Assembly (NCBI GenBank): GCA_014905825.1
Contig: JACGCN010000015.1
Span: forward strand, 682,001 to 746,000
Origin: Lyophyllum atratum
Lineage: Eukaryota; Basidiomycota; Agaricomycetes; Agaricales; Lyophyllaceae
Direction: 5' to 3'
DNA length: 64,000 nt
The notes beneath the pieces are model-generated. The model made no database searches. It saw only the letters and a program-made list of their open reading frames with translations, and was not told where the DNA came from. Position 1 is the first letter of the stretch. Each line of letters starts with the position of its first letter. Below, piece by piece: positions 1-64,000 of the stretch. A program made the position numbers and the translations under genes.

Positions 1-509
1 ACTCTATCTGCCTCTATGTCCCTCAAGACCGAGCACTCTACACCGCAGACACAGTGCTCGGCCAAGGCACCGCAATATTTGAGGACCTCTCCGCCTATCT
101 AAACAGCTTGAACAAGATGCTGAACTTCAACGAAGGGGACGGTTACACCTCCCTCTATCCTGGGCACGGTCCCATAGTCCCAAACGGCAAAGAGATGATC
201 AGCGGCTACATCCAGCACCGTCTAGAGCGTGAGGCCCAGATTCTCAAAATGCTCAAGACCCCTCCCCCGCCCAATCCAGATTCCCTCGACGATTCGCCCA
301 CCCGTTGGACAACGTGGACGATCGTTACTACCCTGTACGCTGCGTATCCGGAGTCGTTGTGGCTGCCCGCCGCTCACGGCGTGGACCTACACCTGAAGAA
401 GCTTGAGGAGGATGGCGTCGTCAAGCTTGTTGATGGGGAACTGCAGCATACGAGCTGGGAGCTTGTCGATATTCTATGGTCCCCGCCGGTTGACAGAGCG
501 TCTCATTGA
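1..509 (+). CDS. LACTB2-like metallo-beta-lactamase fold hydrolase, 3' part
   Basis: The frame is open from the window edge to a TGA at 507-509, so the 5' part of the gene lies outside. The visible part carries the later half of an MBL-fold hydrolase: a TADTVLGQGTAIFEDL stretch (metal-binding Asp of the fold), then YPGHGPIV with a metal-binding His, then YIQHRLEREAQIL, typical of LACTB2-type proteins, and a C-terminal winged-helix-like tail that reads the TLYAAYPESLW region. The family cleaves single-stranded RNA (LACTB2) or acts as thioesterase-like hydrolase beside fungal polyketide synthases; which applies cannot be told from this fragment. The neighbouring gene on the other strand ends only about 100 bp downstream, so the two are convergent. 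Family call is secure; substrate is not. Confidence 0.85.
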   Translation, partial: SICLYVPQDRALYTADTVLGQGTAIFEDLSAYLNSLNKMLNFNEGDGYTSLYPGHGPIVPNGKEMISGYIQHRLEREAQILKMLKTPPPPNPDSLDDSPTRWTTWTIVTTLYAAYPESLWLPAAHGVDLHLKKLEEDGVVKLVDGELQHTSWELVDILWSPPVDRASH

Positions 510-605
510 CTATATGTTGGTCGAGCAAATTTATGAGTACATTTACCCTATGGATCCATTACGCTATAAACACCGTACAATTGTAGGAATAAAAACTATA
601 AGCTA

Positions 606-2451
606 CTAGCCTTTCACGGCAACATTGGAGGAGAAATTTGTTTCCGTAATGCTCATCTCCGCCAACGTTTTCGCAGTGCGCCCGAGATCCTGGAACCACA
701 CCTTGCTTAACTCCATGTTTGATACGAGTGCGCCCTCCACCCCCTTCGCTAGCGCGGCGGTTGTTCCCCGGGTTAGCACCGCGACATTCTCAAGACTGAT
801 ATCGGATATCGGGCCAATCTCCCCGGGGTGGCCTTCCTGCACAAAGACCGCCATCCATGTCTGATGCTGGTCGTTATTCCCATGGAGGTGCTCGACCGCC
901 ATATCTACAAACTGGATGTCTTGCGCCGGAGCGTATCCCCACTACGATGGTTGATCAGGAACTGCGATGGTTTGCTGTGGAAGCCGTGTAAGAGCTCACC
1001 TTGTGGTGCACCCCAAGGCCCACAGCTGCGTCGTATACGGTGCTTCCCTCGAACCGGATTTTATGCTGCTGCTGCACAGTCCCTTGGCCGACCTTGAAGC
1101 CGTAGCAATGTGTCCAAGCCAGGCAATTGGTGAACCTGACGTCGTAATTCTGCTGGGGTACGCCTGGGTATGATATGGCGATGTCGGTGGCGCCGTCCCA
1201 TGTCTTGGTACTGAACGAGTCATCGAGCGAGATGGCGACCGTGTTTTTCACGACAACGCTACAATCGGAGACACACAGTGAGTGTCGTGATGACATGGCA
1301 TAGTCCCTGGACTTACTGTTGAGACTCCTGAACATCGACCGCATCGTTCTGTGATGAGCGTGTAAGCTTTTTAGCGCTGGTAATTTCACGACAAGAATAC
1401 CTCTCCAAGATTCATTCTGTTGAAGACCTTGGCATGGTCGATGGTCACGTAGCTTGACCTCGTAGGCACGAGTGTCCACGACCCTCCGTCCCGAATGACA
1501 GGCCCGTCGAACACGAAATTCGTCGTATTAATTGGGACGACGGCATGCGCAATGAACTTGCCCGTCCGCTGCGCATACGCGCCATTGCCGTCAATCGTCC
1601 CGCGCCCAAAGATCTTGATATTTCGGGATTCATATGCTGTGCGGATCCATTCAGTCCCATTGAGGTTTTGCGATGTTTTCTTCCAGTCGGTGGTATAGTC
1701 CGAGCTGTTCGCTGTGAAGCGTAACGCAGAGCTAGGCGAGAGATACAACGAGATGTCGGAGGGTAGGATCAGGTTACCAACGGGGTACACTCCTGGAGGA
1801 ACGTAGACGATGCTGCCCTTTCCCCGGGCACCGGCGGCCTGGATTGCATTTCGGAACGCCGTGGTGCTCAATGTACTTCCAGATGCATCCGCACCGTACT
1901 CTGAGACGACGTTGTATATTCCAACCCCAGAACTAGGCGGGGTGTTCACTTCCAATGGGTCCGCAGCTATGATGAGCTCCTCGACTCCAGAAGAATGGAC
2001 GATGATATACTCAGGTGTCGCGAGCTTGAGTGATATGGTATTTCCAGAAACGACGGCAGTTTTGTCGAAGCCAAAGCGGGCTGGGCTGGTGGTGAATGAA
2101 GTGATGGACGTCTGTTGCTTTGAGGTAATGTTCAAGGTGACCGGGCCATTCCCAAAAGAGAAGTGCGCGTAGGCGTAGCCGTCGAAAGCTAAGTCCACGT
2201 TCTCAGAAGTTGAAGAATGGATTGGATTCAAGTTCGACTTACCATGGACAGGCACCTTTTGACCATTAGCCTGGAGAGAAAAGTATCCGGATTCCGGATA
2301 TATGGGGGCGAGGTTGTATGACTGGATGATAGTGCCAGTTACGCAGGAGAGGTAAAGGAAAGGCGTCAAAATCATAGCTGTGAGGCCAAAATATGAGCAA
2401 CCTATTAGGTGCATGACCCGCAGAAGTCAACTCACCAAGAGCAGCCGCCAT
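606..2451 (-). CDS. secreted right-handed beta-helix (pectin-lyase fold) glycosidase, GH28-like
   Basis: Five exons on the minus strand: 2436-2451, 1401-2377, 1317-1348, 1000-1258 and 606-941. Joining 2436 to 2377 gives an N-terminus MAAALAMILTPFLYLSC, a clear signal peptide. Next comes a beta-rich domain (about residues 25-150), then YNVVSEYGADASG..STTAFRNAIQAA and VYVPPGVYPVGNLIL, the standard start of a pectin-lyase-fold helix. The later rungs contain NDAVDVQESQHVVV, ISLDDSFSTKTW and a GLGVHHKWGY stretch that spans an intron. These resemble but do not match the NTD, DDC, GHG and RIK sites of classical GH28 polygalacturonases, so family membership is by fold. It should act outside the cell on plant or microbial polysaccharide. 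The exon at 1317-1348 is only 32 nt. A retained-looking GT at 2243 was tested and rejected because it breaks the frame. Confidence 0.8.
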
Positions 2452-3214
2452 AATGAAAAGCAGGGAGCAAGTAGCTATGTTGTTCACTTCTTTTAGCCCG
2501 ATACTTATACATATCGACAAGCTTCGAGATCACCGATTTATAGGGGTGTAAGCGTTCAATGTCCATCAGGTAACACGGTCAGTACGGTCCGATCAAATCA
2601 CCTCGACCTGGTTTTGCTGTGGTTAGAATTGATATGTTGGTGCTCGCCGTTGGCGAAGCTGTGGAGTGGAAGGTATTATATCTGTGGTAGAACGCAGGCA
2701 CTTGTCCGACCACGAGAAGTACGTCCCTTGTCTTCAATGGATAATACGAGACTGGCCAGACTTCAAAGGAAATTTCACGCAGGGAGCCAGATGACCTGTA
2801 GTACATATGGTGCTGATTGAAATTCGTGAGAGGGGCGTCATTACATGAATGGCATCAAAAAGAGCTCGTGACACGCATCTCGGCACGAGTTCCTGGTAGT
2901 TAAGTATATGGGCCGGCGAATCCTCATGATTCGCAATTCACACTAACTAAACCTAAGGATCAATGAAACTAGTTAATAGGCTCGCTTGGATCTGAGTGAA
3001 GGACTCACTTGAAGAGGTATTTTACTAGATGTTGGAATTCCCTGCCGGTTTTTAGATCGTATAACACAAACAACAATACAATCACCATATAACTCACTGT
3101 AAAAGACAATCTGCCTGTAATCCTTTGTCGACTAAGAAAATAATGACGGCGTCTTTTAAGCTTCTGAGACTATGGAAGGTTCAACATGGAGAAAAGTTGC
3201 AGGCGGAACTATGG
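2452..3214. other. intergenic, no gene seen
   Basis: Open frames here are short and resemble no family. The stretch holds the upstream region of the beta-helix gene and the 3' side of the F-box gene; an AT-rich run lies at about 3000-3120. Confidence 0.6.
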
Positions 3215-4756
3215 CTACTTACAGTTGACCTCTATGAACGCTTCAACCCCTCTGGCTTCGGTGTACCGGATCTTCTCGAAGGTGCAAGCGCCGGATACCA
3301 GCTGGAGGGACTGATCGGATTCGCTGCCCCCAAATGCAATGACGTGGGATATTTTACGCGTAGACGTCGCGATACAATTTGCCAAAGCCAACATGAAATT
3401 TTCGTTTCTGTCCTGCGGGTTGACGTCCAGGGACCACCGCTCCCAATAGCCATAAAATTCGGATGTTGTCAGCCTACGAAGGGATCGTGGTAAAACGGAG
3501 AACGCATTCGGCGAGAAGCAGCTGTGGTTAGAGACGTGCAAGTGCTCCAACGCAGGCAAACTCTGCAAGACCTGGATGTACGCGCTGTCGAGGTGACTGA
3601 AGACGCTAATGTTATCGAGGCGCAGACTGCGAAGGCTCGCCGTTGGGGCTGGCCCCATATACGGAAGCCGTGGGGTAAAATTCGGGGACTGGTGGAGAAG
3701 CCCACCGATGAATCGGATGTCTAGATGATGAGCGGTGTCCGAACAAACCATCAAGGCGCGGGATATATGGGCTGCTGCATGCTCGTGGTTGCTGTCGAAC
3801 CGGATGGTTTTCAAATCATGAGGGGGTAGGTCCAGTGAGAAGTTCATGACGTGACAATCGCGAAGGTATAGATTCTGCAAGTCCGGGAAGTGACCAAGAA
3901 TAGAAGGTATGATCCCTGGGGCGAATGTCGTGGCAAATGTTGTGGCTCTATGAAGTGGAAGGTCCCACAATGCAAGCGGACACTGGCCGAGGAATAATGT
4001 TTTGAGATTTGGAGTGAGGTGGAGAAACTTCTCCAGACCTTCCTCCAGCACTTTTGACTCGCTCGATAGATGATAATCCAGGGCTGCACCATGTATAAAC
4101 TGCCCTAGCTCGGGACGCGTTCCAAGTGTCCTTAGGAGGAGGCGCAGGCTTGCTGCAGGCCATTTCGTATGCTTTCGCCCCTTCCAGCCGGTAAAATCTA
4201 GCTGCACATCTCGATACAGAATACGCTCAACCAGCCCCCTCAGTGTCGAGCACACTTTGGAGAATGCACTGAGGGCGAAGCGCGCGTGTGAGAAGTCCGA
4301 GTATCGATCATCGATATAACGACTTGCAGCCTCTAGCACCGGGACCTGAGCGCGTAGTGAGGCTGCGATAAGTTCGAGTATTTCCATCGGCAGGTCGAGC
4401 AGAACAATGCGAGGGGGAGGCGCATCGAGGATGGCTGTAGGCGTGCATCAGCCACGAGTAGATCCGGTACCAACTCTGTCTGGCTCACCGTGACTAGAAT
4501 AATTAAGATTAAACTGCGATGGCCCTTTCGAATCTGGCGGCAATTCGTCCTCCACCTCGTCATCCGACCCCGGGAAGTGCTCGTCGTACTCGTACGCGCG
4601 GATCGCATGTATACCGTAGCGACGTGCAAAACGGCTTGCAGGAAGGCCTACACTAGGAGGCCAGTATACTGTCTTCTTAAATATCAGCGGTTTGGTGGTC
4701 GAGAGGTTCGGAGCATTTGTGTCGTCAGGCGCCCCATGGTCCTCGTACACTGTCAA
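3215..4756 (-). CDS. F-box protein with LRR-like tail
   Basis: Two exons, 4489-4756 and 3215-4434, joined over a 54 bp intron (GTGAGC...CTACAG) to give about 495 residues. The F-box core PPRIVLLDLPMEILELIAASL (about residues 92-112) appears only after splicing; the exon-2 frame alone lacks its start. The N-terminal 90 residues include an acidic stretch SDDEVEDELPPDSK. After the F-box the protein has repeated leucine patterns such as LKTLFLGQCPLAL, LQNLYLRDCHVM, LRSLRLDNISVF and LEHLHVSNHSC, like the variable LRR-type substrate-recognition part of fungal F-box proteins. The role is inferred to be an SCF ubiquitin-ligase adaptor binding Skp1 through the F-box; the substrate is unknown. Such genes are numerous in agaricomycetes. 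Confidence 0.8.
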
Positions 4757-5242
4757 CGATTGAGCTCAGACGGTTAGAGCGGATGAGGAGCGATCATACT
4801 ATCAATGGAGACCTGGCCACGAACCGCCGCGCAGCAACGGGCTTGTAGAAGGGAAATACTCGATCCTGGTGGTCGTTATTTGTCCTTGGCCAGGCAGGCC
4901 TTGACATATCCGTTGATTGCTGCAAAAGCTGGCACAAGAAGATAAGATTAGATTCATCTCCAGCGTTGATGAGAATAGCCCTATATCTGTCATTGATAAT
5001 TTTCCGCATCGCTCGAAGTCATTCAAATCACGCCGGCCCATAGGAATCATGAAGTAGAATCGTGAATTGATGGCGTAGTATAAAGTAACAACAGAGAGGA
5101 TTATACGAGAGTACAGACAACAACGGATGAGGGAACTCGAGTGGTGGCACATTGACACAAGACAGAACGTAACCATATGAACAGGGTGTAGGTATGATGC
5201 AAGAAAGGGAAGGGGAGAAGAGAAGAGGTTGGGACGGAGACT
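4757..5242. other. intergenic, 3' flank of EF-3
   Basis: An open frame of 124 codons at 4802-5176 on the minus strand has no recognisable domain and is probably chance. The stretch most likely holds the EF-3 3' UTR and the F-box promoter. Confidence 0.5.
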
Positions 5243-8200
5243 CTAAAGCTCGTCGTCGGTGATCTCCTCACCACGCTTCTTCCGTGCCATACGCTCCTTC
5301 TTGAGCTGTGGGAAGAAATCTATGTAAGTATCGAAAGACATATATATGAATAAGCGAATGACGAACCTTCCGTGCTTCCGACGCTGTGAGCTTCTTCTGC
5401 TTCTTGTTGTCGATCTTGTTGCCCATAGCATCGTACATTACATCTTCTTCACCCTCGTTCTTGTCAATACGGGGGCCGGAACCCTGTCCCTCGACCCAGT
5501 TGTGGCCGGAGGCCTCCAAGCGACCATCGCGCATGGCCCAAACTCTGAACAATGGAATGAGTCAATGATCAAGGAAAGACACGATGAGGACGTACTCTTT
5601 GCACAGCGACTCGGAGAAGTCACGGTTGTGGGTGATGACGAGCACACCACCCTCGAAGACCTTGAGGGCCTCGATGAGCGCAGCGAGCGACTCACGATCG
5701 AGGTAGTCTGAATGTCAAAGTCAGCTGAGAGATCTAACTTTGGAAAGCAAAAAACGCACTGGTAGGCTCATCCAAGCAGATGATGTGGGGACGACGCCAT
5801 GTAGCAGCGCCAAGGACGATCTTGACCTTCTGACCACCAGAGAGACCACGCATGGTGTTGTGCGAGACGAACTCGGGCTCGAGACCGAAGTCAGCGAAGT
5901 GCTTCTCAATCTCCCGACGAACGAGGGGACGGAGAAGACCGAGACGCTGGGCCTCACGGGTGTCGACCTCGAGAACTTTCTGTAAACAGGAAAAAATCAA
6001 TATCAAGACAGTGAGTTGACGATGGACGAGGAGACGAACCTTCTCGTAGCCACGCTTGATGAGATCATCACGGGGCAGCCAGACATTCTCAGACGAGGAA
6101 AGGGCCTTGAACGAGACTTCGTACTCGTAGGACTGCTTCAGCTTCTTGCGGGCAACGATCTCGTCGATGATCCTCTTCGCGCCCTCGACGATGACGATGG
6201 AGCCATCCTTCATCTTCTGTGCCTCCTCCTCGGAGATCTGGCGATTGGCCTTCATCATCTCCTCCAAATCCTCACCAGTCTGGTAACGCCACAGCATGTA
6301 CTCGAGGGGCGTCTTGTCGAGATGGTTATCGATATGGTGGAAGGCGTGCTGAGCAACGTAGCCGATGACCAAGTTAGGGTGCTTCCAGGTCTCTCCACCC
6401 TTGTTGGGCTCCATGTCGCCGATGAGGAGCTTGACGAGGGTCGACTTGCCGGAACCGTTAGGTCCGAGAACGGCAACACGGGAAGACAGGGAGACTTGGA
6501 GCGTGATGTCCCAGAGCTGCTGGACGGGCTGGGTCGGGTATTGGAAGCCGACTTTGCGCCTGAAGACGAAAAAATAGAGTAAGTCACTTGTAACGAAGAA
6601 GGCATGAGGCAACGCACATCTTGAGCAAACTCTTCTCCTTGGTCTTAACACCCTCAAGCAGAGGAGGGTCGGGGAGCTTGAACCTGTAGTCCTCAGCCGC
6701 CTCGAGAGTGTAGTACGACTTGGCCTCAGGGACCTGGGCGACGAACTTCTCGAGGTTACCGCGATATCTGCGGAGCTTGAAACGGTTGAGATGCAGAACG
6801 TCGGTGATGGTGTTGTTCAAGAAGCCGGAGTCGTGCGAGACGATGACTGTAAGTTTAGATTAGTAACTTAGGCAATATGGATGATCGAAGAACATACTGG
6901 AAGTGCAAGTCTTGAGGTTGGTCAGGTAGCCCTCCAACCATGCAACGTTGACGACGTCAAGATGGTTAGTCGGCTCGTCGAGGAGCAGGATGTCAGCCTT
7001 GAAGAGCATGGCACGAGCAAGGGCAAGCTTCATCTTCCAACCACCAGACAAGCTACCGATGGCCTGAGCTTGACGCTCATCGGAGAAGCCGACGGAAGCG
7101 AGGGTTTCGATGATCTCCTCGCGGCCGGCTTGGATGCGGGTGTCCGAAACAATAAATTCGAGGACGGAAGTGTCTTCCTCGCTACCATCGATATCGTGCT
7201 CGACGTAGAAGGTGCGGACTTCATCGGGAGAGGGGAAGCCCTCGACTTGGCTGTAGGCGAGAAAGTGAGCAAGCTGATGTAAGCATGAGATGCATGATGA
7301 CATACCCGTTGGTGATAGCCCTCATGAGGGTCGACTTTCCGGTACCGTTCTTACCGCACAGACCGTAGCGGTGGCCACGCTTGAGACGGAGGGTAGCGGT
7401 GTTGAGCAGGATCTTGGCACCATAAGCCAGGGAGAATTGGCAGTTGCAAAGGTCTTCGCCTTCCTCCTCATCCTCGAGCACCTCCTCTTCCTCGAGACCT
7501 TCAGTCGCAGAGCGGACGACCCATTCGCGAGTAACAGTGACGGGATCGGGGGTGGCAGAGACGAAGGCGAGGAAGGGCGCGAGATCATCCCACTGAGGAA
7601 CCTCGAAATTCTTGGCGTTGACGAGGTTCGCGGCGAGGTGGGAAGTGTAGATGGTCGAGACGTGAGCAACGGAGATCTCGGAACCAAGCTTCTTGTAGAT
7701 GGCGACCAGGGAGTGGGCCAAAGCACCACCCTCGGCTTGCTTGAGGGGAGCAAGATCGGAACCATCACCGTTGGGGACCTCACCGACTTGACGGAGGGTG
7801 GCGATGGCCTTGTTGACAACACCGCGGGCTTCTGGGTCACCAATGGTTTGCTCCACCTTAATGAGGCCTGGGAGAAGCTTCGGCAGGAAGGGGCGGACGG
7901 TAACGGGGGAGTCGACGAGCTTAGCCATGTTGTCGACGATACTAAAAATACAGTTAGTTTCCATGCTGACACATCTTAAGAGTAAAAAAAAACTTACACT
8001 GCGACCTTACGCTTGGTGGCGGTCAACTTCTCGGAGAGACCACGAGACAGCAGGGGAACCATAAGGGATAGGGTGGGCGAGTCTACTTCGGAAACGAATG
8101 TGGTGGCCGAGAGGAGGGCGATGGTACCAGGCACCTCCTCGACGGGATTAATGAGAGCCTTGATAAGAGCCGGAATAAAGCGTTCTATGTCCTTGTTTGA

Positions 8201-8857
8201 CACCAGTGCGGTGGCCTTCGTAAGCGAGTCGCGGGCAGCCTTCTTCACGTCAGCCTTGGTATCCCAAATGGCTTCAGCAAGGACCGGGACGATCTCAGGC
8301 ATGAGTTTGGCCATCTGGACGGGGGCGCTCACAACGAGCTGGTTGAGGATGATAAGCGATCCCGTTTTGATTTGCCATTTCCCGGCGGTTTTGATTTCAT
8401 GAAGAATGGCGGGTAGGATGAGTGCGGTAGCCCATGGGTTCATAGCAGCAACGTATTCCCGAACCGCTTCGACGGCAGCTGTCCTGACAGCGGGCATCTT
8501 GTCGGCAAAGGCTTCGAGGAGAGCATTGTAGATGCCAGAGTCGATAAAAGTGGGCTCGAGTGCCTTGACGGAGCCAGACTTCACGATGAGCGAGATGGCA
8601 TCAGCAGCGCCCTCGCGGGCAGCGGGTGATTTTTTGTCAGCGAGTGCCTTGATAACGGCATCGGCGAATCCGACAGATTGGAGAGCCGAGGGGCCTTCTT
8701 TTTGGGCGACAGCAGCCAGAGACTGGGCTGCGGATTCGCGGGCAGATTTATCAGCGACGAAAAGAGCTGAAACGTCGATTTGGCCGTCCATATTGGCGGC
8801 AGCCTTCAGCGAGGCAGGGGAGGGAGTTGCGGTGGATGAAGCGGTAACAGCAGGCAT
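5243..8857 (-). CDS. TEF3: translation elongation factor 3 (EF-3), ABC-F type ATPase
   Basis: Nine exons with introns near 7942-7997, 7260-7310, 6845-6897, 6560-6620, 5980-6040, 5710-5760, 5545-5597 and 5310-5365. Start chosen at [10 protein letters not shown]; the open frame extends upstream but only as 5' UTR. Order: N-terminal HEAT repeats (about 30-320), a short linker with the acidic [17 protein letters not shown] cassette 1 with Walker [10 protein letters not shown], signature [15 protein letters not shown] and Walker [16 protein letters not shown] cassette 2 with GPNGSGKST, an inserted chromodomain region, [14 protein letters not shown] and IICLDEPT, then a basic tail ending [10 protein letters not shown]-3 is required in fungi for each elongation cycle, helping release E-site tRNA from the ribosome by ATP hydrolysis. 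All ATPase motifs are intact, and each junction restores the family sequence. The basic C-terminal tail is the usual ribosome-binding element. Confidence 0.97.
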
Positions 8858-9320
8858 GTCTGGTATCTGAAGAGGGAGGGAGTTTAGCGCAAGAAACGAG
8901 GAAAAAGAGGGCAAGCGCACCTTTGAGGGCTGTATGGTAGATCTCTAGGTCGTTACTGGCAGACGAAGGCTGGCAAGAAACAAAGTACGCTCTATATCTA
9001 GGGGGGCAAAAATGCCTGCAGGCTCGGTTATCAGTACGGCTGGTTTCAACGAGGCGAGGGCGATGTGATTTACCTCTAAGCGGGGGAGAGAAAGAAAGAG
9101 GTGAAGGTAGGGAAAAGAGAGAGATAATTTCCGATTAGCAGATTTTTAATCCCTGAGCGGAGTTCGAAAAAATTGCAAACATTCAGTCCGAACGGAGCAA
9201 TTTGCTCATCCCGTGACGCTCGGTGGCATCAGGAATGCGGGGTAGCTTGGACCTGGCAATGACCCTGAATATGCAGAAGGTGCTGGTATACGAGATCTAG
9301 CTACTACAGAAGGGGAAAAT
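8858..9320. other. EF-3 promoter and 5' leader
   Basis: This stretch has no coding frame. It lies between the start of EF-3 and the end of the V-ATPase gene on the same strand. The part just before EF-3 is pyrimidine-rich on the minus strand (CTTTCTTTCTCTC-like tracts at about 9080-9125), as is usual for strongly expressed fungal genes. Confidence 0.5.
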
Positions 9321-12300
9321 CTACTCTTTCACCTCATTATCGACGAATGTTAGAGGTGTGAAAGCCTACAAAGTGACGAGGGATGGATCAGCCATCACAT
9401 CGAAGTGATAAGAAGATGTCAAAGATGCTCACATGTCCACCGCCTTGGAAGTGTTTGCTGTTGGCTTCTACCCAATGCAGCCGAAGCGCATGCAAGAACG
9501 CCGACAGGCCCTGACAACAATATCAGCATAAGGCAGACCAATAGATGCAAACAAAGATATTATACCTCCATGATGCACAGAATGAATATCGTTGCGAGGA
9601 ACCAGAAGATCCCAATCAGGATCAAAGCGAACCAGTCGAGCAAGGACGCTGGCAAGATGAACGGCCCTATGGTCATGGACCACAGCACCTCGGAGAGTTG
9701 GGCATGCGCAAGCGAGAGAGCCCACAGCCGGAGGTAGGACGCCGTGTGCGAGATACACCCCAAGCAAAACTCGATTGTGTGAATTACTTGATGAATCACA
9801 ACCTCTCCGAAGTCGTGCTCTTCCTGCAATAAAACGTGGTCAGGATGTGACAACAACGCAACAACAAAAATGGGGTACTTACATGTTCCTCATCCGCATC
9901 TTCGGCAATGGCCCTTCCATTACCCTCTTCTTCAGCCTCGAGGACATCGTCCGGCTCGTCCCTAGGAGCATCGCCCAATCCTCTATATCCTTGATGTTCG
10001 GTGCGTTTCATCTCTTTCCAAGTGAGGTACGGCTTGGTGATCAACAACCAAGGCACGCACAACGCTGCCAACAATAACAGAACTGACTGCACGATTCCTT
10101 GTCCTGGGTACAACCGCAACTCCGGCTTTATCGTGCCAGGTTCCAAAAACATGGCGATGAGCATGTTAAGAAGCGAAGGCGGCTCTAGGGAGGACTGAGT
10201 CCAATCAACGGACCACTTGTAAAGAATGCACACGGTGAGGTAGCCGAAGATGGATTGCAGGAAAAGCATCTGCGGAATGAAATTGGCGTAAATATCGACT
10301 GGGCGTTTGAACCGGAGGTGATTTGGGATCTGAAGACAAAGCGCAAACGTCATCTGTGGGCATGCACGTCATGTCAGAACCGGATCCGTATGCAACCTTG
10401 AAAAATCTTACGTGAATCACTCCAAGCACAATCGACATTTTCATCTTGTACGAATTCGTGAACACAAGCCCATTGTCAGCCTCGTGCCATGCAGGATCCA
10501 GACCGAAGGGATAAACGTGCCCAGTGGGCTCAGCCACAATGATAGTCGCATTGTCGTCCGGAAATCTCCACCCAGAATGCCACAAATGGAGTGACTTCGA
10601 GAAAAGGTCGTTGTAAATGAGACCCGTGTACATCGAAAACAAGCCCATCAAAAGGATGATGTATCGGCCGCTGTCAGATCGATAGCGGTTATGAAAGGTG
10701 AATGCTATGGATGAAAAACATAACTCACAAGAAGAATTGCCCCATAATCTAAGGGTGTACTTATCAACATAGCGTCGCTGAAGACGTATGGCGGCTGAGA
10801 CTTACCTCGCCAAGGTCCTGTTTTGCGAGTCTCCTTTCACGCAGAATCATATAAAGGGCTGCGCAAAAGATCAAAAATCCATGGCCTATGTCACCGAACA
10901 TGACTGCGAACAGGAAAGGGAAGGTGGTGATGGCAAAAAGACCAGGATTGACTTCTTGATATGCTGCGGTTCCGTAGCTGTCCATGATGGTCTGGAAGCC
11001 TTCAGTAAACTTGTTGGTGCGAATGAAGGTGGGAGGGGTCTTGTTGGTGCGGAGCTCGTGCAAGATGGGCGGAACGCTGGTGCCAGATTCCTCCTACAGC
11101 GATTTAGTGAGTTAAGGTTACTATGGCAAGCGGCCTGAAACTCACTGTGGCATGCCTCAAAGCTAGCTGGATGTTCGTAATGTCTATAGTAGGCACCCAT
11201 CCTTCAGCAATGAGAGTCTTCCTCCTAACATCGTAGTTGAAGAGGTTGAGGGTCTCGTATATCAGCTTCTCCTTCCTGACGACGTCCTGCCAGCTGCGCA
11301 ACTTCTCTCCCAGCTTGAGGAGTTCTATACGCCGATTTGACCCAGTGCTGTAAAGGACAGTTTGAAGATCCTCCAAACGCTCCGTCACCTCGCGAAGCGA
11401 TGCGGAGCGTTTGTCAGCGTTTGCGTCGATAGGGTACAGAGTTGCGCCCATGGATTCAGCGACCTTGCGAATCTTGGCAAGGAGGGCGTCACCGTGGGCG
11501 AAGATGATGAAAACATTCTTGCGAGTCTCCTCCCCAGTCACAGGGTCGACGAAGGGCTCCTCTATGTCGGTGTGGTTCATGTAAAGATTACCACGAAGGA
11601 CACGCCAGAGGACTCTTTCGAAGGTAGGAACGCGGGCACGGTCGATAGTGCCTGCAACGAACCTTCGCGAGAAATAGTCAAATTAAAGACCATAAATCAC
11701 ACAGGCTATAACTTACTCAAGATCGAACTGAACATTGGAGGATGAGTACTGATGCTCACGCTCATCATGTTGGAGAAGAGGAGCAGAACTGTCATCGAAA
11801 GACGACCTGATGTTGCTGTGGTCGTCTTGGGCCTGTGAAGGTTGTCAATCCAGCAGCATCGCAACAGAGAGCGAGGCACGGACCTTGTCGAAAAACACAG
11901 CGGTCTCGCGTAAGACATGCTTAGCTTCAATGAGCTCCTTCGTTCTCTCACTAAGCGTCCGGTAACTGTCGTTCATCTTAACAAGTCTCGATTCATGCTC
12001 AGCTAGGGTGACGTCAAGTTCGTCGATGGTTTGCGCAGCACGGGGGCCCACGGTAATCAATGGGGCCGAGTCGTACAACGGGCGAACGGGAACGACGTCC
12101 TTCTCGTTCTCGATCTGGCTAGCGAAGAAACGGACCCGACGAGCCATCTCGTCGATACGCCGAATCTCCCCGACGAAAGAGCGTTGGAAAGGGTTGACGC
12201 TGGGGTTTAACTGCGACGCGTGATACTCGTCAGTCAACAATATAAGACTAATAGTATCAGATAATTCACATCTTTGAATTGGACATTGCCAAGTTCTCCG

Positions 12301-12453
12301 AGCTCAGCGACAGTATCATGAGCAACTTCAGTCGGTACAAAAAGCTGTACCAGGCTCATCGGTTCCGAGCCTGCGCACAAATTTTCAGTTCGACAGTTAC
12401 ACGATCATATTTATAACGAGCTTACGGAACGGATTGGGGTATTCGTCCGCCAT
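9321..12453 (-). CDS. VPH1: V-type H+-ATPase subunit a (V0 sector)
   Basis: A gene of about ten exons starting MADEYPNPF at 12453. The first exon is about 28 nt, and a 20-nt exon lies at 10729-10748 (encoding IMGQFF). The last exon, 9321-9365, ends [14 protein letters not shown] and was placed by splicing 9433 to 9365. The N-terminal half is cytosolic with coiled-coil character ([17 protein letters not shown], then [20 protein letters not shown]). The C-terminal half has about eight membrane segments, including [15 protein letters not shown] and [16 protein letters not shown]; the Arg in the latter is the residue essential for proton passage. Subunit a forms the half-channels next to the proteolipid ring and acidifies vacuole or Golgi. 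Yeast has two isoforms (Vph1, Stv1); only one gene is in view and which isoform it matches is open. Confidence 0.95.
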
Positions 12454-13038
12454 TAGAGCCAGCCAATGATTCGAGAAAGTGTGGGGTTATGAAGTTGCGA
12501 TTGTTGGCAGAAGCAAGCGTGGATGTTTGCGTTGCTTTCGTCTTATTGACTATTGTTTGTCGGCGACTTCAAATAATGGCTCTCGCCGTTATCCACTTTC
12601 CGACGCTAACTGGAATTTGAAATGGATCGAACTTGACCAGGCTATGACAACAGTCGAATTACTGTCACAGTGCGTACGCAGCATAACAACTTCCCTCTGC
12701 ACACATGAAGCTACTCGGAGAGTCGGAATGGTCACCAGCAAATAGTATAGTATGAGTTCTAAAATAAGCTGCTCTGGGTCATTGACGAATAGGCCCATCC
12801 GCATTGCCAGGCAAGGAGGCTCGCTCAAGTCTCGAAGCGAGAAATGCGGCTCTGGGCATGGATTTGACGACCTGATGTGCCTGTTCGAATTCTGCGTCGA
12901 GTCAACTCTTGTCGTGATCGTATGCTCAACTTTAGCAGATCTAGTATTTTCCATCATAATGTTATAGGATACCTGAGGACATTTGTGACGATGGAAATGT
13001 ATGATTCACGGACAAAAGAAAACGTACAAAATACACCT
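12454..13038. other. intergenic, no gene seen
   Basis: Between the V-ATPase start and the stop of the first DUF4246 gene. Short frames on both strands match nothing. A longer plus-strand frame that runs through 12877-13485 is mainly the antisense of the DUF4246 last exon. Confidence 0.5.
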
Positions 13039-15114
13039 CTAATGTTCACACAGCGAAAACGTATGCTGCTTGAACGCCTCGCCTTGCATAACTACGAATA
13101 CCTTCCGCTCTTCGATGAGTGTAAGCCGCAACTCCTTAGCCTCCTCCAAACCGATGGGGAATTCTTCGACGTCACCAAATATATGTTCCTGTATCTCGAC
13201 CGGGAGTGCACTGAGTGCGCTATTCCTCTCTCTGACAGCAGCACTCCACCAGTCTCTTTGCTGACATGGCACATTGGCGGTAGAGATGATGGTTATGTTT
13301 GGGTCCACAAGGAAAAGAGCGAGTATTTTTCGATGACCAGGCTTCGTACGGTCTACCAGTTGAAATGGTTGGACTTGATGCTGCAGTACATTGGGCCACG
13401 TAAGGAGGCGGCCTTCGGGCGTGGAGACAGCTCCGACGTATTGAACACCCGGACCACTTCTTTGGCATCCATATACCTCTTGTAGCCAGACCGTATCCTG
13501 CGATGTAGCAGCCAGATATGTGTCTGATTGCTGGCGAAATGCAAGTTGGCTGGCAGTGATGTTTTCGCTGTCGTAGTAATATATCGCTGAAGCACAAATG
13601 TGTTCATTCTATGCATTTGGTCAGACTATTTAGATAGATCAAAAGCGATTTTACAACTCACTAGCTGGCCTTCAACATGCCAAGAGCCGCCGTCGTATTT
13701 GGGCTTTTCGGGCGTTAGATGGATATTCGCAAGCTTGACGATTATCTGAAGGCCTCGATCTGCGTAATCTTTCCAGATGTTCACATGCCCATCCTGTGCG
13801 GCATTTTGGGAACCCTCCACGAAATTTAGGCAGTAACTGGAAAGCGGAGGCACAAAAGCTCCAGGCTCGGGTTTAACGACGATGCGATTGTCGTACCACC
13901 AGTCTTCTCTCCGACTATAAAGATCGTCCTCGTCCTCGCCCTCCTCCGGCTGTGGTCCCACAGTCGAATCAGGCCAATTTTCAAGATCGGGGTCATATTC
14001 CCAGGGGACGTCTGGGAAGCGGTTGTATCGATGGTCTGCGTGTTCCAAAGGTGTGAGAGTCATGTTCCACAAAGGAATCGTATGAGAGATGATTTCTTCG
14101 ATGACACCGTATAGTTTCTTGTGTTTGCCAGGGTGAAGATTATTGATGTAACTCATAATCCTATGGGGAGAGTGAGAACAGCGAGGACCCGGAAGAGATT
14201 GTAACCTTACTTGACATGGCCTTCACCACCGGAAATGTCGACGTCGCAGGGTAACCATTGAAATTGTCTGCTGAAGGGGGGTGCAGATATGTGTGGATCT
14301 GACCAATCATACAAAGGTTTATCAGGCACAACAGTCTCGTCCTCTGGAGGTATGGGGATGACCACCCCTTCTCCACTCCGTTTGACACAATCATCAAGAC
14401 CAACTAGGCAGTCTGGAAGGACTCGCGTACGCCCGTAGATCAAGGGGAAGAGTGACGGATGTACGAGGTCAAGAACCTTGCCGTCGGACCCAGGATGCCA
14501 GTCCATATCTCGTGCAGGGACGTTCTCGAGCGGGGCGATGGCGGCCTTCAAAGCCTCCTTAAGCAACTCGGGAATGGCAGTGTCAGATTTCACGACATCG
14601 CCATTGTAAACGCTGACTGCGCCGGTCTTCTCGAAGATCGTTGCTTTATACTGAAGCTCCGCAATACACCAGTCGACCATCTTCTCCGTGATGTCATGTC
14701 CATTATCGTTGGAAAGAGCCTCCGCCTTCCATTTTGATGTGATCGTCTCATCGAACACCTGGTGTACATGTTATCCCTGCAGTTTTCGGTCAAAAATTTA
14801 GCGGCACTAACTTTCTGGTGCCAATTCGGCTTATCGGTAAGCTGGTTCATGAGCTGTAGCATCGTGAATTCGCGTAGCGTCGTGATTGGAAACCTAGGTG
14901 GCAGCCCGTCAGCCGCCATCGCCATCCGTCGAAACCTTGATATCACGTACTCCACAGTTCCATCCCTCAGTTCCACGCTATGAAGGGCATTCCTGAAGAG
15001 ATCGCGCCCGTCGCCGTTGCTTTTCCGAGGAATGAAGTTGAAAGGTAATCCGAAACCAGGCAGCTTGATTGTATCAGATGGTGAAGCATCCGACTTGGCA
15101 GCGCCTAAAGACAT
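13039..15114 (-). CDS. DUF4246 family protein, paralogue 1
   Basis: Five exons give about 620 residues starting MSLGAAKSD. Family hallmarks, in order: LPGFGLPFNFIPRK near the N-terminus, LREFTMLQLMNQLTDKPNWH, VFDETITSKWK, MVDWCIAELQYKA, a YGRTRVLPD region, FSRQFQWLPCDVDISGG, SYINNLHPGKHKKLY, VKLANIHLTPEKPKY, SWHVEGQLNEHICASA, LLTWPNVLQHQVQPF, KPGHRKILALFLVDPN and STANVPCQQRDWW. Intron positions match those in the other two copies, including a first intron after the GTVE region (donor GTACGT, 57 bp). The family has no assigned function. Spacing of His-x-Glu, a later His and a following Arg hints at a 2-oxoglutarate/Fe(II)-type fold, which is my inference. The neighbour at 15565-17641 is a tandem copy in the same orientation. 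Confidence 0.9.
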
Positions 15115-15564
15115 AGTAGGAAGGTCAGTGGGAAGGAACAAAAGCTTTGGAGAGTCATATATTAAACAAGCATACGAGTAGGAATCTAGGGTCTTGAGCT
15201 TCCGAGATCAAAACGTGGAGGTGTAGATGACATGACATGTCGATGGGCCTTGAACTGTTGTGATGGTTGTTTGATTCCCTGGAGCCATCCTATGGGCCTA
15301 TGCTGTGCGTCTAACTTCAATATTCCCTGACCATTGAACCTGCTTACGGTCTGGTTGTGCGCGTACACAAAGGCTGGCTTCTTAAAACAGCCCTCAGTCC
15401 CTATTACTGCACTTCGAGATCTTTGGGGATTCCGAGTAACAAGGGCACAAGGATGGAGAAGACTGATCACTGAGTGCAGACCCGCACTGGCAAGGAGTTG
15501 GTGAAGAATTCGACGCCATAAAGAGAGCTTCCGACTACCGATACTCGAGTACATATCATCACGA
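15115..15564. other. spacer between tandem DUF4246 genes
   Basis: It has no convincing coding frame. It should hold the promoter of paralogue 1 and the 3' UTR of paralogue 2. Confidence 0.5.
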
Positions 15565-17641
15565 TCAATTCAGGCAGAAGAATTCACCATGATTGAACGC
15601 TTCATCATGCCTACCCTCAAACGACGTTCGCTCCTCTAGAAGTCTGATTCGCAAGTCCTTTGCTTCCTCCAAGCCAATCGGGAATTCTTCGGCTTCGCGG
15701 AAGATGAGGTCCTGGATTTCAATAGGAAGTGTGGTGATGGCACTGTCGCCCTGCCGTATGAGATTACTCCACCAGTCTCGCCGCTGACACGGCACGTTTG
15801 CGGTAGAGATGACGCGGATATTGGGGTCGACAAGGTAGAGCGCAAGTATTTTTTGATGGCCAGGCTTCGTCAGGTCCGCCAGCTGAAACGGGTTGGCTCG
15901 ATGCTGCAGTATGTTAGGCCAGACGAGGAGACGGCCCTCTAGCGTATCAACGGTCCCAACTTCCTGAATACCTGAGTCATCAAAATCACACCCGAAGACC
16001 TTCATCAACCACTCCTCATGCTCGCCGAGTTCGTTTATCCCTGGAAGCTGGAACTGTGAAAGACCGGTTGAAGACTGCTGACGAAATGCAAGATGGCTGG
16101 GTGTGATGTTTGCTTTGTCGTAGTAATACATCGCCGACGCACATATGTGCTCGTTCTGGGATAGTTCTTCAGCTCCCCGCAAAAAGAGTCGTTCGATGAT
16201 AATTTTTTTTGACCTACCAGCTGACCTTCAACATGCCACAACTCGCCCTTGTACTTTGGCTTCTCGGGCGTTAGATGGATGTTTATAAGCTTGACTATCA
16301 CTTGAAGGCCCCGATTGGCGTAATCTCTTTCAAGGTCTACCAATTTCTCTGGCATCGAGCGCTGACGAGTCTTTACGACACTCATGCCGTTGCTGATATC
16401 AATGATGGGAGGCGTATAACGACCGGGTTCAGGTTGGACGACGGCGCGGCCAGCGTACCTTCCCTCCAAGATAGCGCCATCGGTCGCATTGTCCGCCAGC
16501 TGCTGCTCCTCGAGGATAGGCGAGTCGTCAAGATCTGGGTGATATTTGCAAAGAACGTGTGGGAAACGGTGATGGTGAAAGCCCGTATCTTCTAGGATTG
16601 TCAGAGCCATGTTCCACAATGGGATCGTGCGGGAGATGATGTCCTCTACAGCCCTGTATAGGTCTTCATGATGGGTTGGATGAAGATTGTTGATATAGCT
16701 CTTTATTCTAGGACGCAGATGAGGCTGAAGTGAGGATCGGCAATAGTCGCCACCTACTTGACTTTATCCTCACCACCTGGAAGATCGACATCACAGGGTA
16801 ACCACTGGAATTGTCTACTGAAGGGGGGTGCAGGGTTGAATGGACCCCACCATCCACCCTTTGGCTCTGCAACAGTGTGGTCTTCTGGAGGTACGGGAAT
16901 GATCACTCCTTCACCACTCCTCTTGATACAGTCGTCAAGGCCAGTCACGCTGTCTGGAAGAACTCGAGTGCGTCCATAAGTCAAGGGGAAAAAAGACGGA
17001 TCAACAAGGTTAAGGACTACGCCGTCGGATCCAGGGTGCCAGTCCAGGTCTCGTGCAGGGACCTGTTCAAGAGGGGCAGCCGCCGCCTTCAAAGCCTCCT
17101 TTAGTGAATCAGAAACGGCAGTGTCGGATTTCATAACGCCGCCATTGTAAACATTAATGACATCCGTCTTGTCGAAGATCTTGGCCTTGTACCGCAGCTC
17201 GGCGATGCACCAGTCGACCATCTGCTCCGAGACATCGGTTCCATTGTTCCAGAGAAGGGCATCTGCCTTCCAGCTCGACATGATCGTTTCATCGAAGACC
17301 TAGTTCACCTTATTTCCAGGGCGGCTCTCTTTAGGGAAGATCGTGACGCTCACCTGCTGGTGCCAATTAGGCTTGTCCGTAAATTCATTCATCAGCCTCA
17401 ACATGGTAAATTCACGGAGTGTAGTGAGAGGCAACCTGGTAAAGTCAGTAAATGTAGAGCCCCTCCAAATGTCCGCTTGCACGCACGTAGCAGCCCCATC
17501 CCTCAAGTCTTGGCCATGCAGGGCATTCCTGAAGAGATCGCGAGCGTCGCCATTGTACTTTCGAGGAATGAAATTGAAGGGCAATCCAAAACCAGGTAGC
17601 TTGAACGGTTCAACTGACTCCTCGCCAGCACTGGAAGACAT
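15565..17641 (-). CDS. DUF4246 family protein, paralogue 2
   Basis: Same architecture and intron positions as the gene at 13039-15114, starting MSSSAGEESVEPFK and ending EFFCLN. Shared blocks: LPGFGLPFNFIPRK, TDKPNWHQQ, VDWCIAELRYKAKIF, YGRTRVLPDSVTGLDD, FSRQFQWLPCDVDLPGG, WHVEGQL, NEHICASAMYYYDKANIT, LLVWPNILQHRANPFQL and KPGHQKILALYLVDPN. In the last block the Arg of copies 1 and 3 is Gln (GHQK instead of GHRK), so if that Arg binds a co-substrate this copy may be altered. The segment between NITPSHLAFRQQ and the WPNILQH block is longer than in the other two copies. The first intron (donor GTGCGT, acceptor CAG) lies at the homologous place. Function unknown; it is probably soluble, as no signal peptide or membrane span is visible. 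Confidence 0.9.
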
Positions 17642-18055
17642 GGGGTAAGCGATGAAGACGAGAGCTACAAGTCCCTGGGGCTCGGGTTTTGTCGGTCGCA
17701 ATTCCTCGGTCTATATTTGAAGCTAGTGATACATGTCACTATGCGACGCGTTGCGTTTGCAGGCGGAGAGGATAAGTATGAAACGGTTGGAGGCGATGAT
17801 GATCATGATCGAGGTCGGACTACCTCAGCCTGGTTTGTTTGGTGTCCACAGACCCTTTTGGCATACGCCCAGCACCGTCCTCAACACAATACCGCCGTAT
17901 AAGCTCAAAAGCTTCAGATTCAGCGTATTGCAGCAATATACTCTATCACTGCACAAACGACCGAACTTTTGCTCCCAAACCACCGCGCCACACTGGCACC
18001 GACTTGAAGGGCCAAGCAAGTTGTGCTCAAGCACATACTGAATCTTGACTGAATC
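17642..18055. promoter_or_regulatory. divergent promoter region (DUF4246-2 / PFS2)
   Basis: The two flanking genes are transcribed away from each other, so this 414 bp must hold both promoters. I see no firm TATA box or operator; a TATATTTG lies near 17712 on the plus strand. Confidence 0.5.
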
Positions 18056-20222
18056 ATGGCCACCGCTCTACCTGTGCTTCTTCCGGGAGGAGCAACTCCT
18101 CGGGAGCCCGTCACCTCTCATCTAGAATGGAAACCGCAAAAGTACCTCACCGCGCCTCAACCACCACCCCAAGACGACGGGAAAATCCAAGAGCTAGAGC
18201 TGGCTAGTGCTCGCCAGATGATGGACGGGAAACTCATCAAGAAGACGCGACCGCGGCGGACTGTGGATTACAATGGGGGAATGGGGAGGTGGGCATTGGT
18301 ATGTCGCAAAGTGTCCAATTCGTTACCTGAAAGTTATACCTCCTGCCCGGTCGCAGCTACGGAAGTTACGGCCCAACCCCCGACACGTACCATACATGCG
18401 GCCTGCTCCACCGTATATCGTCGATGTATGAACACTCAGCCACGCAATACAATCTAGTTGACTGAACCTCTCAATTCTCAGCTGTTACCGCCGAAAGCCT
18501 ATCCCGACAATTCCTCGACTTCACTTTGCACGAAATTTGTGCACACGTCGACGAACAAGATCAGGTGTCCAGTGAATGTCGTCACGGTCAGTCGCAATCC
18601 CATATCACCTCCATACCCACAGCTAAAATCGCACTTGGAATGTAGTGGACGCCAGAAGGCCGACGCGTGCTCACAGGCTCAACGAGTGGAGAATTCACCC
18701 TCTGGAACGGCCTCACCTTCAACTTCGAAACGATTCTCCAAGCACACGATACCGCCATCTGCGCATTCCAATTCACCCACTCCGGAGCATACCTCGCCTC
18801 TGCCGACAAGACCGGCATCATCAAATACTTCGAACCCAACATGAACAATCTGACCGCATGGCAGGGTTCTACATCCCGGGAAGCGATTCGAGGGCTGAGC
18901 TTTAGCCCCGACGACCAGAGGTTCGCGACGGCTAGTGATGACTCCAGCGTGCGGATATGGTCTTTCCAGGAGAGTAGAGTGGAGAGCACGCTTACCGGTG
19001 CGTACTCAGCTCCTACACCATGAGGCTAAGCCGACACATCACAGGACACGGCTGGGACGTAAAATGCGTGGAATGGCATCCTACAAAAGGCCTCCTCGTG
19101 TCCGGCAGCAAAGACAACCAAATCAAATTCTGGGATCCTCGCACCGGAACAGTCCTCTCCACACTGTGCGCCTTTCCATCTCATCATCCCTTCTCCAGTC
19201 CAGAATACTCAAACCTCAAATTTACAGACACCAACACAAAAACACTATCCAAGCCCTTTCCTGGTCGCCCAACGGCAACATGGTCGCCAGCGCCTCGCGC
19301 GACCAAACCGTCCGCGTCTTCGACATCCGCGCCATGAAAGAATACCGCGTCCTCAAAGGCCACAAAAAAGAAGTCTGCTGTACGTCCCCCCCTCCCCCTT
19401 CCCTCTCTTCCCCCCTCCTAACCCCTCCCCACTACCCCAGCGGTAACATGGCACCCCACGCACCCCCTCCTCGTCTCCGGCGGCTCCGAAGGCGCCATCC
19501 TCCACTGGGACCTCGCCACGCCCGAGCCCACCTTCACCCAACCCGTCTCCCCCCCGCGCGCCACCCTCTCCCAGGCGCACGACTCCAACGTCTGGTCGCT
19601 CGCGTTCCACCCGCTGGGCCACCTCCTGGTGAGCGCGTCCAACGACCACACGACGAGGTTCTGGAGCCGCGAGAGGCCGGGGGACGCGTCGAGCATGTTT
19701 TCGGGCGGGGGGGAGAAGCCGCCGGAGGTGGGGGATGCGGAGGGGGGGGAGGAGGAGGAGGATGCGATGGTGCCTGGGTTTGGGTTTGCAGGTGGGGCTT
19801 TGGGTGGAGGGGGTGCTGGCCGTGGTGATGATAGCGGTGGTGGTGGTCCGTGGTGGGGCAAGGACGAGGACGGCGGCGGAGAAATGAGAGGGGAACCGGG
19901 ATACGAAACCGGAAGAAGGGGCGGTGGTGGCGGCGGCGGCGGCGGGTACAGTTACGGGGACGCGATATCCGCGGACGACTTCATCCCTGGCTTCGGTGCA
20001 TCGCAAGACACCAGCGTTGCAGCGCGGCAGAGTGGGCCGCTGCCCTCTCAGGAGGACATGTATGGCACTGGTCCGGAGGATTGGAGCCGTGGCGGTGGTG
20101 GCGGTGGTGGTGGCGGTGGTGGAGGGGAAGACTGGGGTCGCGGAGGGGGAGGGGGCAGTCGGCAAGGACGGTGGGGACCGCGTAGGGGTGGTGGTGGTGG
20201 TGGTGGTGGCGGTCGATATTGA
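18056..20222 (+). CDS. PFS2: polyadenylation factor subunit Pfs2 (WDR33-like), WD40 protein
   Basis: Exons 18056-18298, 18357-18425, 18482-18586, 18646-18997, 19045-19165, 19228-19379 and 19441-20222. Family marks: [15 protein letters not shown], then [28 protein letters not shown], then a run of WD40 repeats ([84 protein letters not shown]). The protein is the WD40 scaffold of the cleavage and polyadenylation factor, helping recognise the poly(A) signal and tie the nuclease and polymerase modules together. The C-terminal 200 residues are low-complexity: acidic, then long glycine runs with RGG-like pieces ending GGGGGRY. The glycine codons are mostly GGT/GGC repeats at 20091-20217. It converges with the gene at 20930. 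Confidence 0.95.
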
Positions 20223-20929
20223 GGCATCTACTTACACATGTAATACCAGTTCCAAGACGCCCTTCTCTCTCTCTCTGATCTCAAGGACGTCGCATAAGTC
20301 TAAGACGCAACATCATCTTTAGTCTCCAGCTGACCTCATAACAGATACTAGCCAATCCTTGATACGAGTTACAAGCACCACCCACTCACCCTAGTAATCA
20401 ACGCTCATGCACCCGAACCCCGTACCCACTCACACAAAACATCTCAAAAAATTCGATATTGGATACAAATCAATCACAATAGATACTACTAGTAACACCC
20501 ACCCAGCTGTAACAATCTAGCCCCCCCCCCCACCTCTATCATAATCATACAAGTACAAGTACGCTCTCTAACAACCCAGAAGTACAAAAAGAAAAAGAAA
20601 AAGATACAAGAAAATACAAAACGATACGGAAGGGTGTGGCGTTACAGGCGATGTCGATATAAAACTCGCGATCGCGATCTAGTCCATGGCGGCGTAGGCG
20701 TTATAGTGTGGCGTGTGTGCGTGGGGGGCGGGGGGAGGGGCGGTGGGCGTGATGTAGAATGTAGAGTGTACTGTCGTGTATGCGTTATGCGTAATGCGTA
20801 TGTGCGTAGTAGTAGTAAGAAATACAACCCTCGAAGTCGAACCAAACCCATCACTCGGAAATAAAAATAAGAAAAAAAGGGGACCGAAACAGATACTCAA
20901 AGATCGAAACCGCATACCCTCTCGGCCGC
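20223..20929. other. intergenic between convergent genes, simple-sequence rich
   Basis: It holds both 3' UTRs. A poly-C run lies at 20521-20532 and an A/G-rich tract at 20587-20615. I saw no gene. Confidence 0.6.
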
Positions 20930-23339
20930 TCAAACAACGACACCAACCCCCCTCGCCCCACCCACGCCCACGCCCACACCCACACCCACACCCACAGGCG
21001 GCGACACAGGCTGCGGCGTCGCCTCCCCACTCCCCATCCCCCCCTCCATCTCCATCTCACACCCCCCAACAACAATGCCATACCCATCCTCAATCCCCCC
21101 TCCCTCGATACCGACACGGGGGACAGGCTGAGGCACGTCAATGAACGTCTTCCTCTTCACATGCGGGTGCGTATGCGCGCGCGTATGTGCGTTGTTGTTA
21201 TGAGGGTGATCAGAATCCCGAGGGAGGGGAGGAAGCCGTGCGTCCGAGCCAGTGAAGAAACAGAACCTACACCCCCCCAAGTCAGCCCCATCCCACCCAC
21301 AAAAAAAGTAAAAAAAAGGAAAAAAAAACGCACTTGCTCAAAAACTCTCTATAACACTCACTCTCCCCCTCCCCATCCCCAAACACCCCCGTCGGACTAG
21401 GCGACGTCTCCCTCGAACTCCCCAACGACGGCGTCGACAGCGCACTACTCTCACTCGTGCTCGACTCGCCTCCATGCCCGTACGCCGCTGCGTTGAACCC
21501 GAGCCCGTACCCCTGCCCCTGCGGGTCGACGGGGGGGAAGGAATAACACCTCCCCTGCATCGGGGCGTCTTCCCTCCCCCTCCCCTCCCTCTCCGCATCC
21601 TCACGCGGGAAGTACCCCCTCCCATGATTCCTCCCCCCACCCCCAAGCACAGGACCAGGCACAGCAAACGGCACCCCCTCATCCCCCTCAAACCTCCTAT
21701 GCGCAGCAAACAGCGCCTCCGCCTCCTCCCCTATATCCCTCGGCGACCCCAGGGGCGGGCTCACCACGTGCCTCCCTCCCTTCTCGGGCCACGGGATGGA
21801 ATTCATGTGCGTGGGAGGAGGTGGGGGTGGGGGGAGGCGGTGGGTGGCGGGGAAGGATTGGGTGCGGGTGTGCGTGGGGGGGCGGGGGGTGTTGGAGTTG
21901 GAATTGGATGTGTTGGGGTTGGGGTGGGAGGAGGAGGTAGAGGGGGCCGTCCAGGGGTGTGTGAGGGACGTCTTGAAGTCGTATCGTAAAGTGCTGGTCG
22001 GGCGCGCGGGCTGCAGCACGACTTTCTCAAGTGTACTCCTCAGATCCGCAATATCGCTTTCTGCGGCGGACGAGCTCGAAGGGGAGGAGGAGGAGTCGCT
22101 CCCCCTCCCCTTCCCCCTCTCCCTCTCCCTCCCCCTCTCCATTGCCTTCGCTTTCTCGACATAAAACTCAGCCAAATAATCCCTCCCCCAATTATTATCC
22201 CACACCTCCCTCTCCCCCACCCCCCACCCGTACCTCACAGCAAGCCACATCCTCTTCCCCTCAATCCTCGCAAGGAGATCGTTCAGGCGGATACTGAAGA
22301 CGAAGACGTCGAAGTCGGAAGTGGGGGACGCGACGTAGCGCGCGGAGACTTCGGAGGTGGTTTGCCAAGCGTCGAAGGTGAAGCGCGCGACGACGGTTTT
22401 GGCGTAGGCGAGGTTTCGGACGCGCACGACGCCGAGGATGCTTAGGGAGTCACGCGCGAGCTTTAGCTCCTCCAACACCACGTCCTTCTTCCCATCCCCC
22501 TTCTCAGAACGCCCGGGCATATTCGGCGTATACATCGAAATGGCGAGCCCCTTCCCCGCGTCGTCAGCCGCACCACCCGCACCAAAGATGAACGAAGGAA
22601 AGTCCGTATCCGTCCCGCTCGTGTCCTCCGTGGGGGACCCGTCGCGCGACACGGCGAGGGGCTTCTGCTCGGCGAGGAACAGCTTGACGTGCTCGAGCTG
22701 CGCGTCGAAGTGGACGGCTTTGGCGTGCGTGGGGGTGTTCGGCTCGCTCTTGCTGGAGAGCGGGCGGGTGGTGACCACCGATAGGGACTTGCTCGACTTT
22801 AGGGAGGACTTCACCAGCTGCCCCGACTTTTTGCGGATCAGGCGGGGCTGGGACTGGGATGCGGGGAGGACAGAGGAGGAGGGGAAGGAGAGGAGGGCGG
22901 GCGGGACGGTGTGCGCGCGGAGGTGGGGTGAGGGGGAGGGGGAGGGGCGGGGTTTTTTGAGGAGGTGGAGGGAGATGCCGGGGGTGTAGATGAGGGAGGG
23001 GCGGCGCGGGGTGGCGTTGTCGTCGGCGGGATCGCGGGATCGCTCGAGGCGGGCGTCGTGCACTGCCGGGGTGGGCGTGGAGTGCTCTGGGGGGCGGATG
23101 CCGCGTAGGCGTTTTGTGCGCAGGGAGGAGGAGGAGCTGGATGAATCGGACTCGGGGGTGGAGTGTTGGACGACGACCTTGATGGGTGGCATGTCCGGCG
23201 GGGACGAGGGAGCACTGCGGGGACGCGAGGAGAGGCGGCGGGGGATGAGAGGGAGGGGTGCGCCTGCGGAGTTCATGTTGCGGGCGAATAGGGGGTCCAT
23301 AGGAGGCGACATGCGGTGGGCTGTAATGGTAGCGATCAT
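20930..23339 (-). CDS. CBM21-domain protein phosphatase 1 regulatory subunit (Gac1/Pig2-like)
   Basis: Two exons, 21334-23339 and 20930-21266, joined over a 67 bp intron that restores YREFLSKFCFFTGSD. Start taken at MIATITAHRM; an inner start MSPPMDPL 9 codons later is equally possible. About residue 205 has KAVHFD, the RVxF-type PP1 docking motif. The CBM21 carbohydrate-binding domain follows at about 290-400 (ISILGVVRVRNLAYAKTVVARFTFDAWQT, then DVFVFSIRLNDLL and VWDNNWGRDYLAEF), with the conserved WDNN..Y/NY-type glycogen-binding end. Flanks are Ser/Pro-rich and disordered. Such proteins bring PP1 to glycogen and activate glycogen synthase. The tail is rich in His/Asn and has a valine-glycine run coded by a (CCCACA)n-like repeat at 20957-20998. 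Confidence 0.88.
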
Positions 23340-25023
23340 GGGGGGCTACACGCAAGGCGAGTCTCAGAAAGATATCAGTGTATGATATAAATGCTCGCCT
23401 TGCAGTCGATCACGAGAACTGTCCGCGGAGGAGGGGTGCGGACTTAGCAGGAGGGAAAGAGTCGATACCTTGGATTAGGCGATGGTAGCGTGGATACAGA
23501 CGTCCCGGGGTTATGCTGAAACCCTATTATGTCCGGATTATAGAAACATATCAACTAAATAGAAATAGAGTAGACGCAATGACGAGACCGATGACACAAG
23601 AATACACAAGAATGACCTCGCATTGATCAAACATTCTTCTCACGATAACATATCCATTCATCTCATCCGTGCATGGCATTATGCGTATGTCCACCCCTAA
23701 ATCCAGATGACCCTATTCTCCGATGATAGGGTTACCCCGTCGCATAACTCACACATCCACCCTTGGTCTCGACGTCAAAATTCCCCAAAGCTCTCACCTC
23801 CGACCACCCCGGGTTCTCGGACCTATTCCTCTCGTCGCGACCCAGATCACAGGTACCCGGTAATCGTCTTCCTCAAAACACACAAGAATACCGCAATGAC
23901 GCGCCCAATGACGGTCCCATTGCGTCGTCTCTAATTTAAAGATATAGCCGCCGCGTTCATCTGATTTGTGTCCTCGAATCCACGCGTTCGACTTTATCCA
24001 TTCACACCGACGGGGCCGCAATAATTGCGAGCGAAGCCTACCCCGCGGGCATGGCACGCTTGGGCGCTTGGCCTGGACCACCTCTCCGCGACCCTGGCTC
24101 TCAATCTCCCCCGCACGTCACATCCATCCGCATGAGCAGTACACTATGTTCTCGACGGGCGTCCGCGATTCGAGGGATGGGACAGCCACGAACCCAACAT
24201 CACACGGTCTTCGGCCACCCCGTACGCCCCTCATCTTCCTCCATTCTCATCACACTTACCGATACAAGATAGAGTTCATCAACCCAATATCTACCGCGTT
24301 CCACCCCGACTCCCTCACATTCCGTCCCATCTACCGGCACGGAGTACCTCCATCGCTACGTATTAGCAATGGCACCCATCCCGAGCCCGTCCCCGTGATG
24401 GCGGGTTATACCTCTATCGGTGTCCTTCACTCGCGCTTATGTCTCATAGGAGATGCACCCGAGACGTTTCCAGGTGCACACTTAATATCCGCCTCCATCT
24501 CTTTATCCCTCCCCCGATCCCTCCCCTTCCCATGCACATACACACATACACACACCACCCCATACGCAACGAACTCTCCCCTCCCCACATCCTTAAACTC
24601 GCAGGACGCGAGACCCGCGGACATCCCCCCCCCTGCTCATCGAGGATCCCGAGAAATGAAGGCAAGATCTACGGTTCTGTCAGAGAACACCGTGATATAA
24701 ATCACAAGTCCTATACGTCCTTCAGCCCATGGACACGGACAAGGACACAGGCACAGAAGGGACGATCCATCCTTGGCTCGCAGCGCCTCCAACTTCAATT
24801 TGGACGCGTAGCACCCCGCGACGAGCAAGCATCACCGTCCACTGTCCACTGTCTACCGTCTACCCCGCTCTCCCCTTTCACGACCCCACCACCCAACCAC
24901 TCTAATAACCCAGCTCCATCTAGACTCGTTCCTATACGCACACCCAGCGTTGCCCACACACGTACACGCCACACCTATGGTGGCCCATCAAATGTCGGGG
25001 CCAAGAGATCCCAGCCTACACAG
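23340..25023. other. 1.7 kb without recognised gene
   Basis: A plus-strand frame of 244 codons (23966-24700) is open but Pro/His/Arg-rich, with no domain and no splice logic; I treat it as non-coding. A (CA)n-like tract lies at 24534-24563. Part of the stretch should be the promoter and 5' UTR of the CBM21 gene. Confidence 0.5.
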
Positions 25024-25119
25024 TCCCTCTTAGCTCAGTGGTAGAGCGCGTCACTAGTATTCCGCAACAAATACTTCACAGTCTATGACGAGGTCAGTCG
25101 TTCAAGTCGGCTAGAGGGA
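25024..25119 (+). tRNA. tRNA-Thr(AGT), intron-containing
   Basis: The cloverleaf can be drawn in full. The acceptor TCCCTCT pairs with AGAGGGA. The D arm is GCTC-AGTGGTA-GAGC. The anticodon stem CGTCA/TGACG encloses loop CTAGTA-intron-A with anticodon AGT. The variable loop is AGGTC, and the T arm is AGTCG-TTCAAGT-CGGCT. The intron is 25 nt, directly 3' of position 37 as in eukaryotic nuclear tRNAs. The A box (TAGCTCAGTGGT) and B box (CGTTCAAGTC) needed for Pol III are present. The T stem uses a T-G pair. It is the first of a cluster of related copies. Confidence 0.9.
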
Positions 25120-25279
25120 AATGTTGGATTATGTATCGCTTTTTTTCCGTCTTCATCTTCCCTCATTGTCTCTTTCCGGAAGGGGATTACCAAGGGACTC
25201 GAGAAGGGGGGGGGGGAGTGCGCATGGAGGTCGTATTCCCTCTTAGCTCAGTGGTAGAGCGCGTCACTAGTATATACTG

Positions 25280-25297
25280 TAAGGCTCCAACCGTACT
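25280..25297 (+). repeat. left terminal inverted repeat of hAT element
   Basis: Eighteen bases beginning TAAGGCTCC, a perfect reverse complement of 26155-26172. Immediately preceded by the target duplication ATATACTG. Confidence 0.9.
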
Positions 25298-25839
25298 ATC
25301 TATTTACCATATATACAGTAGATACCGTATATGTTTACGTATATGTATAGGCCTGTTGGAAAAATTGTCCTATACAGTAGATATACAGTATAGCATATGG
25401 TTATACTGTTAATTTTTCCCGTCCAGTAAATCAGTAGCTTTCCTGGGGCCTAGGTTGATTTCGCAGTGATAGGTCGCAATCGAGGAGGTGTCAGCAAATG
25501 ACGAGAGAACGAGGGGTGTTTTTGGACAAGGCGTAACCAAAAACACCTCTCGGCAACCTCTCGGATCGGGCTTGGCCTATTTTTAGATCGTCCACAGCGA
25601 GCCCAAAATTGTAACACGTTGTGTGCGTTCTTCTGACATATCTCAGTGACAAGTCTCATTCTTTGTGAGCAGAGCCTTTTAGACTGTCAGGTCAGACACT
25701 GGACAATGCAGGGAACATGTCCCTTTCATAAGCAAGCAATTTCGAACTTACATGTCCAAGTTGATTGAAGATCGGTCATCCTTGGGTCGTCCACCGCATA
25801 ATAATTTATTGCTCAAAATCTTGAGGTAGTTTTAGGTAG

Positions 25840-26057
25840 TTTTACGAGACTTTTTGGCCATACCAGCAACAACTGTATCCGTCGAGCGCACCTTCTCAAA
25901 ATTACGACACACTGCATCTCTGCGGATCTCAGCAGCCCCTGGAAGGCCGAGACAATCAGTCAAGATCTGTTGTCGAAGGTATGGATTCGGTCGGGGTTAT
26001 TTGATGTCAACGAGCCCAAGGTTCCAGTCGGAAAGCATGCTCGATCTGACCCTATAA
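25840..26057 (+). pseudogene. hAT transposase C-terminal dimerisation remnant
   Basis: One frame reads PATTVSVERTFSKLRHT, the conserved start of the hAT C-terminal dimerisation domain (A-x-S-x-x-E-R-x-F-S pattern). A second frame takes over with SADLSSPWKAETISQDLL and KVWIRSGLF, the usual following part of that domain. The switch of frame shows a small indel, so the coding capacity is lost. The catalytic core is missing altogether. Confidence 0.65.
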
Positions 26058-26154
26058 CAACTGTCTACATCATACCGTATAACCATATATATACTGTATA
26101 TACACACTAAATAACTGTATCCGTATATCTAGGCCCTTGGTCGTATACGGATAC

Positions 26155-26172
26155 AGTACGGTTGGAGCCTTA
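26155..26172 (-). repeat. right terminal inverted repeat of hAT element
   Basis: Reads AGTACGGTTGGAGCCTTA on the plus strand, the perfect inverse of the left end, followed at once by the second copy of ATATACTG. Confidence 0.9.
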
Positions 26173-26344
26173 ATATACTGAGTTGCGAACGTGTACATGA
26201 CGAGGTCAGTCGTTCAAGTCGGCTAGAGGGAAATATTGCCTGCCGACTGCAATTTTGCCTTTTTCCATCTTCACATTTCCTCCTTGTACCTTTGCGCTCG
26301 GGGCTATCAAGCCAAGGTATGAGGAGTGGGGAAGGAGGGTGTAC

Positions 26345-26432
26345 TCCCTCTTAGCTCAGTGGTAGAGCGCGTCACTAGTATATTGTTCACTTGCTTTATG
26401 ACGAGGTCAGTCGTTCAAGTCGGCTAGAGGGA
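26345..26432 (+). tRNA. tRNA-Thr(AGT), intron-containing
   Basis: Exon sequence is the same as in the copy at 25024-25119, with a 17-nt intron of unrelated sequence after position 37. Acceptor, D, anticodon and T stems all pair. Spacers between the copies also share a recognisable layout (CTTTTTCC..CTTCATCTTCC-like upstream blocks), pointing to tandem duplication of a unit of about 0.2 kb before the transposon arrived. Confidence 0.9.
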
Positions 26433-26616
26433 ATAATGTCGTAAAATCGCAGCGTACGTTTTTTTCGTGATAATCTGGAAATTGGAATGAGACGACCGGA
26501 GCAAATGATACACCCAGCCCTGTTTGTTATCCAATTTTGAGGAGTACATCGGCACTAGGAAGTCAGGATGACGCCGATGGTAAGCACTATGTACATGTCC
26601 ATGCCAACTCTAATAA

Positions 26617-26711
26617 TCCCCTCCCAGCTCAGTGGTGGAGCCCGCCACTACTGTGTTTCCGAAGAATGCAGTGGTCAGGACGGGGTTGGTCGTTCGAATC
26701 GGCCGGGGGAA
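26617..26711 (+). pseudogene. diverged tRNA-Thr-like pseudogene
   Basis: Aligns along its length with the three upstream tRNA-Thr genes (CCAGCTCAGTGGTGGAGC for the 5' half; GGACGGGGTTGGTCGTTCGAAT for the 3' half). The anticodon stem no longer pairs, the anticodon position reads ACT, and one base is missing in the 3' acceptor strand. Interestingly its T loop (TTCGAAT) is closer to the eukaryotic consensus than that of the intact copies. Confidence 0.65.
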
Positions 26712-28026
26712 GTCGAGGTGAGTGTTTGATGATTTTTCTTTCGGTGCGTCGCGGAAAGGCGTGTCTATATCCTGACGATGTATCGCTGCTGAGTAGTTCC
26801 CGGCATTGAGTTCATAGGGTGTCTGATTCGTCGTGCCCTGGTATTATAATCGTACGTGTGTCGCGCCTGCTAGACCACATGCCTTCATTTCACTCGCATC
26901 GTACGGAAGACTGAGCAGCGGTGTTCTCTGAGGTGTCTTGTTAAGAATTCGTGTCGCGTTCCCTCTGGCTCCGGAGAGTGTGTCCGCGGGGCGAATTTGC
27001 TAGGGGTCGGCCAGAACCACATTCAGTGAAGAAGTAGCTGTCGTCGATAAAGTGCTGGGGCATGTTCAATCAGACCTCGGCAGTGTTATATTGTACAAAA
27101 AGCGTCTGCCATTGGGAGTCCTACGCAAGCGGTGTATGATAATGGCTGCCAAACAATTTGAATTCAGCAGGTCGATACCATGACAGAAGACGTGTTGAAA
27201 TTGGGCAGCCGGTTTCGAGGCGGTTGACACTGTGGCAATAGAGCTCAGAAAGGGAGGTCGTCTGGTTGTGATTGAAGTCGATGAAGGAGGAAACTCCTCG
27301 CGACCGCTCGCTGATCTCATTATTGACGAGACGCGATTATTGCCGCTTTCTTCAAGAACAACTTCATCAGTCCCTGCCTTACCGCGAACTCTTGTCATCT
27401 TTCCCATGTGCGTTTTGAAACAAAGAACACGATACGAACCACGGGTCTGAAATGACAGCGGACAGGATACAACAAATGAGCAAGGAAAGAGCATAGAGAG
27501 GAAGAGGAGGGAGAGGTTCTTCGAAACGAATCAACTCAAAAGACAGTTATGAGGTCCAGTAAAGGCATTTTGTATTAACTAAGTAAAGAAAATAATCTGC
27601 TAGGATTTTATTCTATGTAGCCAGCGTACAACCCATGCGGAAACAGCAAAGCAGGTCGTCAAGACCCACCAAGCTCCAGCTCCACCTATATGGATCTAGC
27701 GCGTGGGATGTACGAAGACCAAACATGCCGGCGACGTAAATACTGCGTGATTAGTGGTCGATGTTGGTCAAGGCCGCGGGACAGGAACCGGTGCCGGTCC
27801 CGAGAGCGAGAAAGTAGTAGAAGAGAGAAAAATAAAAGAACGGGAAAGCGGGGCGAGGATGCGATATGATACAGTGACCATGCGTGTGTGCAGTGTGTGG
27901 GTAGGATGTGGCGTGGTGAATGAATGTCATCATCGGCGCGCTTCAAGTGCGCCGATGACGGATACGGTTCATGATGAGTATAGGTTAGTGTGCGGGGTCG
28001 GCGTGAGTAAGGGTGCAGTGGGTCGT
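26712..28026. other. 1.3 kb without recognised gene
   Basis: A minus-strand frame at 27066-27494 (142 codons) and shorter ones elsewhere lack domains or plausible splice partners. The 3' UTR of the lyase gene lies at the right end. Confidence 0.5.
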
Positions 28027-29292
28027 TTAGAGGGATTCGGTGATGGCGACGGAGAAGTCGGAGAAGTACGCGTTCTGATCCTTGGGGGATGCGAAGTCGG
28101 TCGAAGAGCCTGTGCGCAGAGTCCGTGAGTATATGAAACAAATTGCAACCGCGAAAATAAACGTACCACCGAAGAAGGTCTGCATCTGGATACCACGCAT
28201 CCTGCCCGAAGCGTTGTCCCTCAGGATGAGGCCGTCGACCTTGACGACGCTCTTGCCGTTGACGAAGAGCTCAAGCTCGCCGTTAGCCTGGCCGACGTCG
28301 TTGAGGCGGACACGCTCGCTGACGGTGGTCCACTGGCCGGCGGCGAAGTGGAACGAACCACGGCCAACAGAGGCACCGTAAGTGGGGTTGCACTCGGACA
28401 TGGGAGCGACGTTGCACTGCTTCTTGTTAGCGGCGAACTTCGAATCGGTGTAAGGCGGGAGGTAGGTGTAGAACTCTCCAGCACCACCAGCACGCCACAT
28501 GAGACGGGCCGAGAAGCAGGCAGCAGATCGGCGTCCTCCAGAGCAGCTAACGGCGACCTCATCGCTGTCTCCTCCATCTGGTGATAAATGAGTTATAAAT
28601 AGACCGCTCTATCAAGATCACTGTTAAGACTTACAGATACCAGGCAGCTTGCCACCCTTCTGCCAACCGAACCCATCCTCGAAGAACACGGAGTAGCCGA
28701 AGGTGGCCTCCTTGGCCGTGCTCAAGTCGACGGAGCTAGGACCGGGAGCATAGAAAGACAGACCACCCTGGGGCTTGTGCGTGAAGGTGTACGAGCCCTT
28801 CGGGTAGTGTGCCCGCATAGCCTTCTTGCCGTTGACGTTAACGTAGTCGTGAGAAAGGGCAGAGAGGAGCTTGGTGGGTTGCAGGGTGGCGTCGGACAAA
28901 GGAAGGGGGTTGGGGGCGATGGAGGAGGTGGACCATGACTTGGAGAAGCCAGAGACGGGGAAGAGTGCACCGAGAGCACCGTTAGCGGCCAGAGTCTTCG
29001 CGGGAGGCGGTGAAGCGGAAGACTTGGTCGGCTTCGCCGAGGTGGTGTGCTCACCCTTGACGGTGCTGGTGTGCTCACCCTTGCCGGTGCTAGTGGAAGT
29101 ATCATCATCGCCCTTGACAACAGAGGTCTTGTTGCCACCATGGTGCGATTCATGAGCAGAGTGAACGGCCGTGGGCACAGCTGTGGGCACAGCGATGGAG
29201 GAATGAGGGCGGCAAGCGCGACGACCGTGAGGCATCGCGTTGGCGAAGAGGATGGCGGCAAGGAGGAAAAGGAGGGTCTTCTGTGCGTACAT
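28027..29292 (-). CDS. secreted polysaccharide lyase, PL14-like
   Basis: Three exons with introns near 28578-28634 and 28110-28167. MYAQKTLLFLLAAILFANAMP is a signal peptide (the first 20 residues). A Ser/Thr/Lys-rich linker with HTSTVKGEH-type repeats follows (about 40-95), then the catalytic jelly-roll domain: RAHYPKGSYTF, SVFFEDGFGWQKGGKLPGIYGG, ACFSARLMWRAGGAGEFYTYLP, GRGSFHFAAGQWTTVSERVRL, GELELFVNGKSVVKVDGLILRD and KDQNAYFSDFSVAI. This matches the fungal PL14-like alginate/glucuronan lyase type, which cleaves uronic-acid polymers by beta-elimination outside the cell. Each splice restores the frame through a conserved block. Exact substrate not inferable. Confidence 0.85.
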
Positions 29293-30658
29293 GGTGAAAG
29301 AATAGAACGGGTGCGTGAAAGAAAGTCGTTGGGAAGCCTGGAAAGAAAGACTTGGACAACGGGATGAAAAACGACCGACTGGGCGGATAGAACGAGGGAC
29401 AAGGAAGGAAAGATGGGGGGTTTATATACGGGGCAAACCAAGGAGAGAACAAATGATGGAAGCGAAATTTTCGGCGGTACCTCCAGGTGGCCTTGGCACG
29501 CGTCGATCTCAGATCCATCATTGTTGAACCACGATCATGATAGAGGCCGGATTGCGGCCATTCATCCCGCCCACAAACGGGCGCTATCCCAGTAGAAGAG
29601 CCGCTTCGGATGACCGAGAATCCATGGGACGGTCCAAATTTCCTGTAAAATTTCACATCGGCACGCTTTTTTTTCCTCCTCAATTTTCTACGGATGTTTT
29701 TTTTCTTTTCCGCAGACCATGTTACTTGAATTAGCACAGGAAGTAGCATAATGGTCACCAAGAGATTCCAAATGATGATAGGTTCCGGCGTTGGAGCTCC
29801 GTAGTAGTACCCATATGGGAGCGTGAGGGAGCTTGTTGTGGGGTGGTGGTGGGGAAAGCACCCGGAAGAATTCATGGGTGACGTCGAGTTAGAGGTTCAT
29901 GCCGGGAAGCCGAGATTACTCAGACGTCCGACGGTGGTATAAAAATTCATTCAAAAAATCCAATATGCTGCGGTTGAGGTCAGGATACCTTACCGCAGCC
30001 CTCTAGTTACTATTTTCTTCCGAGAAAATGAAGAGTGGGAGCTCAGTGTTGTTATCGCTTTTTGCCCGCAGCGTAAATCAACATAACACAGAGGAAAAAT
30101 GATTAGATAAGATTTGCCGTTCTAGATCTAAACGAAATTATACCGCAATTTCACAAAAGGGATGGGGCAACTCTTGAACTCAATAAAATTGGGGTGGTGC
30201 AGAAGTATATCAAAACTGAGTTTACGTCTATCCGTTGGCGACTTCTTTGAGCCACACCGCGGTAACCCTGAAAACTTTGAGGGGTGATCACTCCTGCAGG
30301 GATAATGCTAAAGATACAGCACAGCCACCGCAGCTTGTTTGCTAAACAAAGGGCATGGCAAACAATGGCCCCATGTGCATCTGCGACCGCACGAATGACA
30401 GGTTACTATGGGTACGTGTGTCGTCCTGCGATGACCAAGTATATTTCGGAAGATCCTCTTTAGAAACTAAAGTGGACAATCAGCGTGAGAGGAATAGGAA
30501 ATGCTACACCCACATAGAGAGAAGCCATATTCTCCATTGATACATGTCGAAGCAGGATCAAGAGCATGCATGTAGGATGAAAACATTTCGAGTGCGCCAG
30601 GATACATACAGATTTACATATACGACTTCACGTCAGAGCGGGATCTTCACAGCAGCAG
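29293..30658. other. 1.4 kb without recognised gene
   Basis: Upstream region of the lyase gene and 3' flank of CDC37. Frames are short; a T-rich tract lies at 29668-29712. No repeat or RNA gene seen. Confidence 0.5.
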
Positions 30659-32402
30659 TCATGGCGGAACATCTCCAGCATTCGCATCCTTCGTCTTATT
30701 AGTCTCGTCCCTGATCCCTCCCTGCGCAAAGCTCAAAATGCCAGCCATATCCAGCTGCTGCACCACCGACTCTGCCGTGTACACGTCCATCTCTCCTAAC
30801 ACCTTGTTCACAGCGTCCAACTCGCCCTTCTTGAGAGCCTCCTGGAAGTCCTGCGGGAATGCCTCGAACACGTCCCACCGGAACTGCAACGCCTTCCGCA
30901 CCTCCTCGATATCGAGGCCCTCCGTCTCAGGGCCCTCGAGCACCAACTCCTCCGGGGGCGGCCCGTCAGGCACGTTGAATGAGATGGTCTGCTCCGGGTT
31001 CTCAGGGACGAGCTGGATCTGCTCTTTACCAGAGGATTCGGCTTCCTCTTTGAGAGAGATATTGACACGTTCGGCCAGGTGCTGGTAGGTCCCTTCCATG
31101 TCGTTCACAAACACGCTCTCGGCTCGTGGATCGCCCGAGATCATCCTGGGGTGAACAATGGAGTTTAGTAATGGACATCGAAGCACGATGGTAATACGAA
31201 AGGGCGTACTTCTGGAAAAAGACGCGGACACCATCTTTCCCGAGCTTTTCACAGTACTGCAACAGAAGGCTCTGGTGGACGCATTGTTTGGCGTATTTCG
31301 CATTGCCTGCGCTCTGGGCGCGGAAGGCAGCGACGAGGAGTGCGTCAGAGGCTCCAGGCACTACGACGTCGCGGTGGGACTGGATAAACTCGAAAGCTTT
31401 CTCATACGCTCGCACCGGGATCTCAGAGAAAGCCTTCAACGAGGGTGTCAGCTCGGGCAGGGCTTCCTCCTCATCAGATTCGTCATCAGACGTGGAAGTT
31501 GTCTCGGGTTTAGAGGAGGAGCCTGCAGCTGCGGCTTTAGGGTTGAGGACCTCGTACTCCGTCTTCTTCGTCTCATTGCCTTTGCCAATCTTGGCGTTCG
31601 GCACGGGCTTGGGTTCCGGGGGTGGGGGGACGTACTACATAAGAACTTGATTAATACCAAGATGAAGAGAGCGATATCGGTCATTGGAAATACATACCTT
31701 ACTTGAAAACCCTTCGTGGATATCGTCCGTCGTGATATGTTTCCTTTGCTCCGCCTCTTCTTTCTCAAGCTCGGCGGTGTCTCTATCGATCGTCTCCTTC
31801 AACCGTTTAACATGATCCGCCATTCCGCTCGCAAGGAACTTTGCAATCTTCTCCTCGCGCTCCGCCTCAGGCGTGCCAGCTTCCTTGACTTTGTGGCGTG
31901 CCTCTTCGCCCACTTGCTTGAGTAGGGACAGCAACATGCCATCATACGTCTGCTCCAACTTGGTGGGGTCATTCGTTGGTGGGCAGTCGCGCGACGGATT
32001 CTTCTCTAGCTGCTCAACGAGCGAATTGAAGTAGGCAGTAGGTGGGGTGGATGGGGCGGGATTAGAGAGGGTATTGGCGATTTCTGTGATACGTGGAAGG
32101 AGGACGTTGTTGCAGGCGATCTGGGCGCGCAGCTTCGCAATCTGGTGCTTGCGCATCTCACGCTTCTCGTGGATGTCGCGTTGTTTCCAACTGCGATGAG
32201 GATCGCGCATGAGTTAGAAGGACAAAAGACAGCATACGGATACGTACCGAATGAGCGATTTTTTATCGACATTGGGGTGACCCTCGATGTCGGAATCGTC
32301 TGAGAGCTGGAGGTCAGGCAGGCGTTAGTCTAATCAGCACCAGATCGTCCTGAGTAGGAACGGTACCTCTAGCTGGTCCCACTTGCTGTAGTTCAATGGC
32401 AT
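30659..32402 (-). CDS. CDC37: Hsp90 co-chaperone Cdc37
   Basis: Five or six exons starting MPLNYSKWDQLELSDDSD, the invariant Cdc37 N-terminus whose Ser in LSDDSD is the CK2 phosphorylation site. Introns lie near 32250-32310, 32190-32247, 31635-31697 and 31146-31212. The N-terminal kinase-binding coiled coil (KWKQRDIHEKREMRKHQI and onward, about residues 30-190) is followed by the Hsp90-binding helical domain (SLKAFSEIPVRAYEKAFEFI, then YAKQCVHQSLLLQYCEKLG and GVRVFFQKM) and a C-terminal domain ending in a Lys/Asp-rich tail. The protein delivers protein kinases to Hsp90 and slows its ATPase. The family signature is complete, with no sign of damage. Confidence 0.95.
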
Positions 32403-33169
32403 GTTGTCCACGTGTACTGAGGAAGAGGTGTTGAATTGAAAGAGAGAAGGCAACTAGAGATCAAATAATACCTTCGCAGCTTCGAAGGCGGCTAAGTATG
32501 ACAGCCAGTCGAACTTTCTGGAATTCATTTCCATGGGCGCCTCTTCAACACACGAATTTTGGCAAATTTCTGTTCAGTGTAGGCGAATGGCTGCTTGAGC
32601 CCATGCTAGTCCAAGTCGTTATGAACTGATTGAAGTTCGAGCAGGGAATGGCAATTATCGACTCGGAGGACAGGCAGCCGGCATCTTCGGCATTTTCATG
32701 GCTCTGCCAAACTGCCAGTACAGCCACCGTACGGCGTAGGCCAGGTCAGTACTCCCATCTTCGTCGCAATGGCATGGAAAGCTCCGTTCGCGCAGGAAGT
32801 ATAAGCTACAACATGAGACGCACAGACGAAGCACCCCTACTTTACGGTGGTAAGCAACTCCCCTGTTATCATGTACTGACCTAATCTCGCTATGTTGAAG
32901 TTGCCAAGTAATCTCCGCGTAGGTTGCGCGTAGGCCCTGAGATAGCCACCTGGTGGCGAGCAATACATATGTATGACCACCATGCTTCCGTCTATGAGGG
33001 TCTGGATGTTGAAGCTAGCCTCGCGCGACGCCAGGTCTATTATTGACCCCGCGCAGGATAAGTGGGAGGCCTATGCCCGCTGTGCACGCCTATTGTTCTT
33101 CGCCGACCGACTCGACGCGCTTTTGAAGATGGCTAACAAGGCCTAGAACGCCTTATGTTCGCAGAAAGC
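32403..33169. other. CDC37 promoter and flank
   Basis: No gene. The right end (33020-33145) reads, in one frame, a short F-box-protein-like piece (DPAQDKWEAYARCARLL) that may be an outlying part of the relic at 33170-33500. Confidence 0.4.
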
Positions 33170-33500
33170 ATACGGCGTGTGGAGACTCAGCAGATATCAG
33201 AATGTGAGGAGCAACTGGCGGTCGAGAAGCTTAATAGGGTTGCACAGAATCAGTCTCAGAATCTCCCCACGAGCTGCTGGGCGAGATTTTCCTGTTGATG
33301 ATCTGGTCGACTTGGCGGAACTCATTGGTATCATTTCTGTGTGCCGCCGCCGACGCTGCGTCGCATGGCACATGCCAAATCTTTGGGAGACTCTATCGCT
33401 CACTCGGAAGGCGCCAGGCCGTAAACTCTCCCTATGGATCGAACAGTGTAAGGGACAGATCCGCGAGCTGGACGTCAAACTCGGGGTCACATCGCATGTC
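33170..33500 (+). pseudogene. decayed F-box gene
   Basis: Three frames in succession spell an agaricomycete F-box start: a leader coil QQISECEEQLAVEKLNRVA, the F-box core PHELLGEIFLLM in a second frame, and VCRRRRCVAWHMPNLWETLSL with KLSLWIEQCKGQIRELDVKL in a third. No GT-AG pair joins them cleanly, and a stop follows shortly after. At least two indels are therefore needed, so this is read as a relic rather than a gene. Confidence 0.6.
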
Positions 33501-34028
33501 GGTTAGGTATCCCAGGACCTCAAGAAACTTCCTTGGGACAAGCTGCGTGAGCGGTGGCATGAGAAGTTGCTGTTTTTCTCGATGAGCTTAAGCCATTCCA
33601 TGATGTCATCTACTAATACACTGCCTATGATCAGCTTATACGCCAGCTCCCTGACAGGTGACAAATTGTGGTCTGCTAAAAAAACTAATAGCGGAATGTA
33701 CCATGCCGCTGCCGCCACTTCACCCCCACTTAATCCAATAGATAGGCGCGAGATGAAGCCACTTCATTGGCGTTACTCCTGCTGCAGAGAGTCTTTCGAA
33801 GATTGACAGCCCATCACAATTTACAACAGATTGACGGTGGATGCTGTACACTCCTCCAAATTCATCGCGGTTATTCAAATATTGCTGATGCGGCGTACCT
33901 CGTGAGTCGTCGCACAGCTTGCATCAATTTCCCAGCCTCCACAGCAATGAAAGCTACAAATTTGCGACCTTGCCTGCTTCTTTGTTCCGCGGTCCCAACT
34001 TTGATCTTCTAGGGAATCTTCTAGCCGA

Positions 34029-35357
34029 GTGGAGTGCCTTCAACGGTTGCGCCGCTTCCCCGACCACAGCAGAATGGCGTCGTTCGTGGGGGGCGATCGC
34101 AGCACTTACGACATCGTTCAGAGCTGTTTGCTTACCCTTTATATCTGCACCTGGGTCACGATCCATGTGGGGATCAAGCCGCCCGACCGACACGTTAAGA
34201 ATATGATGGAGAAATTGTTCTACTCCTTTGCCGCCGTATTAGTGCCGGAAATAATGCTGTCAATGGCGTTTATGGACTGGTACGAGGCAAGGGAATCATT
34301 GCGTATGATCAGGAGGTGGACTAAGAAGTGTCGTGGTTCGTCGTTCTTTTGATACGCTACTTCTCGAGAGCCTGATACAGAGGATTTTGCAGAGAAGGCC
34401 CCACACAACGCTGATGATTTTAAGTTCGCGGACGAATGGACTATGACCCACTCAATGTTTCACCATATGTCTGGATTCAGAGCCTCCGTGGATGGGCAAC
34501 CTCGAATCCCTAAACGTCCAGGCATCGATCCTACCCACGACATCATTTACACACCAGCTAATATTCTCTTCCTTGCTCAGAGGAACATTGTCTCGTTGAC
34601 TGAGTTGGAGCATGCTATCGATGACCGCAGCAAGGCTGACGCCCTTTCCAAGGCCGTTGCTTGCACACAAGTCTTCTGGTTTCTCATCAAATGTGCAGCT
34701 CGGGTCCAGAGGCGTTTACCGATCACAGAGCTGGAGGTCACGACGGCCTCGTTTGTCATTATATGCATGACTTGCTACTTATTCTGGTGGAACAAGCCCA
34801 TGGATGTGAAAACCCATGTCTACATATATATCACTCAGGCTCAGGCGAACGAGATGCTCAAATACACCACCGACGAGCATGACCTACGTACGCAAAGGTT
34901 CTGGGTCGACAATTTCGACGGTTGGATCAGAACCACGCTCTCCCTCTTCGGCGCCGTCTTCGGCGGCTTGCACTGCTTGGCATGGTCCATCCACTTCCCC
35001 ACCACTACGGAGCGACTCCTCTGGCGCATCAGCAGCCTCTGTATCACGTTTATACCGCCCGTTGGCACCTACCTCTACCATGGCTTGAAGGAGCATTCCT
35101 TTAAGCATGCCCTCTGGCCCATAGCTGGCATATTCGCAAGCCCAGAATCATCCTACTATGGTCAGGGATACCGCAACATGAAAATTGGGTTGAGGGAGTG
35201 GAGGGATGCTGTTGCTGCCATCCTCATGATCTTCCTGGGGCTGGCATATGTTACAGCTCGCTTGACGCTCATCGTCGAGGCATTCACTTGTCTTCGTTCC
35301 ATGCCAGAGGCGGTACATACTAATGTAGATTGGACAACTTACATACCACACCTGTGA
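34029..35357 (+). CDS. multi-pass membrane protein, basidiomycete family of unknown function
   Basis: Two exons, about 34029-34336 and 34386-35357, joined by a weak donor (GTTCGT) to give KKCREDFAEKAPHN. Start could also be the inner MASFVGGDRSTYD at 34074. The N-terminal segment DIVQSCLLTLYICTWVTIHVGI is a membrane span, followed by a second near VLVPEIMLSMAF. The central part has ADEWTMTHSMFHHMSGF, then ELEHAIDDRSKADALSKAVACTQVFWFLIKCAARVQR and TELEVTTASFVIICMTCYLFWWNKPMDV, a block widespread in agaricomycete proteins of this kind; two or three spans complete the C-terminus. Function is unknown. A possible further upstream exon cannot be excluded. Confidence 0.7.
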
Positions 35358-35838
35358 CAGTTGCTCTATTACTTCGGATTTTCTCGAGCTAATCCAGATC
35401 TGTAAGATATAAGACTAGTTATGCAGTACATCCACATTACGCAGATTTGAGAGATGGTGTTTGCGCAGAGACAGTGACACCAAGGTAAGCGGTACAGACC
35501 AGCATCTGAGGATCGAAGATTCTCAGGCAGCTACCGCAGCAGGCGGATTTACCAAATCACCGTCATAGGTTCGAAAGGAGCATGGGCGGGGGTAGTGACT
35601 GGCGGGTGCCCTATGGGCGGAAGAAACATTCGTCCATGCACGCTGCGACGACTAAGATCGTCGTCGCACTTCATCCACTTGATTAAGTAAAAGTTTTTGG
35701 AGTCAACAAGTTATGAATGGCCAAACATTTGTTGTGAGTGAGGATGGTTTTCTGGACGTGTCCAAGAAACCCAAGAAAAGGGCTTTAAATGGTCGTTCTT
35801 TTCAGAAAGTACCTTGTCGACACAACCCGAAACGGTAA
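35358..35838. other. intergenic, convergent 3' flanks
   Basis: No coding frame worth noting. It lies between the stop of the membrane protein and the stop of the mutarotase gene. Confidence 0.5.
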
Positions 35839-36306
35839 ACTATGCTTTCCCTTCGAACCTGAAGACCTCTTCCAGTTCCTGTAGTCGAAGGATCAGATAT
35901 AGCTTCCTTCAATATAGTATTGCATGCGTACCGTCCACCAAGGCGTATCCTTCCCGCTTCCTTCGGCACCCTCTTCGAAACTCTCCTGCATCCCATCGGT
36001 GACCTTCCACCACCTTTGCGTCTCGGGATCCTCCGCGACTTTCTTCATATCTCCTTCATAGTCGTCTCCAACATATTTGAACGTCGCAATCAGAAGCTGG
36101 AGAGGTGGATAGTGGTGAATCGAATAATCGATGATGTGCGCACGCTCCAGCGCAGCAAGGACGGCCGGCCAGACTGCGGCATGGATCTCTTTATAGGCTG
36201 CCTCCGCGGCAGGCTTGAGCTGGGAAGAACTGTCAGGATATGACGGATGACCGACATCGACAAAATGACAACGGACCTTGATTATTTGACAGACACGCTT
36301 GGACAT
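35839..36306 (-). CDS. L-rhamnose mutarotase (DUF718)
   Basis: Three exons. The start MSKRVCQIIK joins to LKPAAEAAYKEIHAAVWP over a 57 bp intron (about 36220-36276), and the end DTPWWT joins to ELEEVFRFEGKA over a 55 bp intron (about 35880-35934), giving a protein of about 115-120 residues, the family's usual size. Conserved blocks: YKEIHAAVWPAVLAALERAHIIDYSI, LLIATFKYVGDDYEGDM, DPETQRWWKVTDGMQES. It interconverts the alpha and beta anomers of L-rhamnose, helping growth on rhamnose from pectin or gums. Without splicing the C-terminus would be a junk tail (VRMQYYIEGSYI). Confidence 0.9.
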
Positions 36307-36863
36307 TGGAGTGGGGACGACTCAATCGTCGTGGGTGAGTTCACAGTTCGAATGTCTCCTGCACCTCAGAAGTTTAAAAGGCAGCGGCCCGAAAGGCCCG
36401 CTCATGGTCCCATGGTAAAGAAGCACAACGCGACGGAGTTCGTTGAGAAACGAGGACTGATTGACGCGCCAGAACACCTAAAATGATCCGCAGCCGCAGT
36501 AAGCTGGTGGAGAAAATTGGCACAAGATGCGGTGTAAGCCTATGACACGACTCGATAAATGGCAGTCGCCAAGGTCTGGTTAGGTGTGGTGGGCTACAGC
36601 TCCATGGTAGAATACAAAGGGTGGTTGCCGTATACACAGCATAGCAGGAGGATTACTGCGATACCGTTAGAGGTTCGTGTTTAAAGGGCGTGTTTGAGGA
36701 GGAGGAGGAGGAGGAGGAGCAATCAATGTATACCCGGCGGACCACCAAGGGATTTCAAACTCCGCACCAGACCTCGGTTCATCAGAGGTTTGAGACGAAA
36801 CATCGCAACTCTCAATACATCCCTCGCCATCCCCGATACAAACCACCCAATCCACGAGCAAAT
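36307..36863. promoter_or_regulatory. divergent promoter region (mutarotase / Rab11)
   Basis: Flanking genes are transcribed outward. A (GGA)n microsatellite of about eight units sits at 36694-36719, near 150 bp upstream of the Rab11 start. No further element recognised. Confidence 0.5.
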
Positions 36864-37903
<1,040 letters not shown>

Positions 37904-38353
37904 GCACTTGGAGTTGTAGGCTAAGAGGCGATGTTGCGGGTTTTCCAAGTTGCAGCGCATCTGCGGGACATGTCTTGGGGTGTATGTAGGTATACATCAC
38001 GTTCTTCCTCTTCTCCTCACTCTCTACATACTGTAATATCCTTTTTTTGTTCATACTTCGATTCGGAACCATACACATTTGGCTGTATATATACCATTCT
38101 AACGCCCCAACTTGGTAAACGTGATGAGATGGATACCGGGGTGTGTTGGCGCGGAGGCACAGTCTTGGAGCCCAAAGCCCAGTCAACAATTTAAACTTGA
38201 AGCGCCTCTTCGGCTTCCGTTGACGTCTTAATTGGTGTTACGGCGATTATGGGGTGGACTCGAGGTCTGCTTCCTTTTCACAGGAGCGCCCAGTTATACT
38301 GACGATCAGGGTATCATGGTAAGTCTCAAGTTTCCCGGAACCTGCTCGCGTTC
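37904..38353. other. Rab11 3' UTR and F-box promoter
   Basis: No gene. A possible upstream start ATG at about 38315 is followed by GTAAGT and an acceptor CAG just before GATGTACACC, so the next gene might begin M-DVHHHN by splicing. Confidence 0.4.
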
Positions 38354-40057
38354 ATGACCACTCAGGATGTACACCACCACAATTTGGCTACCACGAAGCC
38401 CGTCGTCGCGATCGACAGAAACTTCATAGATGAGCTTTTAGCTATACTCTGGGTGGTTGAATCCAAGGAGCCCTCGAGAACTGAATTCAAACCAATCTGT
38501 CGCACTGCACCCCTTGTGCTCCTGGACCTCCCAAACGAAATCCTCCTCTCCATATTCGAGCATATAGAGGATGACCTTTACACACTCGCGCAGCTCTCGC
38601 GGCGTCTCCACCACCTCGCCCTCCCGATCTACCTTGCGCACAAGGGCATGAGCCCATTCACAGGCGAGCTCGTGCTTTTCGACGAGCGCTCCGAAGACGT
38701 GCTGCAAGCGCTCTCGATCGCTCTCTTCCGCCCCACACTTAAATGCGTATGGTGCACGTTCAACTTTGAGCGCCCGGTCCTCAAGTACGTGCGCGGCCTC
38801 GTACGGTTGGTGGAGCGCTTGGAGGTCCTACACGAGACGCATCTGGACTTCACGAACTTACGCCGTTTTGGAAATCGGGACCGTATATCGGTAGATGCGG
38901 ATTGGCGGGAGCGGGTTGCCGAAGCGACGGGGGACGCGGAGATGGAGGGGGTGGATGTGGACTGGGCGATGGAGTTCCAGGTGCTCCTTGATGCGATCCT
39001 TGCGAAAGGGTGTACGACTCTGACTGTGTGCCTCTCGGGATGGGGCACATTCTCGTGCCCAGAAGAGTTGGCATCCTTTATACCGAGTGCCGGGCGCTTT
39101 TCTTGGTGTTTTCGCGAGAATTCTGTGATGGGCTGCCTGGCCAGTGGAATCCGGAATCTCTTGGGGAAGGGAAAGGAAGCAACGACGAGGCCTCGTATGG
39201 CCGGGCTCCTTGAGACCTTCAACCTTCACTCAGCCATGCTATTGCAGGCCGAGCTCTGCACGTGGACCATACGAACGCTCAATACATCAAGTATTTCCAC
39301 ACTATCCTTGAGAAACCTCGATATACACCCAGAGGCGTGGGCCATCATTCTGCCGTCTATTGCCCTACCCCTCCTCTCCGCCCTGTCCATCGACTTGTGC
39401 TCCATAAGATATCCCGAACTTAGTGTCTTCCTGCAGCGGCACCCCCACGTTCAGCGCCTTTACCTCGGCCGCAGCCTTCGTGAGCCTCCGTCAGAAGATT
39501 TGCCACCGAGCGACTTTCTCCGTAACGCAACACACCTCTCAGCGGCTCCAGCCTACCTAAACCACCTCCTCACACTGAACAGCTCCCTCCCGGCACTCAA
39601 GGAGCTCTCCATAATCACACGTGTCCACCATGGGCGCCATTTCGATTTCGGAATTATGAACAACACCCTCCTACCCATCGTGCCCCGGCTCCTCGGGCCC
39701 TCACGCGTCGAGCTCACTCTCGAGCTCTCCTTCGAATCCAGCTCCGACGACTGGATGCTGCTCGATGTCGCGCCCGATACCCGCCTCATCGCGCTCATGC
39801 AGTACATCTCGCGGCTCGACCTGCACATCGCACAGTATCGCCTCCCAACCGAGGTCGTCGCGCGGCTCCCGAGGTGGATGGGGCTGTTCCCCGCCCTGAA
39901 GGAGGTGGTGATGCGCTCGCCCTCCCAGGACGGGCCGACGGAGCCTGGGGAGAGGTTGGCGTATATAAGCGCCATCTTCAAAAGATGTCCGAGGTTGGAG
40001 GTGGTGGGGATCAATGGGGTGATGAGGGATCTTGATGGGTGGGTTACGCAGGGTTAA
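38354..40057 (+). CDS. F-box protein
   Basis: A single open frame of 567 codons, unusual here for having no internal intron. The F-box is LVLLDLPNEILLSIFEHIEDD (about residues 54-74), followed by LYTLAQLSRRLHHLALPIYL. The rest shows leucine-rich blocks (ISTLSLRNLDIHPEAW, LSALSIDLCSIRYPEL, LKELSIITRVHHGR, LELSFESSSDDWMLLDV) and ends LEVVGINGVMRDLDGWVTQG. It should be an SCF adaptor; its target is unknown. A spliced alternative N-terminus is possible. Distinct in sequence from the F-box protein at 3215. Confidence 0.85.
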   Translation: MTTQDVHHHNLATTKPVVAIDRNFIDELLAILWVVESKEPSRTEFKPICRTAPLVLLDLPNEILLSIFEHIEDDLYTLAQLSRRLHHLALPIYLAHKGMSPFTGELVLFDERSEDVLQALSIALFRPTLKCVWCTFNFERPVLKYVRGLVRLVERLEVLHETHLDFTNLRRFGNRDRISVDADWRERVAEATGDAEMEGVDVDWAMEFQVLLDAILAKGCTTLTVCLSGWGTFSCPEELASFIPSAGRFSWCFRENSVMGCLASGIRNLLGKGKEATTRPRMAGLLETFNLHSAMLLQAELCTWTIRTLNTSSISTLSLRNLDIHPEAWAIILPSIALPLLSALSIDLCSIRYPELSVFLQRHPHVQRLYLGRSLREPPSEDLPPSDFLRNATHLSAAPAYLNHLLTLNSSLPALKELSIITRVHHGRHFDFGIMNNTLLPIVPRLLGPSRVELTLELSFESSSDDWMLLDVAPDTRLIALMQYISRLDLHIAQYRLPTEVVARLPRWMGLFPALKEVVMRSPSQDGPTEPGERLAYISAIFKRCPRLEVVGINGVMRDLDGWVTQG

Positions 40058-40271
40058 AGAGACGTGTCAGGGTGGTAGGCCGTTTTGGATGGTGGCGGTT
40101 TTCTTGACTTGTTTATATGCTATGCTGCTGCTTTTTTGATACCATCTTGACGAGTTATACCATGCCTTATCTTGTAGATCTTTTCAATATAATAAACAGG
40201 CTGAAATATATCGATTGGACCAATCCTTGCCTCGCAGTGCCTCCATGTATCTGATGGAGTCAAGGGTTAAT

Positions 40272-40686
40272 CCAGCCAGGTGCTTGCTGGTTGTCCTAGC
40301 TTGGAACAGGGGTAGACTCTGGCGTGCCCACAGGCTCCGGGGGTCAAATCTCACTTAATACTCACGGCTGGAAAGTAGGAATATGGCTTGTGTTGTCCCC
40401 GGCTGCACAATATGTCTAGGGTAGGGGATAGCATGGCGGTGCCAAAAGAACAAGAAAAAACTCTCTGCCTGGGAGTCGAACCCAGCTTTCGCGCGGCAAC
40501 ATTACACAGCGTGTAACCATATGACAAGCGCGTGTACTAACCGATATACTAGCAAAGACGACGGAATTGGTCGGGCAAACATCAATTTAAACAGTTGTAC
40601 TACTTCCACGCTGGTTCTACATACCCTACGCTTTATATTTTTCTACAGATCATAGGCAACATAGCTAGCAGACCGTTGATCTGGCT
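40272..40686. repeat. duplicated segment, copy 1, with tRNA-Asp
   Basis: About 415 bp matching 40970-41388 along its length with scattered changes, e.g. GGCTGGAAAGTAGGA, ATGGCGGTGCCAAAAGAA and TGTACTACTTCCAC. Similarity stops just outside both ends. The best conserved part is the tRNA gene and its immediate flanks. Confidence 0.8.
40462..40558 (-). tRNA. tRNA-Asp(GTC), intron-containing
   Basis: On the minus strand the acceptor TCTTTGC pairs with GCAGAGA. The D arm is of the TAGTATATCGGTTAGTA type, the anticodon stem is CGCGC/GCGCG with anticodon GTC, and the T arm is CTGGG-TTCGACT-CCCAG. An intron of about 24-25 nt follows position 37. A T-run just downstream (the plus strand reads GAAAAAACTC) is a Pol III terminator. 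Confidence 0.88.
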
Positions 40687-40969
40687 TCTCTCGCACTATG
40701 ACTTCGATAGGTCGTCGCACACTGACGTCAAGAAAAGATCGTGATTACACTGTTTCTTACACTGGCCTGACAATTCTAATGACCACGGTATCCGCACTCC
40801 GAGGAACACGTACTGTAGTCCATCTCATGTCTGACCCCTGAGACTCACATCTGTATAAATGAGATGATCATCATCATCAGAGGCCTGCCAAATGGCCAGT
40901 GGCCACACATACCGGAGTCGTATGCATTTGTTACTTCCTCCTGGAATGCGAGCGCCTTTCAGCCAGGTG

Positions 40970-41388
40970 TTTGTTTACTGGTTGTTTTAGCTTGGAATCG
41001 GGGCGCGTGCCCAGGGGCTCCGAGGGTCAGATGTCACTTAATAGTCGCCGCTGGAAAGTAGGACTATGGCTTGGTTGTCCCATGCTGCACAAAGTATCTA
41101 GGCCCTAGGGTAGGTAAAAGCATGGCGGTGCCAAAAGAAAAAGAAAAAACTCTCTGCCTGGGAGTCGAACCCAGCTTTCGCGCGAGTGCACGAAGTGTGC
41201 CAGTCACTCGCATGACAAGCGCGTGTACTAACCGATATACTAGCAAAGACGACAGAATTTGTCAGGCAAACCTTAACATAACTCAATGTGCATCGACAAG
41301 TTGTACTACTTCCACAGCTGGTTCTACCCTACGCTTTAATCTTACTTTAGATCAGAGGCACCGTAGCTAGCATACCCTTGATCTGGCT
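40970..41388. repeat. duplicated segment, copy 2, with tRNA-Asp
   Basis: Second copy of the 0.4 kb unit, in the same direction as 40272-40686 and about 0.7 kb from it. Differences include small indels and substitutions, more frequent outside the tRNA gene. Confidence 0.8.
41151..41249 (-). tRNA. tRNA-Asp(GTC), intron-containing
   Basis: Mature sequence appears identical to the copy at 40462-40558. The intron (about 28 nt) differs entirely in sequence, while exons, D arm and T arm are unchanged. Same T-run terminator downstream. Both genes look functional. Confidence 0.88.
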
Positions 41389-43343
41389 AAGACTTCTTCA
41401 AGTAGGGCGCCGTTATGTATCTACAACACAGGCATGTCGAAGCAAGGCTCTGGCAGTCTCTATACCTTAAACTCCCGGCCGGGCTCGACGTTTGAGCACG
41501 TTTTCCGAATCAGTGTCAGGAACATCCCGGGAGCAAGAAATTGAAGCATGTAGAGACGTCAAAGACCGGGCGAGGATAATCGATGAAGAGATTGATATCA
41601 TTATCTGCGTGCCTAGTGCCGAATATGAAATCGCTGTAAATCCGCGCCACATTTCCGTCCACGAGTCATCTGAGAGCGAATTGAACGAAGCTGGAAGGGT
41701 ACAACGTATTTCATGTAGCTCGCTGAAATCCTTGACGAGTATCACTGGCGACCAATTCTTCCATTGGCTCGCCAAAAATGGGTTTGGCGTGGTTATGCCC
41801 CTGCTCCCGCTCCGCATCGGAAAGGAGGGGCAGGCGGGCACGCCCAGACCACATGGGGGATTGAATATGAAAAATGGCCCTTGGCTGTCCTGAGCCATGA
41901 GAGGTGACTGTAGGTTGCGACGACTGAGGGATTTCGATGGGAAAGAAAGCCCGGTATGATCCAGAAGTAGATGAACACCGAATGAAACACTGTAACCAAG
42001 GCATGTCAATTTGGCGCTAGAAATTTGGGAGAGAAACGAACCTTGCTTGGCTATCAGATCGACGCTAAGTGCTCAACAGGCCAGTGAAGAGGGTCAGACG
42101 GCGCATCCAGAAGTAGAAAAAAAGAGATTACATGTGAACGGCGCATGTTACAGATACTACTTCTCTCTGGAGCTCGAAGCCGTCCAGAGCATAGCTGTTT
42201 TACTCGCCTCCGACAGGAGGGCCAAATCGATATAGGCTGGCCCATCGATTCAGAGCGATTGCCTGGAAAGAAAATCCAGGATAGCGGCTTTGAAATTGAT
42301 TCAACGTCGACAATAGGCCCAAAGTTGGCCTAGATTCTCCTGAGCGTATCCTTAACGACACCAAGGTAATGACCAGTGGTTGACTTGAGGACCACCGCCT
42401 CCAATGATAGATGAGTTCAGACCTCCTACAATTATGTACATAGGTCGCCAACCCTGCCGGCCTCGTTCGTACGTAGTAAGTAGCAGGGTTGCATCCTGAG
42501 TGCGAGCCTTAGGCTTGAGTGGACCGGGGACTAGCCATAGAAAAACCGATTTGGGTCGCATACTCGAGAAAGAGCTAATAGACCTTCTAACGGAGGCTAT
42601 AGGGAGACATCTTCGTTGATATCTGAGGGTGAATGAATCTCGGCAAGTTCATGCCTCCGACCCACTGGTAGGGATGTGTGCCTGAACGTTCAGAAGGTTG
42701 TTCTGTTCTTCACAAGGCGTTTGCGATATTGAAATTACAGTATCTGCCTTGAACCAAAGATATCTTCATTCCAGAGTCAGAATATATGTGGCGAAGGCAG
42801 GAAAGAATACGTGAGGGGCGTACATTCATGGTTGCCAGTGTTTGGTTGGTGTGGAGGGCAACTTGCACTCAGTTGGTTGACGGTATATTCCGATATAGAT
42901 TACGTATGAGTACATAATTCGAGCAAGTTGAAGATGAATTGACCTTGTGCCTTCCTGACACCTGTGCCTTCCTCGAGCCTGAGTTGACCGTTCCTTGTTG
43001 AAGCTTTTATGTCTTATGTTCTCTGCCCTTTGTACATAGCTCGATCGCTGGCGCGCTGGCTAACTGAGAACTTAGGTCGCTGGGCTCTGCGGCTACGTCA
43101 AGATATCCTCGAGGAAAAGGGTCACCCTTATTGCGACGTTAAAGAGTATGGGACCTAGCTTGTTGGCTGGACGTCGTGCCGACGCATGTTGTACCTACTA
43201 CCTCGAGGCTCAACGGAGATCGGATTAAAAATCGGTGCCTGGTGTGATGTCTGGCTGAGCAAGGGTAAGAAATGATTACAGAATAACTTTTGGCCTCGCC
43301 AGCTTCCTCAGGCCTTCTCTGGATCTCCCCCCGTTCACAATCC
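41389..43343. other. 2 kb without firm gene; one doubtful ORF
   Basis: A plus-strand frame at 41492-41893 (133 codons, MSTFSESVSGTSREQEIEAC start) has a soluble, protein-like composition but no domain; the opposite strand is also open over 41467-42009 with hydrophobic stretches. Neither can be preferred. The remainder shows nothing but the likely promoter of the gene at 43344. Confidence 0.4.
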
Positions 43344-44689
43344 ATGTCGATCATAGCCCGACTCCTCCTCCCCGTTTGCCTTCTGGCATGCGCGATATTT
43401 GTTGCGTCAAAACCTGCTACTGGACCCTGGAAGCTCGTCTACCTTGACGAAACTGGGATTCACTACGAGAAGGAAACCGGTTCTGCCAACGGTGAGGCGT
43501 CATTAGCCTCTTCTGTGCTAAGCGAGTGCTGATACCTGAAACTCAAGCGAAGCGTCACGGCAACGACAGACATGAGGACAAGGGCGACATCCGCTCATGG
43601 GATAACGGTCATGGTCGAGGTGGTCATAATGACCCGTGGCATCATGACCAGAATCACGGCGATTCAGTCATCGAAGCGCTGCTCAAAAATCAAGCGCAGC
43701 AATTTTGTTCCGAATGGCTTCATATCGTCCCGTATGGCGCCACCACAACGAAGACCAGCACTCGGACCACGTCTAAGACTCTGGCCACTGCTACAACGAC
43801 CGCGACGTCGACCAGCGACCTTGGAACCACTACTGTCTCCACGACGACTACCAGCACTGGAACTACTACATCTACTGTCGCTACTGTCACTGGTCAGTCG
43901 TTCTTCTAAATTCTCTGGGAGGCATTATTGACCCATTCCGTCACAGCTACAACCACGAAGACAGACATTGCATCACTGTAAGCAGTGATGTTGCCCTTGA
44001 TTCTCCTGTTCTCATTCCATAATAGGACCATTATGACGACTGTAACTACCACCTACCTTCACACAGCTTCCGTCCAGAATCTTGCGAAAAGGGGAGGTGA
44101 CGGTCACGGTCACTTGCCGAAATGGTTGCCATTTGCAGAGCAAAAGGTCTCGTCAGCATGCAGTCATATCGTCACGCCCAAGACCAAAATCGTATCTATA
44201 ACTAAGACGGCGACGGCAACTCTCACCGCCACTTCAACCAAGAGGACAACGGTCACAGTCGGTCCCAAGACGGTGACTGATACCTCGACTGTCACGACGA
44301 TTATCGAAGTGCCTGCAACGGAGACCGCCACTACCACTACCACTACCACTACCACTACTACCACCACAGTGAACGCAGTTGCTACCGCTTGTGCCAGTTC
44401 GCAGCCGCTGGATGGTGGTGGTGTCAGTGGTAGTGACGGAGGAAGCTTAAACTTCTTCCCCGACCCGGATGCAGAATCGTGCTGCCAGAGGTGCTGGGGA
44501 TCCGATTGCGGTCTCTGGTTCTACTTCAGGGGGAGCGGATGCTACAACGGCCACAACGTCGTCGGACCGAATGCAAATGCCCAATGCCCGACCGGCCATG
44601 GACAGTATATCGCGTTTCGTGGTACACAGGGTAATGGCAATGTTGGAGGGGTGGGCCCATGCGGTGGAGGGCTTAACTTCCAAGGTTGA
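43344..44689 (+). CDS. secreted Thr/Ser-rich protein with two Kex2-bounded modules and Cys-rich end
   Basis: Four exons with introns near 43492-43548, 43893-43947 and 43978-44027. MSIIARLLLPVCLLACAIFVASKP is a signal peptide. After splicing, a dibasic NAKR site (about residue 54) precedes HGNDRHEDKGD and a His/Asp/Gly-rich stretch, then FCSEWLHIVP and a Thr-rich tract. A second LAKR site precedes GGDGHGHLPKW, SACSHIVTPKTK and another Thr tract made partly of ACTACC repeats (44326-44366). The C-terminal 100 residues hold about nine Cys (ESCCQRCWGSDCGLWFYF, GSGCYNG) like an apple/PAN-type fold. It is probably heavily O-mannosylated and lies outside the cell or in the wall. No enzyme motif is seen; function unknown. 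Confidence 0.75.
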
Positions 44690-45496
44690 TTCTCAGCCAT
44701 TCTGAGTTGTTGGCACCCTCGAGACTCTGCTTTCGGCCAACCTTTCTGCTTTCGGCCAACCTTGATGGGAGCCTGTCTTTCTTTTCTGTCTCCGAAGGAT
44801 ATGCGATGTAGTCTATTGCGTGGCCAGCCCCTTCAAATTCCTTATAATCCCAATAATTTTATCCATCGTCCAGAGGTTTGGAAGAGCATGGAGTCTCTTT
44901 GCCACAATCAGAGCCCTCAGGAACGGTAGACGGAAGCAAGGACATGATTTGCTCACCCTGTCATTCGTCGCCCTTCCCTTTCGATTTATACAGTTCGGAC
45001 GAGTATTGGCGCACTACTACGTTTGAAGAATTTCTATCAACAGAACACCCAGTTCGATGTCCACGTGGATATATACATGATACCTTGAATGATATGAGGT
45101 CTACGTGTGTGTTGACGAAAGAATACTTTCGATTAGAGCATGATTAATGATTCCTCACCTTCGGACAACGAGAGACTTGTGTCAATTCTCCAAATTTTGG
45201 AGCCCATGTTTGGAGGAATCGATGTGAGCATTTTTTTCAATAGCGATTAGAGTCCTTATAGCGATATCGCTCGCGACTCGACGATGCGCGACTAGAGCGT
45301 TCATGCCCATAAGAAGGACCGGAGGACGTCATGACCCGAGAGATCGGAAACTTGAACATGGGACACAGCCACAGCCGAAATAGGCGACCTGCGAAGTTGG
45401 CTCAAGATTCATGCTATGTATTCGCGTTCCTTCCATTTTACCCGTCCATCCCCCCTTCCTTTGCTCTATCCACCGCGACCTCTGAACGATCTTGAA
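44690..45496. other. intergenic, no gene seen
   Basis: Short plus-strand frames at 44820-45147 have no family resemblance. A direct repeat TTTCGGCCAACCTT occurs at about 44732 and 44749. Confidence 0.5.
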
Positions 45497-46952
45497 ATGC
45501 CCCACCTCGATGCACCTCTCGCAACTTCCCCTCATCTGTACTATGCACGGGACTTCAAGGCCAGAGTGACTCCGAACGATACCCAGAAGATTACCCTCAT
45601 CGTGGCTGGTGTTTATATCTTAGTTATTGGGATACTATGGTATGTTACAGTGCACTCCTATAGACTTTCGGGAAACTTATTTGAGAGAATGCGCAGGCAT
45701 GTTCCGTACCTCAGGTTGATTAGTGAGTGTTACAATGGCATTAGGAAAAAAGATGCGCAGCAGCTGAGGCCTTGAGTCTCCAGTATACCCATTCAAGTGA
45801 GGAGTATCACTTTCTACTGACTCTACGCGTATCTTATGCAAAGCAGGCTTTTGACTGTTGGGTTCCATGAAGTAGGTACCCATTCAACTGCGGAACGACC
45901 CCGAAACTTAGGGGGATCGTGTCTTGCAGATGAGCCACGCGATTATGGGCGTCCTTACATGTGCACGGATACACTCCATCGAACTTGACCGTATGTATCT
46001 CCTTCCTCATCCCCTTCTCGCAAAAACCTTATCCTTGATCGTGGCCAGCGGATGAAGGAGGGTCTACGAGGATGTCCGGCGGCGTTCAATGGCTTACTCT
46101 ACCAGCGGGCTACCTCGGCTCTTCCCTAATTGGTGCATGCTTGATTGCATGCGGATTCAACACTAACGCCAGCAAAATCGCGTCGATTGTGCTCGCCGTA
46201 TTTTTCCTATTTACTCTGTGGTGGGCACGGCGCAATTTACTGTAAGCATTTAATCGTCTTCTTTTTGGGCCTCCTTGTGATTCGATGCGGCAGGACATGG
46301 GCTCTCATCTTTGGGATGTCGGGTCTCGTTGTTCTCTTCTGGTTTGTGGGAGGCGGCGTCGCTCTTCGGTATTTTGTAAATCCTCCCTAAATTCGCCTCT
46401 GCCTACGCATGTTCACACATTTCAGGTACTGTTCATTGGCGTAATGTCCTGCATGTATGTCCTATGGGACGTTATCGGTCCGTAGCCCCCTATCATCGCC
46501 GCCTCCTTCCCTAATTCGCTTCTATCAGATGACACAATAGCCCGGAAAGTCAACGAATCAGACGCTTCTGCGTTCGCGCACATCTGCGGCTGCTTCCCAT
46601 CCCAAGGTGCGCATGCTGAATTCACATCCTTACACTTCTTAACCTCAACCTGATATTCCTCGTTCCATTTTAGTTTGGGGTGTAATTTGGCTCATCCAGG
46701 CCTTTATCTTCTTCGCCTTGGGCGTGATCGTCGGCCTTGTGGCATTCAAGGTACGCCAGCACTTCTGTCTGCGCGGCTCACGCGCCTCTCACATTTCCGC
46801 TCTCCTAGCAATCTGCAGAGGAGCAGAAACTCGACGCCTCTCACTTCTTGCCCGTCCCCGGGTCGCATTCCGGGGCGTCATCAATATCACCCGGTTTGCT
46901 CTTGGTGACGTTGGCTACTATTGGAATTGGAAAGCTGGTCGCTTTCGTTTGA
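45497..46952 (+). CDS. M50B-like integral membrane zinc peptidase
   Basis: About ten exons. Assembled blocks: TPNDTQKITLIVAGVYILVI, WHVPYLRLIIYPFKLL, TVGFHEMSHAIMGVLTCARI, SIELDPDEGGSTRMSGGVQW, LPAGYLGSSLIGACLIACGF, then several membrane spans (IVLAVFFLFTLWWA, LIFGMSGLVVLFWFVGG, VLFIGVMSCMYVLWDV), DDTIARKVNESDASAFAHIC and WGVIWLIQAFIFFALG. The HEMSH motif (HExxH) is the zinc site, and the DPDEGG loop is typical of the family. Two tiny exons, 45784-45796 (13 nt) and 45847-45871 (25 nt), code the approach to the zinc motif, and an intron splits HE from MSH. The tail FKQSAEEQKLDASHFLPVP needs acceptor CCTAG rather than the later CTGCAG. Substrates are unknown in fungi. Confidence 0.88.
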
Positions 46953-47515
46953 TTTAATGAACTGTGCTTTTGAACTGTGTCTTGGACGATTTACTTACAT
47001 GTTGTAGAATGAAATACATTACCTACTGCCACGGAGTGCTCCTTTTGTATAACTGACGTACAAGTTCATGAACGCTGTGTGCGATTTATTCTAGTGCCTG
47101 GCTGCTGTTTTGGACAACTGCCGAGTAGGCGTTGAAGGAGGACGCAATGTCCTCGAATCCAAAGGTCTGCGGCGAAAATGACGATGGTGCGTGTTATCAC
47201 ACAAACTAGTGTACCAAATGCGTAGCGGCCATGTCGAGACCACCAATGGATCAGCTACTTGGCCTTCGGAATCAACATTGGCCGTTGCTGCATTGTGTAG
47301 GAGTCGGTCAGTCTGCGTATGAAAACTTTTCTGCCACGGAAATCCGCATAATTATTCAAGGAACAGTATATGATTGTCGAGCGCGAGTTTACATATGGTC
47401 CTAGTAATAGATTACAGACGTGACGACCGACGCTGCAGAACTTCTCAAAGTATGACAGATTAGTTGAGTGCCCAACTAACATATTTGTGTTGTATGTTAC
47501 GTTTTGAGCGTTCCC
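46953..47515. other. intergenic, convergent 3' flanks
   Basis: No coding frame of note; the region separates the peptidase and the defensin-like gene, which are transcribed toward each other. Confidence 0.5.
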
Positions 47516-47867
47516 TCAGTTGCTATTGGTAGCCGTAGGCGATGTGGTGAGAGCGGTACTGGTAGCCCTAGACGATGTGGTGCCGGCACTGGTACCCCCA
47601 TAGTTGCAGACACACACTTGCTCTGTGAATGAACGAATATCAGGTATCGCCCGGAAACGTCGGCACAAGGTACGTACGTGCATTGCAGTAGCCACCATGG
47701 TAGCCCTGTCCTTGAGCAATACAGCTGGCAGAGCAAAGGGCGTCTGACGCACCCCAGATGCCGCCGACTTGGCAGCTGAGCTGGGTGCTGGCCGTCGATG
47801 GTGCAGCAAGAGCGGCCGGGAGCAGGATGAGAGCGGCGATTTGTGCGAAGGTGGCGCGGAACTGCAT
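47516..47867 (-). CDS. secreted CS-alpha-beta defensin-like peptide with Thr/Ser tail
   Basis: Two exons joined over a 55-bp-class intron (GTACGT...TTCACAG), giving just under 100 residues. MQFRATFAQIAALILLPAALA is a signal peptide. The mature part has six Cys spaced C-x12-C-x3-C-x11-C-x5-C-x1-C, with GYHGGYC before the fourth; this is the cysteine-stabilised alpha-beta pattern of fungal and invertebrate defensins such as plectasin. The intron falls between the fourth and fifth Cys, so neither exon alone shows the pattern. After CVCNYGG comes a tail of about 26 residues rich in Thr and Ser (TTSSRATSTALTTSPTAT), probably O-glycosylated. The likely role is antimicrobial or competitive; that is inference, and a different extracellular role is possible. 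No dibasic propeptide site is obvious. Confidence 0.8.
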
Positions 47868-48647
47868 GTTAGGTATGGTTGAAAGTAGGCTTGGTAGCTC
47901 TGTGGATCAGGATTTTCCTGGTGAAGCTCGGTGTCAAAAGAGCTCACCTTTATATGCTGCTTCGCGGGCATGTGCATAAGGATATGTCCAACATACATGC
48001 GTTCCTTGGCCGCACTTTGACCCCAACCTCGTTAGCAAAAGAGCAAAATCTCAAGACAGCTGTGCAGGGTAGTCACGTAGCATTATAATCCGATTAGGAA
48101 TCCTAGGAGTCCTAGGAGTCCGATCGGATTCTGACAGGGCCAGACTGGAAGATAAGCACCTTCCTAGGATAGACCGCTACACACGCCAGATGATAAAGAG
48201 CAGAGTTCGACGTGTGTAAGCGCGACGTCTCACAGGTGTGCACAGAGAGACAAGCACGGTGAACCATCGCCGGATATTTGAATTGAAAATCAGGGTCACT
48301 GTGGCCACAGGGTTTCGTCCGAGTCCCCCATCATTTTTCTGCCACCTTTTATTCCAGCGATGCGCCGCATTAAACCTTGCGGACTTCAAGCAGGTTAAGA
48401 AGACCCAGGTTTGATATAGGCACCGCAGCAGCAACGTCACTCCGATGCGTGCTTAATGGAGACCTGGTAAATTATCAAGTCCTTCGATTGAACCAAGAAT
48501 TGGACGCGAATTTACTCAGTCCATGTACTTCTGAGGAATGATATCTTGCCTACACAATCATTGATTTAGCACCAATAAGAACCACGGACGAAAAAGCGAG
48601 AAGGAAAACCGAAGCTATGTAGTCGGTCTTGGACTACACTGCTATCC
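47868..48647. other. defensin-like gene promoter and flank
   Basis: No gene. At 48089-48132 there is a small cluster of TCCTAGGAG direct repeats bounded by AATCCGAT and its inverse ATCGGATT, lying about 230 bp upstream of the peptide gene start. Confidence 0.5.
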
Positions 48648-50700
48648 TTAATGCTCACACAGCGCAAATTCGTGCTGCTTGAACGCCTGATCGTGCATAT
48701 ACACAAACTTCCTGCGTTCTTCCATGAGGTTAAGCCGGAGCTCTTTCGCGTCCTCCAAACTAATCGGGAAGTCCTCCACGTCCCCAAAGACATGATCCTG
48801 GAGCTCGACTGGAAGCGCGGAGATAGCGCTATCACCCTGCCGGACGACACCGCTCCACCAGTCTCGTCGCTGGCATGGCACGTTAGCTGTCGATATGATG
48901 CGGATGTTGGGGTCGACAAGGAAGAGGGCTAGTATCTTTCGATGACCGGGCTTCGTGGGGTCTGCCAGTTTGAACGGCTGGACCTGATGCTGTAATATGT
49001 TGGGCCAGGTGAGGAGACGGCCTTCGGGGGTGCAGATGCTTCCGACGTATTGAACGCCTGGATGATCTTGCTGGCACCCGTATACCTCCTCTAGCCAATC
49101 GTGGTGGTCCTGCATGTACGACACACCTAGATGCAGCGTCCTGGACTGTTGGCGAAACAATAATCTACTGGTAGTAATGTTTTCACTGTCATAGTAGTAT
49201 ATCGCCGAAGCGCAGATGTGTTCGTTCTGAATGTTCGATGAAATAGTTAGCACATAAGATGAACGCTATATGGCCAAAGGTTGACACCTACCAGCTGCCC
49301 TTCAACATGCCAAGAGCCGCCTTCGTACTCAGGTTGCTCAGGCGTGAGGTGGATATTTGACAGCTTGACGATCACCTGAAGACCTTGGTTGGCGTAATCT
49401 CTCCAGATGTCCACTGATTTTGCCGGGTCATCATTGATGGGTGGAGGTTCGAAAGGGCCAGGTTCGGGTTGAATCACGACGCGAATTTCCTCGTACCAGT
49501 CCCTCAGCCGGTCATTGTAGTCATGTTCGTCCTCATTATCCCCTTGTTGCAAAATCTCGGTTTCATCCCATGATTCTGGATCTGGATCGTATTCACACTC
49601 AGTGTATTTGATGCGCTGGTATACTGAGGATTGATCTTTCAGCGGAGTGAGGGTCGCGTTCCACAAGGGGATTGTACGAGAGATGATCTCCTCCAAGACA
49701 GTATATAGATTAGGGTGCTCCTTGGGATGCAGATTGTTGATGTAGCTCGTAATCCTGATGGGAACATCAGGACAGAGTCACTCGAAAACGTGGCACCCAC
49801 TTGACATGACCGTTCCCTCCTGAAATATCCACTTCGCAGGGCAACCACTGAAAGTATTGACTGAAGGGAGTAGTAAACGTCTTGCGATGCCAACGGTTCG
49901 TCGGTTGGCCATCAGTTTCGATGTCGGGTGGCACAGGAATGATCACTCCTTCGCCACTCCGCCCGACACAGTCGTTGAGTCCAACTACGCTGTCAGGAAG
50001 AATTCGACTGAGGCCATAGATTAAAGGAAAGAGCGACGGATGGACGAGATCAAGCACTTGGTCGTCAGATTCGGGATGCCAATCCTTGTCGCGCGCAGGG
50101 ACCTGTTCAAGCGGGGCAACGGCCTCATTCAAGGCTTCCTTTAGGGTATTGGGAATAGCAATGTCAGACTTCACCACGTCACCGTTATAAACGGTGACGG
50201 TGCCCGCCTTCTCGTAGATCTTGGCCTTGTATTGGAGTTCGGCGATACACCAGTCGAACATTTTCTCTGTCATATCCCTGTCATCATCGTGATCTTCGGC
50301 GAGCCCCTCCGCCTTCCACTTTGATGTAATGGTTTCGTCGAACACCTAATAGACATGTATCATGATGGTCTGGGCCTCAAGAAGGTCATCAAAGCTCGCC
50401 TTCACATGCCAGGCGGGCTTGTCCGTGAGGTGGTCCATGACCCGCATCATTGTGAACTCACGCAACGGCGTGAGCGGCAACCTTCTGATGTTTCAAGAGC
50501 TGTCCTCTCTTCAAAAGCCATTCTAGTACGCACTGGGCAATTCCATCTGTCAGGTACTTGCCATCCAGCGCATTCCTGAACAGATCTCGGCCGTCGCCTT
50601 TCTCCACGCGAGGGGTATAGTTCAAAGGCAACCCAAAACCAGGGCGTTTCAAGCGATCGGTGGGAGATGCACCCTGGGTGGTGGTGGTACTCGAATCCAT
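48648..50700 (-). CDS. DUF4246 family protein, paralogue 3
   Basis: Same exon plan as the two copies at 13-17.6 kb, starting MDSSTTTTQGASPTDRLK and ending ALCEH. The first intron (donor GTGCGT, acceptor CATCAG) must be removed to pass from GIAQ to RLPLTPLREFTMM. Other blocks: RPGFGLPLNYTPRVEKGDG, HLTDKPAWHVK, VFDETITSKWKAEGLAE, FDWCIAELQYKAKIY, YGLSRILPDSVVGLND, FSQYFQWLPCEVDISGG, WHVEGQLNEHICASAIYYYDS, LLTWPNILQHQVQPF and KPGHRKILALFLVDPN. It is closest to paralogue 1 in the C-terminal half (shared AFKQHxF-LCEH end). No signal peptide. The intermediate genes between the copies are unrelated, so this is a dispersed duplicate or an interrupted array. Confidence 0.9.
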
Positions 50701-51539
50701 GCTGGAAGAACGTGTAACGGGGGGATGTCCTGCGGCCGTGCATCGCGGATTTATTTAATATGAAGAACCAAGGATGTTGCCATCACCAGTCAAGTGTCGT
50801 TATCGCCTCGTGTACGATCGATACCAATCTATGCAGATGGGTATCTACCATTTACAGCAAAGGCGTCGATACTTCTGGAGGCATAATTGAGCAGTCAGGT
50901 AACGCCATTAAACTTGTGGAGGTTGAGTGGAAATTATGATGAGGTTATGTTTGAAGTCATGTGGCGGAGAAACCGGACCGTAAGTCATCATAGTTGACAA
51001 GTTCAATAACGCCAGTGGATGACTCTCATCCATAATTCTCCTTGTTGTCTCGTCTCTCGTCTCTCTGCCATGATTGCTTGTGAACCCCAGTGGGGGATAT
51101 TGCGGCCTCCTCGCCATTCATACAAACTACGAAGGAAGGCTGAAGCTCCGTTTTGTCGTCCCAAGTTATCCAATCCTGGATCGAACGTGTGCAAGAACTG
51201 CCGACATCATTATGAACAATGGGCGCCGATGCAGCGGCACTGGGGATGGCAGAATAGATGGGATTGAAGTCTTCCTACGGCCGACGAACTTTACCTTGTC
51301 CAAGGCAGCTGATCACCAGGCATGTTGAAGTAGGAGTTGACTGTTGAAACGTTGAAGTGCTGTTATTATTAGCTTCAGGCTCGTTCTTCCTGCCAGCCTG
51401 TCAATTTCCCGAACTAGCATTCATGCCAAGTCAGCCACATGCCAGCCTCCTCGGTTCCGTTTCTTATAAGCATAAATGTACCCAACCGAGCTAGCGTTTC
51501 GTGTCTCCAGAATCCCCAGTTTTCAAGCGACCAGTGGAT
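50701..51539. promoter_or_regulatory. divergent promoter region (DUF4246-3 / PL8)
   Basis: Flanking genes are transcribed outward. Short frames at 51019-51328 match nothing. No firm promoter motif was recognised. Confidence 0.45.
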
Positions 51540-54500
51540 ATGAGGAAAAGTTCACTTCTGACACTCTTTTGTTACACTCACACTCTTTTTCTTTCTTTTT
51601 CGTTCGTGACGGGGACCCTAGCTTCGTCACGTGGGAACCAACATACTGCCAAAAACATACAGAGGATGAACGGACTTCCTATCCAGGCACGAGCTCCGCC
51701 ATCCGGGTCAACCTCCGACGTAGCCTCTGGACGGGGAGCCTCCCGTCGCGCCATTGCATACCCTCGTAGTCACTCTAAGATGGTTCAAGCTAGAGCAGAC
51801 TCCCTCACCACCATACGCGACCGCCGTATAACCGACATTATCAGCGGCATCACAGGTGATCAAGATATTGCAGCCTGGTATGTATGTGTCAAATTTGCAC
51901 TATTTTGCATGTATTAAAAGATCATCCAGGCTTGGGACCCTTGACGCGAATGGCAAATGGCCCGACACAGAGGTTGACTATACTACAGGCTGCCCCGCTC
52001 GTCGTGCGAACTGGCCTGCTCAAGAACATTGGCGTCGTATCGGTAGATCATCTTCCCATCTTTTCAAGCTCGAGGATTAAAACCTATTCACAGTGATCAT
52101 GGCTGCCGCTTGGCTTGGTGGTCTTACAGGAACTGAACAGTTTGCTGCGGATGAAGACCTTAGAACTGCTACTTCCCTTGCTATGGACTATTGGCTCGGC
52201 CGCGATTTTACTGATCTTGCGTGTTTGGACTCCGGCGGCAAGGCTGGTTCGAGTTGTACCTGCGAGAACCCGCAAAATTGGCTCTGGTATGTCATCGATC
52301 ATAATCTGAGCCCCAAGTATCCATTAACGATCCATTCCTCAGGAACACGAATTGGTACTCCAATGTTCTCCTTACTCTCTCTATGCCGCAGTTTGCCACT
52401 ACAACTTCTTTGCAGGTAATCCTCATCCCAAAGTTTGTCACGTCGGCTTCGCTTCTTCTGGGAGACACCCTATCTGCATCGCAGCTAGAAGGTATGAACC
52501 GAATGGCGACGCGATCCTACCAATACAATGTCTCCGGCCTGACTGGAGCCAACACCCTCGACGTTTCCAGGATCGGCATGGATCAGGCGTTGATCACGAA
52601 TAACACCGACTTGTTGGCCGACGCGTACAGGCGATCTCATGAGGAACTCCAGATCTTCAACGGCGTCAAGGCCGACGGAATCCGTGCTGATGGTGCATTC
52701 GGTAAGGCGTTCAATGAAATGAAGTCTTTTATTTTTTCCCCTTTTTAACCTTTGTCATCAGGTCAACACGATGGGATGTTGTATAACGGAAACTATGGTA
52801 AGTTCCATATATCCATGTCGAATCACGGAACCGATGTTAAACATCTTAGGAAAGGACTAGTTGCGTCTTTGCGCCATGTAGCCGCCCATATAGATATTTA
52901 CTGATATTTTGCTTAGCTCCAACGCTATCCTCGGGGCCGAGATCCAAGCCGCCGGAAGCTCCTTTGCTGCCTCCCCAGCCTCTCAAGCTGCCTTCGGAAC
53001 ACTCTTCGAAGGAAATAGTTGGATGATCATCCGTAACACCATCACAGGCGTATTGCATTGGGACTTCGTGAGTCCACCCATTTCCCTAGGTCGCAGAAAA
53101 CCGTCTGATGGATGATATATCAGTCCTCGCTCGGTCGGATGATTAGCTTCCCTGTAGCCGACTTACAGTGAGTACGGTCACCCTAAAGTCAAACTGTCGT
53201 TGACTGGATATCTGTAGAGCTACGAGCGACATCAGAATGAATGTCTCTGCCGCCGGAGAGCTTGGGCAACTCTGGAAGTCGAAGCAGCTTACGCACTTCG
53301 CGGACAGCTTATCCGTACCGTCCAATGTCAATGCAGGAGGTCTCACTGGAAATCGTATGTTCTACACCAATGACTACATGGTGCGCTCGGTCTCTATCCT
53401 CTGTTTGATTTCCAGCTGCTCACGGCACTATTCCTCGATTAGGTTCACCGTGGTAGGAACTATGTTTCGACACTCAAAATGTGGTCTTCGCGATCAAGGA
53501 ACACCGAGTGCGTCAACAACCAAAATGTACATTCAATGCCCTACGTTTCAATTGCGATCATTCTGATGCCCTAAAAATAGCCCCTGGGCTTCCATCTCGC
53601 GGATGGCGTTACCTACACTCACATTCAAGGCGATGAATACGAGGATATCGCTGCAGCCTGGGACTGGGACATCATCCCCGGCATCACCACCGACTACGGC
53701 GCAACACCCCTGAACTGCAACACCAGTAAACTCCTCGGCCTCGAGGCCTTCGTCGGCGGCGCGTCTGACGGACGCATAGGTGTCGCAGCGATGCGGTATA
53801 CGAACCCCGTGACGAAACAGCTCAAGTGGCAGAAGGCATGGTTTTACCTCGAGGACGATGTTCAGTTTGTTATGGTCTCTGGCCTATCTGGTGCGAGCCC
53901 CAATACGCCTGCGATCTCCGTGCTGGACCAGCGTCGCCACGACGGGCCCGTCATCGTTGACGGATCGAACAGCAATGCTCCCAAATACACCGCTGCGCGC
54001 TCGCTATGGCACGGCGGCGTCGGCTACAAGTTCGCTGACACAGGCGCCGCGCTAGCCATCAACGTCGGAACCAAGACAGGCAGCTGGTCGAAGATTGGGG
54101 TCTCCGCGCAGCCAGATGCAAGTGTCGATCTATTCGCGGCGTGGATCCAGCACCAAGGCTCCGATGCATCATCGGTGTCCTACGCCGTTTTCCCAGGTAC
54201 GACCGCCAATTCATTCGCCCAAAAGAGCTACGACTCCAAGCTGCATCCTGTCCAGAGTGACGCCCATATCTCCGCCATCTTCGATGAGGCGAAATGTACG
54301 TTCATGGCTGTGTTCTGGGATGCTGCTGGGGGTTCTGTCACGTTCAACCCTAAGCAGGGAGGTGCACCCATCACTGTCGCAGTCAATGGAAATGCGGCTG
54401 TCATCTATAAGACACAGGAAGGAGTCGTTACCGTCTCGGACCCTTCTCAAACACGAGCCAATGTCCAGGTCACATTGACCTTGGGGCAGGGTGAACAGCC

Positions 54501-54591
54501 ATGTGGATGGAGAGGCGATCGGAAGAAGACGATTGTCTTCCCTTTGCCGAGCGGTGGTCTTGCAGGCAGCAGCGTTACGCAGGTCGTTTAG
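51540..54591 (+). CDS. secreted polysaccharide lyase family 8
   Basis: About a dozen exons. MRKSSLLTLFCYTHTLFLSF leads a signal peptide ending near TGTLA. The N-terminal alpha/alpha toroid includes LGTLDANGKWPDTEVDYTTG, ACRRANWPAQEHWRRI-like text, MAAAWLGG, then ENPQNWLWNTNWYSNVI (catalytic Asn region), and VKADGIRADGAFGQHDGMLY followed by NGNYGKD, holding the catalytic His and Tyr of PL8. The later beta-sandwich part contains TGNRMFYTNDYMVHRGRNY, LADGVTYTHIQGDEYEDI, WDWDIIPGITTDYG, SLWHGGVGY and the long last exon ending SSVTQVV. PL8 enzymes cleave hyaluronan, chondroitin or xanthan by beta-elimination; in a fungus a bacterial or plant-derived acidic polymer is likely. Catalytic residues look intact. 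Confidence 0.9.
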
Positions 54592-54998
54592 GATGGGTTG
54601 CTTGGAACTTGCTTAATTCAAACTCGGTTTGCTGGATGTTGAATAATATTAATAATAGTATAATACCCAGGGGCATTGATTAGCAACCGCTTGTTTTGCG
54701 ACAGGCTATGTTGCCGGATCATGCCTGCCACTTTCCAAGGCTACGTTCTGATAACACGCACCTCATCATACGCAGCTCGTGCAGACTGACCGCCTCAGTG
54801 ACTGCGAGGGTTCCCAAAGTGGCAGTCCTTGATCCGACTCGATCGAATCAACATCTCGATTCTCGATCACTCAAGTGATCTCATTTATAAAAGACTCGAA
54901 GTCATCGAATTGCTTCCATCTGCAGCATCTGCCTATATAAACAGATCGACTATCATCTGTTATAAGGTCAGCTACCGGAGACTAGCATCTGCCCCCCG
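54592..54998. other. intergenic
   Basis: PL8 3' flank and methyltransferase promoter. No gene or repeat seen. Confidence 0.5.
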
Positions 54999-55887
54999 AT
55001 GGCGACGCAGGCGACGGCTGATGGATTTTCCGAGGCCAACAAGACCCATTTCAACGCCACCGCCCATGAGTATGACGACATACCCCATGCTCTTGAACGG
55101 GCTCGCAGGTATGTAAATTATGCGATTTATCGTTTTTCAAGATGATTGAACCAGAAGATAAGGACGGCCGCAAGAATGAGGGAGTCCTATACCTTCGATG
55201 AGGATGCCACTACTGTTATGGAATATGCCTGTGGTACAGGTTCGTTGCGTCTTCTCGCCCGCAAACCCCAAGTTGATGGCTGAGTTGGCAGGCTTGGTGT
55301 CTAGAGAACTGGCGCCTTACGCCAAACGAATCGTCGGCGTCGATATCAGCCAGGGAATGGTTGACCAATTCAACCTCCGCGTCAGTAACCAAGGGATTGC
55401 TTCCGAAGAGATGCAGGCTCTCTGTGTTGAGCTGAAAGGGGTACCAGGGGAGCTGGGGGACGAGAAGTTCGACGTGATCGTGGTGAGTGTGGACCGGCTT
55501 CATCGACCTGTGATGCAAGCGCTGATGATGTATCCGAAGTGCGCCTCTGCGTACCACCACTTCACTTCGATCGACGACGTAACTCGTATTCTGGCATACT
55601 TCCTGAATCCAGGGGGCGCCCTCCTCGTAGTCGACCTTGCGAAGCAGGAGGGTGGACATACAGATGCAGTGCACGGCACTCATGAACATGGCCATGATCA
55701 CACGCACCATCACTCTATTCCTCAGGAGTTCCATCATCTCGTCCCCCATCGAGGTGGCCTAGACGAAGCGGACATGCAGAAAGCGTTTGAGGGTGCCGGT
55801 TTCGAGTCCTTTAGCTTCGAGAATGGGCTTACAGCCAAGAACGATGCAAAGCTTTTCCTTGCGAAAGGTATAAAGCCAGTTGTATAG
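54999..55887 (+). CDS. class I SAM-dependent methyltransferase
   Basis: Four exons: 54999-55108, about 55161-55239, about 55292-55482 and about 55540-55887. Start MATQATADGFSEANKTHFN. The SAM-binding motif I is TTVMEYACGTG followed, after an intron, by LVSRELAPYAKRIVGVDISQGMV (acidic loop D). FDVIVCASAYHHF and ILAYFLNPGGALLVVDLAK are the later Rossmann strands. The C-terminal part has a His-rich insert HGTHEHGHDHTHHHS and ends with KNDAKLFLAKGIKPVV. Such cytosolic methyltransferases are common in fungi; the substrate is not inferable. The second exon needs the acceptor ATAAG; using CCAG instead yields a stop. Confidence 0.85.
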
Positions 55888-56315
55888 ACCAAATGCAACG
55901 AATACAGATGTAGGATTAAACAATGTACCAATACCACTATGCAGCTAGTTATCTTTCACTGGTAGCAGTGGCTACCAGTTAGTCTCATACCAAGAACGTC
56001 CGCGCGTTTAGCGTGAGGTGCTTATGTGAGCCTAGGCTACCAGTGACTTCTGAGCTATGCCATCTGCCGGTAGTATTGCTGACCAAAGCCTGATAAGCGC
56101 GAAAGAAGCTGTTTCAGCTTCTTGGTATTCTCCGCGATCGGCAAAGAGCGCAATAGGTCGAGACCTAGCAAGGCTGTTCGATAAGCTCGTAGCCGGAGCT
56201 GAATCTGTGGCCTGGTCAACCCGCCTATTGGTGCCCGTGCTGTTGGCCCAGGTAGTGGAAGCAGTTGACTTTTCGGCCGTGACACCGAGTCGAGATTGAA
56301 CGTGGAGCTTGTGCG
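55888..56315. other. intergenic, convergent 3' flanks
   Basis: Open frames on both strands between 56032 and 56300 look like chance. No gene supported. Confidence 0.5.
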
Positions 56316-59300
56316 TCACCTGAGGGACAACTTGCCACCAAATTTCTCCCGAGCAACAACGTCCATCTTCTCCTTGACCTCTCGAAAAGTCTTCCACCAC
56401 GCCTGTCCTACAGGATCCTCCTCCTCCGCATCCCTATGGTCTTCATCATCAACATACTCCGACCCTCCCCAATGCCGCCTCAAAAGCACCAGCCACCACT
56501 TCAAAATCGCCACCGCCCGCTCCACACCCACATCCGAATGCTTCTTCCCATCCACCGACGCCACCAGATACTTCGTGAAGAACGCTATATCCTTCTCCTT
56601 GGGCACCCACCGGCGGTACGTATTCACCCACCCCTCGATCGCGTCCTGGATATCCCCCGTCTCCGTATACAAGAACTTCTCTCTCTTCTGCACCCCCTGC
56701 TGTCGCAGGATAGGCGGTGCGACGAAGCGTGCTCGCGGGGGTGGCGCACGCCATAGCAGATGGGCCGGAATTGGCTTTCTTTTGTGCGGCTTGAGGATCT
56801 TGCGCTGCGAAGGCGGCGAGGGCAGCTTCCCGCGCTCCTTGATGAGGCGGAGCATGGTAAGCTGCTCGTGTTGGAGATTAGGAGGCAGGCCCCGGAAGAC
56901 CTCCGGATCGATATCGAGCTTCCGCAGGGCCGCGTCAGTCATCTTGACAGCACCCGCACGCGCTTTTTTCTTGTTCAGAAAGTTATGGACTGCTGAGATG
57001 ATGGGTCGACTTTTGGGACGCTGTTGTCGGACGATGCGTTGATAGTTGGGCCCCTTCACCACGATCTTCTTGGGGAATATGTTTTTTCGTGCGGGAGCAG
57101 CCAACCTAGCAGCGACAGGTGGGACGGGAGGCGGTCCTCCAATGGCAGGAGAAGCTGAGCGGCGCTTGTACTCGCCCTCCAGTTCCTTGCGGACATCTTC
57201 CGGAAGAGCATTGAAGACCTCCATATCCACTTGCGAGAACGATGGAAGTTCCAGTGCTGTCGCCTTGGTGGGGGACTCCTGCTTCATAGGCTCCGGAATG
57301 CCATCAGATGGAGGATGAAGATATATCTCGGGAAGAGGCGGCTTCTTCGGGCTGGGGACGCGTCGAAAAGGTAGCATTTCCTGTTGCACCATGCCGCCCA
57401 ACGTCGGTTTCTCGAGCTTCTGGATTTGAATGCCGAGTCCACGAAGTTCCTTGGGATCGAAGTTGAATGACCTCAGAATGCGGTATGCATGTTCACCAAT
57501 GACCTTCTCATCGCTCGTTGCTCGACCAGCAGGTCCAATCAGTGAGATCTGTTTGTTGTACAGATCGCATTCGCCATGCCCGAGGAACTAGCGGGGATAA
57601 CTAGGTGTCAGTTTGACCGGGCAGCGAGATGAGAGAGAAACGCACCTTGGGAGGCTCAATAGGGGCCGTCGGATTGCGTTTCATGATCTTAAGAGTGATA
57701 GACCTCCCAGCCATTCCAATATCGTCCAATCGTTTCGCAACCTCCGCCGACATCTGGTAAATGAAGGTTTCTGCTTGTTCCCCGTTTTCGAACCGAATGC
57801 CATACTGTCCCAGCATCAACGTATAATCAACAGTAAGAATCACACAGAAGACACTAACATTGATCTCGCACGAGACTGATTTCCGCGGTTTGTCCGACTC
57901 CAGCTTCTTGCCATCGATTCCCCGCAGCGCGTTGTACAGCTTCTCACCCGTCAACTTCCCTAATAGATCGCATAACACAGATTTACTCTTGTCCATGAGT
58001 TCTCCAAGGGTCGTGACGCCGAATTTCTCCTGGACTTTCTGCTTCGTCGACGAGCCGAAGCCATGTAGATCGCTGATGCTGAGCGGAGCCAGGAACGCCT
58101 GGACATCGTCTGGGACAAGATGGTACGAGCCCGCAGGCTTCGCGTGCCGAGTAGCAAGGCGGGCAAGGAGGGTGTTGTGCGAGACACCGATGCTCACTAG
58201 AGACGTTTAATAACGAACATACATAGCAGAGTTGCTCGCGCATACCTTCACATCCAGTGGCTTTCCTAACTTGTGCGCGGATAGTCTCCGCAAAATCTTT
58301 CGCTGGATCGACGGCTCCAGGATCCTGCGAGCTTCGAGATCGAAGTTGCGTGACGACGTTCGTGACATCTATTAACGCCTCGTCGACTGAAACGGCTTGG
58401 AGATCGTCTGCATGACTCATTAAAATGGTATAGAACTTGAGTGAGAGCTGCTTGTATCTGTGGCAATGTTAGAAAGCATAAGAGGGAAGCACAGAATGAC
58501 TCGCGTTTCAAACTCGTAAGGGATAGTGATGACGCCTGGGCATAGCTCTCTGGCTTGTTGAAGACTGCATAGTTTGATAGTGAGGACCAGGTTGCGGGGA
58601 TAGAGGTAATAAGTCTCGTACCTCATCCCATTCTTGATTCCAAAGCTCCTTGCTTCATAGCTCGCACTCGCAATCTCACTCGTACTTGACGCACCACCCT
58701 GGCCTCCTTGCGAATGACATACCACCACAGGTTTGCCCTTCAACTGCGGCCGGCTCAGCAGTCCCGCCGAAGCAAAGAAACAATCAAAGTCGCAATGCAT
58801 AATGACTCGATCATCCACCGCCTTCTCCTTCCCCTTCCCCTTGCCCTTCCCGGGCGATTTCATGACCAGCTCAGCACCCCTCATGCTCACCCCAGTCGAC
58901 TCCCCAGTCACCTCAGACTCAACCCGGCCCAAAAGCTCCCCACCCCCGTTGGCCTCGGCACGTTCTTGCGCCTCTTGCACGAGGGTTTTCAGCTCCGCCT
59001 TCCAACTCGCCAGATGGTGCAGGCGGGAGTTCTTGTAGTAACCCTCAACGAAGTCTGGTGCGGCTGAAGTGTGGGCTTTTCGCCACTCGGGGTTGGCCAT
59101 GACGCGTGTAGCGATCGGGTTGGAGATCTGAGCGGCGTAGTTCGGAAATTCTGGCTTCGGCTCGGTGGTTTGCTGCATGAGCGCTGCCTTCGAGGGTGAT
59201 GCTATATTCGGCGCAGCGTTCTGGGCTCCCTGTTTGGAGGGTGGCTTGAATGGCTGCACTACCTTCTTAAGACCATCTTTCCTTGGCTGCCGGTATAGCG

Positions 59301-60229
59301 GGGGTGGATTCTTAGTGACGGGCGTAACAACGGATTTTGTGTATGCTTGTCCAATTTGCTTCACGGGTGTTGTGGGCAGTGGGATTGAGCCTGGCGTCAC
59401 GCTCCGCGCAGGAATGGCCGATGAGGACATGGATGCGGCGAGCAGATTAGGCTCTGCGACTTTCAACCCCTGCGTAATCTCGGAGCGTTCATTCTGGGTG
59501 AATATAAAATCTTTCCAAGGAAGTAGGACGCCCTTCTCGGCACTCTCAGTGAGCCATTCTGGCCGAACAACTTTCATGTGCTTGAATTCTCGCATTTTGG
59601 CTGCTGTGAGGGAGCACGTAAGGATATGCGTACTGCGGCGGCCTTTCAGCACGGATTAAAGTGTTTGAGTATGCGACTCACACTATAGACTTCTTGTCGA
59701 TGTAGGGACGGAAGACACCACCATGTCTGACTATTAGTTTCCGGAGATCTTGAACAGACGGCTGGGTATACCCGTTGATCTGGTGTAACCTGTCAGTGTC
59801 TTTCGATTATTTCGATGATCGTTGACTCACGTAGATAGCTAGGCCATGAAAAATCCTGCTCCCATCCCCATCTACTCCCTCAATATCGGCATTCTGAATT
59901 TGTAACTTTGCCCGCTTCCGCCGCATGTACTCCCCAAAATCACCAAAATGCGACGGGCCATATATCTCGTCGTCCTGGGCTTTGTCGACTTGAGCTAATC
60001 GTCTCTCTTCGTAGGCTTCTAGCCGTGTGCGTTTCAGAGAAGGCTGTGTGGCTGGTGGAGGTTCGAGCTCTTGGCTTTCTACCGGGCTAGCATCCGCATC
60101 TTCTTGGATTGCGTCGTCTTGGATGATGTCCCCCGGAAGAACGGCCGTTGTGAGAGCCTCAAGAAACATGGAATCATCGTCGTCGTAGTAATCAGAGGAA
60201 TTCGCCTGCGATAAGACTGGTGTCTCCAT
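56316..60229 (-). CDS. REV1: DNA repair protein REV1 (Y-family dCMP transferase)
   Basis: About eight exons, start METPVLSQANSSDYYDDDDS. A BRCT domain follows the acidic N-terminus (INGYTQPSVQDLRKLI, GGVFRPYIDKKSIVTHIL, VVRPEWLTESAEKGVLLPW; about 140-220). The polymerase core shows HCDFDCFFASAGL and SVDEALIDVT with the metal-binding Asp and Glu residues, ASASYEARSFGIKNGM, and VSIGVSHNTLLARLATRHAK. The little-finger region leads to two ubiquitin-binding motifs (FNALPEDVRKELEGEY and FRGLPPNLQHEQLTMLRL) and the C-terminal hub domain (AIEGWVNTYRRWVPKEKDI) that binds other translesion polymerases. REV1 inserts dCMP opposite abasic sites and scaffolds error-prone bypass. All domains are present. 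Confidence 0.95.
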
Positions 60230-62004
60230 ATCCAGTTACATTCCCGACTCTTTCCTTCGACAGGGTAAGTAAATGAGAGGAGAAGTTGGGGGTCAACGAG
60301 AATAGGGCCTTCTTGTTGTCTCCTCTTCGCTGCTCATCGTGAGTCAGCCGTGAGTGAACGAAGACTGGAGCAGTCTGTCGGAGTTTCAATCGCGTGCCAT
60401 CACACTACACTCATGACTTCGTCACGCCTATTTCTTGTAACAAGTTGAAGCTGGTCTATCTAAGCGCATGTGCTGCCTCACAGTCAAGTACAATACGGTA
60501 CCCAGTATAGCAAAATAGGTGAGCATAATCATGTCAATCTTGCCGTGACTGAGGAACTTATGTCATCGGCACTTGTCGGGCCAGAATCAGTAGTGTTTCC
60601 CCTGGCTGTCCATCCATTCCTGAGCACCTGTACACGACTTCGCACATGTACACTAATCCCTCTGATTTACCAGGACATCCGTTTTCCCAATGCCTGCGGA
60701 TGAACTCAACGTTCACGAGGCTAGCCCCAACGCATCTGCAACGCTGCCAAACGCTCGCAATCCCAATCCCACGTAAAAGTACATTGCATGACCTTCTTTG
60801 CGAGCAATCATCCCATTTCGTACGAGATACATTTCCACTTCAGTACTACCGGACAGGAGCCATTCGATTGGGGGGTAGAACTCCTAGGATTCCGGATTCG
60901 ACCTGAGTCTCACCGAGTATAGCCTCTGGAAAGCCTTTTGTTACTTCTTCTCGAGCACGTACCAGCTGAGCCGTTACAGACTGGCATCTCATGACCTGAT
61001 TTCGCTAAAGGCATACCTGGCGTCACTTGCGAATCCTGGACCTCCACCTAGGTGAATCTTTTTTGGAAAACCCGCTGGCCCCTTCGAACAGACGTTTTCC
61101 AAAACACGTTTCCTAAAGTCGTCGATCTCAAGAAGAGGACTGGGCCCGTGAAGCTTTCTCTCGAATCCGGCCGCAGCGCCTCACACCTCGAGGTCGTCCT
61201 GAATCCTGGATTGGACATCTGTTGCTCCTCCTTCATTCACTCCAGCGACCTCGACGCTTATAATTTGGAGAACGAGTGGGGTCCCGCGATCAAAGACGGG
61301 CACGTCGCTTACATATCTCAGCATGCGTCGTTCCTCTCCCTCTGAACATCCCAGTCAGTTGGGCCTACCACACTCAAGTCCCTAGACGACAATGTTGGAT
61401 CAGATGCGAAGCGGTTTTCACTGCTTATGATGGCTTTCGTCCAACGCAGGACCAATCTCCATCCAATCTCCATCCTCTTGCCTTCGCCCCCAATCGACGT
61501 TTGTGGGACAGCAACCCAACCTCTTTCCCCGCCACGCCGACGACTTCCAATTCAGCACCGGCGTTAAGGGTCAACCAGCCGCTTCGGTACGTTGGCTGTG
61601 CTTCTAGAGCATCCTAGGGGAGGTCCTATAATAGTACCCTGCAAGAATTAAGACGAAGTGCCAGGATTGGCCTCAAAGTATACTAGTTATTTAAGGGGAT
61701 GGATGTGACTATAAAGTGTATGCACCAGGTTAATACATAGCACGTTGAACGCGGAGTCTACGTCGGCCCAGCTTTGTGAATGTGATGGTCCTTCTTATCC
61801 TGACTTCTAAGAGGCAAGAACAGTCCAATGCTTAGCATTTTCGATGTGTACCCGAGGTCAAACGTAATGAGATAACGTTGTCGACGAAGTAAATTTGTAG
61901 TGGTAGTTCGGTAGAGAGTTCTCGCGATCAAGCAAGGGGCTGTCATAGTCATCATTATAATTGGCATCATCTTCTGGTCCATCTCGTCCTCACACCACCA
62001 CATC
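60230..62004. other. 1.8 kb without recognised gene
   Basis: Divergent promoter space between REV1 and the phosphatase. A frame at 61052-61345 (97 codons) and one at 60470-60906 show no domain. No tRNA or transposon ends seen. Confidence 0.5.
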
Positions 62005-64000
62005 ATGGCCAGCAAGCCAGACGTCGAGGCCGGAGAGGCATTCGCGTACAACGAGGTCGACCAGGAGCGCGAAGCATTGCTTCCTTCCACGTCGGGAGCG
62101 GACCATGAACAACTTTCACCGAAGCATTCGCCGACGTTCGCTACGAAGAAACAGTTCGGTGCTCTACATCTCCTCCTTGCATTCCTTGTGGGCGCCTTTG
62201 CATGCGGCGTAACTCAGCTGGTAGCCTTTGGACCTGGGTGTTTCTCTTCTGCTAGAACGAGCCAAACGGCCGCTGCTAATATCAATCTCGCGCCGCCTTA
62301 CGTTGGATCCACCGAAGTCCACAACTTCCCCCCTCCTTCCCCGACCAATGCCAACCCGATCCTCTTCCCCACCAACGTAGGCTACGCAGGCGGCACGCCA
62401 ACAGGGGCCGAACCCGGCGTCATCCTCACCGCACCTGCCTACCCTCTCCACACAGGGGCTGCCCAGCTCGTCGTGCCTTCTCCTTTGGGAGACAAGAACG
62501 GCAAAGGAAAGGGGTCGAAACACACGAATTTCGATATGTTCAAGAAATGGGGCAACCTGTCCCCGTGGTACAGCAACGAGAGAGGGGCGTTTGGGCTGGA
62601 CTCGGGACCTGAGGTACCTGAGACGTGTCGTGTGACGGGTCTGCATTTCTTGCATCGACACGGGGCGCGTTATCCCACTACTTGGGGTGAGTGATCCAGG
62701 CTGGCTTGCGTTCGAGTTCGAGACACTGAAGATCCATACCAGCTGCGTATGGGGGACCCGCGAACTTCGCGAGAAGGTTGAATGATTTGGCTCCCAACTT
62801 GAACGCGTCGGGAGAACTCGATTTCTTGAATGATTGGTGTGCTCCTACACTGCATGAGATGTTATGGTGCTAATAAGCGATCAAGGACGTACAAGCTTGG
62901 GGAAGAACGTGCGTCACTTTTGGGATCGTTTAGCACTTACTTTCACTGACCATTTTTCTAGTACTCACTCCTTTCGGACGGCAACAACTATGTCAGGCCA
63001 ACGCAATATGAACTCTAACACTACCGACTCATACAAATTTTAGATGACTTGGGTATTTCTATGCGATTGAAATACGGATTCCTTCTGAAGGTGCGACCTT
63101 TAACATCCTTAACATCTCCGTTCTAACATACATTCAAGAATTTCACGGAATCGAACACCATACCTGTGTTCCGGACTGAATCTCAGTATGTTCATTTTTC
63201 GCCCTACCGATCATAGATTGATATCGTGCTGCGCCCAGGGATCGTATGCTTTATTCCGCTTTGAACTTTGCGATAGGCTTCTTCGGCTACCCCTTGGACG
63301 GCAAATACCAGCAGAGTATCACTATTGAGGCGGATGGAGTATGTGATTTCATCTAGAATGAATGAGCTGCACTGACTGTACTGCGAATAGTTCAACAACA
63401 CACTAGCGCCGTACGATACGTACGTTCACCATTCCTGTTTAAGGTATGGTCGAAGCTGACGTATTGGTTTTGTTCCAGCTGCCCCAACGCCCGAGTTGCT
63501 CGCAGAGCTGATCGCGGCGTCTGGTACGTGAAGCGGTGGGCTGCGATATATCTGAAAGACGCCCATGCTCGACTTCGGAAGCAGCTGAAGGGATACCAGC
63601 TCACGATCGAGGATGCATATGTCATGCAGCAGATGTGTGCTTATGAGGTGTGTTGGACAACGTTGATGCAATGACCTGTGCTGACCTAGCCGTAGACCGT
63701 CGCTATTGGCTATTCCAAATTCTGTGAACTCTTCACGGAAGAGGAGTGGGAAGGATTCAACTATGCGTAAGCCTCTCGTTATGGGTGTCTGACGAGCTAT
63801 CACCTTAAATGTTATCATTCCAGGCTTGATCTCAGCTTCTGGTGAGTATTCTATGTTACTGGCTATCATGAAAATGCCAGCTAAGCTTGACGTTCTGCAA
63901 GGTACGGATCTGCTTTTGGCTCCCCAATGGCTCGTGTGCAGGGTTATGGCTGGATCAAAGAACTTGTCGCCCGGCTGACGCACACGCCGATCAAGGAACA
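62005..64000 (+). CDS. histidine acid phosphatase (phytase family), 5' part
   Basis: Starts MASKPDVEAGEAFAYNEVDQ; the gene runs off the window. A cytosolic acidic N-terminus with EREALLP is followed by one membrane span FGALHLLLAFLVGAFACGVTQLVAFG (about residues 50-75), i.e. a signal anchor. After a linker comes FDMFKKWGNLSPWY and HFLHRHGARYPT, the RHGxRxP active site with its nucleophilic His. At least ten short exons follow (WTYKLGEELLTPFGRQQLYD, LGISMRLKYGFLLK, NTIPVFRTESQ, DRMLYSALNFAIGFFG, FNNTLAPYDTCPN, YLKDAHARLRKQL, DAYVMQQMCAYETVAIGYSK). The enzyme family releases phosphate from phytate or other esters; the distal catalytic HD/HA motif lies beyond the window. The anchored N-terminus is unlike secreted phytases. 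Confidence 0.88.

Follow-up and report, generated by a model that had tools for sequence, protein, structure and literature searches.

A hAT transposon family found behind tRNA genes in the mushroom Lyophyllum atratum, with one copy splitting a tRNA-Thr gene

In the genome of the mushroom Lyophyllum atratum, all 17 copies that we found of a non-autonomous hAT transposon family have the 3′ end of a tRNA gene facing them, at distances of 57–208 bp (median 84 bp; one genome). We consider it very probable that the family integrates within an interval behind tRNA genes, whatever the tRNA or the local sequence, and that this placement reflects targeting at integration. With more reserve, we favor the proposal that position-specific integration behind tRNA genes evolved in a eukaryotic hAT transposase through its tethering to the RNA polymerase III (Pol III) transcription or termination complex, in convergence with the TRE3 and Skipper-2 retrotransposons.

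One copy lies in the 64,000-nucleotide stretch of contig JACGCN010000015.1 analyzed here (assembly GCA_014905825.1, positions 682,001 to 746,000), which we call the window, within an array of tRNA-Thr(AGT) genes (Table 1). A sequence-only reading of this DNA had described a hAT element with perfect 18 bp inverted ends and an exact 8 bp duplication, nested in the intron of a tRNA-Thr(AGT) gene. Our re-measurement bears this out: the terminal inverted repeats (TIRs) match at 18 of 18 positions, the target site duplication (TSD) ATATACTG is present on both sides, and both a hAT relic inside the element and an empty paralogous site agree with the description. The element itself does lie wholly within the intron, as described; the left TSD, however, begins on the last base of exon 1 (its first A is tRNA position 37) and so straddles the exon 1/intron border. 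Removing the element and one TSD copy from gene 2, whose intron now measures 924 nt, restores an intron of 23 nt, as had been stated, similar to those of the sister genes (25 and 17 nt). The exons were likewise correctly read as unchanged, both being letter-identical in all 21 tRNA-Thr(AGT) genes recovered. Introns of the 20 uninterrupted genes are 13–29 nt long and mostly different, with a few common to paralogues.

A paralogous cluster of three genes in the same order and with alignable flanks is found on contig C74. Its middle gene represents the empty site: it has no element and a single copy of the target, which differs from ATATACTG by one base. Downstream of the array, at positions 26619-26711 of the window, there is one more, fourth sequence that resembles a tRNA gene and contains stretches like an A and a B box, although it is called by neither Rfam nor ARAGORN; a similar tRNA-like sequence also occurs downstream of the C74 cluster (locus L025). 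One window protein has its best-matching named relative in Tricholomella constricta, an agaric of the Lyophyllaceae (62% identity).

Table 1. Features of the tRNA-Thr(AGT) array and the inserted element (window coordinates)
Feature	Position	Strand	Basis or remark
tRNA-Thr(AGT) gene 1; intron 25 nt	25024..25119	+	Rfam RF00005, 50.5 bits; exons equal those of the other 20 genes
T7 run behind gene 1, presumably its Pol III terminator	25140..25146	+	sequence
tRNA-Thr(AGT) gene 2, whole split gene	25237..26231	+	bounds confirmed
Gene 2 exon 1, with A box	25237..25272	+	sequence; identical in 21/21 genes
Left TSD ATATACTG, overlapping exon 1 by its first A	25272..25279	.	sequence
Non-autonomous hAT element, 893 bp	25280..26172	+	family of at least 17 genomic copies
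Left TIR TAAGGCTCCAACCGTACT	25280..25297	+	18/18 match to right end
hAT transposase C-terminus relic, stop-interrupted in window copy, open in L014	25806..25979	+	sequence search; PF05699 match in L014
Right TIR	26155..26172	-	18/18 match to left end
Right TSD ATATACTG	26173..26180	.	sequence
Gene 2 exon 2, with B box	26197..26231	+	sequence
tRNA-Thr(AGT) gene 3; intron 17 nt	26345..26432	+	Rfam, 51.2 bits

The open stretch of copy L014 matches the hAT dimerisation domain PF05699 over 25 residues (24 bits, E 3.3e-5; cut-off 21.4). Because of this relic, together with the 8-bp TSDs and short TIRs, the family is assigned to hAT; the features matched are the 8-bp TSD, the 18-bp TIRs (TAAGGCTCCAACCGTACT) and the dimerisation domain, the last as a relic only. 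Judged from its sequences the 17-copy family is non-autonomous as far as found: none of the 57 PF05699 places in the genome lies inside a family copy, and no autonomous copy was found among them. The relic used as a protein query against the genome matched family copies only and, against a protein database, had no match at E 0.01.

BLAST searches revealed 17 genomic copies of the TAAGGCTCCAACC family, the window copy included, and this count is a lower bound (at least 17). The queries were the window copy and two copies 12-15% different from it, and each returned the same 17 copies; a further locus, L039, overlaps copy L023 and was left out of the count. A search for the TIRs gave 33 ends, two per copy except in L016, whose left tip is gone. 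Beyond these, there were four TIR-like sites with two mismatches, against five for a reversed-pattern control. Two of the four (on contigs C61 and C24) fall in a region that these contigs share, where no transposon is visible and ARAGORN calls no tRNA; the other two are C82:98405 and C100:37029. The search for further copies with the same ends that the sequence-only reading had called for thus yields 16 more that share the borders (one lacking the left tip). Since these 16 share the ends and exact 8-bp TSDs flank 12 of the 17 copies, the ends of the window element are not a matter of chance.

All 12 exact TSDs, which stem from independent insertions, differ in sequence and have only a weak consensus. 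In three other copies a short filler intervenes, in L021 the TSD is unclear, and in L016 the left end is missing. Of the 15 aligned copies free of large nested inserts, nine belong to a young group with 96.6-99.7% pairwise identity (gaps ignored) and the other six are 11–16% different from it. With six private substitutions in 854 compared sites, the window element fits the earlier description of the event as recent, or at least fairly so.

The fillers (CGAG, ATT and CCTG; 3–4 nt) stand at the right end, before a TSD that lacks its first base, in L003 (1501-2389), L018 (1002-1829) and L022 (1001-7094), and in these three of the 17 copies they correspond, wholly or for the most part, to the first bases of the TSD in reverse complement. 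Excision of hAT elements proceeds through hairpins on the flanking DNA and leaves palindromic scars behind. The fillers are what one might expect if cutting, hairpin formation and rejoining had taken place at a single end with the element still in place, a resemblance that is suggestive only. The two longest copies, L022 and L023, were considered as autonomous partners and ruled out, their length being due to nested elements. In L022 this is a Copia element with two identical 402-bp LTRs (1433-6696). L023 carries an insert of ~6.9 kb (680-7571), possibly Crypton-like, with an ORF matching NDC10_II (PF16787, 62.7 bits), followed by a second insert of ~1.5 kb with inverted ends.

Measured from the 3′ end of the facing tRNA gene, the copies lie at 57, 59, 64, 66, 71, 73, 80, 80, 84, 92, 93, 95, 111, 121, 138, 160 and 208 bp; 15 of the 17 are within 140 bp, and the tail of the distribution consists of the window copy at 160 bp and L024 at 208 bp. 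A default Rfam scan supplied the facing tRNA gene for 14 of the 16 copies outside the window. Those of L005 (47.4 bits) and L024 (54.3 bits) came from a permissive Rfam scan and ARAGORN, and gene 1 is the facing gene of the window copy. At every one of the 17 loci a run of at least five T, presumably the Pol III terminator, lies between the tRNA gene and the element. Only the window copy is inside a tRNA gene (gene 2); the other 16 are outside.

By sequence the adjoining tRNA genes are of eleven kinds. Arg accounts for three of the genes, Thr(AGT), Cys, Ile and a Val-like kind for two each, and six kinds occur singly; the names are our own reading or that of ARAGORN, and some are uncertain. 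Our script returned 12 groups, having split the window and L017 genes, both Thr(AGT), by a one-base shift. The anticodon names given by ARAGORN are unreliable, as L021 (named Trp) and L023 (named Met) adjoin the same tRNA as L003 (Arg-ACG), and the tRNAs of L005 and L007, named Thr, read as Val. Contigs C64, C75, C79 and C82 carry tRNA genes of one and the same Rfam score (58.8 bits), four to seven per contig and mostly clustered; the two of them that lie in examined loci are identical at both ends and are called tRNA-Ile by ARAGORN.

The orientation of the elements relative to the tRNA gene (12 same, five opposite) is not decisive. The scatter of insertions is similar whether measured from the tRNA 3′ end, the tRNA 5′ start or the first T run (sd 40-41; T-run positions were set manually, and for L005 and L024 they are those of T4 runs), and none of the three stands out as the tightest anchor. 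At two loci a tRNA gene also presents its 5′ side to the element: at 87 bp in L005, nearer than the 3′-facing gene at 111 bp, and at 172 bp in the window, where this is gene 3. A single locus can therefore be ambiguous as to the facing side; the whole set is not. The B box is kept in all 17 tRNA genes, T runs head the list of 6-mers in the trailers by frequency, and no external B box other than gene 2's own was found in the trailers and the first 150 bp beyond the element at the 17 loci.

Leaving gene 2 apart, the nearest tRNA gene faces the element with its 3′ end in 16 of 17 copies (one-sided sign test, 1.4e-4), a result independent of tRNA gene density. The chance that 17 of 17 copies fall within 213 bp on the 3′ side, a limit chosen after the data were seen, depends on an assumed number of tRNA genes: it is ~5e-37 with 2,234 genes, the number of first-look candidates and a generous figure rather than a proven maximum, and 6e-26 with 10,000. 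We also compiled 85 tRNA places from searches made without the element (63, plus 22 queried with the window tRNA genes). Five of the 17 copies have one of these within 250 bp, or four of 16 when the window copy, which depends on the listing query, is left out. By contrast, no listed tRNA place lies within 10 kb of any of 57 other hAT-domain places or of any of 37 Copia LTR places, these control positions being domain or LTR coordinates rather than mapped transposon ends and many of the Copia LTRs being pairs of one element. In showing a significant association that is restricted in position, the family resembles the functional class of tRNA-gene-targeted mobile elements, a class also marked by interaction of the integration machinery with Pol III factors.

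How might such placement come about? In its simplest form, our proposal is that the mobilising transposase would be tethered to one of the factors that make up the Pol III complex once it is assembled for transcription or termination; alternatively, the anchor could be a chromatin state that the complex leaves on its 3′ side. Integration would then occur 57–208 bp 3′ of the mature tRNA end, past the presumed terminator T run. The weak TSD consensus, the conserved B boxes, the lack of an external B box other than gene 2's own and the T-run trailers argue that what is recognized is an assembled Pol III gene and not the DNA sequence at the insertion point. Such recognition may be likened to that of TRE5-A of Dictyostelium, for which B boxes and probably bound Pol III complexes are described as required in the accessible text of PMC5006619. 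As every copy found here is non-autonomous, the tethering itself is something that we infer. For the window copy the targeting gene would be gene 1, the insertion having taken place 160 bp behind it; because gene 2 starts 117 bp behind gene 1, within the landing interval, the insertion fell into gene 2, and its position in an intron would be collateral.

A general preference for open chromatin could also bring elements close to tRNA genes, if the transposase simply entered nucleosome-free DNA and the tRNA flanks were merely open. The hAT element Hermes reportedly prefers nucleosome-free regions, and L005 and the window copy, which also lie no more than 172 bp upstream of a tRNA gene, would suit such a preference. 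Pol II promoters, however, far outnumber tRNA genes, yet all 17 copies adjoin a tRNA gene and the nearest one is 3′-facing in 16, and we regard this explanation as rather unlikely. Still less credible to us is that insertion is random and that copies persist only in harmless tRNA 3′ flanks, even though sites behind tRNA genes have been argued to be harmless in compact dictyostelid genomes (PMC5006619, accessible text). At 92 and 71 bp behind tRNA genes, the two copies with the least divergence (0.1-0.2% from the others' consensus) are placed like the older ones, which are 11–16% off the young group, and the other repeats that we checked are not near listed tRNA genes.

The sequence-only reading had suggested that a tRNA intron may itself be a tolerated landing site and that the giant intron might still be spliced. 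The unchanged exons of gene 2 would agree with this, as would the fact that ARAGORN, allowed introns of up to 3000 nt, reads gene 2 as a tRNA-Thr with a 909-nt intron. But the feature common to the copies is the 3′ flank of a tRNA gene, and a tRNA intron holds only one of the 17. Moreover, the A and B boxes of gene 2 are now 968 bp apart, as against 61-69 bp in the sister genes, and the element places four TTTTT runs on the tRNA sense strand between them; for these reasons transcription of gene 2 and splicing of its giant intron seem unlikely, and the gene has probably been silenced by the insertion and is inactive. Nor do the intact exons speak for continuing selection, as had been entertained: under neutrality the probability that 71 exon bases remain unchanged at the age of the element is P=0.61, so that their integrity is to be expected and is no evidence on selection. 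Taken together, we hold it to be very improbable that a tRNA intron is itself the landing site, and we return to targeting of the tRNA 3′ side.

Several known systems resemble this targeting in part, as judged from the accessible text of the papers cited. Like the family described here, two kinds of retrotransposon in Dictyostelia, TRE3 (non-LTR) and Skipper-2 (LTR), occupy the 3′ side of tRNA genes, the former integrating 40-150 bp (PMC5911963) and the latter, across species, 7-136 bp (PMC5006619) downstream. Those are retrotransposons of amoebae, whereas ours is a cut-and-paste hAT of a mushroom with TIRs and 8-bp TSDs; in addition, TRE3 can use an external B box (PMC5911963), while none was found at the hAT family loci except gene 2's own. 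According to a 2018 review, dictyostelid genomes are the only ones in which retrotransposons insert downstream of tRNA genes, and Saccharomyces cerevisiae shows no such insertion (PMC5911963).

DNA transposons of the Dada group, whose targets include tRNA genes (PMC3706591; PMC8869645), share with our family an association with such genes. Dada elements, however, insert at specific sites inside small RNA genes with 6-7-bp TSDs, and in Dada-U6 and Dada-U1 no TIRs were found (PMC3706591). In contrast, our family has TSDs of 8 bp and TIRs of 18 bp, and 16 of its 17 copies sit outside the tRNA gene, where both the distance and the sequence of the insertion site vary; membership in Dada was rejected on the grounds of location, TSD length and the presence of TIRs.

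Among fungi, the yeast hATs (Rover, and the hAT-derived gene RSF1) belong to the same superfamily; unlike the mushroom family, they are not reported to insert behind tRNA genes in the accounts compared. Sites of gene gain in yeast have been linked to tRNA genes, and one of the gained genes is hAT-derived (a 2009 study; PMC2675101, accessible text). De novo insertions of Mu and P near tRNA or rRNA genes are described in the available part of PMC7337890 as largely resembling random loci, with an exception named for Mu. The literature searched, which lay largely outside subscription journals, shows no hAT that is directed to the 3′ side of tRNA genes; as far as this search extends, the family would be the first known case of such targeting both among hATs and among fungal elements.

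Known targeting of tRNA genes has been the province of retrotransposons, and of Dada elements inside RNA genes. If our interpretation is correct, a cut-and-paste transposase can gain the same safe-haven strategy as the tRNA-targeting retrotransposons, and the family would be a naturally targeted relative of the hAT tools used in gene delivery. It also makes it possible to test what feature sets apart the 3′ side of an active Pol III gene. In the window, targeting behind gene 1 would explain how a tRNA gene came to have an intron of 924 nt.
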